Part shown: in pieces, positions 1 to 64,000 of the stretch | Layout: each line of letters opens with the position of its first letter | Numbering within the stretch: position 1 is the first letter of the stretch | From: Mesodorylaimus sp. YZB2_4 | Taxonomy: Eukaryota > Nematoda > Enoplea > Dorylaimida > Dorylaimidae | Direction of reading: 5' to 3' | DNA length: 64,000 nucleotides | NCBI GenBank assembly: GCA_030248295.1 | Contig: JASANH010000496.1 | Span: 1-64,000, forward strand | The notes under the pieces: model-generated | Told to the model about the DNA's origin: nothing | Databases searched by the model: none | Seen by the model: the letters and a program-made list of their open reading frames with translations, nothing else | Translations under genes and position numbers: made by a program

Positions 1-2529
1 CAAGGCGGCAGCCAACAGGAGTCGAGGGTTTCGATTCCAAGGCTCCTGGGCTTGCAACACTGTGAGGTACTGGCAACACTGGTACTTCCACATGTCGCAG
101 CACCAGCGAGCCACAGATCCAGGCGTAATCAGAAAATCACGAAACGAGAGGTTAGCTTCGTCCAGTTGGTACACTGGGACGGGCACCAATCGTTCGGATA
201 TCGGCATATCATCTGGCGGAAATAAAGGCGAAGTGGTTTCCACCAGTTGCTTAGCTGGGAAACCAGGTGTCGTCAACGTAATCGCATCTTGCAAGGAGAG
301 CGCACCCCGGTACAGGGACTCGGGGAGCCAATGAACCTGGGCATACAACTCTGGCGAAGGACGCAAAGGACGATCCAAAATATGACCCGTGGCCTGATCA
401 AATGTACCGTAGGCTGCACGACGACTCGTTTCCCAAGAGATGTACTGTTGAGTGGGAACCCTGTTCCATAGGAACCCAGCCAGATGCAAATATGCGACGA
501 ACCATTCCAATTTCTGCCGATACTGCTGCGAGTCAGGCTTCAAGGGGGTTGGATCCTTGGCTGCGACATCGGGGCGTTGCGATTGAATTTGCAAGTTTTC
601 TTTGATCGACGCCAATACGTCACTCGGGATCCCCGAGGGCTTGGGTACGCTCGACCGTGCTGCAGGCGCAGTGGCAGATGCAGAATTGGCGGCGAGTCCC
701 GGTGGACTTGTAGATGGAATGCCAGGCGTCGGGAAATACTGCAATCCCAACGAGTCGCATAAAAAACGGCGTTGTTCGACCAATTCGGACAACTTCCGGC
801 GCGCAATGGTGTACTCGGAAACGAGACGCACGTGCTGATCCGAAACTTTGGACGGGTCGTGTTCGATGTAAGAATCGTCGACGAAAGCATAATAGCACCC
901 GGTATGCGTGCAGAACCGGCAGTCAGGTAATGCACCCGGAACCCGTTTTGCGGCGTCGACCAAGGCAGGTGGCATAGGGACAGTCATCACCTCTTGCCGA
1001 ACCTGAGCTGAGAACCAAAGTGGCGGACCTTGCTGTGACAAATACCACAGATCGTGCAGGGCCACTGTGGCGATGCACAAGTCGATGACCGCCAAACCAC
1101 GTGCGGCCAAGCATCGCTCCAAATCGTCCTGTAAGTTGGGCAAATCGTTCAAAGAACTAGAAATCGCCATCGCCGGAGGCCGCTTGGTGCAGCGGAATAT
1201 CGCATTCAATGCACCATCAAGCGTGTTCGGCGGCAATTCCAGCTTTCGATGGAATAATTGCGATAACTGGTAGGCGAATGACGCGTGGAATGCCTTCTCG
1301 GTCGTGGGCCTACCATACGTCTGACCTAACGACCACATATCGTACAAATACGCTAAATTCTGTATCATATTGGGACGAAGGAACAAAGTATGTTCCAGCA
1401 TGCACATTGACTCATAGTCTCAAAAGATCTTACCGATACCATCGTTGAGTTATAGCGACATCAATGGCAGACGATAGATGGGATTCACTCCGCAACTCTG
1501 CGTGTCGATGATAATGGTGTCGCCATTCTTCGCATCAATCACAATGAAGTAGGCCAACGAGATTAGTCCAGAGGGGAACATTCGACCCAATAGATCCAAA
1601 CTCGAGGGATACTTCACTGGACGGTAGGGCGCGCAAGCAGTGACCACCCTGTCTTCCAGTGATTCGGCCTCCATCGTGTAGAAAGAAGCGCCGGCCACCA
1701 GGCCGACCAACTTGTCCATTGCTGCGTCCGTGTTGGTTGCATCGATACGATCGATATCGTCAGGTGAAGCCATCACCACAATCTCGCTATTCGTCATGAT
1801 GTTGTCGAACGCATATGTAAAGTCGTCGGGACGCGTTTGATTTGGACCTGGACGTCCTGTGGTGAACGAGGTTTTACCCACCACATAAATACCAACCGCA
1901 CCCAACGTAGCCAAAAAATTGGAAAGTCGATCGGATGCGGCGTATACCTTATCGATCGACGTAGAATGCCCGATAAACGTCACAGTAGACCCATCACCCG
2001 GGAATACTGGATGACGCTTATAAACACGGTTGTAGCACGCGTGCAGTTGCTGAAGAGCCAACGTATTTGGCAAGGCTGGGCAGGCCAATGCGTGGTAGAA
2101 TTCAGCACGCACCGTCCGATCAGTAACCATCGCTTGAGTGACGGGCGCCTTTTTGGCTACCTCACCCAAACGGGAATTAATATCACGTAACTTACGTTCG
2201 TTTTGCTGCGCCAAAATGTTCCATCGTTGTTATGACGTGTCCGGAACCACTGTGGCGGTGAACACCGCAGCCGCCATCATTTTTCTGTCGAGATCGTGGA
2301 CCAACGATTCTTGCTCACGAATCCGTCAGTCCAATTCACGGAATGCCGTTTGATTTTCGGCCGTTAAAAACGAATATGAATCGCCGGGTCCATGTCCAGG
2401 CGCCGGAGCAGATGGACCGGACACCGAAGGCGAGACCGTCGAAATCTGTTGGCCGGAAGTATCAATAGTGATACTACCCGGCGTCTCATCCATAGGAGAC
2501 GTAGCCGGCGGGGGCCTTTCCTGAGACAT
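1..2529 (-). pseudogene. gypsy third ORF (unknown function), with in-frame stops, runs off window
   Basis: Downstream of pol a single frame runs from ATG 2529 (MSQERPPPATSPMDE) to position 1 and beyond, at least 843 codons. It is broken by TGA 2326-2328, TAA 2230-2232, TAA 1450-1452 and TGA 1420-1422, then is open for 468 codons to the window edge. The N-terminus is Pro/Ser-rich; the rest looks globular (for example YVVGKTSFTTGRPGP, WNRVPTQQYISWETSRRAAY). I see no signal peptide, fusion peptide or membrane span, so it is not a typical env gene. I recognise no family. Position and strand make it part of the retrotransposon; a captured gene is possible. Confidence 0.75.
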
Positions 2530-2879
2530 TTTGATCAGGCCACCCGTAAATTTAAACCCGATTCTTTTTTTGAGATTCAAGACTTTGAGCAATAAATGCC
2601 ACAAAGAAAAAGATTTGGGAAAAAAAATCTTTGGAAGAAAAACAAAACTAAAGCTTAACAAGGCACTTCGAAAAACAAAACCACCCAACGCCAATCGAAA
2701 AAACAAAACACGAGTGGTGTGGTTTCCAGTGCCTAGGACCTGTTGTTTTTCCAGAAAATTCCACGCGCACACTTAGGGTCATTTTGACATAAGTGGCGCA
2801 GACGACGTGTCTCATCGAGAAGATGCGCAAGCGCGGCAAATTCAAATGAGATAGAACCATTAAGTACGTGACGTGTATT
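2530..2879 (-). other. Spacer between pol and ORF3
   Basis: 350 bp between the pol TAG and the ORF3 ATG. The minus strand is rich in T and phenylalanine-type codons (2600-2720), and short open frames here look spurious. It could hold a splice acceptor for a subgenomic mRNA expressing ORF3, but I could not identify one with confidence. Confidence 0.4.
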
Positions 2880-5800
2880 CTAATACCACCGTTTTCCAAG
2901 AAGCTCTCCTAAGGGAGTCATGCTTGGAGACCATGTGAACCAATTGATAGGTGTCTTCGGCGGATCTTCCTCAACACTTGTTGCGGGCTGGGAAGATGCC
3001 AACTTCGCTTCTTCAATTCGTTTCAAAACCTCGCAAATTGCGAGTTTCAAACGACCTTTCTTAGGACGGTGACGCTGAGGCAAGTATGACTTGATTTTGA
3101 GCTTCTTCTGAAAGTACTCCAGATTAGTCTCAAAATCTTTTATACCTGACTCACGGATATAGGCATATTTGTCCTCATCGACGAAGAAATGAACACAATA
3201 AACCTGCTCGGTATTGATTCGTTTCAACGAGTCAGTGAGGGCCTTCTTGACAGCCGGTTTGGTCGGATCTTCATGAGCGCTGTCTGGACCATAGCCTTGG
3301 ATTCGTGCTGGCCACCAGGGGAAGCCAGTGACCTTGGCCCAGACGTATTGACCAACTCGGAAAGGACCACGTTGAGACGCAGGAGCACCAGGATTGGTAG
3401 ATGCATCAGGTGCAATACCATCCTGTGTCGAAGCAGATTCCATAGGCGCATCGGAGACGTCTTGGAGAGGCACATGACCTTCCAAGCGCTCTGTAGTTCG
3501 GACCAAATGCTGTGGATGCCATCGTTCCAAAGGCTTCGATGTATCTTGCAAATTGCGAATCAAGACGCCAGATTCGCCTAGAATTTTGACCACTTCATAT
3601 GGACCTAACCAATGAAGGCTCAATTTCCTAGACATCCCTGGTTGAAAATGGTAATTGGGTTTCCGTACCCAGTCACCAACTTTCAACGAAAGCGGGTGGG
3701 ACTTCTTATCATATTGCAATTTCTGACGCAATTGATTCAATTCGATGCTTTGACGAACGCGTGCATCGATCGTAGCCATACGGAGACGAACTTGATCCAC
3801 ATAATCCGTACCAGATTCTGGCGCGGACTGAGGTCGAGATAATAAGGAGTCAAGTGTCGTTGGCGGATCACGGCCATGACACATGAGATACGGCGAGACA
3901 CCAGTTGTTGTATGTGGTGTATGTCGATAATGCATCATAATCAGTTGCAATCGGTTATCCCAATTCTTCTGATCGGGTAACACATAGCAAGCCATTGAAA
4001 ACCCAATCAATTTGTTCAGGTTTTCAACGTTGCCATTGCACTGAGGATGATACGGAGTAGTCGATACTTTCTTCACTCCCAGATCCTTGCAAAGCCTTAA
4101 GACCAGCTTTGAAAGGAAATTGGAGCCACGATCACTAAGTAGAATGCGTGGAGACCCATGACGGGTAATCCAACCATCTACTAGCAATCGCGCAATCCTA
4201 GCGGCTTTCTGATCAGGCACTGCATAAGCTTCAGCCCATTTGGTGAAGATGCACATGATCACGACGACGAAACGATTGCCATGTTCAGAGATCGGGAAAG
4301 GACCTTGAACATCAATCGCAATGGTGTCGAAAGGTGCCGTCCGCTTGATGATTTCCATCGGCGGGCGCTCGTATTGATGAGGCGCTTTGTAGCGGGCGCA
4401 GGTGCTACACTCGGCACACCATCGGCGTAGATCACGGCGCATCGTCGACCAAAAGAACTTACAGCGAAGTGCTGAAAATAATCTCTCAAACCCAGGGTGA
4501 TTAGCATCCCGATGGGCAGCGCCGAATATAAACTGGCGTAAGTCAGGAGGAATAACCACATGATCATGAATGTGCTTACCCTCAACTAACTTACCCGCAT
4601 GATTCCATCGGTGATTCAGGATACCATCTTCGTCCAGAAGATAGTCCTGGGCGAGCTTGGCGATTTTCTGTGGTTGGTTGAGATCACCATCCAAATACGC
4701 TATGATCGATGACAGTTTGGTATCGTCTCGTTGTAACTTTAGTAATGTCTGCCAAGACGGGGCATCACAAATCGCGTCGGACGCAAGTTGTTTGACGTCG
4801 ATGCCTAATTTGTCGGATTCCACTTGATCAGTCGGATCCAACTCATCGATCAATTCCAAATCGCACTCGGAATCGGAATCATCGGATAGGTTTGCATCCG
4901 GTTGCACACCCAGCTCTAGAGAGGCGTCATTATCGCCATCTAGAGTCGAGTCGGTAAGCCAAACATGAGCACCAGGCACATGCTGAGCATCGGCGATAGC
5001 ACTGGCATAGTCACAGAACATACCATCAGGATCGACGAATTCGTTTTGCTCCGCAATTGTACCCAGACTGGATGAATCGGTCAGATTGACGAAATTGTCC
5101 AACCAATTCTCGGGTAAAGGTACAGGCAAAATTTCTTGGATAACAGAAGGCGATACATCGGGTTCTGTATCCATTGGAGCAGAAAATCGAACCTGTGGTG
5201 ACTGTGAGGCAGGAACCACATTTCTGTTGGTAGTCGTCAAATCAGGGGCAGGTTCCCCATCGGAGAACCCGGAATCAGAATCGGTGGAGCCAACCAACGG
5301 AACTAAAGCCAAAAGGGCGGCAGGGCCACATTCGAGGCAATGCTGCTTTGGCGATAGTGCCGCAAATAGCACTGCATCAGCTGCAGGCAGACGAGATAGA
5401 CAATCGGCGGCTCCATTATTACACCCTTTGGCATGGGTTATGCTAAAGGTGTAATCCTGGAGTTGTAGAAGCCACTTACCTCTGCGGCCTTCGAGATCTT
5501 TCTCTTTGTACCAATAGAGCAGAGGCTTGTGATCGGTGTAAACTTCAAATGGGCGACCATGCAGGTAGTGACGGAAATGCTTGATACCCCAAATGATCGC
5601 GAGGCATTCTCGGTCAATAGTGGGATATCGTTTCTCAGCATCGTTGAGCGTGCGAGAAGCATAGCCAATAGCCCATGACTTCCTCGGTTTGTCGGGAAGA
5701 TACTGTTCCAACACAGCACCGATCGAGTGATTACTGGCATCAGTACTGAGTCGGAATGGCAGTGAATAATCGACGAAACGCATGACTGGATGAGATACCA

Positions 5801-7967
5801 GTGCGTTCCTAAGATCTTCAAATTCTTTCTGGTGAACGTCGGTCCATTCCCAGGTCGATGTCGCTTTGAGGAGATCTCGCAGAGCTTTCGTTCTACGAGA
5901 GAATCCTTCAACGAAAGAACGATAATAGCAGGCCAAACCCATAAAATGATGCAATTGCTGTGTGTCCGTGGGGATAGGAAAATTTCTTACCTTTTCCCTC
6001 GCATCATCATACATACTTACACCCTCGGCGCTGATCCTATGACCAAGGTATTCGACGCTATCCATGCCGATCGAACATTTCGAGGGTTCTAATCTCAGGT
6101 TGGCTTCGCGCAATCGACCAAAGACGTTCTCCAGATGTTCCACGTGCTCATCGAGGGTTTTGCTGAAGACTATTATGTCATCCAAATAGCAGAGGACATA
6201 AATCCAAAGCAAACCCGATAAAGCCAATTCCATACACCGTTGAAACTCAGCGGGTGCATTGCACAAGCCGAATGGCATATTGACGTAATCCCAGAAACCG
6301 AAAGGACATTTAAAAGCAGTCTTCTCGGCTGTCTTGGGGTCGAGCGGAATTTGACTATAACCAGATGTCATGTCAAAGACCGAAAAGAATTTCGCACCAC
6401 GAAGCGTATCTAACATTTCGTGAATATTAGGTAGCGAATGCGCATCCTTTTTCGTGACATTGTTGAGTGCCCGAAAATCGATGCACATTCGCCAGTCGCC
6501 ATTTTTCTTACGCACCATGACGATCAGCGATGCCCAGGGCGAACGCGATGGGCGAATCCAACTGAGTCGAAGAAGTTTCGCAACTTCTTCCTGCACGATG
6601 TGCTTCTGACTCTCGGCCAATCGTCGTGGGCGGGCCATAATCGGTTTCGCATCACCCGTGTCGATGTGATGCGTCGTCAAGGGTGTACCACCGATTTCGC
6701 TCTTGTCCAGAGTGAAGACGTCGGAATTATCGGCGATACATTTCTTGATTCGATCACGACCTTGTTCCGACAACTGATCGTGTCCAATCTTTAATCTGGA
6801 AAGTAAAGTATCTTGTCTCGCTGGGTCGGTTCTATCAATCTCAACCCTATGTGGCCAAACCGGATCACGCGTGAATTCTGTCTTCTGCGCGTATTTTCCA
6901 CGTTCCGAATACCAGAATTCGACTTCAGGGTCGGTCGGCGTAAATGACTCTGCTTGCATATAAGCAGGCGGTCCTGACAGTCGAGGTTCCACCAAAAGAA
7001 ATTGCGGTGCATCCTCGCTCTGGATGAATGGATGATGCATTTCCCAGTTCTTCAGGTAGCCATCCTTAACTCTGCCAAGCACCTGTCGGATAGGGAAGGG
7101 GTCCAGCTCCGAGAGGAATCCCAAACTCGTGAATTTAGGAATAGTCACCGACACATTCGCCAAGTTGACCAACGGAAGTAAGAACTTACCAGTTGATGAA
7201 TCAGGGCGGGCAACACCACGAGGGGCTGCGACGTGTCGTGCTGGCGAGACGGGGTCAAAGCACAAGTCTCGACCATGTAGGGATCTCGGAGCCACAGCTT
7301 CGACGAAGACGTGGTGCCGTGCACGAAGGCGAACAGTTTCTGTCAATCGTGCGGCGCACTTAAGCAGGCCTTTCGGGGCTCGTCGAACTGGGACGCATAC
7401 GCCAGCTAATTCGCCAGCCGTGTATCGAATTTGACCACTGTCGGACCGATATTGGAATCGATGCCGTTGAGCGTTGAAGTCTTCTCCTAGCAGAACAGTG
7501 TACTTACCACGTTCTGAGACGTAGAAGGGCGTGTCGGTCGCAATCTTGTCTCCAATTTTCACGTCCAAATGGATGACACCAAGGACGGGCATTGCTTGTC
7601 CATCGCCATCAATACAATGATCGAAGTTGCCAGGGACCAGTTTCGCACGATCAAACTTTCCCTTAAAGATGCCTTTTAGGGCTCCTTCAGAGATGAGTGA
7701 GATACTAGCGCAACTGTCCACATAGGCGCGTGTTGACCAACCTCGAATCGAGATGTCAATCAGCGGCAATGGAGAACTCGTAGGCAAAGATAAGGAACGT
7801 CCATCTCGCGAAAGACAGACATTCGGCGGTTCACATACTCTAAACTTGTATGAAAGTTTAGGTACGTTTTCAGGCGAGACGAAGAAAATACGGGGTGTCG
7901 GAATAATTCGAGAAGTTTTGGGCGATATACCAGTCTTGTCTGGTACATCGCCCTTTAGGCGTTTTTT
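2880..7967 (-). CDS. pol: gypsy Pol: protease, RT, RNase H, integrase, C-terminal PWWP domain
   Basis: The frame is uninterrupted from the slippery site to TAG 2880-2882 (about 1,695 codons). Numbering from codon 7787: aspartic protease near residue 24 (YVDSCAS, with Cys where the family has Gly) and flap-end LLGEDF; Ty3-type RT with YLDD near 533; RNase H with STDAS near 680 and TDHKPL near 752; an acidic linker; HHCC integrase zinc site near 1090-1130; integrase core with D near 1158 (IAIDVQGP), D near 1218 (SDRGSNF) and E near 1254 (NVENLN); GPY/F module (LGPYEVV) near 1395; then a PWWP domain from about 1475 (YVWAKVTGFPWWPARI). Together these copy RNA to DNA and integrate it. The PWWP occupies the place where chromoviruses carry a chromodomain. 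The protease G-to-C change could impair processing. Confidence 0.95.
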   Translation of the reverse strand, partial: KKRLKGDVPDKTGISPKTSRIIPTPRIFFVSPENVPKLSYKFRVCEPPNVCLSRDGRSLSLPTSSPLPLIDISIRGWSTRAYVDSCASISLISEGALKGIFKGKFDRAKLVPGNFDHCIDGDGQAMPVLGVIHLDVKIGDKIATDTPFYVSERGKYTVLLGEDFNAQRHRFQYRSDSGQIRYTAGELAGVCVPVRRAPKGLLKCAARLTETVRLRARHHVFVEAVAPRSLHGRDLCFDPVSPARHVAAPRGVARPDSSTGKFLLPLVNLANVSVTIPKFTSLGFLSELDPFPIRQVLGRVKDGYLKNWEMHHPFIQSEDAPQFLLVEPRLSGPPAYMQAESFTPTDPEVEFWYSERGKYAQKTEFTRDPVWPHRVEIDRTDPARQDTLLSRLKIGHDQLSEQGRDRIKKCIADNSDVFTLDKSEIGGTPLTTHHIDTGDAKPIMARPRRLAESQKHIVQEEVAKLLRLSWIRPSRSPWASLIVMVRKKNGDWRMCIDFRALNNVTKKDAHSLPNIHEMLDTLRGAKFFSVFDMTSGYSQIPLDPKTAEKTAFKCPFGFWDYVNMPFGLCNAPAEFQRCMELALSGLLWIYVLCYLDDIIVFSKTLDEHVEHLENVFGRLREANLRLEPSKCSIGMDSVEYLGHRISAEGVSMYDDAREKVRNFPIPTDTQQLHHFMGLACYYRSFVEGFSRRTKALRDLLKATSTWEWTDVHQKEFEDLRNALVSHPVMRFVDYSLPFRLSTDASNHSIGAVLEQYLPDKPRKSWAIGYASRTLNDAEKRYPTIDRECLAIIWGIKHFRHYLHGRPFEVYTDHKPLLYWYKEKDLEGRRGKWLLQLQDYTFSITHAKGCNNGAADCLSRLPAADAVLFAALSPKQHCLECGPAALLALVPLVGSTDSDSGFSDGEPAPDLTTTNRNVVPASQSPQVRFSAPMDTEPDVSPSVIQEILPVPLPENWLDNFVNLTDSSSLGTIAEQNEFVDPDGMFCDYASAIADAQHVPGAHVWLTDSTLDGDNDASLELGVQPDANLSDDSDSECDLELIDELDPTDQVESDKLGIDVKQLASDAICDAPSWQTLLKLQRDDTKLSSIIAYLDGDLNQPQKIAKLAQDYLLDEDGILNHRWNHAGKLVEGKHIHDHVVIPPDLRQFIFGAAHRDANHPGFERLFSALRCKFFWSTMRRDLRRWCAECSTCARYKAPHQYERPPMEIIKRTAPFDTIAIDVQGPFPISEHGNRFVVVIMCIFTKWAEAYAVPDQKAARIARLLVDGWITRHGSPRILLSDRGSNFLSKLVLRLCKDLGVKKVSTTPYHPQCNGNVENLNKLIGFSMACYVLPDQKNWDNRLQLIMMHYRHTPHTTTGVSPYLMCHGRDPPTTLDSLLSRPQSAPESGTDYVDQVRLRMATIDARVRQSIELNQLRQKLQYDKKSHPLSLKVGDWVRKPNYHFQPGMSRKLSLHWLGPYEVVKILGESGVLIRNLQDTSKPLERWHPQHLVRTTERLEGHVPLQDVSDAPMESASTQDGIAPDASTNPGAPASQRGPFRVGQYVWAKVTGFPWWPARIQGYGPDSAHEDPTKPAVKKALTDSLKRINTEQVYCVHFFVDEDKYAYIRESGIKDFETNLEYFQKKLKIKSYLPQRHRPKKGRLKLAICEVLKRIEEAKLASSQPATSVEEDPPKTPINWFTWSPSMTPLGELLGKRWY
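7920..7967 (-). promoter_or_regulatory. -1 programmed ribosomal frameshift signal
   Basis: On the minus strand the heptamer A AAA AAC (7967-7961) is in the correct phase relative to gag (codons CCA AAA AAC). Seven nucleotides later, after the gag stop, comes a 14-bp stem: 7953-7940 pairs with 7933-7920, with one G-U pair and a 6-nt loop. Slipping back one nucleotide enters exactly the frame of pol, which is open from here to 2880. Heptamer, spacer and stem all fit retroviral gag-pro/pol sites. Confidence 0.88.
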
Positions 7968-8263
7968 GGAAGAGTCGAGTCCGTATCTTTCGATTTGGAC
8001 TGGCTCAACTTCTCTGAACTAAGGTTTGACCCAGAGTTCATAGTCGATGATCGATTTTGACCACCAGCCGTACATTCGTTAGAAAGATGACGAGAACTAC
8101 CACACTTACCACAGGGGCTTGGGCAGTTTCGGGCGAAATGACCAAAACCTTGGCAGTTGAAACATTTCACTTGGCCAAGATTTTTGGATGAATGTCGAGA
8201 TCTAGGCTGGTTACGAGACGCAGATCGATAGCCATCATATGACGATGATCGATGACGGTTGCT
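7955..8263 (-). CDS. gag: gypsy Gag nucleocapsid, two CCHC zinc knuckles
   Basis: This is the continuation of the gag frame after the TGA at 8264. It encodes two perfect CX2CX4HX4C knuckles in a row: CFNCQGFGHFARNC and CGKCGSSRHLSNEC. Knuckles of this type bind RNA and act in genome packaging. The frame then becomes Ser-rich and stops at TAA 7955-7957, directly after the slippery heptamer at 7961-7967. That arrangement makes the stop the normal end of Gag and the heptamer the entry to Pol. Confidence 0.9.
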   Translation of the reverse strand, partial: SNRHRSSSYDGYRSASRNQPRSRHSSKNLGQVKCFNCQGFGHFARNCPSPCGKCGSSRHLSNECTAGGQNRSSTMNSGSNLSSEKLSQSKSKDTDSTLPKNA

Positions 8264-11095
8264 TCAATACTGGCCTTGGTCGCGGCCGCTAGGACGCGAT
8301 TCCGTTTTGTCGGATCGTTGAAAATCGTGACCAGACGATCGATTCTTGTCGGGACGATACGATTCCTGACCACTGTCGTGTCGATAGCGAGTACTGTATC
8401 TTCCTCGCCATTGACCACGGGGTCGAAATTGGCCTTTCGAATCGTACCGGGGTTGTGACGACGTTTGGTTGAAACGTTTGAATCCACGGTCACGATGGCG
8501 GGTGTACCTGACGGCGGGAACGGAAGAGTCTGAATTAGAGGAAGATGACTCACCTTCAGATTCCTCTCCATTCGGGCCATTGCCATCGTGGTTGTAGTAA
8601 TCGTCGGATGGACTGAATAATTCTTGTGCTGCCATCATGGCCTTGGCGCCAGACAGACCAGCAGTTTCAACCTTGATATACGTTTCGAATTCGCAAGCAA
8701 GGTGAACTCGGCGTTCCAGAGAGACAGGTGATGGTTCGACCAGAACCTGCTTCGTCACTTGTCGTTTCAATGGTTGAACCAATCCTGAGGTGAACTGAAA
8801 AGCTATTTCTTCTTTCAGTTGTGCAGGGGAGTGATCTGGGTACAGTTGTGCGCCCAGATCTCTCAACCGTTCCAAATACTTGGTGACCGGTTCCGATGCT
8901 GACTGAACACAACGTTGAAATTTCAACCGTCGTTGTTCAGCAGACAATGGTCGGTCATAAATAGCAGACATCGCGTTCTTTGCTGTCTCGTATGACTTTT
9001 TTTCGTCAGACGAGAGCAAAGCCCATGATGTGGCGGCGGAATCTTTCATACTACTACCAAAATACCTGACCTTTGTTTCGTCGTCAGCGGCGGCCATCGC
9101 ACTTTCAAACTGACGAAGCCATACTCGGAATTCGCCATCCATACCACCACGAAACGGGTCTAATCGTTGCATGGGGGGTAGGGTGACGTTGCTCTTGGAT
9201 TTGGTAGATTTCTTGGCCTTCGGGCGACGACGGTTTCGACTTCTGTTGCTGCGTTCGCTGCCACTGGAACTACCATCGTCACTGGGGTCATCGTCGGATG
9301 GATGACCTCCGGCCGCATTGCGGTGACGGGAGCCAGTGACTGCCGTCGAATGATTCGTAGCCATCGGTGCCTTGGAGGATGAAGCAGGCGGCTGAAAAGC
9401 AGATGCTACCATACCTGTCGTCGCATGTTGTTGAGCCAAAATAGAGGGCGCCACACTTGGGACAGCGGGATGACCAGTCTGTCCAATCGTCGGTAGGTTG
9501 ACCAAAAACGGTGTACCATTCGCGTCATACAATACAGTATGACCTGCAGGCACCATCGGATGTTGCTGTTGAATGTTGACATAATTCGGATGGTTCAAGA
9601 CCTGTCCCACAGGAATTGAACTCGGGTTACTGTAGGCGTATTGCATCGGTTGGTTCAAGACCTGTGTAGCAGGAATCGAACTCGGATTAATGTATGCGGG
9701 TGGGGCGAACGTGGTTCCAGAGGCATGATGTGCCAATGGGCCCAACGTCTGTTGTTGGACATTTTGTCGATTGGCTTGAGCCTGCTGGATCTCCATTTGA
9801 CGCTTAGCCGCATTCAGCTCGTCCATACGCAAATCGCGTTAGGCTTGCGCAAATGGAGTCATCGGTCGCTCCACTTGCTGACCATTCGCCACATTTGACG
9901 TCGTCTGTTGGTATGTGACGTTAACTGGTTGGCCCTGTTGACCAGGGGGCTGAACATGACTGTCAGTCGGTTCGTGATTGTGTATGGCCACTTCGTCATA
10001 CACATCACCTGAAATCGCATCAATCGCATCTCATAAGTCTTTCTCATACTTACTCATGCCAATCGTTGGCGTGGATGCTGACGTGCGTTCGATTGGTCCA
10101 GGCGGGCGAAGACTGTTGTCTTGTTGACCAGCCGTCATACTGTCGATGCCAGATGTCGCGAATACCAATCGAGATCGGTATTGATTCCACCAGAAATCGA
10201 TTGGATTCCACAAATTCGGCGCGGCGACTTGGTAGAGTTGGAAGGGCAATAATGCATTGCATCGGTCCAAGTCGAAATAACCGAATTCGGCGAAGTATGC
10301 ATTGGCAGCCATCCGAAGGTCGTTAACCCTAGGGATGACTAAATCGATAGGGCGCACTTCCTTACCTGGCCTTTCGCTGTTTGTGAGCCAATAATATGCG
10401 ATACCATACCGATACAATTCGCGGCGAACGGCATGCGGCAGTGACGACTTATTGATCTTTCGAAGGAGTTCACTCGGCCACAATTCGAACCAGCCTAAAT
10501 CTACAGCCACACGAGCCAACAGGCGCAAATCTGAACATTCTAACATGTTCAGTGCACTTGGTGGTACAGCAAACTGATAATCAGGCGGATGCTGCACTGG
10601 AGGCGCCTCTGGCGGATCCGTGCTAGCATGCGCAGTAGCCACAGTAATATCATTACTTACAGCCTTGTCGTCGCCAGTAGGTGCCACATTTTGTTCTTGT
10701 TCGGGGACCACTCGGCCAGGTCGACGATTCGGACCACGAGGGAGCGAACCCGTGACCAAGTCGGCGATCCAATCTCGGGCACCAGCATTCGAGGTTTGAA
10801 CCGGCGGAATAATGTTCGTCGGTTGCGGGTTAGTGCCAGCTGCCACGGCATAAGGGATAGCCGGAGCAGGCACTGAAGACGGACGAACGTCGTTAGGCTG
10901 CTGTCGTGTTTGCACACCAGGCAAACCGGTCTGAGGTCGATGCAATTCATCTTGCATCGTCGGCACATCTCGAGTAGACGCAGAACGATCAACAACTGGC
11001 GGGACAGCCCGAAGTTGTTGACGCGTATTGTAGCCATGTTGAGGCAGACCAAAATAACCACGGCCACGGCCACGAGCACCAGGGTCGTAAGACAT
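8264..11095 (-). pseudogene. gag: gypsy gag, N-terminal and capsid regions, with in-frame stops
   Basis: One reading frame runs from ATG 11095 through the whole interval, interrupted by TGA (10031-10033), TAA (9839-9841) and TGA (8264-8266). The first ~355 codons start with an Arg/Gly-rich tail (MSYDPGARGRGRG) and a Pro/Gln-rich stretch and match no family I recognise. After the second stop, a Gln-rich linker leads to a Retrotrans_gag-type capsid region (around 'LDPFRGGMDGEFRVWLRQFE', about residues 220-375 of that segment), then an Arg/Ser-rich basic tail. Gag would form the particle that packages element RNA. Each stop could derive from CGA or CAA by C-to-T change. The frame continues into the zinc knuckles. 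Confidence 0.85.
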
Positions 11096-11574
11096 GGTGC
11101 TTTGACGATCGATGATAGAATGTCAAAACAGACCTTACCGGAATATTTCGACTTGTCGGCGAGTTAGAAGTGAGAAGTTAGAATAAACGTGTGAGTAGAA
11201 CGATGAAAAAGAAAACAAATCGCAGTCCACACGAATCAGACGAAAATCGCGTCTGGTCCCTATGGAACCAGACACGCAAAATACACACAGAATTAAAACT
11301 CAGTTGACTTACAGCAACAACTGCCAACTTTCGTCAGCAGGTGCAACCAGCACGTCGGTAGTACCGTCGACGGAGATGATCAGGAATAGTTGATGACGTG
11401 TGTTGAATAATAATCTTCGGCGCTGAATAAATGCAGCCGGCAAATGCTCAGACGACCAACGAAGAACCGGCGATCCTCGTGCTGCAATCAAAAGCAGACG
11501 TGACCGTTCGCGACGCCAATGAAACAGTCGGGTTCTCGTGCGTGTACACTGAACCAACTGCGCTATGGTGTTGA
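11096..11574 (-). other. gypsy 5' leader between PBS and gag
   Basis: About 480 nt of untranslated leader. It includes on the minus strand an A-box-like TAGCGCAGTTGG close to the PBS and a pyrimidine-rich stretch before the gag ATG. A short inverted pair (GTCTGGTTCCATAGGGACCAGAC on the minus strand, near 11240-11275) could form a packaging hairpin. No ORF here looks real. Confidence 0.5.
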
Positions 11575-11599
11575 GGTTCGAATCAAGCCACGCAGCCCA
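11575..11599 (-). other. Candidate primer binding site (PBS)
   Basis: The minus strand reads TGGGCTGCG followed by TGGCTTGATTCGAACC. A PBS should start with TGG (complement of tRNA CCA) and continue as the complement of a tRNA 3' end. The GATTCGAACC part is the exact complement of a T-loop/B-box (GGTTCGAATC), so the match appears to extend unusually far into the tRNA. The tRNA isoacceptor was not identified. Confidence 0.5.
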
Positions 11600-11607
11600 A
11601 GTACCGA

Positions 11608-12040
11608 TGTAGTTTATTACGAGCGTCCACTACGCCGGACTAGGGGGACTCACGTAGGATCGGAAGAGCCAGCTACAATCGTCAGGTCGTCGAGGAGTCT
11701 CACTGATCGAACTGATCTCGCCAGGCCAGGAGCAGAGCCTTTATATAGGCGGTGCTCGGGGTCCAGGAACTAGTCCTATCAATCCCTCGCATGTTAGGAA
11801 AACCAGTCAGCTCGGCCTCTTGGCCTCGCTCGGCCCTGACCAGGGAGGAGGGAGACAAATAGTCTGTGCCTCGTGTGCACACTAGATGTCTGACAAATAG
11901 TCTGTGCCTCTTGTGCATATGTCTTATGCAAATAGAAACCACTAGGCATGTCTTACACGTGCCACCAGACCAGCCATCCTGAGCCCTGGTTATCTATTGT
12001 GAGCATTGGCTGGTCTAAGAGTTTTGAGTCTGTCATAACA
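11608..12040 (-). mobile_element. Putative 5' LTR of the gypsy element
   Basis: On the minus strand this 433-bp segment begins TGTTATG and ends CTACA, the TGT...ACA termini typical of LTRs. It holds a TATA box (11740-11747) and an AATAAA signal (11613-11618), spaced as expected for U3-R-U5. The tRNA-like PBS begins 8 nt beyond its end and the gag ATG lies about 510 nt downstream. The 3' LTR would lie left of position 1, so the ends cannot be confirmed by comparing the two LTRs; the boundaries are inferred from termini and signals only. Confidence 0.5.
11740..11747 (-). promoter_or_regulatory. TATA box in putative LTR
   Basis: The minus strand reads TATATAAA in a GC-rich setting. Transcription would start about 30 nt further on, near 11710, and run into the gag leader. 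The polyadenylation hexamer at 11613-11618 falls about 95 nt after that start, consistent with an R region. Confidence 0.55.
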
Positions 12041-12250
12041 GACTTTTTGGGAAAAAATAAGACCATTTTTCGTTCTTGTTACAAACTAGTTTTGACCAAA
12101 ACACTGCGTGCTGATGCATACATTAACTGAGAAATGAGGTGACTGACATCCAAACCTCTGAAAAGCATGAAGCTCAAACGGAACTTGCAGCCGCGCGCCT
12201 GAGATTATTCGTACGGTCCGCCTAACAGGATCGAATGCATGCACTTTTTT
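12041..12250. other. Flank of the gypsy insertion, nothing recognised
   Basis: Short unique-looking AT-rich DNA to the right of the putative LTR. A 4-6 bp target duplication would be GACTT-like here, but the partner copy is outside the window. Confidence 0.3.
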
Positions 12251-12299
12251 TAAAAATATGTGGAAACGAGGGAAGCTCGGAAAGTTTGTAGCCCAACCG

Positions 12300-12600
12300 C
12301 ATTTTAATCGAAGCTATACAAATCCATAATTGTTCTTTTACGACGTAACATCTTCCGAGACCAATGCACTTATTTACACTTTAAAAAGAAGGATCACTCA
12401 CACCCTTCAAAAAACGCTTAAGTCCCTGATTTCACTTCCTCATCATTCCCCCAATAAACTTTTTTTGGGTTTTTTCGAATAGGTAGTAATCGCTTGGTGC
12501 CAGGTCTGGACTGTATGGTGGATGATCAGTTTGTTCGAATCCCTATTGCCCAGCCTGAGCAATTTCTTGCAGCGGTTCTAGTGGGATGTGTGGCAGTGTA
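12300..12600 (-). pseudogene. mariner transposase C-terminal fossil
   Basis: The minus strand around 12526-12473 encodes HPPYSPDLAPSDYYLFEK, the hallmark of mariner-family DDE transposases that carries the third catalytic Asp. Further along (about 12375-12325) comes KCIGLG and then YVVKEQLWI, matching the family C-terminus. Stops and frame breaks show it is dead. No intact N-terminus or terminal repeats were seen. Confidence 0.8.
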
Positions 12601-12827
12601 AATTGAAAATTTCACTGCTGCAGCTCATGCGGAAGGTACTCAGGGTACGAACTTTTTGAACTCCTTCCGTATATATAGACACCAGAAAAAAAACATTACT
12701 TCTTTTATGCGCCTATCATATTCGATAGCTTATCCCCTACTTGAAAACACAATCCAAGATCACCCTCATATTCTTTGTTGACAGTAAGGTGCCTATGCCT
12801 CGCGAAAAAACGAAGCAAAAATTCAGT

Positions 12828-12906
12828 TTAGTGATCGAGTCGAGCCGCATACCTAGTGGTTTCAAAACAAACTCTCTACCGAACTGAGCTATACTGGCTC
12901 CGTCGC
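12828..12906 (-). repeat. tRNA-like sequence (tRNA pseudogene or SINE head)
   Basis: The minus strand reads GGAGCCAGTATAGCTCAGTTCGGTAGAG, a near-consensus Pol III A box in D-arm context, and about 35 nt later GGCTCGACTCG, a B-box-like T arm. The anticodon stem does not fold properly, so this is not a functional tRNA gene. It could be a SINE head distinct from the SINE at 42.9 and 63.1 kb. Confidence 0.5.
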
Positions 12907-15135
12907 CCTCTTTTACGTTATCCCAAACTGCCCTTGTAGCGGGAGGAGTACCACAAAAAGTTTAATTTGCTTGAAAATGCGTAAGAATCAGGACCAATGC
13001 TATGTTTTTTGTCAATCTGCACCCGCCTCCAAGAGGGATGGAATTTTAAAGTCGTACTGACGATGAGTCGTATATGCTGCGAGTCTGCTAGACGTCTGTT
13101 TACTTGTTCACATTCAACAGGGCTCATCGTCAGTATATGTATCTCGTTGATGCCATTCGACATCACTTAAGTGTACAACGTTACCGCATAGGCGGTAAAT
13201 CTTGACAACAACAAGATGCAACAGATGCACAAAAGCGAGTGCACGACGAATGATGACAAACTGTGTTATACAGAAAAGGGTTAAAAAACGGTGTTTATAC
13301 AGAAAAGGCGTATATGAAGAGTGACTGACAATAACAGCGGGCGTAAATGCCGGTTTGCGGAAGCTCGCATCTTTTTCTCATACTTTTGCGAACACAATAT
13401 ACAGTTGATACACAGAAGAGCGAGTCTAAAATCATGTGCATGGAAATCATGAAAAAGAAGTAAAAGCATGAGACTCACAAGACTACGTAGTAGCATCGAA
13501 CAACATTTTTAATGGGGGAAAAATCGAGATAAATAATCATTTTTGACCGCCACAAAACTTGTCATGCCTTGAAAAAAGAGCGATATGTTTTAAAAAAGCG
13601 TTCTTCCTAAGCATTGTTATTTAAAAACTTGGCAATAAAACGGCGAAAATGCAGGTTATAATTAAGGATAGGGGATGCGCTGAAAACGAAATAAAAATGT
13701 TTTGCCGTGATGGCAGCGTGGAAAAAGTGACTAGAGATAATGCTGCAACATATTTCATAAAATTTGGTCATTTGAATACTGCTTGTCACTCTTCATCAAA
13801 TTCGACTCGGGAGAAACATGTTGGGAGTCAATGAGACTGAAATAAAAGGGGTGTTCATGACATACAGAACTGACCTAACGCCCGCTGAACTCAGTCTACA
13901 GTGCAACGCCTAGCCTGAAGAAAAGGTTGTACTTCCCAGAGATAATAGTACTCAGACACGTGCAAACGAGTGCCCAACCTACAGTAAGATAAGCCAGAGA
14001 GAGATTTAGTGGAAGACTCGTCATGGTTGTCGAGCGACAAAACAATGGCCACAGCTTTAAATCTCTTGCGCATGCGGTAGAAGCAAATTTTGTACAATGG
14101 TTCTACTTGCACTAACCGCTCTATCCGCAAGTGCAGGTATATCCATTAGCTCATGGAAAAACATTATGTACAGCGGCGAAGTGACTCACCTAAGGCATGA
14201 TTTTTCGCAACAAAATCTTATCGTTAGAGGAAGGGTTTTAGCATCAAATACAGCGTAGTGTGCGGCTCTTATTTTTAGCTTGGATTGATCCCATGCAATG
14301 AATATGTCAGTTTCTAGAATCCACCAGTCACAAACATTGAATGGTATGCATAATCAAGTTGTCACAAGCTGAGAGTCGCTGAAGCAACTGTATTTGCAGA
14401 AAATTGTTTTTGAGTTTTTGGTGTTTAGGGTTTTAGACCTACTGTATACAATCTTAGTTTCTTATTTTCAATTGCAATCCCAATTCGGCAAGTGTGCTGT
14501 ACGCGAGCAATTTTTTTGTTAGGCGTCGGAGCGCAGTCAGAGGCAGTTTTGAATAAGGCCGCAACCTATTCTTATTTGATGCGGCGGTACCTTGCATGTA
14601 GCCACACCCCTTCACCTGAAAGGTGGTGTACGTAGGTAGAAATAGCCTATATTTTCCAAACTGTCTTCTCAGCGATTACTCGCTCACTTGCGCATTTAAA
14701 GAATTTGTTTGACTCTGATATTCGTTATAGGATAGCGGGAGACGCTGTTGAGCGTTATCGGAGTGTCGATGCTGCTCAAGATTTGGAGATACTGGAAAAA
14801 AGGTCGGTGTCCTGAAAATATCTTGCTCTTATGATGACTGAAAAATGACGAGCATGTCTTGATTGAATTCACTATTTGATTTCCGTCGCAGAATGTCTCT
14901 TTTTTCTAGAAAACAGTCAGTAGGCGCACGATTGAATGGAGTTTGGCGTTGACGTGACCACCATTTTCTGCGAAGACCCATTTTGTACGGGTCGCGAGTG
15001 CGGCTCCGCGTAAACGAGCCGCCCTGCTCGGAGGCTGGCTGCGAGGCTCGCACTGAAGAAAAAGATTACAAATGCTTCCCTAATCACAGGTCACCCTGCG
15101 AATTTGAGGGCTGTGCTGAGCGTGTTGATGAACCC
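12907..15135. other. Intergenic DNA, no supported gene
   Basis: AT-rich sequence with only short open frames. A 13-bp inverted pair (TACTGACGATGAG near 13055, CTCATCGTCAGTA near 13123) is the only structure noted. A 61-codon frame near 13650-13834 has no recognisable feature. Confidence 0.4.
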
Positions 15136-15138
15136 TTA

Positions 15139-16524
15139 AGGCGAATTTATACTTCACTGCGGGTGAGGGCCGGGCGAGGGCCGCACAGGGGTAAAATTAA
15201 GTTTCGAGCTTACTGTAGCCCGGGCTTGGCCCGTCACCCGTCGACCCGCGCCCTCTGGCAGTATAAACGCTACAAACCAGCCCGTCGGTAGCCGAAAAAA
15301 GTATAAACGTCACCAATTTCACCCGCGCGCGGTCGGCCCGCGCGCGGGCGAAATGGCACTAAGTTTCGTTTTTATTGCAACTCGACCCGTTGGTATTCTC
15401 CTCTGAACTACTTTTGGCCATTTCGGCTGAAAATTTTTCAGATGAGAATTTCTTGCACAGTTTTTATCGTAGAATTCGAATATCAAATGGAAAATTTAGT
15501 CAGCGTTTGCCAAGTATTTTATTTTCACCTTTCTTCAGACCTAACTTTCTGGCCGGCGTGCGCTCTGACAAGACGATTGGGAATGATATCTCTATGACTT
15601 ATTTTTATTTTATTTTTTAAGATTTCGCCCAGAAAACCTTCCTGAATGTCTCGCTGCCACTTGCTTTCGTCATTTTCATCATTACGACAGATTACAAAGT
15701 AAGTGCATTCTTTTTCGTGAAATACTGATGGTTTCATTGGGCGTAAAGTTGGACTGGGATTTGTAGCAGTCCATAATATGCGTCTGAACACTCTGAAAGA
15801 TGGGCTTGATTTAAACCCCTGACTTCTCGTGCAGAATGATTTTCCGCTTTGACACTCATCGTCATCAAATCGTGCTATTTTTCAGGATCTATCCAGCGTT
15901 TGACAGGCCATTCGACCGCATGGACACAAGCGGGTTCCGCGAAGTTTTAGTTCCTTACAGATAAGACATTGTATCTCCGCTTCTCATGCAATGTCAGAAG
16001 TATTTTTTTGTGTCACTTTCCAGAATGAAAACGGTAACTCATCGTCAGTGACGTCAGCAGCAGTTTGGTTTTTCTGTTGACAGTCGGAATTTACGTATTC
16101 TTAAACGTATTTTTACATCATGTCTTGTCTGTGATTTGTGATTAAAATTGAGGAATGTGTATTTAGCCAGTTTAGCAATGCTATTTTCTGTGAAACAGAG
16201 TAAATCGTAACAGGAGGAAATTTTTGTGAGCCAGATTGCACTGTAATCGATCAGTGAGTCACCTGGTCATCGGCACAGAGTTACAAGTCCTTACGTTCCA
16301 GCAGTAGAAAATTCAAAGTCAATCTGTGTCATCACGAAATGTCCCGCTTTTTGCAGACAAAGCGGCCCGTCAACGGGTTGACAAAGAACCCTTTACGAAC
16401 GGCCCTCGCTCCAGCCCGCCCCCCACCCGTCCCGTGCCCGCTGCTAGTATAAACCTGTAAATCGACCCGCGCCCGTCCGCCACCTTCGCCCGGCCCTCAC
16501 CCGCAGTGAAGTATAAATTCGCCT
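15139..16524. mobile_element. PIF/Harbinger-type element, non-autonomous
   Basis: The ends are inverted repeats of about 40 bp (AGGCGAATTTATACTTCACT at 15139; its complement ends at 16524), rich in GGGTGAGGGCCGGGCGAG. Directly outside both ends is TTA (15136-15138 and 16525-16527), a 3-bp duplication typical of PIF/Harbinger insertions. GC-rich palindromic motifs recur inside both ends (15220-15350, 16400-16500). Short internal frames (15375-15620 plus, 15525-15791 minus) are not recognisable, so transposase would be supplied in trans. Confidence 0.75.
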
Positions 16525-16527
16525 TTA

Positions 16528-18720
16528 GACATCTGCTGCGCGAAACACTACGAAATGAGAGCGCACAAGAGCGCTCGATATCATGTGATGAACAAAAGCA
16601 TGTATGATATGTTTATCCCCATGCCTAGTGGCTCGCTTTAGGCTCCGAGCTCGGAGCCAGTTTACAAAAAGTGGTCTGGTGGCGTCACAGATAGGTATCA
16701 TGCCGCATGGGGAAGAGGCTTGGAGAAACTGAGTCTCGACTGCGATAGTGGCTGCTAATGCTAGTTCCGAATTTTTAAAAGACATGTATGTTGGGGCTTA
16801 GAGCAAAGGACCATCGGGTCCAAGTACCACTCGTGTGACCCTACTGTCGGGCATCCATTTTGAGCTACGTTTCACGCTCAGTTTCACGCGCAACTTTTTT
16901 CCCCAACAATGATTTGAATTATTAAGTTCGCAAATGCACTTTTAAGCATGCTGTAAACAGGTAAATCAACAAGATTAACAAAACAACAAAGAAATATTAG
17001 CAATTTTAGAAAAAAAGCACCCACAGCAAAATGCCGACAGACATGTCATAAAAATAGCAGCGAGATCCTTCTTTTGGTCAGCGTCCCTTTGACTTGCATC
17101 TTTAGAACAGTCGAAGTTGCATAAGACTTGTCCAACGAATTAATTATAACCAAATTCTGAGAAGCCGTGCCCTAAAATATAGAATGTGTGACCCAAAAAA
17201 CTTATTACTAGCACAGAAGCTACAAAAACCTATAAACTTAAGGGAATAAAATGATGTCGAACTAACAAGTAAACCAAAACACATATGCACGGCAGATCCT
17301 ATCATCTCTGAAGATGGGCTTCAAGGGGCTGATCTGATCAATACTAAACATGAAAATCACAAATAAACCCCCTCTGGTCTTTCCATGGCTCCTCCATGTT
17401 GTACTATGTACAGTACCCTACCATAATAGGTGCCTGAGAAATGAAAAAGTAATGATATCTTACCTCTCGAAGCTTAAGATAATCCAGAAATTTAAGCATT
17501 TAACGAGAATTTGAAATCCGACCATAAAAAGTCTTGATCTTCTAAAAAATTACGAAAGAACCATACTTCGTTCACAATTTCACGAATCGCCCAAGTCGTG
17601 GCGCGCGGAAAAGTAGGGTCCGGAAAACAGGTAAAATCTATTATTCAACCTACTCGTACGCGATTTTCAATAAAATATTTATCATCTAGGATAAAAACTG
17701 GGCTATAAAATACTGTATTCAAATAAAAATTTTTATCAAAATCTTCGATTTATTCAATCGAAAGAAACAACTGCCCCAGGACCTGGGGTAAATGCACTGT
17801 TTTCAAAAACTTTTGCATTTTGTTCAAACCTGGGTGCCCTAGACGCGTCGGCCCAGCCGCTCGATTTTTACATAAATTATCAATTAACACTTCCACTTCA
17901 GGGGACCCAATGATGAACCAATAAACCTAAACAACAACGTCAAGCTGCAATGGTCTTTTCTGTGCGACACACCCTAGCCCCAGACCCCGGATGAAGTATA
18001 TAGGAGCCTTTACTTGATCTCTCTGACGGCTAGTCGGTTTTCTAGTTCTGCATTTTTTTTGCTTTCAAAATAGACAAGAAGCCTGTCACGACTTACGTTT
18101 GCAGGTAAGGCCAGTGTCCTAGCCCCGACTGCTACGAGTCTCCTTGAGCTCCTGCCCTTCGTGCTTTTATGATCTTGCTGGGAGTCAACCCTTCTCCATA
18201 TCATAGGGGTGGTCGTTGCATTTAGCTAGCTGAACAAATTCATACATTTCGTTTTTCGTTTCCAGTCCAGCCACTGGAACCATTTGCGGGATGACAGTGC
18301 GGGCCGACCATCGAACGCGGCACTGCTTAAAACGGCACGGCTTGGCGGGACCAGGGCAAGGCTCGCATAAGAGCCCATCGAAATAAAGCAGCTTGCCCCC
18401 GAATCAAACGATGGCGAAAAGAACCAAAGTAAGTGATTTCTTAAATTAACGATTTGTGCATAGGCACACTACTGTAAGCATAGGTCAGCTTAGTATATGA
18501 GATCCAGCTAAGCCTTCTTAGAGCATGCTAAAAATTGAGTTGAGACTCAGGCTGCAGCTAGACCTTATATATCAGGGGATATGGACTTAACCTTAAAGCA
18601 GTGCCACATTCTCTTTGACTACTTAGGTACAGTACTGTATTCTTAGGCCAGCTGATTATGTAGTTCAGGCTTCTACGAGCATCATAAGAGCTGGGTGGAG
18701 ACTACCGATATACTGAGAGC
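16528..18720. other. Intergenic DNA, no supported gene
   Basis: Mostly AT-rich sequence. The only notable spots are a short ATG-led stretch followed by a GTAAGT donor at 18411-18434 and two diverged copies of a ~130-bp segment (about 18490-18622 and 18640-18765) that share GCAGTG(T)CCACATT. Confidence 0.35.
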
Positions 18721-18769
18721 TATAGAGGTAACCTCAAAGCAGTGTCCACATTTTCTTCTTGTTCTAGTG

Positions 18770-18940
18770 CACGTATCGACTGCTTTAGAGAAAGCTCATT
18801 GAAGAAACAGGAACCACCGCGAGCAGCATCGCCACCAACGTTAGCAGCACCACCACCGCTGCCTCGCCATATCCTGCCACCGCCAGCAGCAGCAGCAGCA
18901 TCACCGTCGCCGAGAACGCGCAAGTCGATGCGGCGTTGAC
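18770..18940 (+). repeat. Low-complexity CAG/CCG-rich tract
   Basis: A run of CCACCG, GCAGCAGCAGCAGCA and related triplets. It is open on both strands (Pro/Ala-rich on plus, Gly/Ala-rich on minus), so coding status cannot be judged. Confidence 0.5.
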
Positions 18941-19149
18941 CTGTATTTAGCGCTTGTGCGATGAAGCTGAACTTGCGCCTTTCATGGGTGACCCGTTCTT
19001 GGCCGATTTTTAGCTGTTAATTTGGTGTGTGATGTCATGTCTGAGAAAAAAATATAAGAGTTTGAAAAGACTGAGTGTAAACTAGGCCTTGGAGCGAATT
19101 CAAAATCGGGTGCTAGTGTATGCTGTACAGAATAAGCCTTTGATCAATC

Positions 19150-19330
19150 AGGATAGAGCATCGATTAAGCAGCTTCGCCCACCTTAGCTTCGCCCGCCTC
19201 AGCTTCGCCCAGAGACATCAGCCAATCAGGTGCATCGAACGGCTTCGACCATAGTCAATAACCAATCACATGCGTGGACTGGCTTCGCCCAAAGCCAATA
19301 GCCACTCAGATGCATAGAAGCTTTGTCCGA
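19150..19330. repeat. Short tandem motif AGCTTCGCCC
   Basis: AGCTTCGCCCACCTT, AGCTTCGCCCGCCTC and related copies follow each other, together with recurring CCAATCA(C/G)ATGC motifs. Similar CCAATCAGAG/CCAATCGATAG motifs recur at 21300-21400. Function unknown. Confidence 0.45.
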
Positions 19331-19631
19331 GAAGTTTCGCCGAGAAATCTGACTATACAAGCTGGAGCGAAAATGTCACAAGCATCAGATGAAGCAGTCA
19401 TTTTATTTCTTGAGATGAAGACCTTGATTTATTATTCAGGATGTATGATCGCGCACTTTCTCTCTGACTGTCAACCATCGATTTGGCGTGTGGTAAAGGC
19501 GCCGTTCTTTATTTGATTCTTTTTTTAGTTCTCTTGCCCTGTGGTCAGACAAACACACGCACACATAAAGCAGAAAGAAATTAAAAAAGACATGTAAAAC
19601 AAAAATATAATACAGAACCTGCGAATCAACA

Positions 19632-19965
19632 CAGTTTACCCTACTGTAATGTACTTGCTTATCAACAAAATAAATCCCCAATCATGATCTAAATGTCAAA
19701 ATAAATCCTACTGTAATGTACCTGCAAATCAACAAAGTATAGAGTACTTGCTCATCAACAAAAACTCTATCCTACTGTAATGTACTACCACTCGACAAAA
19801 TATATCCTAAAAAAGATCAGAATAAATCCGACTGTAATGTACCGACACATCAACAAAATACATCGTACTGTAATGTACCTGCACATCAAAAATTATATCC
19901 TAGTGTAATGTACTACTCGTCAAGAAAATATATCCTATTGTTATGAACTTGCACATCAACACAGT
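19632..19965. repeat. Degenerate minisatellite, ~45-50 bp unit
   Basis: About eight imperfect copies of a unit containing CTACTGTAATGTACnTGCACATCAACAAAATA(A)ATC. Copies differ by substitutions and small gaps, showing an old array. No gene overlaps it convincingly. Confidence 0.7.
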
Positions 19966-20239
19966 GACCATATACAAGACTTATTTGTCACTCAGCTCGG
20001 CAACAGCTCAGGGAACGCAAAGGGACTCAAAGTCAGTCCAGCGACCTAAAAAGACACCCTCAGTCCCTTTACACTCATGGTCTACTGCAAACAGATCTTT
20101 ACACCACCTTCACACTGCGCACTCCCTGCGCGCTTTTTTTAACTTTACTTTTCACTTCACACTGCGCACTGCGTGCGCGCATTTAACTCTACTCTGCACG
20201 CATGCTTTTTACTTTACACTTCACACTGCCTATGCTTAA

Positions 20240-20730
20240 CCATTAGTATGTCCTCCGCATTGGTACAAGTCTGGCTCATGGCACTGTTCTCCCATGTATA
20301 TTGCGACTCTGATTCATAACCCATCAGGGCTCAAGTCACGCGTTGGCCTATTGAACATGTTTCACACTGGCTCCATAATCGTTACGATCACGGAATAGGA
20401 AGCTATTCCTGGACCCGCGACCTACATATATCATGGAAAACCCTTATTTAGGGACTCACCACGGATAGAGACAGCAAAATCCTCAATAGGATGACATAAC
20501 TGGTGCTAGTTTTCAAACTCACTGGGCAACCAAATCTGACGGCTTGAAATTATTTTATTTTAAAAGACTATGGTGATTTAAAAACGATGATTATTGCTTA
20601 AAAATACGTTGCACAGAAAAAAATACTTGAATATGCGTGGAAAATGCACGAATGCGATAAACAAATAAGCTTGAAGATCGTAAAAAATTTCACAAACGTC
20701 AAAAAACACAACAACAAACGTTCCTAGATT
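20240..20730. other. Intergenic DNA, no supported gene
   Basis: No coding signal seen. Just upstream (20090-20235) two imperfect copies of TTCACACTGCGCACT...GCGC sit in tandem. Confidence 0.35.
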
Positions 20731-20732
20731 CA

Positions 20733-20918
20733 CTGCGGCTGTTGCTCTTGCTGCTGTCGAATAGCAGCCGCCTGTTGTTTTCAATGAAAATGCTCCGCCT
20801 CCGTTAAGTTTAGCCAAGTTTCCTTTGCCATTTCGCAGGCCTGGGCAAAATCGATGGCCAGGCCCGTGTTCAAAAACGTGATTCTCGCGAACAAGGAAAA
20901 TCCAGTCACACGCGCCAT
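20733..20918 (-). pseudogene. HMG-box-like fragment
   Basis: From ATG 20918 the minus strand reads VTGFSLFARITF, then a helix-like CEMAKETWLNLTEAEHF, then TGA (where HMG boxes have Trp), then KQQAAAIRQQQEQQ. The spacing of F, W-x-L and the E-x-x-(W) motif resembles an HMG box, with a Gln-rich end. It is a single fragment with one stop and no visible flanking exons, so it is probably a decayed copy. HMG assignment is by pattern only. Confidence 0.35.
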
Positions 20919-20919
20919 G

Positions 20920-22590
20920 GTATATCGTTCTAAAAGAACAAGATGACTTGACTAAGAAAAGGGTGAAATAAGATCGAGATAATCAGGTACTCAAACAAAA
21001 AGCCAAGCTGGCATTGACGAAAGAAAACAATGCAGAGCACCAACAGCACCATCCAGATGTAAGCGCACAAGACAGAAAATATCAGTCTTGCTTTTAACGG
21101 GTTTTAAAAGTTGGGCCGCAACAAAGAATATGAACACGCACTCGAAAACATGGAAGTGAAAATGCTCCTTGTGAACCCTTTTCACCCTGCAGCCAACTAA
21201 TTATTATATGACTTCCCAACGCACGACATATAAACCTAACAGGCACGCTCTGCGCGCAAATGACTAATCGAGGGATTAGTGGGGCTCGCATACGAGCCAA
21301 CAGCCAATCAGAGGTCATAGAGAGCGTTGAACACCAGAACCGCTTGGCTGTGCTTGTTTTCTAGGGCGTGGCTGGCAATAGACGTGAACCAATCGATAGC
21401 CACGCTAGCCAGAACGTTTGCCTTGTATTAGTCGAGGCAACAATCGCAAACAGTCGCGGGTTGGGGCTAAGCGACTGATGGGCTTTTCGCAATCGGCTTT
21501 CCGATAATTGCGAGGGCCGTCTAATTTCCAGCTCAGCCAAGCAAACTGTGACACGGCTTCCCCCGCTTCACCACCTAGGAGGCGCATGTCTGAGCCTTGA
21601 ACCTCACAAGTCAGCCTGCCTGCCACTGTATTTTCGCAAAACACATTTCAACGTCATCTCCGAATTCAAACCAATCATGATCCGAGTAAAAACCTAAAAT
21701 AGAGAGACATTCTCCGACGGAAATCTAATTTTGTCTTGACACACAGTGAATAAACTTGAAAATTCAGCTCAAGTATTTTCAGTCATAAGCTAATTGGTAT
21801 GGAGGGTGCTAAGGTCCGACAAGCGGTTCACACCCCTGGAAAAATAATCTTAGCATGCGAAGTGGCCTTACTCGAAACTCTCCTCCCAGTTAGTGCCGTC
21901 TTCGCAATCGGAGCACCTATGAGTTACTGGTGAGTTGGCCACTCTCCAAATTCTTCTCGATTGAGTACATCATGTATTTTAAGCAATTCACATTTGCTAC
22001 ATCATCTTTAAGGAAATGAGGCACAAGCAAAATTTGACACTAGACAAACTTACCAGAACTTGATCGAAGATTACATACATGTATTATGATGGTTGCTGGT
22101 TTCCATTGCACGATCGATACAATTTAAATAGGATAAGCGCTTATTATAGCTTGCCCATTTAACGAAAATATGACTCTCGCTCGATACGATTATCTGTGCG
22201 GGGGTAGGCCGTTGTGGCCAATCGCCTTGAGAAACCTTACGACGCATTTGAAGCGATCGTGAGCGATCATTGCACCCTGAAAACATAGTGCGCAATGTAC
22301 AGTATATGGAAAGATGGGCTGTGTAAATGGCGTGTAGTATATGTTGATGGCAGGGGCAAGTCATTAATAGAAAAAACCCAATAGTGGACAATGCAAGCAT
22401 CGATGGATATTATCGCAGCCTGGACTCCCAGCTCCAGCCGGTATGCACGTCCTGCTCTGGCTGATCTGTTTGAAACTGAAAAGCTTGATGGCCCCGATTA
22501 TTAGGCGCTGGGCCGTTAGCAGTCCCTTCTGGTTTCTCACTGTGAGTATCTGGCAGGTCGGTTCACGAGATATAGGGGTAACTGGCGCTA
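20920..22590. other. Intergenic DNA, no supported gene
   Basis: Only short frames with no family features. A run of CCAATC-type motifs around 21300-21400 recalls those at 19.2 kb. Confidence 0.35.
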
Positions 22591-22604
22591 AAAGCGACAT
22601 GTAG

Positions 22605-24350
22605 ACCCCGGATCGGGGAAGGAACTTTCGGGTCCAGTCGGGTCAGCAAAATTTTGGGTCGGGTTGGGTCGGAAATCGGGTCGGGTCCTGTCGAAATCAG
22701 GTCAGGTCACTTTTTTGAAAAATCGGGTCGAACGGGTCGAAAAAAACATAAATTTTGCAAGTTACTACTATTAGCAGCTACAGAAACCTTCCCATACTTG
22801 TTCGACTCTAAGATTCGCAGTATATGCGTCATGCATGCATGCACAAAGTCTTTCATTCCACGTTCTCATTCTGCGTCACTTTCAGGAATGTCAGACGAAT
22901 TGTAAGCTTTGAGAATGACCCCCCCAGTCTTTCTCGAAGTTTTTCTGAGTAATTTCTATATGTGAAAAGTCCTCATAGACATTCTTGTCAACTCTGATGA
23001 ATGGATGGGACTAGCCATACTTAAGAAAGAATTGATAACTTCTGGCAGGTCCTAGGAGTATTTACAATCACATTTGATTTCTGAATATGACATAACTTCC
23101 TGGGTATACTTGGCTGAAAGAGCAGTAAAGTCTGTACCCAAAGACCAAATATGTACCAATAATAGCCCTTTCGACCACCATCCATGTAACAATTGCAACC
23201 TCATATCCCTCCATAAGTAGTGGAGGTTCTGACAGGGGCTAGTGTCCAGCACAATATGACTTTGTCGGGTTGAACCCGACCTGATCCGGTGTCTGGCGAC
23301 ATGCAATGCTGAATGTCAAATGCCTGTATGTTGTGGCATTGCAGATAAATGTGAAAGTCATGGGTGGGGAAATGCGGTGAAAGATCACGTACAGATAGTA
23401 TAAATCGAGAAAGGTCAACACGTGTGCTACAGGTTGCATGAAACTTCCTAGTAAAACATGAGCAAGCACCAGCAAGGTCCAAGCATGACTTAGTGAACCA
23501 CAGACTCACCCTAGAAAAGAACCACACCTAACAAAACCCACCGCAAACCCAACAGTCTCGATGGCCTGTTTTATGTATCTTTGTTTGAGGTAGCAGCATA
23601 CGGCTACAAAACACTGATGACCTTGATGCGCGGCGCTGAGGTACATACCACGCATTGCTAAAGCACAATGCGTGTGATGTGTAGTTAATTTCGGTCATGA
23701 AAAATCTAGTCGGTGGACGGTTCAACCTGACAAAGTCATATTGCGCTGGACACTAGCCCCTGTCAGAACCTCCACTACTGATGGAGGGATATGAGGTTGC
23801 AATTGTTACATGGATGGTGGTCGAAAGGGCTATTATTGGTACATATTTGGTGTTTGGGTACAGACTATACTGCTCTTCCAGCCGAGTATACCCGGGAAGT
23901 TATGTCATATTCAGAAATCACATGTGATTGTAGATACTCCTAGGACCTGCTAGAAGTTATCAATTCCTTCTTATGTTAGAGTATGGCTAGTCCCACTGAT
24001 TTATCAGAGTCGAAAAGAATGTTTATGAGAACTCTCACATATGGGCCCTCCCCTTTGCAGAAATTACTCAGAAAAACTGGTTATTCTCAAAGCTTACAGC
24101 TCGTCTGACATTCTCGGAAGTGACGCAGAATGAGAAAGTGGAATCAAAGACTTTGTGCATGCTTGACTCAAGCATATACCGCGAATCCTAGAGTCGAACA
24201 AGTATGAAAAGGTTTCTGTAACTGCTAATAATAGTAACTTGCAAAATTCATGTATTTCTGACCTGTTGAACCCGATCTTTTAAAAAAGTGACCTGACCTG
24301 ATTTTGACCTAACCCGACCAAAAATTTAAGGTCGGTAAGGGGGGTCCAAA
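22605..24350. mobile_element. Foldback element with ~650-bp inverted arms
   Basis: 22605-23268 and 23727-24350 are imperfect reverse complements separated by about 460 bp. The outer ends carry repeated GGGTCGGGT/ACCCGACC motifs. The inner ends share GTGTCCAGC(A/G)CAATATGACTTTGTC. The loop holds no recognisable transposase. Long-armed, loop-bearing palindromes of this type are typical of foldback or non-autonomous DNA transposons. No target duplication was confirmed. Confidence 0.75.
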
Positions 24351-24364
24351 GGGTCGTTAAGCGA

Positions 24365-25290
24365 GACTATCGTAAGCGCGATAGCGCTTACCTTAGGAAT
24401 ACAGTAGAAAAGTATGGGCGAAGGGGGGGTGCGTATGGTTTGGGTGTGGGCCCTGTAGAAAACATAGAGCTGGTAAGGGTGTACCGGGCTGGGTGCAAAG
24501 TTAGGCTAAAGCACGGGGGTACATATACCGACGTGTTGAAGGCGAGGCGGCGGGTGGCAGCGAGGTGATGTTATAATCAGTGTTTTCTCGAAACTTTTAG
24601 TGATGACATAGGTATTTTATGGATAAAGTGTGTGGAGAATTTAGCGCTGGACAAGATAAAAGTAATTTCGAGGTTTTTCTAGGTGGGATGAGGTAAAAAA
24701 GTGAGAGGAGAGGGGTTCGTGGCGAGACGCGATGTAGGTAGCCGTGCGTGTTTGTTATAGGCAGCCGCGTTGCGGTGCGTTGTGCAATTCATTTTACGTC
24801 GGGTGAACGTTTGGAAGGATGCTCGCGGTTTGATGTCGCCGTGATTGTTTGTGGCAAGATCTGTTTACTAAGCTATAACGTTTGGTTGGTTAGTTATTTC
24901 ACAATTTTCGCATATAGGGGTAAGTTTTTAAAAATGTTTGGAGAAGTGTGTGTGTGTGATGGTTTGGGCAATTCTTCGTAATGGAGGAAATTTTTTATTG
25001 GAGAAATTAGTTGCAGTATGGGTCAGGATATGCCGAAAGTTTTGAGTTTTGTTGTGGAAAATGTAGGTGGCTGTGTGACTGTTTCAAGCGGAAAAGAAAA
25101 TGGGGGCGTTGCTGGTTAGGGTTTTTTTTGAGGCATAGCAATTAGTACGAGTTTTAGTGGAAGTATGAGTCATGTGTATTGCGTAATAGGGGGGCAATAG
25201 TCGTGTTCGTGGGCATAGGTAGGCAACAAGTTGGTTATGGAACAAATTATCGAGGTAAAGGAAAGTATGCAGGATTGTCGATGGGTGTCG
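24365..25290 (+). repeat. Long direct repeat, copy 1
   Basis: This segment recurs at 29290-30015 with high identity, apart from ~200 bp (about 24545-24745) absent from copy 2. It starts with a perfect hairpin GTAAGCGC-GATA-GCGCTTAC (24372-24391). The copies are about 4.9 kb apart and bracket the genes at 25.9-29.3 kb. They are not obvious LTRs (no TG...CA, no PBS). Strong G+T bias on the plus strand. Confidence 0.8.
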
Positions 25291-25882
25291 TGGCGAGGCT
25301 GCGGGTGGCAGTGGGTCGATTGCATGATCGGTGTTATCTCAAAATTTTTAGTGATGTTATAGGTGTTTTAGACATGAAGGTTGTAGAGATTTGTTTGGTC
25401 TATGAAATGAAGCTAATTTTTGTAAAATTAGGCTTAGGAGAGAATTTTGACGACGGATCAGGTACGTGATTTGGTTAGCCGTGAAGGGTTTTGTTATAGG
25501 CAGCTGCAGTTTTGTTATAGGTAGCTGCGGGGTGTAAAGGAATTTGTAGAGTTGCATCGACGAAACCATGTAGTCTATGAGTAAATAACAACGTGTTGTG
25601 CAATTTAGCAAAGGGGCGAACATTTGCTTGGAATATATTTCAATGTGTGGTGCAATAAGCAAAGCGGCGTGTGTAAGTGTCATTTGTGGGTGGATTAGTT
25701 TTGTCTGCGGATATTTGTAGCCAGTGATCAGCAAGGGAAATTGGCCGTTAGTTGTCGCGATAAGTTTAAATGGTGTTATAACAAGTTGGCGGGAAAATAG
25801 GTTATAGTTTTTTATGTTGGAGTGAATGCGATTTTTCCAGAGGAAAGAAGGTTGTTGCTTTTCAGTTTAGAATAAAAGTAAA

Positions 25883-26241
25883 ATGGAATTAGTGCGTGGT
25901 GCGGAGAAAAAGCGGTCGAAAGCAGTGGAATTTTATTTGACGGAGGAGCAACGGAATCGTTTGAAACAGGGGACAAAGGTGGGCCCATGGAAGAATGGGA
26001 TCGGTTACATAATGCATTTGGTCGACAAGGATTTGGAGACGTCGAGGGATTCGTGTGAATGTGGAGATGGCACATTGCGGGAGTGGGCCGCAGGTCTGTA
26101 AGATTTCAAGGGCGAGTGGATTCGGAGGAGTGGGAGCGTGTAAAGCGTGGCCAGGAGAAACGTGGATTGGACAGTGTGCCGGAGTACATTGCGTTTTTGT
26201 TGGATGGAGCGGGGTTGCAAGGTAAGTTATTGGACAGATAA
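25883..26241 (+). pseudogene. Possible tandem ribbon-helix-helix DNA-binding protein, frameshifted
   Basis: Two overlapping frames encode two similar ~42-residue units. Unit 1: VEFYLTEEQRNRLKQG, then GIGYIMHLVDKDL. Unit 2: VRFQGRVDSEEWERVKRG, then VPEYIAFLLDGAGL. Each has a short strand, helix, turn and second helix ending in YI(M/A)xLL-like residues, the layout of CopG/Arc folds. Two units in one chain would make a pseudo-dimer. A one-base frame change falls between them near 26090. Family assignment is by pattern only; the block context suggests a virus-like regulator. Confidence 0.4.
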
Positions 26242-26454
26242 TTATGTAAAGGGGGACAGTTCGGACTTGGGCGTTGAGTGGGCGTGGAAGCGCAGGTGTA
26301 TGGCTAGTTATGCGTTGTGAAAGTGAAGTCACCTGAAATTGCCTTATCTGATTGGTCCCGCTTTTATTCACTTCTATCGAGCGTTCAGTTTCAAAATTGA
26401 CTCTTGACTTTTTAATTAATCTTCATCTGCAGTATTTTCATTGCTTGACTGTAC

Positions 26455-26540
26455 TGTAACATTGTCAAGTGTGTTTCTTATCCCTCGAGTGCGCCTTGGC
26501 GTTTGGATAAGAATAAAGCATGAATGAATGAATGAAAAAA
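26455..26540 (+). repeat. SINE 3' end
   Basis: CCCTCGAGTGCGCCTTGGCGTTTGG followed by AATAAAGCATGAATGAATGAATG matches the 3' region of the tRNA-derived SINE seen at 42.9 and 63.1 kb (CTCGAGTGCGCATAAGCGTTTGG plus a tandem tail). The tail here is (ATGA)n. The insertion may start near 26330. Confidence 0.6.
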
Positions 26541-26977
26541 GGGGGGTTTAGTGAGGAAGGAGGCGAGTGCAGATGAGCCGATTGAAGCGGCAATAGCAAT
26601 TGCAGCAAGTTTCTGTGGTTTACCAGGTGCAGGGGTTACGACGATATGTTGTAAAAAAATGTTCTTGACAATATGTCTTGAACAAAGCATTTTGGTGCAA
26701 AATGTCAGGGGTTATAATGTACTGGCACTTAATGTGACAGTGTAAGTCGATCGTTTGATGTTGCATTTAAAATGTGCAGTATGTCAAGGAGTCTTATGGT
26801 TGGACCATCAGGTTGTCTATCGCAGCTTTCATTCAGGCTAGGGTTGCGTCAGGTATGGGCTAGTCGTTGGTTTGGCAGGCAATGTCGTGTTTTTAATAGT
26901 GGAAAAATATATTTGATAGGTATCGTGTACAATGTGGCTATCTAATTAATCAGTAGCTGGGCGAGAATAAGTGTGGT

Positions 26978-27440
26978 GTGACAGTATATTGGTTAAGTGG
27001 GGTTTTGGTGAATCTGGCCGTTGAGGCCTTTAAGTTGCGTACGGCAGGGAGGTCGGATGCCGTAACAGTGAGAGAAGAATGTAGTTGTGGTTGGGGCAGT
27101 GTGCAATATATTCGGGTCGGTTCAGTTGGACTGACTGTGTTAGCAGTTATGTGTTATCGCGCAGTATCACGAAAGTTTTGATTTTTTTGATGCAGAGTAT
27201 GTAGCTGGTTGTAGCTTATAGCAAGTTGTAGAGACGGCTGTGGTAACCTAATTGATCAGTAGCTGGACGGCGTTGAGTGTGGTGTGACAGGATATTGGTT
27301 AAGAGGGTTTTTAGCGATTCTTGCTGCTTTGAGGTTTATAAATTGCGTTCGGCGGGGAGGTGGGATGCCATAACAGTGAGAGTAGAAATAAGCTAGGGTT
27401 GGTGCAGTGTGCAATGAATACGGGTCGGTTCAGTTAGTCA
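26978..27440 (+). repeat. Tandem duplication, ~308-bp period
   Basis: 26978-27140 and 27286-27440 share TATTGGTTAAG, GGCAGGGAGGTCGGATGCCGTAACAGTGAGAG and the CGGGTCGGTTCAGTT end with moderate divergence. The duplicated unit ends about 40 bp upstream of the next gene start, so it may be promoter DNA. Confidence 0.65.
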
Positions 27441-27482
27441 TATATACAAAGGCAGATTGCTCTAGGCGAGTCAAGTGATACT

Positions 27483-29332
27483 ATGGCTGGTAGGAAAGAG
27501 CAATTGGTGATTGAAACGGTGAAGGAAGTAGCCGGTAGTGGAATCGAGAAGAACGGAGAGGTTAGAATAATTTCGGAAGTGGCAATCGCTGAAATCGGCG
27601 AACATTTGGACGAGTGCGTCGCCAATGTGGCTGCTGGTAGCACGCTGGACGAGGAGGTCGTGTTACAAGTTGGTGAAGGAAACAAGAATCGAAGGGAAGT
27701 GTTGCGTTTACGAGCACGCTTAACCAATGAGTCATTAAAGTTGCGTCGTAGTAAAGCAACTTTTTTCAGGGTCGTGGAACAGAAGTTGAAACTGTTGATG
27801 GCAAAATGTGGCATAAAATTTGGGCGACGGCAGTCAGTTGGACGAAGGGAGCAATAGGCGAGCCTGCCTAGTAGATCAGAAGAGGATTTTGGTGAAAAGG
27901 ACTCGACAAATGACCATAATGAATGGGGAGACTTGAAAGATGAGAAGTCGACAGGTGGCACCTGTCTTTGCGACGAATCCACTGGCCATAGTTATATGGA
28001 TCGCGTATTTGTTGATCGACGCGAAAATGAGAAGGTGGTCAGTGTACCATGGGGATGGCCAAAGATAAGTAGGTTGAGCCAGCGGCGAGAACGACATTTT
28101 TATAATCGGTTTGCCAGATTTCGACGATGTGGCCCCCCGAAATGGAACAGGCGAAGCGGCAATAAGAAGAAACAGGGAAAGCGAAGGATAACGAAGGCTT
28201 TAATGAATACTGGTATCGTTGAAAGAAGAAACGAGTTCGTAGCGAAGGCCTGGGCGAATAAGCAGAAAAAAGACGAGCGTATCGAATACGAAGATTTGAA
28301 GGCCGTAATTTACAAGAATTGGAATTGGCATGCAGAGAAGGCGAGCAAATTCAAGGCGCTTAGTTTATTGGTGAAGGAAGAGGCGATGGTTATTTTGCAA
28401 CGATTTATCAAAGTTGATGCAGATCGAAAACTGGCGCTCAATGATATTTGTGGTGATGGCAGGCATAGCAGCGAATACCAGCCGTATTTTATGGACTTTG
28501 ATCATAGGCAAGGTGTGGGCAAAGTGGACGGTGAACAATTGATGATTGCTCGTGACGCCGAGTATCGACAATTAGGCTTTTCAGATCTTTTATTAGTTAT
28601 CGCTCACGTATCCCTTCCAATGGATTTGATATTTTATGGAAATTGCGTGATCCCTCCGAATTGGATGATTCGTTGAGGATTAACAATGTGTGGATGCGAG
28701 CCGATATTGATCTCAGCATATTGGACGCCGAATGGGCTGTGCGGCACGAGACCAAGGAAATGAAAATTAGAGGCGACGATTTTTGGCCATGCGATAAGGA
28801 TATTTGCAGATTGCCACTGGACTTTGGTTATCGATTTGTGCGATTATTGCTTGACATTTTCAAAGCGCGAAATATGAGGGAATTTATGGCCAGTGGCCGA
28901 CTTGGCTACTGCGATCACATGCGCCATGTCAAAGTGAAGGAGCAACTGGAAGAGGATTCAGGTAATAGGGAAATTGGTAATGATGGCGATTTTGTTGTTG
29001 ATGCCAGTACTGAGGCCATGGGCAATTCGTTGTCTGCTGTGGAACAGGAGGGGATATATGACTATAGTACGAGTGAACTTTGTTGTGATGAAAGCGTATT
29101 GGCTGAGTCAAACTTGTCGATGGATTGTGATGAACAGTTGGCTGACGGAGGTGAGCATAATTTAAAATTTAAGCATGGGAATTCATTGGCATGTTTGATG
29201 GATGACGATGTAGGCAAATCATGCGGAGATGAATTGTTGTTTTTACGAAGGCTAAAAGTACATTCCATTTCATGGACCTTTTTTAGTGGGGTTATCGTAA
29301 GCGCGATAGCGCTTACCTTAGGAATAGAGTAG
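27483..29332 (+). pseudogene. Long unrecognised gene of the virus-like block, one TAG and one frameshift
   Basis: ATG 27483 opens a frame that ends at TAG 27855-27857 but continues in the same frame, stop-free, to about 28676. Near 28570-28640 the coding frame shifts and runs to TAA/TAG near 29330 (KLRDPSELDDSLRINNVWM then WPCDKDICRLPLDFGYRFV). Taken together about 610 codons with no intron signals. The N-terminal part is rich in Leu/Arg/Lys helix (possible coiled coil), the middle is very basic, and the end is acidic, closing with a hydrophobic stretch (SGVIVSAIALTLGIE). I recognise no family. Strand and neighbours place it in the virus-like block. Confidence 0.55.
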
Positions 29333-30015
29333 AAAAGTATGGGCGGAGGGGGGTGCGTATGGTTTGTGTGTGGGCCCTGTGGAAAACATAGAGCAGGGAA
29401 GGGTGTACCGGGCTGGGTGCAAAGTTGGGCTAAAGCACGGGGGTATATATACCAACGTGTTGAAGGCCTGGCGGCGGGTGTTATAGGCAGCCGCGTTGCG
29501 GTGCGTTGTGCAATTCATTTTACGTCGGGTGGACGTTTGGAAGGATGCTCGCGGTTTGATGTCGCCGTGATTGTTTGTGGCAAGATCTGTTTACTAAGCT
29601 ATAACGTTTGGTTGGTTAGTTATTTCACAATTTTCGCATATAGGGGTAAGTTTTTAAAATGTTTGGAGAAGTGCGTGTGTGTGATGGTTTGGGCAATTTC
29701 TCGGAATGAGGGAAATTTTTTAGAAGGAGAAATTAGTTGCAGTATGGGTCAGGATATGCCGAAAGTTTTGAGTTTTGTTGTGGAAAATGTAGGTGGTTGT
29801 GTGACTGTTTCAAGCGGAAAAAAAAAATGGGGGCGTTGCTGGTTAGGGTTTTTTTTAGGCATAGCAATTAGTACGAGTTTTAGTAGAAGTATGAGTCATG
29901 TGTATTGCGTGATAGGGGGCAATAGTCGTGTTCGTGGGCATAGGTAGGCAACAAGTTGGTTGTGGAACAAATTATCGAGGTAAAGGAAAGTATGCAGGAT
30001 TGTCGATGGGTGTGA
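29290..30015 (+). repeat. Long direct repeat, copy 2
   Basis: Second copy of the 24365 repeat, with the same GTAAGCGC-GATA-GCGCTTAC hairpin at 29297-29316. The unknown gene ending at 29332 runs into its first 40 bp. Internal deletion relative to copy 1 at about 29480. Confidence 0.8.
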
Positions 30016-31090
30016 AATGTAGGAATAGGTTGGGTACTGCAGTGCTGTGTTATTGGGCAGTATGACGAGAGTTTCGGGGTGTGGTGGGTGTACAAACAGG
30101 TGGTTATTAACCAAGGTGTCGGTTCAGTGAAATATGATTATTATTAGTAGTTTTGTGACGAATGTTTCAGGCTGTTTTAAAGGGGGAAAAATTTTTTAGG
30201 TGGGTGCTTAAAATGTTAGTCACATTGCGCAATAAAACGAAATGATCGTATTTCTGTGCATCGGTGGTAGTTAGCCTGTAGAGCAAGCTTTTGGAGGAAA
30301 GGGAATATATTGTGGATTAGTAATCGGGTTTGTAGGTTATTTTGAAATGCCAGCATGTTTTAGTGGAGTAGGTTATAATTAGGTTATATATGGAATTTTT
30401 TAAATTTTTTTATGCGTTGTTGTTAGGTTGGGTAGCAAGTTTTAAAGGAGTAGGATGTGTTAACGATTATGAAATCATTTTAACGAGTTTTTCAAGTGTA
30501 AGTAGATTTTATTCCAGTTTTCTGTCCACGGAAATTTTAAGTGCTGACATAGTTGGTTTAGATATGAAGTTTGTAGAGAAGTTTTCGCTGTACAGTAGAA
30601 AATAAGGGTAATTTTTTCTGAAATCAGGTGGAAAAGAAAATTTTGTCGATGGTGATACGCGAAATAGCGATTTGGCTATTTGGTGTGCTGTGATTTCGTC
30701 AGGGTCGCATGTTTGTTTACAGGCGGATCAGGTCAGAAAGTTTTTTGAGGGGCTAGTTAAGGTCAGGCTCAGATCAGACAGTGAAAAACCCAGGTCATTG
30801 GAACACTACACTGTGCAGTATTGATGTGCCTTTGCGTTTTGTGTGCGATGTATGTTCTTGTTACTCTCTCATAATGATATCATATTTTAGTGTAGAATAC
30901 ATGAGTCTGGTATCAAATTGTTGGCTGGCCTTTTATACCAGTCACCATGACTGTAAGCCTGGCATAATGTATGGAAGTGTGAAGATATTTTAAAATTGGT
31001 ATAGAATGGGCGGAAAAACCTTGAATTTAAGCGCATGCGATGAGTAGGCAGCACTTTTAAATATTTTGAAGTATATCCAGGCAACTACGT
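30016..31090 (+). other. G+T-rich spacer with degenerate repeats
   Basis: No supported gene. 30530-30680 resembles 25340-25490 and 24590-24730 (shared TTTAGAyATGAAGxTTGTAGAGA core), showing that the block is built partly from diverged repeat units. The plus strand is visibly depleted in C and A from 24.4 to about 30.8 kb. Confidence 0.5.
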
Positions 31091-31093
31091 GAC

Positions 31094-31101
31094 TATAAAA
31101 G
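31094..31101 (+). promoter_or_regulatory. TATA box of the Bcl-2-like gene
   Basis: TATAAAAG lies 48 nt before the ATG at 31149, with a pyrimidine-rich initiator (TCACTCTCAG) about 28-35 nt downstream. This supports 31149 over an upstream GTG at 31089 as the true start. Confidence 0.6.
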
Positions 31102-31148
31102 CGGGGTCGCAGCTACTTTTAATCACTCTCAGCTTTGTTTTCTCTGGA

Positions 31149-31544
31149 ATGGCTAGTTCAGTAACGAGTCAAGTTGTCAGGGATTTGATTTTGTGGAGCA
31201 TCGGTGGCGCTGGCTCGCCACCTAATCAATGCGCATCGGCCATGCGTACGGCAGTGGGGAAGTTTTTCAAGAACAGACGATTCTTATTGATTGCTAACGT
31301 GAAATCGATTGAAATAACTATACTCAAGCAGGTCGCAAATAAAGTGTTCGCCAGCGGTATCACTTGGCAGAGAGTTGCAGCCTTCTACGCCTTGGTTGCC
31401 CACTACGCCCGATTCGCCCCAACAAGTGCCGAGTTTTTGTTACATCTTTTGATCTTCTATCCCAATACACAACTACGGACGTGGATCAAGAACCGTACTT
31501 GGGATTATTTCCTTTGTTCCAAACTGATTGTAGCCCAACAGTAA
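31149..31544 (+). CDS. Bcl-2-like apoptosis regulator
   Basis: 131 residues without introns. A BH4-like helix lies at about 8-17 (QVVRDLILW). BH1 is clear at 66-83 (VFASGITWQRVAAFYALV, with the family's G-(I/V)-N/T-W-x-R core). BH2 is at 109-121 (LRTWIKNRTWDYF). A weak BH3-like helix is at 31-42 (AMRTAVGKFF). The length suits a viral or minimal Bcl-2 fold. Such proteins block mitochondrial apoptosis by binding BH3 helices. A hydrophobic segment that could be a tail anchor lies just downstream in another frame (about 31540-31620). Neighbours suggest an endogenised DNA virus or large DNA transposon; capture from the host is an alternative origin. Confidence 0.75.
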   Translation: MASSVTSQVVRDLILWSIGGAGSPPNQCASAMRTAVGKFFKNRRFLLIANVKSIEITILKQVANKVFASGITWQRVAAFYALVAHYARFAPTSAEFLLHLLIFYPNTQLRTWIKNRTWDYFLCSKLIVAQQ

Positions 31545-31678
31545 AAAGTGTACTTGTACTGATCATGCTGTGCACTGCCATACTTTTGCTTTTCGTGTTC
31601 GCCAGTGATCATGACGTATCCATTCACCTAAGTGCTTATTTTCATATAATCAATGTGCATGTGTTAGGACCAGAATGA
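31545..31678 (+). pseudogene. Out-of-frame hydrophobic segment after the Bcl-2-like gene
   Basis: In a different frame from the Bcl-2-like gene, immediately after its stop, comes VLVLIMLCTAILLLFVF, a membrane-span-like run that ends at 31678. Bcl-2 proteins often end in such an anchor. Either an indel separated it from the gene or it is a short independent ORF. Confidence 0.45.
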
Positions 31679-31679
31679 A

Positions 31680-32030
31680 ATGGATTCAGCTCAATGTGAG
31701 ATACACGGAAGCTGCCGCTTCCGCTGTAGGTCAGAGCGTAAGAATAAGATTATCGGCAGTATTATCTTTCTGGTGATTATGACCATTTTGGGAAGCACCT
31801 TACCTCTCGTGCCATTACCCAAGGAAATTATCAAGGGACGACCAAATCGACTACAAAATACCACCTGGTTTTTTGCTGCTGATGAACATATTTGTTTCAC
31901 CAACCAAACGGGCGGTCTGTTTGCCACCTATCACAAATGCATTCTGAAAACTTCCAATCGTTGCCAGCGACAAGTGATTTTGAAAAGATATAAGATTAAA
32001 TCAAGTTTTGTCACATGCTTCCTGCGTTAG
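31680..32030 (+). CDS. Small single-span membrane protein, unrecognised
   Basis: 116 residues from ATG 31680. A Cys-containing basic head (residues 1-22) is followed by a hydrophobic segment at about 24-46 (IIGSIIFLVIMTILGSTLPLV). A ~70-residue domain follows with N-glycosylation sites (NTTW, NQTG) and four or more cysteines. The layout fits a type II membrane or secreted-type glycoprotein. It is codirectional with and 135 bp after the Bcl-2-like gene. No family recognised. Confidence 0.5.
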   Translation: MDSAQCEIHGSCRFRCRSERKNKIIGSIIFLVIMTILGSTLPLVPLPKEIIKGRPNRLQNTTWFFAADEHICFTNQTGGLFATYHKCILKTSNRCQRQVILKRYKIKSSFVTCFLR

Positions 32031-32079
32031 CCTCTGCTTATGGAATGTGTAGTTGATAAGAATACAAGTATACAAGTTT

Positions 32080-32613
32080 ATTTGTCATTTTCATGGTAAC
32101 CAGCATCCGAGCACACTCATTTTAAGCCTGTCTGAACATATCCACCACATTCATGCCTTGAGACAAATACATCTTCAAAGCGTCCATGTTACTAGCATAG
32201 GCTTCTCTGTCCAATCTCATAGACACAACTAGAATGCTCTCATTCCTCTCACTGTGACATATCAGGACCATACATTTTCATAACCGTACAACATTATATT
32301 GTTCAAGCAAGCAAAATAGACTGGCGCAAACGGTTTCACTTTCCACTTGTCATTCTCCTGTCCCAAATAGAAGTTGCTCCTTTTCTTGGCCATTTCTTCC
32401 AAAGTCTTTGGTTCCCCCCATGCTGGGTTGCCAAACTGACTTGATTAAAACCGGCTATTTCCCATCGTGTTGATTCTTCATGAAAGCATTCAGAGTTCCA
32501 GCCAACAGGGCGGTGAATTCGGGTAGTTTGGCCGGTTCTTCCATTTGTAATATCACGTGGACCCAATAAAAGTAGGCTTCCGAAGCGTTATGATTAAACT
32601 TGGAGAAGGCCAT
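32080..32613 (-). pseudogene. Decayed minus-strand gene, unrecognised
   Basis: From ATG 32613 the minus strand encodes MAFSKFNHNASEAYFYWVHV and on to a stop near 32458. Coding then continues in a second frame (GNPAWGEPKTLEEMAKKR, then FAPVYFACLNNIMLYGYENVW) and a third frame (RLDREAYASNMDALKMYL, then MNVVDMFRQA). At least two frameshifts and several stops break it. It is transcribed divergently from the zinc-finger gene at 32819, with a TATA box on the minus strand at 32708-32715. Family unknown. Confidence 0.5.
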
Positions 32614-32707
32614 TTTTTCGGGTAGTTAATTCACGAGAGCGAAAATTGGACCAACCTTCCAGTACCGGAACAGGGGAAGACAATGATTTTTTTTGGCTTA
32701 TGGCCGC

Positions 32708-32785
32708 CTTATATAGCTTTTTAGATTCAGACAACTATGGACACGTTCATATGATGTCATAGCTGGCCAAAAACTCCTATAAATA
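32708..32785. promoter_or_regulatory. Divergent promoter region with two TATA boxes
   Basis: TATAAATA at 32778-32785 on plus lies 34 nt before the ATG at 32819. TATATAAG on minus (32715-32708) faces the gene starting at 32613. Two oppositely oriented boxes within 80 bp indicate a bidirectional promoter. Confidence 0.5.
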
Positions 32786-32818
32786 GACAAGTGAAAGTGA
32801 GAAGTCGTCATTGTCAAA

Positions 32819-33169
32819 ATGTGCTCTGTTGGAGTGGAGTACCTCTGTTCGCACTGCAAAAAGTGGCGTTCAACCCACAACAGGAAGAGGCACGACAAGC
32901 AACATTTCGTCTGTCCGATTTGTGAAATCATGCGCCTGCCTCGACACAAGTGTGCTCTGAATCGATTGCAATGGATCGCCGTCACGTCCGGCTCACGATC
33001 AGTGGTGACTCATATGCTCCTCGGTGTCGCATTAGAGAAGAAAACAGTACACGTCAAAAAACTGTGCGCGCTAGCGGTTGTTACTGCTCGCTGGCTGGCC
33101 AAAGCCTGGGCTAACTGTAGTTTTCTGCGTATGACAAACCTGCCAGATATGGTTTGCAGTGTGCGCTAG
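32819..33169 (+). CDS. Small zinc-finger-like protein of the virus-like block
   Basis: 116 residues from ATG 32819. The N-terminus has two Cys pairs, CSHC (10-13) and CPIC (33-36), with His residues between and after (THNRKRHDKQH, RHKC), enough for one or two zinc sites. The C-terminal half, from about residue 77, lies inside the repeat that starts at 33047, so it is duplicated in inverted, decayed form at 42.2 kb. No family recognised; DNA or RNA binding is a guess. Confidence 0.45.
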   Translation: MCSVGVEYLCSHCKKWRSTHNRKRHDKQHFVCPICEIMRLPRHKCALNRLQWIAVTSGSRSVVTHMLLGVALEKKTVHVKKLCALAVVTARWLAKAWANCSFLRMTNLPDMVCSVR

Positions 33170-33548
33170 CATGGTAACCGCGAGGGTTGCTCTGGCGTGG
33201 TTATAATGCGTGGTAATTTGCTGAGGCCTTGTAATTTAGGTGCGATATGAGTAAATATGGATGATCTAGCGCAGATGTTGCCGGCAAATTTTAATCATAA
33301 AGTCGTGGATTTTTCTCCTATGCAAGACGGATTTAATATAATTGTTCGAAGCAATTGTCTTTCTACGAAGGCTGCTGTTTGGGCTCGGGAATTTGGTCGG
33401 AACTCCTCGACAGAATGGCGAGCTCGGCGGACGTACCCTGATGTTTTACGCCTTGGGTATATCTATGAGTACAAGTATATATTTAGACGTCTTTAAGGTT
33501 ACTAGAGTGAAGATTTTTGCCACGCCATCACTTTTCTTTTCTTATCTG
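33047..33548. repeat. Terminal-repeat arm A (inverted partner at 41858-42269)
   Basis: The plus strand here matches the minus strand of 42269-41858 (CAGTACACGTCAAAAAACTG at one end; GCCACxCCATxACTTTTCTT at the other), apart from a ~55-bp insertion in this copy near 33425-33480. Arms of several hundred bp next to an integrase gene are what Polinton/Maverick elements have as terminal inverted repeats. Here the two arms face each other over host-like DNA. Confidence 0.75.
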
Positions 33549-33937
33549 CCAGATGATCACGTGATTAATTACCAATAGAATTTTAGGCCTGTAAATCATC
33601 GACTTGGGCTAGAAAAAGTTTGGCGCCATGAGGCTCTCCTGCTTAATTAACTTTCAAGAGGAATTTAAAGACTAATTGGGTCAAATATCGGGATGAGCTG
33701 GCTGAGGTAATATTCCGGTGGCCACGCGATGATTTTTTTTTAAAATTCTCTCCTACATTCTGCTCTTACATTCTTCGCTCTTACATTGTGATGCTGTTTT
33801 GACTAGATAAACGACAGCAGATACATTGTGTCCTGAGCTTGAAGCCTTGGAGATTCTCTAGCTGAAGTTCCTCTTGCAGACTTTACCTTCTCGAATCGAA
33901 ATCCATATGGTCCATAAAAACCATCTTATCAATGAAA
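33549..33937. other. Flank and 5' region of the seven-exon gene
   Basis: No ORF. It contains a TACATTCT/TACATTGT cluster (33765-33800). A 28-bp tandem duplication (ATAAAAACCATCTTATCAATG unit) covers 33912-33968 and puts two copies of the AATGAAAATG context at the gene start. Confidence 0.4.
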
Positions 33938-35255
33938 ATGCATAAAAACCATCTTATCAATGAAAATGCTGGTCCGGATTCGATTGCCCTTGTGGTCAAT
34001 TCTGTTTTGGCTGCCGCTTCAGCAAGCCGAGTTTGTTCAAGTTCGACATCGATCTTTCAGAGGAAGGCCGCAAAGACTCAAAAGAATGTAAGTCATTAGT
34101 TCTGTACTGGTGATAGAATTCGCCTTTATAGTGCATTTTCTTGCAGCGAGATACCAGTCGGCAGATTAAACGGAAAAAATCAGGGAAGGGTCATGATAAT
34201 TTGGTGGTGAGGGAAGTACCCAAGCTTTCTTCTGGTGAGGCAAATGAGGTTCGTGATTCACTCTTTTCGAGTGAGCTGGAAAATTCACAACAGCATTGAT
34301 TCTAACAAAGCTGTTTTTTAGTTGCAAGCCGATGTTTCGAGGCTAAAGTTCCGAGTATCAGAGCTAAAAGCTCAGCTCGCTCAACTGAAAAAGGAGAGGC
34401 TATACAAGGAGGTATGTTATTTGCATTTTCTGTATTTCACAATTGCCCACGGGGGTCTGCATCTCGCTCGATCCGGCGGATGTAGAATATGGATCGGCCC
34501 AGAGCGGATCCATGGGCCGGATCGAAAAATCCACTCACTGAGAGACTGGTAGCTCTCTGTCTTATAGTCCGGCCTGTGAAACTAGCATTATTGTAAATAA
34601 ACAGCTACTGTTTGATATTTAGGCGACGTCAGCTGAAAGCTCGCTAATAAATCTCACAGAGGCGAGGCAAAGAAAATTTATAGCGGAGGAAAACAGACAA
34701 ATCATGGACGGGGAACAAAGAGAGGTATGTCTGTGGTCACCCTGTAATAACTCTAATATGTCAAGCACGACTGCAACGATACCCTATTTCAGCGCTATGA
34801 TTTTACCAGCGAGGAAGTTCATTCACCCAATCGTTGCATAAAACAGAAGAGAATGTCCGAATCACTCGCGCAGGAGAATGCTAGCAGTTCAAGCCCTGAA
34901 GTGAACGTTTCGGTGAGTCTGTGATTTGAACTGCAGTAAATCGGTTTTCATTGTTAGAGAATTGAGTGTGGTACTTTTTAGAACCTTCTGACCAATTTCA
35001 TCGCTGACAGCAGCTCTGATGGGGGAAGCAGCTCAGGTACTGAACAGTTCCGCTTATTGAGACAAAGAATTCGAGAGATGGAGCGTGAAAGGGTGAGCTG
35101 TTTGTTTTTAAAAAGTTGGCTAGGTACCTCACTACCTGGCGTAATTACTGCAGAACTGTTTTTATTAGTAGCTAGAAAAGGAAGCCAAGATTTTTGAAAG
35201 CAGACGGTATCAAGAAGAATTATTTTTTATTGAACACTGCGTCGATTGGGAATAA
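33938..35255 (+). CDS. Seven-exon host gene, coiled-coil protein (~252 aa)
   Basis: Exons 33938-34087, 34147-34248, 34322-34411, 34623-34724, 34793-34912, 34982-35092 and 35172-35255 join without a frame break: 50+34+30+34+40+37+27 residues. Every intron is phase 0, has a GT donor (GTAAGT, GTTCGT, GTATGT, GTATGT, GTGAGT, GTGAGC) and AG acceptor, and is 59-79 nt long except intron 3 (211 nt). Exon 3 encodes a leucine-heptad coiled coil (LKFRVSELKAQLAQLKKERL), exon 6 ends in LLRQRIREMERER, and exon 5 is Ser-rich. No enzyme motif. The start could lie further upstream because ATG 33938 is in duplicated DNA. Function unknown; nuclear or cytoskeletal scaffold possible. Confidence 0.7.
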
Positions 35256-35324
35256 AAACGTTAGTCGGGCTTTCTAGTTTGTACAAAGGAGACAATAGTA
35301 GGGAAGATACGAAATACAAGCAAA

Positions 35325-35580
35325 TCATTCCCCTTTCGGCAAGCCGTCAGCTGTTACAATCAATGATATGGCCTTTTTCAAATGATCTATGTTTCGCGTG
35401 CATTTCTCAGCCGTAACAGTGCTCCAGAACATGCAAATGCCGTCTTTTAGCTCTTCCACTGTCTGAGGTTTCACATATTTCTTCAGGAACGCCCTCAGTT
35501 CTGCCCACAGGTTTTCAATGGGATTAAAAGAGATGGGTAGGCCGGTTTCTGGAGGCGAGTTTCTGGTACCAAAAATGCAG
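35325..35580 (-). pseudogene. Tc1-like transposase C-terminal fragment
   Basis: The minus strand encodes ISFNPIENLWAELRAFLKKY, then VKPQTVEELKDGICMFWSTV, ending KGE-stop at 35325. The NPIENLWAELK-type motif carries the third acidic catalytic residue of Tc1 transposases. It matches in strand and family the N-terminal exons at 39160-39938, 3.6 kb away. It may be the other half of the same copy, separated by an insertion or rearrangement. Confidence 0.8.
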
Positions 35581-35639
35581 GCAGGTAAACAATCTTTACG
35601 AGATCAGATAACTTGTTTATGTCAACACATTCATTGTTC

Positions 35640-38600
35640 ATCAAATGAAGTGTGCGCCAAGTGCGGGTGCGAGCGGAGGGAAGAACAGGCTTGAAGACGA
35701 ATCTTCTTGAACGTCGGTATCCGACAATGCTTCACGGAAGGTGTCCAAGGTTGCTGTAGGGGGCCCTGCATCCGCGATGCACTGTACTGCGAATACTACA
35801 GCTTCCATAAGTGTGCGTGATTCCGCTGATAATTTCTGTGCAGCAACATTTTAAACTTCGAGCAGGTGCAAATGTTCCAATATGTCGACTCCTCGTGGAT
35901 ATCAAAATGGAAATTTGAGTTTGAGTTTTTTAAAGTCGCATCGAAAACAAAATGTAAAACTCTTGAACTTAGCAGGGCTCGATCTCGCGCCATTGCATGT
36001 GACATTGGATTCGTAAGGCAAGCCATTGGTCCACTTGGCTACAGTACTCATTTCTCTAGTATACCGATATATGATCCTACCAAGACTGAAAACATACAAG
36101 CAAGCAAGCACGGTGCTATGAGCCTGGTTATGCCCTTATTGTGAGTGTTCCAAGTGTGCAGTACGTCACTTCGTTGCCATATTTGTTTGGACCATGCTCC
36201 AAAAACGTAGTGGGGCTTCTCTAGTGGTTCAAGGAGCGCATTGTTATTGATCAAAATATGTAACGCTCTCAACAGACTCCTCTCGTCCAAGAAAGCCGCT
36301 TATTAGACACCAATTTCTCTTTGAGAAAACCCCCCAGCATAGGGGGGGGGGGGGGGCAAAATGTGGCACGCGAGCAGGGATGGATAGCAAGAAGGTGCCA
36401 GGATGAAACTAGCGTTTGATAGAAACTAGATTGAGCTCTAGTTCTGTATCTGAATGTGGTTTCTGCGTAAAAACCCAGCCTGCCCATCTCTATGAACGGG
36501 AAGGTATGATCCGGCAGAAGGGACGTTGACCAACATTGTCGAAACTTGTCTGGTTGGCATCACTGAAAATCTGTCGGTTGGACCCCGCAGCAGGGCAAGA
36601 GTTCTGCGGGCAAGTCAAGGTAAGCAGGCATGCCCGTCTTATAGAGACGGACTGGTTTCCAAGGGTCCCGCTCGCTGGCTGGCACTAATGGTCTCCTTTC
36701 ACACCCGCAAGTGAGGGCTCTTATCGTTGGGCGAGTTGGATGTTGGATTTGACATTGGATATTGCAGATGTGGATAAACTGCTAGACGTTTTGAATTCGT
36801 CGGTTGGATCTAGATAAATAATTAGGAGAGCAAACTACAGGTGACAAGTATGTGCAGCTCTGCAATACTCGAAATATGCTGTATGTATGTGTAACTGCAT
36901 ACTGTATTCTGGGAGGCAACCCTATGCCTAGGCTCGCCATACTGTTCGGGCTTACACTCAAATTTGACCAAATGTGGCTGGAACTGACGAGGGAAGCGAC
37001 ACAATTCCCTCTTTTGTTTCTCCTTCCATCGCACCTCACGTGTAACTGGCAGCGGGCTCACGTGCGGCAGAAAGCGAGATCACGTGACTAGTTTTGGTTA
37101 GGCTTAGGCTTAGAGTGCAGATGCACTTGGGCTACGCGTACAGGTGCACTTCGCCCGATTGCCGCATCCCGTAACATTATTTATCCTTGTTGCAGATCAA
37201 AATATCCGCGCGTGTTTGACTGATTTGATCAACTAGTGCTGGATATGTGATCCTTATTTATCGATGGCTCGGCTGTTATTCACCAATAATGGAGTGAAAG
37301 CGAAGCGAAGCGCACTGACAATGAGATATCGACGCAACGAGGCTTTATCGGCTCCAAGTCTAGGTCTGGCTTGCGCTTCAGTAAGAGGCTGGCGGAAAAT
37401 CACTTATTCACTGATGCCTTGGAGCCGAACAAATGGCTTCAAACGGCAATCGCCGAATCACTGGCAATCACTGACAATTCAGTCAGTCACTAAATCATTG
37501 GCAGTTTAGTGGCAATCACTGAATTCGCTCAAAGAATTTGTTAGATATATGACGTTTTGAAATATGCCTTTTTTTGATTTATCAATTTTTGTGAATACTG
37601 ACTGTATGTTGTCATTCATCCATTTTTGTATCTATAATGATCCGCTTGAGTGCGCATACGTCCCTTTATATGTGGTGAATTATGACTGACCATATATGCC
37701 CGCTGGTATGCGGGGTTTGTGAAGGCGGGACATGGCTTGCTAGTTTTATTTGTTGGGTCTGTTATATGTCTTGATCGAATTATGTTCAGTGACTGCCACG
37801 CTAAGCCAGTAATGCTCAAACCTGCCGACTGCTCTAACATCTGCTGTATTCACCACGTCTGCGCAGAATAATAGTCTGGCTCTACTGTCAAACCGTTCCA
37901 GCAACAGTGATAGCTGATGGTACAATGCACCACTATGTGAGCCACTCTAGCCTCCGTTCTGAATCTTTCTTGGATATGCTTGATTTTGGGCGCTCTCGCA
38001 GCACAGCGTACACATAACATAACGTAATGTAACGCATAGAGATATACTGGTGGTCGAAGCCACAAAAAACTGGTTATCGAGTTCTCTCCTTGCCCCCGAG
38101 ACCTGTCTGCTGTTACCGCACTGCATTGTTGCCGGGATGTTTGAAATGCGCAAATTTGCCCTACTCACGTCCTTTAAATCTGGCTTTGGTCCTCCCTCCC
38201 CCCGCGGAGAGGGGGAGATTCCCCTCCCTTCTACCTCCCCTGCAAAAATACCCACACCAGCACCCTCACTCCCCCCAAGAATTCCCCTCTCTCCTCCCCC
38301 GGCTCACGCGAACCAAAAAATCCGCAACAAACTCCCAAACCCACCCGGTGCGGACGAAAGCCGGAAACGCACCCTCCATCCTCCCCGGAACACAAGAAAC
38401 GACCCCAAAAACCCCCCCCCCCACCCCCACCCGCCCCCCCCCCCCCCCCCCCACCGCGGGGGGCGCCCCCCCCCCCCCTCCCCAAACCAAAAAGCACGAA
38501 AAGCAAACGCCCACCCCCAAGCACCACCACAATTTTATAGTTGACTGACTTGACTAATCTTAGCAAGTTTGTGGATAAAATTTTTAGCGTATGGCGACTA

Positions 38601-39150
38601 GGAATAGCTCGGGATCCCAATGCTGACATTGAGGCATTGGGATTCTGCATAGGCGTAAGCACGCTAGGCACACTCTGATCCATCGCATCATTCTTGCCAG
38701 AGGAGGCAGAAGATATTGGCTCAGTCATCGTTCGAGGAGACGACAGTTTAGAGGCTGACAACAGTGGCGTTTACTGTGGCGCTCACTAGAGTGAAAAAAT
38801 TGCACGAATAAAATATTGTGTGGCTGCAGCGCTGTGAGACTTCCCTGAATCAGTCTGACACAGACAAAACTTTCTTTCAGCATAAGACTGAGGAAACAAA
38901 GATAACAGTAAGGGGAGAAAATCTCGGAGACGAGGGAAGAAAGAACTGAAGGAAATTTTGGCCTGGTGAAAACTTTGGCTTTGGTGGTTTTCTTTTAGCT
39001 GCCTTATTTCACGAAAATTGTTTCCAATGCTTTCTACATAAGGCTTCGCGGCTATTAAATTTCGCGGTCCAGCCCTTCCGCGAAAATCCGCGAAATTAAA
39101 TCGCCTGCGAACTTAAATAGGTTTACAGTACCTACTGCACGCGCAGCACC
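35640..39150. other. Region between Tc1 pieces: no supported gene
   Basis: Contains a minus-strand open stretch near 35830-35650 (LMEAVVFAVQCIADAG), a G-run at 36343-36357, a plus-strand GGTTAGGCTTAGGCTTAG (37093-37110), GGCAATCACTGA tandem motifs (37440-37520) and a very C-rich homopolymer tract at 38180-38520. A Ser-rich minus-strand open stretch (38761-38535) abuts that tract and could be an exon. None is strong enough to call. Confidence 0.4.
38180..38520. repeat. C-rich homopolymer/low-complexity tract
   Basis: Runs such as (C)9-18 broken by A and CCACCC. Open frames on both strands are compositional artefacts (Pro-rich on plus, Gly-rich on minus). It resembles the C- and A-run tract at 60.58-61.05 kb. 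Both may include sequencing or assembly error. Confidence 0.7.
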
Positions 39151-39159
39151 CCTCTGCAA

Positions 39160-39938
39160 GACTTTGTTTTGAACTGAGCCAGCTCAACCTTGGACTCGTC
39201 AGTAAAAACGACATTGTCAAACTCTTAGCCAGAATTCAACTTCTCTTGCATCTTAATGGCCCAATCTTTTCGAATGTCGACATTCTCGTGCCGAATGCTC
39301 TTAAACAAGTCCAAGGAAGACATTTAGATGCTACAGTAGGATAGGGACCCATCCATGGTTATGTTACAGCCTCCTACAGTCTTGTGCGTTTACCTGACAG
39401 TAACGAGTGTTGCCATAGATCCAGCCCAGTTTTGACCGGCTTCGGAGCACAGTTCTCACAGAAACATCGATTTTGGATTCTTCCAACGTTTTCTTGATGT
39501 CAGTGGCAGTACTTTTATTATTCTTTTCCATTTCGCGTTGCACAATGGCCATACCAGCTGACGTCAATTTACTTAGCCTGCCAGACCCTGGCTTCCTGTC
39601 TGAAAAACGCCAGCACGTAATAGAATGTGCAATAATTATTGTAGAAATAGAGACCGGGCAACATATTAAAAAACTTTAAGCAAAATCGAAATTTTAAGAT
39701 CTAAAGCACCTGCGGACTTACCAATGGTGGTCGTTCGGCTGTAATGCGTGAGGAAATTCCGGATCCCACTCTCTGTGACCCGATAGCCTTCCAATACAAG
39801 GCGTTTATGAATGGCCTGTGAGCTATGATTACTGTTCTTTGCTTCTCCAAGAATGCGCAATCGAATCGCTTCTGGATACTGGGGATCCATGCAGATAAAA
39901 ACTCGAAGAAACGGCCACTGATCGAGACGCGCCTGCAC
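39160..39938 (-). pseudogene. Tc1-like transposase N-terminal part, three exons
   Basis: Exon A 39938-39722 carries a HTH segment (MDPQYPEAIRLRILGEAK, then SGIRNFLTHYSRTTTIG) and ends at GTAAGT. Exon B 39599-39394 (GSGRLSKLTSAGMAI, then LGWIYGNTRYCQ) ends at GTAAAC. Exon C (about 39338-39160) has KDWAIKMQEKLNSG, TAA, EFDNVVFTDESKVEL, which contains the first catalytic Asp (TDES). The stop in exon C and loss of the middle DDE region make it a pseudogene. Introns are ~55-120 nt. Intron-bearing Tc1 relatives are known in invertebrates. Confidence 0.75.
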
Positions 39939-39939
39939 T

Positions 39940-40386
39940 CAAAGCAGCAAGCAAAGCGAATCGAGCAGTCGTCTGGTCTGAGTTTAGGCTATGGGCTCCT
40001 GTAGGCGATACAGAAAGAAAAGTTTGGCAAATGTCCACCTCCATAAAAAATACCTTCTACGTTAAAAAATTTTTATATGCGGGAGTAACACTTTTCATGC
40101 AGGTTCAGATAAAATAGTCAAAAATCACCGATTTTAGGTGCTTGAAAAAATTTACTGCCCAAAATTCACCCAGCCTGGACCACAACAGCGTATGTTCCCC
40201 GTCTGGCGCGCGGTCCTTCGTTCTGACCGACCGAAAGTGACCAGGGCCGGACGCGCACAAGGAAGAGCCTTTACCAAAAGCGCCCACGGCAATGACCAGC
40301 GCGAAGAGACAAACACTACATATTCTATTTCTGTCTGTTTTGCGGTAGTGCCCTATTTGACACGGACATAGGTAAAACCAGCTACC
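39940..40386. other. Upstream DNA of the two-exon gene
   Basis: No convincing ORF. It would hold the promoter of the gene starting at 40387; no TATA box stands out. Confidence 0.3.
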
Positions 40387-41014
40387 ATGTATTACTTTAT
40401 ATTTTTTCCCGACAAAACGTATGCTGTTTGCGAAAAATGGCAGTTGACATTTAAAACAAGCTTTGAAAGCATTGGTGCGCGAGTGGACGCGTATCTACCG
40501 AATTTAAAAAGTACGTGCGATGGCAAGCTTATTGGGCAAGGCACCATGGCCCAGGTGGACAAAATAGAGAAGAAACATCGGCAAAAAATGGCCCTGACAC
40601 TAGGCGATTGGGAGTCAGACAGCGATGAGAGTGAGCTACCACTTCCCAAACTGCAAAAGCGTGATCGGAATTGTGGAAACTCGACGGCAAAAGCACCTTC
40701 GGCACTGCAACGAGCTGCATCAAATATACCAATGCGTATTATGAAATGGTGAGAAACAATAACTTTTAATCCTCACTCCTTTGAAACGATACTCTAGGGC
40801 TGTGAGTGCTGCAGAGGAGTGTGACAAGATCCTATCACTATCGCGGAGTTTAGGGCGAAAAATTTGTTTATGCACAGAAAATAAGACCTCGCCTAAGCTA
40901 AAAATGTTCTTTCAGAAAAACGTTAAAAAGCCAATGGCAAAAGTGATTCATCGCCATGGCAAGCTATTTAGTCCGCCAAATCGTAAGACTCAGTTCGATA
41001 GCTCGTCGTGCTAG
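40387..41014 (+). CDS. Two-exon host gene, basic 192-aa protein
   Basis: Exon 1 (40387-40748) and exon 2 (40798-41014) join across a 49-nt GTGAGA...TCTAG intron in phase 2, restoring a Trp codon, for 579 nt in total. The N-terminus (MYYFIFFPDKTYAVCEKWQ) has a short beta-rich, aromatic 'FPD' segment. An acidic DWESDSDESE patch (about 80-90) is followed by Lys-rich sequence, and exon 2 is highly basic (FFQKNVKKPMAKVIHRHGK). No family is assigned; it looks like a small nuclear protein. In-frame splicing and a codon-restoring junction argue that it is real. Confidence 0.6.
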
Positions 41015-41054
41015 CGTAAACCTGATCGAAATGTACTGTTGTAAGAGATAGTGA

Positions 41055-41175
41055 AAAAAAAAAGAAATAGAGATAGAGATAGAGATATTTTAATCTCACT
41101 AGAGATAGAGATAGAGATAGAGAGCTCTCAATTTTTTTGAAAAGATCCAGATCGAGATAGAGATGGAGATAAAGA
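41055..41175. repeat. (GATAGA)n microsatellite
   Basis: Runs of AGAGATAGAGATAGAGATAG interrupted by a short AT-rich stretch, followed at 41240-41300 by a CGTCGCCCGTCGATTCGTCG-type CGTCG repeat. Confidence 0.8.
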
Positions 41176-41857
41176 TAAAGAAATACTCTTTTAACATTTA
41201 TTTCAACATTTTTTTCATAGTCTATCTACATTTTTTTTATCAGAAATTTCCGTCGTTTCCGTCGCCCGTCGATTCGTCGGTTCGTCGCCCGTCGCCCGTC
41301 AGAGCTCGACATTTTTCCACTAGAAATCAGACAAACAAACAAACAAAATCAACAAACATGGAAATCAAACAAAGCGAGGAATTTAAGGGCCGGATACATT
41401 CGTACAGCTACGTCGTCTATGCTTGAAGCCATGGCAGCAGATGACAGCAACTGAAATATGTAAAAAGGAAGACTTTATGATGAAAATTCCACGGCTTGCC
41501 TTCTGTACATACTGTATGCCACGGCATGTACTGCCCATAATTGTGACTTTAAAATATGTGAAAATTCACAGGGACCACCAACTGCGCTGCTTTTACACTT
41601 TGTATGTTTAGCATCAGAACAAATTAACGGAGAGACTATAAAACAATTGTCATGACAATTATGAAAGCTACCAAAGCACTCCTCCTGAAACCAATCACTA
41701 AAGCACTCTATCAGATCGGCAAAGAAAACCTGAACGGGTTTTAAAATGATTTGTTTCAGAACGCAAGGAATCTTTAAATAAAACCCTAAAGTGTAGGCGT
41801 GAAGGCAAAGTCTGCAAAAGATACCTCACATAGACTCACTTTGACGAATCAGGGAAG

Positions 41858-42269
41858 AAAAGTAATGGTGTGGCAAATATCTTTCCTCTAGTAACCTAAA
41901 GGATGTTCGCCGAGCTCGCCATTCTGTCGAGGAGTTTCGACCAAATTCCCGAACCCAAACGACAATTGCTTTGAACAATTATATTAAATCCGTCTTGCAT
42001 TGGAGAAAAATCCACGACTTTATAGTTAAAATTTGCCGGCAATATCTGCACTAGATCATCCATATTTGCTCATATCGCACCTGAATTACCAGGCCTCAGC
42101 AAATTACCACGCCAGAGCAACCCTCGCGGTTACCATGCTTGCGCACACTTCAAATCATATCTAGCAGGTTTGTCATAAGCAGCAAACTACAGTAAGCCAA
42201 GGCTTGGGCCAGCCAGCAAGCGTTAATAACCGCTAGCGCGCACAGTTTTTTGACGTGTACTGCACAAAG
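41858..42269. repeat. Terminal-repeat arm B (inverted partner at 33047-33548)
   Basis: Reverse-complement copy of arm A, ending 90 bp before the integrase start at 42360. Its position directly upstream of an integrase supports a Polinton terminal inverted repeat. The exact outer end and any 6-bp target duplication could not be fixed. Confidence 0.75.
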
Positions 42270-42359
42270 ACGGAAGCCGCTGAAACTGACCAGTCTACGA
42301 AGCCCACTTTGATCAAAAGATATGATGGTGTTTTTTGTAGAAATTACCTAGGCGTGTAG

Positions 42360-43600
42360 TTGTTTGACATGCTGTCTGTCATGATGAAAGACCAATTGCT
42401 TAAACTGTATACTGCCGCCAGTAGTCCAGCGGGCTTATCTAGTGCGGGAAAGTTGTACGAAACAGCTATTGCTAATTGGCTTACTGTATCACGAGACGAA
42501 GTCCGTGAATTTCTCTCTGGAATTGACTCTCACATTTTGGTCAAGCCTAAAAGACAACATTTTGCTCTTAATCGTGTCATTACCTCGGGAATTAATAGTG
42601 TCTATATGGGTGATTTGGCTGACATGCAGATATTAGCAGCTATCGATTTTTGCTGATTCTGGTTGACGCGTTTAGCAAAAAGTGGTGGGTGGTGCTAGTC
42701 AGGAACAAGGGCGCCCAGGCCATGACCGGGGCCTTTATCAGTGTCTACGCCGACGAAAGAAATCGACCGAAAGCCTGGCAGGTCGATTGTGGGACTGAAT
42801 TCTACAACAAGTCAGTCAAGGATCATAAAGATGGGTATCCGCATGTATTCGACTTCGAGCGAGATCAAAGCCAGCATGGCCGAGAGGGCAGTCAGAACAC
42901 TGAAGGGAAAAATATTCAAGTACCTGCTACATGTTCATGTTCATGTTTTACCACATCACCAAACGCTTATGCGCACTCGAGGGTGAAGGGACACATTTTA
43001 CACGAAATGATTTACCAGCCCGCGAGTCGAACACTTGCCTGTAATTGCGCACCTGGCGTGAGAGGCAGACGCCTAACTCACCAGGCCACGAGGCCGGTGA
43101 GTTAGGCGTCCTAATTAGACATAACCTAATTAGGCGATATATTATTATTTTGACTGATTTGGTCGAGTCCTTTAATAATAGTGTTAGCCGTGTCATAAAA
43201 ATAGCGCCAAAAAATGTCACGCTTGGGAGCATTGATTTGGTTTTCAAGAACTTATATCCTGATAGTTGGAAAGTGTATCCTGAGCATCAACGAAAAAAAA
43301 ACCGTGTTCGCTGTTAGTGACTCCGTTCGGATCGCAAAAGAGAGGCATCCCTTCCCTATAAGTAATTGAGTCACTTGGTCTAAGGAGATTTTCCCAATTC
43401 GAACCATAGTGCATAAAAAGCCTATCGTGTACAAGTTGACTTCCGAGACTGGTCTTATCGAGGGTATATTCTGCGCTTAAGAATTACAAAAAGCAACTCC
43501 TACTGGCGTTTATCGCATCGAAAAACTTTCACGTCGACCAACTAACAGGGCTGGTGAACGTAAGCTGCTAGTCAAGTGGCAATGGTATAAGTAAAAAAGC
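42360..43600 (+). pseudogene. Polinton/Maverick integrase, broken and split by a SINE
   Basis: Retroviral-type integrase pieces lie in several plus-strand frames. 42360-42656 holds the N-terminal part and DLADMQ with the first catalytic Asp. 42650-42840 has LVDAFSKKWWVVLVRNKGAQ and QVDCGTEFYN with the second Asp. About 42840-42925 has MAERAVRTLKGKIFKY with the Glu. The SINE at 42925-43110 interrupts it, then DLVESFNNSVSRVIKIAPKN resumes at 43150. The C-terminal end (to ~43600) has a beta-barrel-like part and LLVKWQWYK, like a decayed chromodomain. At least four frame changes and two stops. In intact elements this enzyme inserts the linear DNA into the host genome. Confidence 0.85.
42925..43110 (-). 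mobile_element. tRNA-derived SINE inserted in the integrase gene
   Basis: On the minus strand: A box in CTCGTGGCCTGGTGAGTTAGG, B box AGTGTTCGACTCGCG about 45 nt later, a tRNA-unrelated body (CTCGAGTGCGCATAAGCGTT), and a tail of ACATGAACATGAACATG. It closely matches the copy at 63121-63300 and shares its 3' body with 26455-26540. It lies between catalytic and C-terminal parts of the integrase, so it inserted after the Polinton was in place. Confidence 0.85.
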
Positions 43601-43741
43601 TGGATTTAAGAATTAGTTATTGCCACTGGAGATTTGGACGAGTAAGAAGAATCATGAAAAGATTTACAGTGTTCATGACTAGCTCGGGCAGCAAGCACGC
43701 TGTTCCGCAAAATAGGCATACTTTATTTAGCAATGTCTTGA

Positions 43742-44080
43742 TTGAACCATATGCTCGAGAATGAAGTCACCTTAGCCGCCTGTTATATACAAACGTCTTT
43801 GCCTGTAGCCTTAGTGTGTACTGATATTGTGGTGCCCAGTCTGTATTATGACAGGATGGTGCCTATAGTCGGCGTATACTCCAGTGTCCTCAGTGATGTT
43901 CAGCGCACTTACGTTGGTCTATTAACTAACAACATTTTTCCAATTACTTACTCATATCACTGATATCAATGGAGAGACTTGTCTTTAGATGCCGTTTCTG
44001 TGGTTGTTTTGCTTTTAGTTGAATGATACTCCTATTCTCACGTCATTGGAGCACAAAAAAGGAAGAGTAGAGAAGAATAT
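43742..44080 (+). pseudogene. Polinton-block fragment, unassigned
   Basis: An open frame (MLENEVTLAACYIQTSLPVA, then DIVVPSLYYDRMVPIVGVYS) stops at 43963; coding-like sequence may continue in a neighbouring frame to about 44080. It lies between the integrase and the basic protein in a run of codirectional Polinton genes. I think it is a conserved Polinton-associated segment but cannot name the protein with confidence. Confidence 0.4.
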
Positions 44081-44106
44081 CCGAAATATTTTCATGTTTC
44101 ATAGTC

Positions 44107-44319
44107 ATGGCAGAGCAGCCTCGTGCTCGCACGAACCATTCAGTTGATCGTTTGCACTTGTTTTCCTTGTTTGGTAAAACCAATTCTTCCAAAACGGACA
44201 GAAAGAAAAAGATTCGTACGCCTAAAATCCAAAGGTCCTCCAAGTCGGTGGTTCGGAAGCGTTCATTGAAACGCAAACGAGTTAGCAAGAAGAGTAAGAA
44301 GGTCCAGAAGAAGAAATGA
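44107..44319 (+). CDS. Small very basic protein of the Polinton block
   Basis: 70 residues from ATG 44107. The C-terminal half is almost entirely Lys/Arg/Ser (KRSLKRKRVSKKSKKVQKKK). It ends 4 bp into the start of the major capsid gene (overlap at 44316-44319). Size, charge and position suit a DNA-condensing or core protein. The frame is intact, unlike most neighbours. Confidence 0.6.
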   Translation: MAEQPRARTNHSVDRLHLFSLFGKTNSSKTDRKKKIRTPKIQRSSKSVVRKRSLKRKRVSKKSKKVQKKK

Positions 44320-45620
44320 ATCGACTAACGTTAGATACTACTGTGGACTTGGACGTGTTCTCTGATCCGCCAGAAGAAAGAAGTGTAGCCGAGAATCGTA
44401 AAGAAATTATACCGGTCAATGCGTCTTTGCCTAATGATGATGTAAATACTGCCTTGGAATTTCGTATCCCCAGCATCCCTAACTGGTTCACTGATTTGTC
44501 GCCTACTCTCCCGGAATTGCACATGGAAAACCAGTATGTAACTGATAAAGAAACGGAGAAAGGCATATTCAGGACAAAACAAATCGGCTTGGTACCGAAT
44601 GTGTTAATGTCCATGTTTTCTGGTGTGACTGTTTTTTTGAACAATCAGCTGGTTCTACAAAACAGCAGCTGCTTGCCCTGGAGTGCTTATTTGGATGTTT
44701 TGTCTAATTACTCGTATGATCAATGAAAATCGTGGTTGAGTGGCAGTGGGTGGTACGATGATGGCCTGCAAGGACTCTCACCCGAATTACTGAACACCTT
44801 CAAGCCATGCTATGACAGTGGCACTGGTCACCTGATCGGGCCTATTCAGCTGGACTTTTCCAAGATTCGTAAATATATGATTCCGGGGTCGAGATGGTCA
44901 TTCGCCTGTTCCGACGAGATCCAAAGGCCTTCATTTCGTACATGATAGATCCTGCTGAAAAAGAAGATTTCACAGTTACCATTGAACGGGCCTATTTGCA
45001 CGTCCGCCGCATCAGACTGCACGATACATCCTTCGCCGTCATGGAACGACGTCTGATGACAACGCCGGCCGCCTATAGCTTCAATGACACCATCCTTAAA
45101 CCGTTGATTGTACCTGAAAATGTCTTATCGGTGGACGCTTGCATCTACGAGGGCTTACTGCCTTCTCGCCTGGAAATTGTTCAGTTAATGCAATCGTGAT
45201 TTCGCTGGACCCATAGCCAACAACCCGTTCATGTTCCAGCCATACAATAAGGAAAACGTCACCCTGGAGAAAAATGGCCTATTGGTTACAGCACCATACC
45301 AGTGTGACTCTGTAAAAAATGATTATGTACGCATGTACTTGGACTATTTTCTGAACTCGGGCTGCTCTCTGGAAAAAGCGGGCATGTCAGAAATCAGTTT
45401 TGAAAATTATGGCAATTACTCAAACATCATGTGTTTTAACTTGGAACGCTTTGACGAATGTGGGAGTACTTTGAAGCCGACCAACGAGTACGGCAACCTA
45501 CGTTTGAAAATTGACTATGACAGTTCTGTTCTTTTGCAACGCCCATTGGTCATTTTGTGCTTGCTGCGTTTTAATCGCACCATAAAAATTAATATTCAAG
45601 AAATGCTGATGTCTCAATAA
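44316..45620 (+). pseudogene. Polinton/adintovirus-type major capsid protein, broken
   Basis: Three frame segments in series: 44316-44945 (with TGA at 44724-44726), 44894-45199, and 45203-45620. Recognisable parts are LDVFSDPPEE near the start, FLNNQLVLQNSSCLPWSAYL, FSKIRKYMIPG, ERAYLHVRRIRLHDTSF, NNPFMFQPYN and the end segment with NEYGNLRLKIDY. The total of ~430 codons and the order fit the double-jelly-roll major capsid of Polinton/adintovirus-like elements. Capsid genes are why Polintons are considered possible viruses. One stop and two frameshifts make it inactive. Upstream basic protein and downstream ATPase support the call. Confidence 0.8.
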
Positions 45621-45695
45621 ACTGATAAGCTTTGATCCTGTTGTTGTCGTGAAGTCTACATAAGCACACACACATGACGAAACCCATATGCAGTC

Positions 45696-46340
45696 ATGAC
45701 TAGCGGCAAAGAAGCAGTGTTTGCTTTGCAAACTCCATTCACCATGACCATAGCCGGCAGTACTTCCTGCGGTAAAGCCTACTTCGTCATGCAGCTGATT
45801 AAAAATCGTGACAAAATATTCAACACCTTCTTCACGAATGTCTACTATCATTATGCCATGTGGCAGCCCGTCTTTGATGAGATGGAAAAAGTAGATGGAG
45901 TCAAGTTCACAGAAGGATCACCCAGCATAGACGAGATAGATTCGGATTCTCTTTTGGTCTTGGACGATCTGTTTCCACAACTGACCCAAAATAAAGATTT
46001 AGTGGATTTATTCTGTGTCAAATCGCATCATTAAAATATCAACGTCATATTCATCACACAATCGTTTTTCTATGATTCCAAAGTTATGCGCTGCGTGACT
46101 AGAAATTCGTATTACGTGGTTCTGTTCAAGTCACCCAGGATGACAGCCGTGGTTGAACAATTGTCCCGACAAATCTGCTCGCAGAAACCGAACTACTTGT
46201 TGGATGATTAAAACAAAGCCACGAAAGACAGACCTGACAGATATCTCTTTTTCAGTCTAAATCCGCGTGCCGATGAAAAATTAGCCGTGCTCTCTAATAT
46301 ATTACCTACTGAGAATGATGATCCGCATGTTTTTATATAA
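45696..46340 (+). pseudogene. Polinton genome-packaging ATPase, two in-frame stops
   Basis: One frame runs from ATG 45696 to TAA 46338-46340, interrupted by TAA at 46032-46034 and 46209-46211. Walker A-like AGSTSCGKA (about residues 20-28; Ala replaces the usual Ser/Thr after Lys) and Walker B SLLVLDDLF (about 85-93) are visible, followed after the first stop by NINVIFITQSFFYDSKV and a sensor-like region. This is the FtsK/HerA-type ATPase that packages DNA into capsids. Both stops could come from CAA by C-to-T change. The order after the capsid gene is typical. Confidence 0.85.
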
Positions 46341-46399
46341 GTTGCTGAGATTTTATGAAATCTGTCGGCATTGAGAGCCATCTCAAGTCTTTGTTGTCA

Positions 46400-46690
46400 A
46401 GTGATTTTGAAATTTTTGTTCTAGCCTACTAATAAAGTCGTCAAGCTAATTTTGCTAGAAGTCTCCGGCCCTTTGGTGCAGGCTATCGCTGAGTTGGCCT
46501 TGAATGTTTTAAACAACGTGAATTTTTTAAGTCAGCAAGACGAACAAAGCAAAATCAATCAAGCACAGGTGCCCTTTGTCCATCTCGGCTAATCGTCACG
46601 AGACGTTAGCCAGGAAAAGGCATTTGATTAAAACAAAAGGGTTTCGATTCGTTCCAATATTATTGCAAATAACCTTACCTTATGTCGAGA
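46400..46690 (+). pseudogene. Small helical Polinton protein, frameshifted
   Basis: A first frame (VVKLILLEVSGPLVQAIAEL, then ALNVLNNVNFLSQQ) stops near 46590. A second frame beginning about 46576 continues with ETLARKRHLIKTKGFRFVPI. A leucine-rich helical start followed by a KRxLxxxKGF basic patch is a layout seen in small ORFs next to the packaging ATPase in this element class. Function unknown. Confidence 0.55.
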
Positions 46691-47119
46691 GAAATGGTAA
46701 TGGTGCCCGAAGCAGGACGGAGGCGACTGATAGATCAACAACAGATGCCCCCTATGAATCAGTCACCAGCTTCACAACCTCCGCCAGTCATTTCGGAAGT
46801 TGCAGATGCTCAACCAAAAGAAAAACAAAGTAAAGCTGGTGACTTGATCAGTCTTTTACCAAAAGCTTATCGAACCAGGGCTGCTATCACCATGCATTAT
46901 ATTGCGTCTTCTATAAATCATGCTAAACGTGTGGTCTTTACTGATGGTATGGTTGGTGCGCATGTTATTGATTATTTACGATACGTTTTAAATTCAATTC
47001 TCTCACACGCTCCCACGTACAATGAAAAATTTATGACCATGTTGCAATTTGCTGTTGTACCCGAAAGTGTTTATCATCGTCATGTCGTGCCAGTCTCTGT
47101 AAAATGGCTGACATTTTGA
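46682..47119 (+). CDS. Conserved-type small Polinton ORF
   Basis: 145 intact residues from ATG 46682. The N-terminal ~50 residues are Pro/Gln-rich and disordered-looking. From ~55 a helical domain follows (SLLPKAYRTRAAITMHYIAS, then GAHVIDYLRYVLNSIL, then FAVVPESVYHRHVV). It is codirectional with the capsid and ATPase genes and seems to be a small structural or maturation protein, but I cannot assign a function. It is one of few unbroken frames in the block. Confidence 0.55.
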   Translation: MSREMVMVPEAGRRRLIDQQQMPPMNQSPASQPPPVISEVADAQPKEKQSKAGDLISLLPKAYRTRAAITMHYIASSINHAKRVVFTDGMVGAHVIDYLRYVLNSILSHAPTYNEKFMTMLQFAVVPESVYHRHVVPVSVKWLTF

Positions 47120-47219
47120 ATAAAACTAGAAAATATTCTGTGTTCCCTCAAGTACTCACAAAAAGGAACCAACTAAAGGCATATAATCCTTCAACCTGAC
47201 ACAAACACATTTTCAAGAA

Positions 47220-47429
47220 ATGATAATCTTGCTCAGTATTTTTATCAGTACGGCTTCCGCTGCCTGCTACTGTGGCGAAACAGAAATTCAATGTCGTAAA
47301 AGTATCTCCTACGCTGCTGTCAAGGAAAAAACTTGCTTCAGTGAAGAAACTCGCATAGCCGCGTACGATTCATATACACAGAGATACGGATGCTTTTCTG
47401 GTTTTTCCGAACTCGAAACGGCCCCCTAG
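47220..47429 (+). CDS. Small secreted Cys-rich protein
   Basis: 69 residues from ATG 47220 with a signal peptide (MIILLSIFISTASA) and a mature part containing about five cysteines (CYCGETEIQC, then TCFSEET, then GCFSGF). A TATA-like TATAAT lies near 47182. It follows the Polinton genes on the same strand and may be the last gene of the element or an unrelated secreted peptide. No family recognised. Confidence 0.4.
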   Translation: MIILLSIFISTASAACYCGETEIQCRKSISYAAVKEKTCFSEETRIAAYDSYTQRYGCFSGFSELETAP

Positions 47430-47640
47430 TAGGGGTAAAACTACTAGGGTTGTGCGACCTCCGCTCACCCTAAGGGTGAGTGCGAAAAATTGGATTGTAT
47501 CTCTTCCCCTGTGCGAGAGATAGGGGGAACAACTATGCTAGGGCGTAGTCACCTAGACACGGGAGTTGGTGGTCATGCACTACAACCACTCGCTCACTGC
47601 TATCGCGCTATGGGAGACTCTAGCGATGCCGGTCCTCCGG
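47423..47640 (+). other. Hairpin-rich sequence, possible structured RNA
   Basis: Consecutive stems: CCCTAGTAG/CTACTAGGG (47424-47449), CTCACCC/GGGTGAG (47464-47480), and TATCTCT/AGAGATA (47498-47522). The loop TCCCC of the last can also pair with GGGGGA at 47523-47528. GC-rich pairing continues to about 47640 (CCGGTCCTCCGGGACTTGG). No known ribozyme or rRNA core was recognised. Confidence 0.4.
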
Positions 47641-49241
47641 GACTTGGCGGACCAACAGTTAGTTCTGAAACTTGCGATCCACGAGACCTAACGTCGACGA
47701 ACCCAAGTACCTTGGTTTTTTGTGAAGCAAGCCTGAATAGTAGTTCCGCCTGGAACGACCACGACCTTCGTTTCCTACTGTCAATTGTGGATTTAGTCTG
47801 GAATCTATCCAGCCAACGTGTGGACCATAAGCTGGTGGTGACTTGCGATGAAGTGGAACGAACTCAGGCGTGATGGACTCGTGAGCGATTTGCCCAGATC
47901 TGAGCGAATGTTGACGGAATAATACTGGTTCATAAGAGCCTCGCGGCCAGATCTGGTACCAAACGAGAACTCGAACTCTGAGGCCATCGATGAAGATGAA
48001 TTCTAGCCTAGCCTCGCGCCGATGTTCATCCGACGAGTAACTTCTTCTCCACTCGATTCCTACCGCGGATCAGGGATAGGAGCGAGGCTGATTGACTCGG
48101 TTAAAGAAAGCGCCAGGTTAATATCTTCTTTTATTTCAGAACTGCCCAGGGATCGTGTTCTGTCCTCCCTATAATCTAAGGTGTCACGCGTCAAAAGATA
48201 CTAATATAGAGCTGACTTTAGCTGTAGTTTATTATGTAGTTTTTCAGATGGATATGGTAACACACGGCCCAGTCGACACCGGCCAGCTCCTTCGCCTAGA
48301 GCATTTACGTCTTCAAAGATTCACAGTCGCCTTGACGAGTGCTTGCAGCGCAACTGGTATCCACGGGAACGACCACTAACTGCAAGCTTCCCAGCTAAGT
48401 CAAGCCCAGCTGCTCGTCAGAACGATTTTTGAAAGCGCACATAATTGACATGATTTGTTTTCATATATATATATATCCTTGTGATGGTTTTAAGAAAGAG
48501 TTTAAAGCTATTCTTATGAAGCGAAGCATGCTATCTTTAATAATTTTTAGTTTGCTGACCCGTCTGTAAATGCCGCCGTAAAGATGCTCCCAGTTCAGAA
48601 AGATGGTCCTTTTCGTTTCTTTACTCATGCTAACCATGAACGCCTGGCTGGTTCTACTGCCATTAGCCTCACCCATATGAATACATACTCGGGACGAAGG
48701 GCCTGGAAGGAGAAGATATTGAGGTAGTCGTTCTCTTTACGAGGCCTCATTTCATTATAAGGAAAGTGCCTTCCTTGATCGATTTATTTCCAGCTCGTCC
48801 AGAAATAGCCCTGGTCCGTCTGGAGGCTCGGGAAACACTTCTGGACCCTAGCCCGAACTTTAGCAGCCAATAGATTGTTGTAACGTTGACTACATCTGGC
48901 AGGTCTCTCGAGACCACTAGAAATGCAGCGTATATAGCCGGGAGTTCTCGATTAAGTAGAACTTGTTGGGCCATACGCGCCGAAAAACGATGAGCTCCAT
49001 TCTACGGGTCTGTATTAGGTACTGTCTTCGGCTCGAGCGCATTCGGTCCACAGGCTCACTCGGCTTCAATTATGGCCTTATCTACTACTCACGTGAGCTT
49101 ATCTACTCGCAATCGATGACTGTGTGATCTGTATGTTGGCCCGGCCCCATAAGGACGCGCCCCACCCGTTCTTATAAGACTGCGGTAGGGTACTGCTCAT
49201 CTTCAGCAGGCAAATAGTGAAGTACGTTAAAATTTTTAGAC
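47641..49241. other. Region without a recognised gene
   Basis: An open frame 47490-47873 lacks any recognisable domain. A possible exon after a TTTTTAG acceptor near 48546 (FADPSVNAAVKMLPVQKDGP) is in frame to about 48720 but has no partners. No repeats noted until the inverted arm at 49246. Confidence 0.35.
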
Positions 49242-49884
49242 TTAAGAGGCACTGTCTGTAAGAATCGACTCCGAATCGGCCAACCTTGAAAAATGACCCC
49301 CATGTATAATTACATATCTCGAAAGTAGATGCCATACGGACCACGAAAACGATAATCATTTCACGGCCAGGTCACTATTCATGGAACAGGACCCGTTCAA
49401 AAATTTTTGGTGTCCAAAAATGTGGGTTTGGAAAAAACCCTTACAGCTCGACTAATATGCAGTTGAAAAGATTCGGGCGCAGCTCGTGAAAAAGAGCACC
49501 TTTTTCTCTACAAAACCATGATATCTTGCATGAAACAGCCTCTTTCTATAATTGACAAAATTAGATCAAACACAAAATTTCATGCAATAGTTTTCACTAA
49601 AATTCATCTCATTCATGCATTTGTGCGAAAAAGCACTCTTTTTTAATGTATTTCATGTAAAAAGAGATGGGCTTTCAAATGAGACCATCCGCGTCAAAAA
49701 TAAGTGGATCGGACATTGTCACGACCCGTCCGAACACAAAAACCACCTACCCGGCGCGCAAATTTCAAAATTCCCGCACTTTTTTCGGTTGTCTGCTGTG
49801 AGCGCCGGCGGCTGCTCCTCAAATTATCTCTGCTTAGCGATTTTGATCGTTTTGTTTTTCTTGATTAGGAGTGTATAATCAATA

Positions 49885-49976
49885 CTTTCGTGTGCAGAAA
49901 GTTTGTGTTGTTAAGGTGCATTGTAATGCAATAATTAGAAGGCACCTTAACAACACAAACTTTCTGTACACGAAAG
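49885..49976. repeat. Near-perfect palindrome (small MITE or hairpin)
   Basis: CTTTCGTGTGCAGAAAG... (49885-49919) pairs with its reverse complement at 49942-49976 over ~35 bp with one mismatch; loop 22 nt. It lies between the left long arm and the Merlin-type terminal repeat. Confidence 0.8.
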
Positions 49977-50384
49977 GTTATCGTCGGATTTGCGAATTGT
50001 GGTGTTATTGCCGTTGCCATCGGCGCTTTTGCACTTTACTCCCCAAACCCGCCATCCCGTGAATCCCGCGGTTTTTTCGCGGGATTCACGGTTTTCTGCC
50101 AACGGAGCACGAATAGCCTCGACTGACAGAGACTCCAGGCGAGTGCACACATACGCACTCACGCCTCCACGCGCTCTCAATGCTCAGCACTGAAGATCCG
50201 CGCGAGAACGCTCAGAGGGTCGTCCAACCCATATCATGTCTGAAACATCAACTCCACGGGTTGCGACCGCGCTTATCGATTAAGCGCCGCGCGCCCAACA
50301 CAACAACGCTCGAAACCTACACGGCTTACCAAATAAATGACGCTGCCACGGCTAAACAAATAAATGACCCTGCCACCAGGTGCA

Positions 50385-52590
50385 CTCAAGCCCAAGCATA
50401 CATCAGGCCCATCCAGGACTGAGCCTAAGCCTACATCCAGCCCATCCAAGACTAAGCCTAAGCCTAAATCCAGCCCATCCAAGACTGAGCCTAAGCCTAA
50501 GCCTACATCCAGCCCATCCAAGACTAAGCCTAAGCCTAAGCCTAAGCCTAAGCCTACATCCAGCCCATCCAAGACTAAGCTTAAGCCTAAGCCTAAGCCT
50601 AAGCCTACATCCAGCCCATCCAAGACTAAGCCTAAGCCTAAGCCTAAGCCCAAGCATACATCCAGCCCATCCAGGACTGAGCCTAAGCCTACATCCAGCC
50701 CATCCAAGACTAAGCCTAAGCCTAAGCCTAAGCCTACATCCAGCCCATCCAAGACTAAGCTTAAGCCTAAGCCTAAGCCCAAGCATACATCCAGCCCATC
50801 CAGGACTGAGCCTAAGCCTACATCCAGCCCATCCAAGACTAAGCCTAAGCCTAAGCCTAAGCCTACATCCAGCCCATCCAAGACTAAGCTTAAGCCTAAG
50901 CCTAAGCCTACATCCAGCCCATCCAAGACTAAGCCTAAGCCTAAGCCTAAGCCTAAGCCTACATCCAGCCCATCCAAGACTAAGCCTAAGCCTAAGCCTA
51001 CATCCAGCCCATCCAAGACTAAGCCTAAGCCTAAGCCTAAGCCTACATCCAGCCCATCCAAGACTAAGCCTAAGCCTAAGCCTAAGCCTACATCCAGCCC
51101 ATCCAAGACTAAGCCTAAGCCTAAGCCTAAGCCTAAGCCTACATCCAGCCCATCCAAGACTAAGCCTAAGCCTAAGCCTACATCCAGCCCATCCAAGACT
51201 AAGCCTAAGCCTAAGCCTAAGCCCAAGCCTACATCCAGCCCATCCAGGACTGAGCCTAAGCCTACATCCAGCCCATCCAAGACTAAGCCTAAGCCTAAGC
51301 CTAAGCCTACATCCAGCCCATCCAAGACTAAGCTTAAGCCTAAGCCTAAGCCTACATCCAGCCCATCCAAGACTAAGCCTAAGCCTAAGCCTAAGCCTAA
51401 GCCTACATCCAGCCCATCCAAGACTAAGCCTAAGCCTAAGCCTACATCCAGCCCATCCAAGACTAAGCCTAAGCCTAAGCCTAAGCCTACATCCAGCCCA
51501 TCCAAGACTAAGCCTAAGCCTAAGCCTAAGCCTACATCCAGCCCATCCAAGACTAAGCTTAAGCCTAAGCCTAAGCCTACATCCAGCCCATCCAAGACTA
51601 AGCCTAAGCCTAAGCCTAAGCCTAAGCCTACATCCAGCCCATCCAAGACTAAGCCTAAGCCTAAGCCTACATCCAGCCCATCCAAGACTAAGCCTAAGCC
51701 TAAGCCTAAGCCTACATCCAGCCCATCCAAGACTAAGCCTAAGCCTAAGCCTAAGCCTACATCCAGCCCATCCAAGACTAAGCCTAAGCCTAAGCCTAAG
51801 CCTAAGCCTACATCCAGCCCATCCAAGACTAAGCCTAAGCCTAAGCCTACATCCAGCCCATCCAAGACTAAGCCTAAGCCTAAGCCTAAGCCCAAGCATA
51901 CATCCAGCCCATCCAGGACTGAGCCTAAGCCTACATCCAGCCCATCCAAGACTAAGCCTAAGCCTAAGCCTAAGCCTACATCCAGCCCATCCAAGACTAA
52001 GCTTAAGCCTAAGCCTAAGCCTACATCCAGCCCATCCAAGACTAAGCCTAAGCCTAAGCCTAAGCCTAAGCCTACATCCAGCCCATCCAAGACTAAGCCT
52101 AAGCCTAAGCCTACATCCAGCCCATCCAAGACTAAGCCTAAGCCTAAGCCTAAGCCTACATCCAGCCCATCCAAGACTAAGCCTAAGCCTAAGCCTAAGC
52201 CTACATCCAGCCCATCCAAGACTAAGCCTAAGCCTAAGCCTAAGCCTAAGCCTACATCCAGCCCATCCAAGACTAAGCCTAAGCCTAAGCCTACATCCAG
52301 CCCATCCAAGACTAAGCCTAAGCCTAAGCCTAAGCCTACATCCAGCCCATCCAAGACTAAGCTTAAGCCTAAGCCTAAGCCTACATCCAGCCCATCCAAG
52401 ACTAAGCCTAAGCCTAAGCCTAAGCCTAAGCCTACATCCAGCCCATCCAAGACTAAGCCTAAGCCTAAGCCTACATCCAGCCCATCCAAGACTAAGCCTA
52501 AGCCTAAGCCTAAGCCTACATCCAGCCCATCCAAGACTAAGCCTAAGCCTAAGCCTAAGCCTACATCCAGCCCATCCAAGACTGGCTTTA
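50385..52590. repeat. Minisatellite with embedded TTAGGC hexamers
   Basis: About 50 units of a constant ~23-nt block (CATCCAGCCCATCCAAGACT) joined to two to six copies of CCTAAG, whose other strand is (TTAGGC)n. The hexamer number often follows a recurring 5-3-4-4 order, giving a higher-order period. All unit lengths are multiples of 3, so four frames stay open for about 740-775 codons (SLSL/PKPK on plus, LGLG/RLRL on minus). Mutual exclusivity of these frames argues none is selected as protein. Variant units contain AAGCATACATCC or CCAGGACTGAG. Confidence 0.9.
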
Positions 52591-52640
52591 ACCAATACAC
52601 AAGGACACAACATCCGTTTTCTTTTATTTACTAACCAATC

Positions 52641-53627
52641 CTAACACGGATATTTTTCCACCACATCTTTCCACAATTGAAAAAACAAATTCTCGCCACG
52701 GAACCGTTTTCTCCACATAAATTCATTAACATATTCTAACAATAAATCTCTCCTAGTTCCGAAGCGATCTTTATGATACCTTTTGAAATGCTGCCACGTT
52801 CCCTCGATTCCATTCGTGCACGCACCGGTCACAGGATCGACGAAATTTTCGCTGTGGTTCACCGTCAAATGCGAATATCCTTTGGGCAATTGTTCTATAC
52901 CACCGTACGCAGCCCAGCAATCGGAAATAATAATCGATCCCGGCAAGATGAATTGTTTTATCAACGGGATCAATGTCGCCTTGTCGCGACGTTCAACGGG
53001 CACAAGGAAACAATTTGTCGAGCCACGTTCCATGCCGCCGAAAATCCATTGCTCACCAACCAAGTGGCGACGGTTGTACTTCCGCTTGGTCAACACGGTT
53101 TCGTCAATTTCGACCACTTTACCGGGACCGCCAATCAAAACCGGGTGGGCAATAAAATGTTCCGCCGTGACATCACGAAAAAATTGGCCCCAATCGGTAA
53201 ATGTGTGCTCGCTAATCGTTGAACCATCGCCACGTCGCAATTCATTCTGACAAAATTCAAGTGAATAAACGTTTTTCGCCCAAAAATACGACAGCTGCCA
53301 AATTTCCGAGGCTGCTAAATTCGCGTTCTCAAAAAACGTATCCACGAAGAACCCTCGTTCGCGACGTTTGCAATTGGGGCCCGAATTCCCGCATCGCCAG
53401 CTGAACATCGCCTTCTCTTCACCATTCTCTGTTCTCTTCAACCGTTTTCGAAACGTCATATCGCAGGAGCACTTGTCGCACTTCACCGAATCTTCCGGGG
53501 ACCGCAAAATGTTATATGACGCCAAACGGTGAATAAATTCTTCATCACTGCAATTCAAATCCAAATAAAGCTTCCTTAAGTTATACTCTTTTAACAAATC
53601 CAAGCCGGTACACGACGAAACAGCCAT
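52641..53627 (-). CDS. Merlin-type (ISXO2/IS1595-like) DDE transposase
   Basis: An intact 328-residue intronless protein. An N-terminal zinc-ribbon-like region has CDKC (50-53) and C79/C86. The DDE_Tnp_IS1595/ISXO2 domain follows: D175 in GGPGKVVEIDET, D236 in GSIIISDCWAAYGG, E275 in GACTNGIEGTWQHFKR. The NHSENFVDP segment before the Glu is characteristic. It cuts and pastes the element by recognising its terminal repeats. It lies between matching 65-bp inverted repeats, with stop at 52641 next to the minisatellite. A full frame with all catalytic residues suggests recent activity. Confidence 0.93.
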   Translation of the reverse strand: MAVSSCTGLDLLKEYNLRKLYLDLNCSDEEFIHRLASYNILRSPEDSVKCDKCSCDMTFRKRLKRTENGEEKAMFSWRCGNSGPNCKRRERGFFVDTFFENANLAASEIWQLSYFWAKNVYSLEFCQNELRRGDGSTISEHTFTDWGQFFRDVTAEHFIAHPVLIGGPGKVVEIDETVLTKRKYNRRHLVGEQWIFGGMERGSTNCFLVPVERRDKATLIPLIKQFILPGSIIISDCWAAYGGIEQLPKGYSHLTVNHSENFVDPVTGACTNGIEGTWQHFKRYHKDRFGTRRDLLLEYVNEFMWRKRFRGENLFFQLWKDVVEKYPC

Positions 53628-53939
53628 TCTGATTAGCTACAGTGCTTTCTTATCATCTCCTATAGGTATTTATACCCCCTTCGCCCCCCACCCACCCCAA
53701 AGAAACTACGCGCTCACCTCTTTCGTTGCAGTCGCAAAGGGGCGGGGCACCTCTTTCGTTGCAGTCCCAAACTGTGCGCGCGTTCTCGGCAAAGCAGTCA
53801 ATAACGCAGGCTTCAACCCGTTCGCCTGATGTTTCTAAACATCCCGACGCGAAAGCCCCGCCCACGGCGGGAATCCCGCGAAAAAACCGCGGGATTCGCG
53901 GGATGGCGGGTTTGGGGAGTAAAGTGCAAAAGTGCCCTG

Positions 53940-54856
53940 CGTTTTAGGGCTGCAGGATGCGCAAGAAACAGCACCTGTGCTGTAGTAAAACGGATTCCAG
54001 TTCACTTGGACGGTTTTCGGCGTGCCCGGTTTTCAGCCATCAAGACCAGACCTTCAAGCGAAAAGAGCTCAATCTTAATCATCATTTGGCCTATTTCCAT
54101 ATCGTCTCTGTCCTCAATCGATGAAAATATGCCCGCTAATGTCTTAGATCAATGCAAAACGAACTTTCGGTTAAATTTGATCTCTGGGTTTTAATGTCTT
54201 TGTTGAACCGCGCTATTATTTATTTAATGTATTGGATTAATGCCATTTCTTGTGTCATCTCACGTTCAATCATCTGAAACACGAAACAATACAAATAGAA
54301 TACTGGGCTGGCACGACACAAAATTTACAATAGCGATATGCTTTGACGCCTGACAAAGTCTAGCATATCATACCATAGATAATTCTACTGCTTCCATCAA
54401 AAGCCCCATGAACCCTACAGCAGGATGTCTTAGAACGCAGAACAAAATAATGAAAATGGTAATCACTAATTAGGCACACGGCTACCACTTTGCTGTGAGT
54501 AGATGAGAGAACATATTCGGCATTGCTGGGGAAACACATTCTTGTCAATAATAAAATTGCCGCCAAATCAATCCGTATGCTGGAATGAAATTCAAAAGAC
54601 CGTTCCAATTTGACTCGGCAGCTCCATGAAACAAAAAAAATTTCTTTGTCTTGAACTTCGAACCCATCTAGCAAATTTTGTCCATAAGCCGAGGATCGAT
54701 GCATGAAATAAACAATTACCTTCCGAAATCTGCATTTTTGTGGAAATTTTAGTATGATGTAGACAATGTGGGAGGAGCAAATATTTTCAACAAACGAAAA
54801 TATCGAAAAGCACACATAATTAATCCGAATAAAACTATTGCATTTTTTTAGCAAGG
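53940..54856. other. Spacer inside the TTAA element, no gene
   Basis: AT-rich DNA between the Merlin end and the right long arm. Short open frames only. Confidence 0.35.
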
Positions 54857-55453
54857 ATATTTGAGGAGCGGCCGCCGGCGCTCACAGCAGACAGCCGAAC
54901 AAAAAGTGCGGGAAGGTTGAATTTTGCGCGCCGATTAGGTGGTTTTTGTGTTCGGGCGGGTCGTGACAATGTCCGATCCACTTATTTTTGACGCGGATGG
55001 TCTCATTTGAAAGCCTATCTCTTTTTACATGTAATGTATGAAAATAAAGTGCTTTTTCGCTCAAATGCATGAATGAGATGAATTTTAGTGAAATCTCTTG
55101 CATGAACTTTTGTGTTTGAGATAATTTTGTCAATTATAGAATGAGGCTGTTTCATGCAAGATATCATGGGTCTGTAGAGAAAGAGGTGCTCTTTTTCATG
55201 AGCTGCGCCCGAATCTTTTTAACTGCATATTAGTCGAGCTATAAGGGTTTTTTCGAAACCCACATTTTTTAAACACCAAAAATTTTTGAACGGGTCCTGT
55301 TCCATGAATAGTGACCTTGCCGTGCAATGATTATCGTTTTCGTGGTCCCCATGGCATCTACTTTCGAGATATGTAATAATATAGAGAGGTCATTTTTTAA
55401 GGTTGGCCATTTTTTGGTCGAATTAGTCGATTCTTACAGACAGTGCCTCTTAA

Positions 55454-56831
55454 TGACTGTTTTGATTTTCTCTCACCACGGTACCCGCCAGAATGCGTTT
55501 TTATCAAGTTTAGTTCTCATCGCCAGTGTCTTATCAGAGTGGGTGAGCGATACTTTGGCGGACGTATACGGTCACGGTACTCTTAAAATTCTTAGGTGTT
55601 AGCACAAAAATCGAGATGCTAAGGGCGGGGGTCTGTCTAAAATCATGGTTGGTTCCTTGTGCTGGCCCGTGTTTCTGATTTGGTAAGTTCTGAGGAGTTA
55701 AGATTCAGGACGTAGGGTACGGTAGGGACATATAGAAGTCTCGGGCACGACCTGTTCAGTCACGACATGTTAATCGTATAAATCAAAAACTGAGATGTAC
55801 ATGGTACTGTATTAGAAAAAGTGGCCAAACCATAAAAACGTAAAACAAGAGATCAAATACAAAAATAAACACACAACTGGGCCTCCAGAGCCCGATACGT
55901 GCGTAAAAACAGAAATAAAATAACCACACGACAGGCCCTCCAGCGGCCCGATATCTAAAATTACACAAGGTAGGTTCTGGAATTTTACTTGCCTGAGTTT
56001 CTTGACATCGAGCCTAATAAATACTCTAGCCCTAATTGAGCTCTTCTGGATGGGAGCTCGAATCAGCTGCACATGCTCCCCCCCCCCTAGGGTATCTCAA
56101 ACTCCTTACCTCAGAAGTTGAATCGCACGATAGCCCAGGCGCCCGCACAGGATCGATCGTCTTGTATTTGACATATCGGAATCGCCCGTTCGCTGGGCTG
56201 CCCGGTCCGTCCCGAAAGTACGGTGTCGGTTCCATGTGTGCGATAGGCGGCGGGATTACCACCGAATGCATCTGCAGTTGCGGCGCTCTCACCAGGATTT
56301 GTCCAAGTTTAAAAGTCGCTACCAACCATCGATTCGGGTACGAGAATCAAAATGTGAGTCTCTCCAAATGTCTTCCATTCATAGCCCGTGCCTCCCCATA
56401 AAAGAATGGCCCTGGTCGATTGTTATTGTTTGGCGGCGGAATTATGCAGGAGCCAGCCTGTGGCAAAGCTTTTGTTTGAATAGGAATTTTAAACGTAAAT
56501 GAAAGCAAATAAATCGGTGATTCCTGCTCTCAAAGCGTAGGTACACGAACGCGCTCTGGAACACTCACGGCTTGCGCACACACGAGTCACAGGCCTTTCC
56601 TGCTAGCGTTAAGTAGCCCTTGTCCAGGCGGGCCGAGGATCAGGTGAGCCTATTGCAGTCCATATTCTCGCAACGTTCATGTCTGCAAAGTCTTTGCCTT
56701 TTCGAATTACGGCTCAGTCGAAAATAGTGTAATTATCGATCGTGATGATTTATATGATACTTAAAAATTCAGACGGCGTCATCAACCGTGCATGCTCTGA
56801 ACAATTTCTCTTAATCGGCATTCCTGCTCAC
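55454..56831. other. Region with ambiguous exon-like stretches
   Basis: At 56096-56358 both strands are open and both show splice-like borders. Plus: CTAG acceptor and AAAAT|GTGAGT donor, reading IGGGITTECICSCGALTR. Minus: TCTGAG|GTAAGG donor, reading PPPIAHMEPTPYF. A further minus open stretch (56075-55990) reads QLIRAPIQKSSIRARVFI. I cannot decide the strand or family. Confidence 0.3.
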
Positions 56832-57562
56832 TCAAATAACCTCATTCGGATTTCGCTGCCGATGGCAGGCTCGACAGAGCGCCCTATACCTAAAAAAAGA
56901 CTTATGCCTGTCAAGAAGCGGAGGGGGTAGATTCTGTTTACTTGTCCAGACCCCCAACCATATTTTTAGTATCGGTCTTGTCGATCTTGTCCTTGACGCT
57001 GGCCCTTTCACCGCACATTGGACACACCGCCTTTAGCTTGATCACTTTCTCCGCTTTGGACACTAGGCGGAGGATGTGCTCGAATCCGGCCCGACCCATG
57101 GCCTGATCTAGACTGGCTATGATAACATGAACTCCGGAGTTGGCCAGACGGTCGGAGACCTCGCAAATGTCGTCGAAAAATGCCCTAAAAAAAAGCATAG
57201 TCTCTGTACGTCATGTCTACTCTTCCCTTACAGGGACAGTTACTCGCACCTTCGTCTATGCCCACTTCGAATCGCGCGAGACCCGCCATTCTCTTGCTCA
57301 AAGTTTCTGTTTCTAGATGGGAAGTCACCACCCAGCCTGAGTGGGTCACCACTTTGCCCCCGCTCGTGTACCTCGTGTCGCTAGTATGCTTCACGAGGAT
57401 GCACCGCTTCCCGGCGATTCGATTCGTATTGTACTGTATCTCCGTGATAGCGGCTGGTTTTGCCGCTATACAAATATTTCGTCATACAATTCACTCTACA
57501 TCAGGCTATGTGCTACTTACGCGAGCATCGGCCCGATGATAAGAGAGATCGATCCAGCCATT
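56832..57562 (-). pseudogene. TK1: Type II thymidine kinase, four exons, two 1-nt disruptions
   Basis: Exons 57562-57522, 57466-57251, 57184-56942 and 56889-56832 are separated by GT-AG introns of 55, 66 and 52 nt. Exon 1 starts MAGSISLIIGPM and, with exon 2, completes the P-loop (GPM..GKTS). Exon 2 has RCILVKHTSDTRY and ends in the catalytic-Glu motif GIDEG. Exon 3 has FFDDICE, VHVIIASLDQ and the first zinc pair CPMC. Exon 4 has the second pair in YRALCRACH. The enzyme phosphorylates thymidine to dTMP. Apparent one-base insertion (near 57452) and deletion (near 57178) put most of exon 2 out of frame; they are either true lesions or base-call errors. Introns favour a cellular gene over a viral one. 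Confidence 0.85.
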
Positions 57563-58043
57563 CTCTCCTATCGCAGCTTGTATAATGAGAATTGCCTCTA
57601 TGAGTCCGCTTTTATAAGAATTTGATAAGCAAATTCCGTGTGGTGGTTACAATAAGCATTTTTGATTTGTTATGTGAGGAGTCTGCAACATGATATAAGC
57701 CATCACGGCAACACCGGATCTGATAAGTGAGCGCGTGACTAGATCTCTGACTACAGTGTGCATATAAAAGGAGGATGAGCAAATGCGGTATGATGTTGAT
57801 ATTGAAAATTTGGATTTGTCATGTGAGAAGTCTGGAAAGTATGATAAGCTATTGCGGTGACGCTAGATCTCCTAAGTGGGCGCGTGACTAAAGCCCCCAC
57901 CTGTAGAGATCGGCTGCTCAAAAGGCGCGAGATTGGCGTTTTGCTTATCATTTCCGTTCGTCTTCAAGCCCAGATTGAAGCTGCGCCTGCTCCTCAAGCC
58001 CAGATTCTGGGCTTGAGGAGCAGATTAGAAGCCCCAGATTGTG
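57563..58043. promoter_or_regulatory. Divergent promoter between TK and dUTPase, with repeated ~90-bp unit
   Basis: 57655-57748 and 57809-57896 are diverged copies of one segment (TTTGATTTGTTATGTGAGxAGTCTG, then GCGCGTGACTA). TATAAAAG at 57763-57770 points toward the dUTPase. The two genes are transcribed away from this 480-bp region, which could coordinate them. Confidence 0.45.
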
Positions 58044-58469
58044 ATGCTGAGTATCCGCGTAAAACTTCTTACACAAACGTTTATTCTACCTCGAAGGGCA
58101 ACGGGCGGATCGGCCGGTTCCGACCTATTTTCTCCAATCGATGCGACTGTATGGCCAATAGAAAAAACGTGTATTCCTCTCGGGATTGCAATCATGCTAC
58201 CGCCCAGTCATTATGGAAGGATGGCTCCGCGCTCGGGTCAAGCAATAACGTACTCGATCGATGTTCTGGCTGGAGTGATCGATGAAGACTACAAAGGCGA
58301 AGTGTCTGCCCTCCTTATCAATTTTTGACGCCAGCCGTTTTACATTGGCCAAGGTATGCGCATCGCCCAGCTGGTTTGTCAGCCGATAATATACCCTCCC
58401 GTTGTACTTGTTGATGACTTAGGTGTGAGCATGCGCGGAAAGGGCGCTTCCAGGTCGACTGAGTCGTGA
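58044..58469 (+). pseudogene. DUT: dUTPase (trimeric type), one in-frame stop
   Basis: From ATG 58044 a single frame of 142 codons carries the five dUTPase motifs in order: 1 GGSAGSDLFSP, 2 GRMAPRSG, 3 GVIDEDYKGEV, 4 YIGQGMRIAQLV, 5 MRGKGASRSTES (weakened; lacks the usual GFGST core). TGA 58326-58328 lies between motifs 3 and 4. The enzyme hydrolyses dUTP to dUMP, limiting uracil in DNA and feeding dTMP synthesis. Length fits a minimal dUTPase. No introns, unlike the adjacent TK. It is head-to-head with TK, with 480 bp between. Retrocopy, captured gene or decayed native gene are all possible. Confidence 0.88.
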
Positions 58470-59200
58470 GATAAGCATGCTGGCTTTTTAACATTGAAGA
58501 AGGTAAAACTTTTGACTGACTCTGCACTAGAACTATTTTTTTCTCTATGCGCTGCAGTAAGAGTCAGGAGGTTTATCTGTAGACATCGTGTTTCGCCGCG
58601 CCTTTTAAAGGCCGGGTAAGTGAAGAAACTGCAGTATTTTATTTTACTTCTGAACTACATAAACTATGTTGATTTTACATAAAACTAAGTAAACAATCAG
58701 GAGGAATCTACTCTTTTATCTAGACGAACGCGCATTTTATCTAGACTAATGTGTGAAACAAGTTTCAGACCAGAGCAGGTAAATTGATATAAGTCCATAC
58801 GATTTCCTAGCTATACAAGCAGGCCAGGCGCATATTCACATCGTGTCTTTAATAAAGCAAGTTTCAGGCCAGGTATGGCCGTAGAATTTCCTAATTCTAC
58901 ACCGCTTTACATGCTGGCGCATATCCTATTTTGAATAGTGTGAATAAGGCAAGTTTCAGACTAGTTTAATTGATGTGAAGTCATACGGCTTCCAAATTCT
59001 ACACTAATACTTTATACTCAGGCACATCTAAAGGTACAGGCTCGGGCGCATAAAGGCCTCGTTCATATTACTACCTCAACCCCTATATTTCCTTATTCAT
59101 TCACCGCGGCCTTGTATGCGCGCGCGGCCATGTCTTTCAACGAGCCAGATTTTTTAATTGCCGCCTTTTTCTGTATCTTCACACGATGTGCTTGGGCCAG
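58470..59200. other. Intergenic DNA, no supported gene
   Basis: Contains loosely repeated AAGTTTCAGxCCAGxxxxGG(T)AAATTGAT(A/G)T motifs (58760-59000). No coding signal. Confidence 0.35.
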
Positions 59201-59846
59201 CCCATGGCTATACTTAAGTATTCTAAGGCTCCCTGAACCCCTATAAAACCGGTTCAGCATGCTCCGACGGGTCGACCATCAAGCTGAAATTCAAAAAAAT
59301 GGGCTTCCAAGGCCTCTTCTTGAAATGATATCGCAAAAATAGTGAGTGCTAAAAGTTTTTAAGCACAAATGAGGAAGTGACGTCGACATTTCGCTTCATT
59401 CCCTAAAATGGGCAAATCAATTTGGATTTGGCGCCTCGCAGGTATTCTTCCGCCAGCATTGCAATAAGGTGCGCGCTGGCGCGAGACCGAGAAAAGCATG
59501 AAGAGTGGAATGAAGATCATTCCAAGGCCGACCGAGATATCGATCGATACAACAGGAGGCTGCCACACAAATCCATTCTGTACGTGAAACCCCTCGTCGT
59601 ACCTGAACATCACAACAAGCTGATTTGCCCATTTTAGGGAATGAAACGAAATGTCGACGTCACTTCCTCATTTGTAGCTAAAAACCTTTAGCAATGACTA
59701 TTTTTGCGATATCATTTCAAGAAGAGGCCTTGGAAGCCCATTTTTTTGAATTTCAGCGTGATGGCCGACCCGTCGGAGCATGCTGAACCGGTTTTATAGG
59801 GGTTCAGGGAGCCTTAGAATACTTAAGTATATAACCATGGGCCAGC
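59201..59846. mobile_element. Foldback element, ~220-bp inverted arms
   Basis: 59201-59419 and 59621-59846 are reverse complements (shared CCCATGG, AGTATTCTAAGG, GGTTCAGCATGCTCCGACGG, TCCCTAAAATGGGCAAATCA) around a 200-bp loop. The loop has open frames on both strands but nothing recognisable. Typical of a foldback/MITE-like DNA transposon. Confidence 0.8.
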
Positions 59847-61620
59847 CGCCTCACCACCGTCGCCTGGCTGATCGTCCACATGGTCAATCTCGATTTTGAC
59901 GGTTCTGTCGCGCTGAATGATCTTGGGTTTCTTGCAAATATACAGTAAACTACCAAGCTAGCCCAGCCCCCGGCCAGTATGAAGACTGATACAGACAGAA
60001 TCACAGTTGTGCTTAAATACGAACAGAAAATTTGGGATATCCAGGGTCCTTTTTATACCTTTTTCCATGCGGTAGCTGATCTTCTTCCAACAATTTATCG
60101 TGGTCAGTATTTTTCTTGTATCTATATTTAAAAATTTTCTCATTTTGGTTTTGATTTGTTCCAATTCTAGCCCTGGCTTACTACTTATTCGGACCCGCTG
60201 ACTGGTTATAATCGCTTTTTGTATTCTTATTCTTACTTCAACTTTTACACATTATAAATGATAATGATAGTATGCCCAAATAACTACTGACCAGAAATCA
60301 GTGCGGCACGAGGGGCGAACAGGGGCATGAGCAACTGCCATCGATGCTTTAGCAAATCCAACTTTCCAACTCTATAAGCAAGCAGAAACATAACATTATA
60401 CCAGCTACGTATAGACCCAATAAATCCAGAAAAAAGAGGCATGTTTTCCTTACGCTTACAGGAATATATGTAAAAGCGGGCCCAGAGCAACAGAATATTG
60501 ACGGGTATACTGTATTCGACAGAACCAAGTAAACATGTCTCAACCGACAATGTAGCATCAACTCCAAGTGAACTAACCTTCCCTCCCGCCCCCCCCCACA
60601 CCCCCCGCCCCCAACCCCCCCAAAAAAAAATTTCCCATAGTGCCAACAGCATTTCCCCCCCCCCGCTTTTCCCACCCCTTATTTTCTCCAAAAAAAAAAG
60701 ACCCCCCCCCAGAAAAAATAGGAGGCACCACCCCCCCCAAAAAAAAAAAAAAAAGGCTGCAAAAAAACAAAAAAAAAAAAAAAAAAAAAAAAGGCCAGCT
60801 CTCCAATAAAACAAGTCCACCCCCCCCGCGAGGCCGGGGGGCAAGAACCAAAAACACCAAAAAAAAAAAAAAAAGAAAAAGATCTACCCACAACCAGGAA
60901 AAAAAGAACAAAAACACGAAAAAAAAAAAAAAAAAAGAACAGAAAAGAAAAAAGAAAAAAAACCAACAAAAAAACAAAAAACACAAAAAACAAGAGAACA
61001 CACACCCACCAAAGAGAAAAAAAAGAAAAAAAAAAAAAAAAAACAAACACCCTAACAGGTAGTCCATACCTAGTCCTTATTTCCTCGAATGTTAGAGGGT
61101 TACCCTGAGAAGAAAAAAGCTGTCCCAAGTAAAAAATGCCAGCGTCAGCCCAAGTCTGAAAAAAGAAGGGTTTCCTGTTAGAAAGGAGATCTCTATTATT
61201 CAACAGAATAATGTTTGCTGTGTCTTCAGGACTAGTGATAGGACGCCGTCGTTTAGGGAGAGAAACCAGTCGACTAAGATCTGCCTATAGAATGGTGGAA
61301 AACCAAAAGGAAGGCGACCTTTGTGCGGTCGACCTTTATGGATGGCCCCTAAGCTGGATTTAGGCTACCAGGGGCAGTGCTCACTGGCTCATGTTCATAC
61401 GATATATATTCATGAATGTTTTGTTTACACGGAAGTAGATATCTAGGCGGGAGGGAGAAAATTAAGTCAGTTCGCATGCCTGTGAGAGTCAGGGCTTGTC
61501 ACTTACTCTTCCTAAAGTTTTACGAAAGAGGTGATATTGCAGCAGATCATATCGCTAGAAGTTGTCGTGCCGACTACTAAAGAGAACGTTTTAGCGTCTC
61601 GACTGCTCAGGGATTAGCTA
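59847..61620. other. Intergenic DNA with a homopolymer-rich tract
   Basis: 60580-61050 is dominated by long C and A runs (up to ~17-32 A); frames there are Lys/Pro or Phe/Gly artefacts. The rest shows no gene. Confidence 0.5.
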
Positions 61621-61885
61621 GATTCTGTCGTGCTGGTGATATTTGTAGTTTGGAGCAATACTTGTACACTCTCGATCAGCCGCAGGACCAGACTGGGTCT
61701 CGTGATATTTCGTCCTGGTTCTCGGATTTCCCATCCGCCTCGTTTCTTGTGGACTAATTCGGCAAGGATTAATTTGAAAGTAATTAGGCCTTCTAACGCT
61801 GTTGTTTCCTCGCGAAAAGTAACAAACACTCACTTTGATTCACTTCGGATTCTTGCCGTAGTTTGTCGTCCGCGGCAGCGAAGCG

Positions 61886-62863
61886 TTGGTACCTGATGAA
61901 AGCGACGACATTGATGAGGCTCCTAGAAGCATTCACGGTGCTGCAGCCACGAACAAAGATGATCCTGATCAGTTAGAAGGCCACAACCGTCAGCGCCTAT
62001 ATGCGTGCGAAGAAGAAGGATGCATCAAAGTATACACATTTCATTATAATTGGTTCAAACACGTTAGCGTTGGCAAGCACCAATACCAAAAAGAGCGGCA
62101 ATAACTTCGGAATTTCAGCATCAAGACTTAAGCCCAAAGTATAGCTCGATGCGATGCGTCAAATAGGCGTGCGATGCGACATTGTTGGGTCAACTGACAA
62201 TGTAAAAAGATGCCTAAAACGTCGCATCGCAAGCTTATTTGACGCATCGCAACGAACTATACTTTCAGCTTTATGCGGACCACATCGCTGCGAGCGATTT
62301 AAGATCATTACCCAGTTATACTGATGCAATCCGTTTTGAAGGGGAAGAAGAGCGTGATCCCAAGGGCATACAACGGCTAACTATAGGCTGGGCGCTAAAA
62401 GTCCGCCGAGATGCGAAGTCTTTCAAACCACTTCCAAACAAGTTACCTTACTCAAAAGTTTGACGAAGGTGCATCAACAGGCATCAAGTACACTTCGCAG
62501 CAGGTAGCTGAGGATATGCGGCTACTGTTCCCAAACATGGACGACTGGTTGACCCCAACTTAAATCCAGGGTTGGTTTTCGCGTTTCGCCAAGAAGCGCG
62601 AAAGAATCGCTGGGCAGGAAGGCCCAACACGCGGTAAGGCAGCTCCTGCAAGCCAGAGAGGCCGTGGACGAGGTAGTGAGAAAGGAAGAGGACGCCCTAG
62701 TGGTGAAGCAGCAGCTGACATTAGCACCGACCAAGTGGCGGCAGATGCGCAAGAGTCTATGGTCATTGACCAGGAAGTGCTCGATGACATGATTTCAAGC
62801 AATGCCTGCGATATTGATGCGCTGATCGAAGGAGTAATACGTGATGCTACGGATAGAAAATAG
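61886..62863 (+). pseudogene. C2H2-type host or transposon-derived gene, broken, with MITE inside
   Basis: 61886-62104 encodes a zinc finger (YACEEEGCIKVYTFHYNWFK, then HVSVGKH). After the MITE, a second frame gives FEGEEERDPKGIQRLTIGWA (to 62463), then a third gives GIKYTSQQVAEDMRLLFPNM, TAA at 62561-62563, and IQGWFSRFAKKRERIAGQ. A Gly/Arg-rich tail (RGRGRGSEKGRGRPSG) and an acidic end follow, to TAG 62861-62863. A C2H2 finger followed by a distal xxIQGWFSRFAxKR helix recalls a multi-copy family in invertebrate genomes. The TAA could be CAA (Gln) mutated by C-to-T. Inactive as it stands. Confidence 0.6.
62136..62265. mobile_element. MITE with ~45-bp inverted repeats
   Basis: AAAGTATAG...GATGCGTCAAATA...GCGATGCGAC at the left is mirrored at the right (GTCGCATCGC...TTATTTGACGCATCGC...CTATACTTT). 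Total 130 bp. It separates the zinc-finger segment from the rest of the host gene. Confidence 0.8.
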
Positions 62864-62869
62864 TGTCAA

Positions 62870-63120
62870 CTAAATGCCTTTCATTATGCTTTTGTTCAGT
62901 TGCGTGCGAACACATTTAGAATACAATACTCCCCAAAAAGCCACAGTAGTTACTGTAGGCATGCTTTCGTTCCATCTTAATGCGATGCGATCTCTCCTAG
63001 GTCTTATAAACAGCAGAGTTAAAACCAGATGGCATCCAACGCCCCCAACTCTGACACAGTACAAATCAGTAGTTAAAATCAAACTCCCATCTCCCTTATA
63101 AGAGGGTAAGCAACCAATCT
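62870..63120. other. Intergenic DNA
   Basis: No supported feature. Confidence 0.3.
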
Positions 63121-63300
63121 AGCGGGTCTCGTGGCCTGGTGGGTAAGGCGTCTGCCTCTCACGCCAAGTGCGCAGTTACGGGCGAGTGTTCTTCTCGCGG
63201 GCAGTAAATTATTACGTGTAAAATGTGTTCCTTAACCATCGAGTGCGCATAAGCGTTTGGAGATGTAGTAAAACATGAACATGGACATGAAGATGAACCA
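63121..63300 (+). mobile_element. tRNA-derived SINE
   Basis: A box TCGTGGCCTGGTGGGTAAGG, degenerate B box GGCGAGTGTTC, body with CATCGAGTGCGCATAAGCGTTTGG, tail AACATGAACATGGACATGA. Same family as 42925-43110 (minus). Confidence 0.85.
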
Positions 63301-64000
63301 ATGGCACACGTGTATCGCACGTATCACATATTCTATCATACATCATGTTCCATTCGCATGACTCTCTGCCACCTTACACTGAAATGGGGTTTCAGGTGGT
63401 GATCCAAGGTGACGGAACACTAACTAAAGGATTCATAAAGTGTAAAACCCCAGCCGCCACGACGGGCACGTGGTAACGCATCGGCGGCCGCGCGCCGCGC
63501 GCGCTCACGCCACACGCCAAGAAAAAAAATAATGGGTCTTACCTTTTCTAGAACTTTGGAATCGGTGGATGGGGGGGGGGGGCGGACGGTGGCAATCTTC
63601 CAGGAGCTGCAACCACTACGCAGCACAAAAAAGTGCAGCAGCTCGGGGTAGAGCATTTCAACCAAAAGAAGCACTAATATTAATGCTTGATAAGACGAAA
63701 ACACCAATAACCAATCACAAAAAGTATTACAACGAATATTATCACAAACAAAAACTGAAGGTTTGACTGTCCAGTCAGGGTAGATGATGTCGAAGTGCCT
63801 AAGACCAATTTTCCGTTAATTCAACCTGCCAAGACGAGAGCAGAAGCAGGGTGGCCAGATGCCCGAAGTGAATCCCTCAACTGACGGCCTAAAAACCTCC
63901 AAAAACCCGTCACCAAATTTTTGAAAAACCGTCAAAAAACCCATCACAAAAAAGTAATGATTTTCGCAATATTAGCGATCTGTTCAATGAAAACATAGTC
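63301..64000. other. Right end of window, possible minus-strand first exon
   Basis: A minus-strand frame from about 63707 (MVFSSYQALILVLLLVEMLY, hydrophobic) reaches a GTAAGA donor near 63545 after STDSKVLEK. A G-run lies at 63570-63581. Nothing else recognised; the exon is unsupported by partners. Confidence 0.3.

Follow-up and report, generated by a model that had tools for sequence, protein, structure and literature searches.

The minus-strand retrotransposon at the start of contig C385 raised the question of whether the pol polyprotein of a Gypsy element ends in a PWWP chromatin-reader domain and, if so, what this domain would do for the element. The window analyzed here is the first 64 kb of this contig, in a 145-Mb genome of 1067 contigs from the nematode Mesodorylaimus sp. 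YZB2_4.

Architecture of the window element

Window base 1 is also the first base of the contig, and the element is truncated there. Only the 5' LTR is present in the window copy; paired LTRs and 4-bp duplications were found in the relatives L017 and L025. The pol frame was free of stops from the protease region through the end of the PWWP, and it shows the RT–RNaseH–integrase order and the GPY module by which Ty3/Gypsy elements are recognized (Table 1). Pfam matches to a protease in the window pol were all below the cut-offs. The pol overlaps the CCHC frame in a different reading frame, and one stop lies between the CCHC and gag frames. In the window copy, interruptions affect both the gag region and the third gene; in L009, the homologous gag stretch is open as one frame.

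The third gene is common to L016 (93% at the DNA level) and L011 (77%), and its product shares 36% of amino acids with that of L022, a member of a sister PWWP family. The Pfam scan gave nothing near the cut-off for two of its frames (1450–2229 and 1–1419), and no above-cut-off match was found for the post-pol frames of the PWWP families L006, L008, L014, L022, and L026. Two copies of the window family, L009 and L010, lack the third gene; in its stead they have in common a different segment, about 1.2 kb long, ahead of the 3' LTR (8146–9413 in L009 and 527–1740 in L010).

Table 1. Features of the truncated Gypsy element, in window coordinates
Feature	Position	Strand	Evidence or remark
5' LTR (approximate edges)	11506–11958	−	BLASTN hits after pol in L009 and L010 and ahead of a shortened pol in L012
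Open frame upstream of gag	10031–11122	−	Counterpart in L009 within one 1025-aa frame
gag frame, 524 aa	8264–9838	−	Homologous to L009 frame
CCHC zinc-knuckle frame	7955–8263	−	zf-CCHC, E 1.9e-8
pol, (protease)-RT-RNaseH-integrase-PWWP, 1712 aa	2880–8018 with stop (2883–8018 without)	−	Open throughout
Reverse transcriptase, aa 502–662	6033–6515	−	RVT_1, E 3.5e-35
RNase H, aa 750–856	5451–5771	−	PF17917, E 5.5e-35
Integrase zinc-binding H2C2, aa 1156–1212	4383–4553	−	PF17921, E 9.1e-15
Integrase core rve, aa 1227–1325	4044–4340	−	PF00665, E 3.2e-11
GPY motif (WLGPYEVV), aa 1472–1474	3597–3605	−	Read in translation
PWWP in frame with pol, aa 1556–1643	3090–3353	−	PF00855, E 3.2e-12 (whole protein), 4.6e-12 (genome scan)
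Putative cage positions 1 and 2, F1566 (3321–3323) and W1569 (3312–3314) of GFPWWP	3312–3323	−	NSD2 PWWP alignment
Putative cage position 3, F1611 in VHFFVD	3186–3188	−	Aligned to NSD2 VQFFGD
Third gene, downstream of pol	1–2772	−	Frames 2326–2772, 1450–2229, and 1–1419; interrupted in window copy

Elsewhere in the window, an ISXO2/IS1595-type transposase frame (52641–53636, minus strand; PF12762, E 7.3e-19) is presumably Merlin-like. The frames at 42623–47119 (plus strand), with one weak rve match below the cut-off (E 2.3e-4), resemble those of a broken Maverick/Polinton-like element. A long array of short-unit repeats (50273–52640) is rich in K, P, and S in one frame, and several frames are open on both strands. 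Nested inverted repeats were found at 22742–24257, with 258-nt arms that are 95% complementary and 179-nt arms that are 88% complementary. An exact match to the nematode SL1 leader was not found.

Identity of the PWWP domain

The initial annotation had read the pol frame as running without a break past GPY into a PWWP-like fold at 2950–3370. The frame is open there, and the PWWP match falls within this interval, about 80 aa C-terminal of the GPY motif. The match is significant, scoring 47.2 bits against a curated PF00855 cut-off of 25.6. The domain stands last in pol after GPY, that is, where chromoviruses carry their chromodomain, as had been proposed. The possibility that pol stops earlier in other copies fails on L009, L010, L011, L012, and L016, in all of which pol continues through the PWWP and stops at the same distance beyond it.

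Comparison with solved structures pointed to the same domain family. The window tail alone, used as a single sequence against the PDB, matched DNMT3B (8.6e-7, summed over two copies) and the PWWP chains of NSD2 (phmmer E 1.3e-5, with most of the tail aligned). A profile built from nine element PWWPs matched DNMT3B (1.3e-20, two copies), MSH6 (6.5e-18, over the whole domain), NSD2 (1.5e-17), HDGF (1e-14), and LEDGF (7.8e-14). The nearest solved PWWPs in sequence are those of DNMT3B, MSH6, and NSD2/NSD3, all domains of cellular proteins. AlphaFold2 on the single sequence of the domain returned a model of very low confidence (pLDDT 42.4), which was set aside.

We take the aromatic cage of PWWP domains to consist of the aromatic residue preceding the PWWP motif, the second tryptophan of the motif, and a phenylalanine of strand 3. 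All three residues (F-W-F) are present in the window PWWP when it is aligned to NSD2, so that F1566, W1569, and F1611 are the putative cage of the window family, in line with the aromatic cage that the initial annotation had in view.

Distribution of the fusion in the genome

The genome scan with PF00855 returned at least 146 PWWP matches, counted among the 150 best of 173 candidates that were scored, and 35 of the 146 lie in frames no shorter than 1000 aa (hand count). Ten further long pol frames, selected for having a PWWP match, were scanned over their full length; RT, RNaseH, H2C2, rve, and PWWP were found in all ten, and the PWWP was the last domain and above the cut-off in each (26.5–54.1 bits), L026 being the weakest and barely above it. 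Among the best 150 of 691 H2C2 candidates, which were scored, 50 were followed by a PWWP match on their own strand no more than 3 kb downstream, and 100 were not; the PWWP and H2C2 lists are both capped and ranked by score, and 50 of 150 is therefore not a frequency. The distance from H2C2 to PWWP was 922–1071 bp in 48 of the 50 cases, 338 bp in one, and 2772 bp in one.

Six integrase frames from the 100 PWWP-less cases were scanned, and neither PWWP nor Chromo was found at E 0.1 in any of them; five are informative, as the L039 frame stops within the integrase. Past the integrase, the tails of these PWWP-less frames have a high content of S, P, T, and Q. A chromodomain in place of the PWWP was considered and rejected, as the window pol has no Chromo match and thus lacks the domain by which chromoviruses are recognized. 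Genome-wide, the Chromo profile gave 70 matches, none of them in a frame longer than 859 aa.

Twenty PWWP matches, mostly in short frames, were fetched in a search for host genes, and 19 of them proved to be element-borne; PWWP counts in such genomes consequently need to be reread. The sole host-like PWWP in this sample (L062, 29.3 bits) is possibly of the donor type from which the domain was captured.

Homologues were also sought in a protein collection. None was found for the integrase tail with the PWWP (E 0.001, 1747 candidates) or for the PWWP alone (E 0.01, 19 candidates), and not one Gypsy integrase tail came up as a match in the former search; the collection therefore seems to be poor in eukaryotes, and these blanks tell little about the spread of the fusion. 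No viral contig matched the element patterns.

Phylogeny, selection, and recent activity

The RT–RNaseH tree, which is unrooted and contains near copies and long branches, comprised 12 PWWP frames, six PWWP-less frames, and one fragment. The PWWP label switches once on this tree (84/84; 82% of 200 bootstraps). With a midpoint root, the L017 group, which carries the PWWP, joins the PWWP-less rows (96/97), and thus a single gain and a single loss both fit. The tree of the PWWP domain alone, in which two of the 15 inner branches are well supported, recovered the same small groups (the window copy with L020, L021, and L013; L023 with L026; and the L017 group), and this agreement fits a long joint descent of the RT and the PWWP. 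A Gypsy/Ty3 lineage probably took up the PWWP once; the PWWP-less Gypsies beside the L017 group may instead have lost it.

The ratios of nonsynonymous to synonymous changes (dN/dS) in element pairs were estimated by NG86. Pairs that are informative show purifying selection on the PWWP, with dN/dS values of 0.05 (window/L011), 0.08 (L017/L028), 0.09 (L002/L006 and L017/L018), and 0.16 (window/L020), where the dS of about 2.5 for L002/L006 and window/L020 approaches saturation. Closer pairs, with few changes, gave scattered values (0 for window/L009, 0.27 for window/L016, 0.37 for L019/L020, and 0.56 for L018/L015), and dS was not computable for the distant pairs window/L013, L020/L013, and L023/L026. 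Between families, the PWWP evolves faster than the RT.

A chance readthrough into host sequence or an artificial join in the assembly, the most trivial account of the fusion, can be given next to no credence, because a single architecture recurs at separate loci, in numerous copies that belong to several families, and is maintained by purifying selection.

Some PWWP families have moved recently, and LTRs that are almost identical occur in two of them. The direct repeats flanking the coding frame are 100% identical in L017, 99.5% in L025, 98.5% in L028, and 97.9% in L018, and 4-bp duplications were read by hand at the edges of L017 (CACT) and L025 (TACG). In L015, a 546-bp direct repeat (1471–2016 and 6087–6632; 99.8% alike) overlaps the end of pol and is perhaps a nested or tandem insertion.

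Cage variation and the predicted role in target choice

A total of 48 element PWWPs were compared at the cage positions by a hand tally in which the copies are not independent. Position 2 was W in 39, L in six, and A in three. Position 1 was F or Y in 17 of the 48, and 14 had both position 1 and position 2. The full combination F/Y-W-F was found in 10, all of the window and L020 families. Position 3 was L in L013, L014, and L024, and L047 stops short of it; in the L017 group, L replaces the cage tryptophan. As judged from this alignment, the cage of the other families is altered, and the window family ranks with the strongest candidates for methyl-lysine reading. Because the clade as a whole has not retained the cage, a function common to all families cannot be methyl-lysine reading.

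We propose that a Gypsy/Ty3 lineage acquired the PWWP at the integrase C-terminus, beyond the GPY module, and retained it as several families diverged. The domain would bind the nucleosome through DNA and a methylated histone lysine and would hold the integration complex there, so that the target site would be selected in cis; in the window family, with its full cage, the likeliest mark would be H3K36me2/3. An integrase that carries its own nucleosome-binding arm is the simplest interpretation, and we consider it reasonably probable that the PWWP serves as a chromatin reader for target choice in cis.

A different account, in which the PWWP is a general arm of the intasome that binds DNA or protein (a host protein or the target DNA) and reads no histone mark, is consistent with the families that lack cage residues yet retain the barrel core, and with the L017 group, which has L for the cage tryptophan and is still under selection (L017/L028). 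It also has a precedent in the vestigial chromodomain of Ty3, which touches TFIIIB and the target DNA (PMC8632968). The full cage of the window and L020 families would be superfluous for a plain binding arm, and we regard this account as rather unlikely.

The PWWP may also act after insertion or on the particles of the element, in nuclear retention, counter-silencing, or the handling of RNA or cDNA. Integrase C-terminal domains may have other roles as a matter of general knowledge; we found no direct support for such a role here, and the position at the integrase end is the place of the chromodomain, which makes this account quite improbable.

For the preferred reading, target choice in cis, a more specific version is a self-sufficient counterpart of the LEDGF system, in which the integrase would read H3K36 methylation and insert into transcribed gene bodies, with the altered cages of other families directing them to different chromatin. 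H3K36me reading by the window PWWP is plausible from its residues and gene-body insertion is what it predicts, but this version as a whole is tentative. H3K36me3 itself is likely to occur in the host, since an SRI domain of the SETD2 type is present; it lies in two adjacent pieces, and a stop within the matched stretch of one could correspond to an intron.

Proximity to genes was assessed against kinase and RRM exons, with neighbours thinned by hand to 207 places and the host-like match on C71 excluded; by our own arithmetic, a uniform scatter would place at most about 14% of matches within 50 kb. Of the PWWP matches, 10 of 145 lay within 50 kb, as did 5 of 100 integrase matches that lack a PWWP, and the difference is not significant (p 0.60). 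The counts within 20 kb were 3 versus 0 (p 0.27), and on contigs 1–200 those within 100 kb were 17 of 75 versus 3 of 38 (p 0.07), all three comparisons being of low power. The recent insertion L025, whose family lacks the cage tryptophan, adjoins a chemoreceptor-like frame. A host receptor frame matched Srsx, and the 18S rRNA, whose identity Rfam confirmed, has nematode-like features.

Integrases with fused chromatin readers are a natural system in which to test how mobile elements select their targets. Chromodomains fused to integrases are often tied to heterochromatin, and Gao et al. reportedly described chromodomain targeting in 2008. A PWWP in cis would be a reader of the euchromatin type and hence the opposite strategy. 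As the cage residues vary among families, the connection between reader and insertion site is testable inside one genome, where the PWWP-less Gypsies form a built-in control.

Comparison with known systems

No PWWP in an LTR element was described among the titles and abstracts listed from the open-access PMC literature, and the term PWWP was not met in the excerpts of PMC11244446, PMC5906684, and PMC12147562. The view in the initial annotation that this is not a standard Gypsy architecture thus holds for the PWWP itself; it has to be narrowed in that chromatin readers of other kinds have been found in Gypsy elements.

The PWWP elements resemble chromoviruses in the order of the Gypsy pol and in the fusion of a chromatin-reader barrel of the Royal family after GPY, but the reader is a PWWP and not a chromodomain. 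Chromodomains provide the targeting precedent for chromoviruses, and the chromodomain of Ty3 assists in positioning the intasome on TFIIIB (PMC8632968). Ty3 integrase likewise has an extra barrel past the integrase C-terminal domain, which it uses for target placement, although its chromodomain is vestigial and its partner is TFIIIB (PMC8632968).

In LEDGF/p75, the PWWP binds H3K36me3, and the protein tethers HIV integrase (PMC8149907). A PWWP that joins integrase to chromatin is also the mechanism predicted here, whereas LEDGF/p75 is a host protein that acts in trans for lentiviruses through an integrase-binding domain (PMC8149907) and the PWWP of the window element lies within pol. Retrotransposons that acquired cytosine methyltransferases likewise captured a chromatin-related host domain, but theirs is an enzyme and not a histone reader (PMC5890265); the terms PWWP and chromodomain are absent from the text of that article.

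The nearest precedent is the Tudor-bearing Gypsy-10_Ec32 of Ectocarpus, reported in 2025 as the first Tudor transposable element to the knowledge of its authors, who also infer that stramenopile Gypsy elements gained chromatin readers independently several times (PMC12477816). Both are Gypsy elements whose chromatin reader is C-terminal and is not a chromodomain; Gypsy-10_Ec32 carries a Tudor domain and is known from one brown-alga lineage, and a yellow-green alga has a homologue (PMC12477816), whereas the reader described here is a PWWP, occurs in several families, and resides in an animal. The PWWP at the end of the Gypsy integrase is best read as an addition to the chromodomain and Tudor readers and as a counterpart of both.
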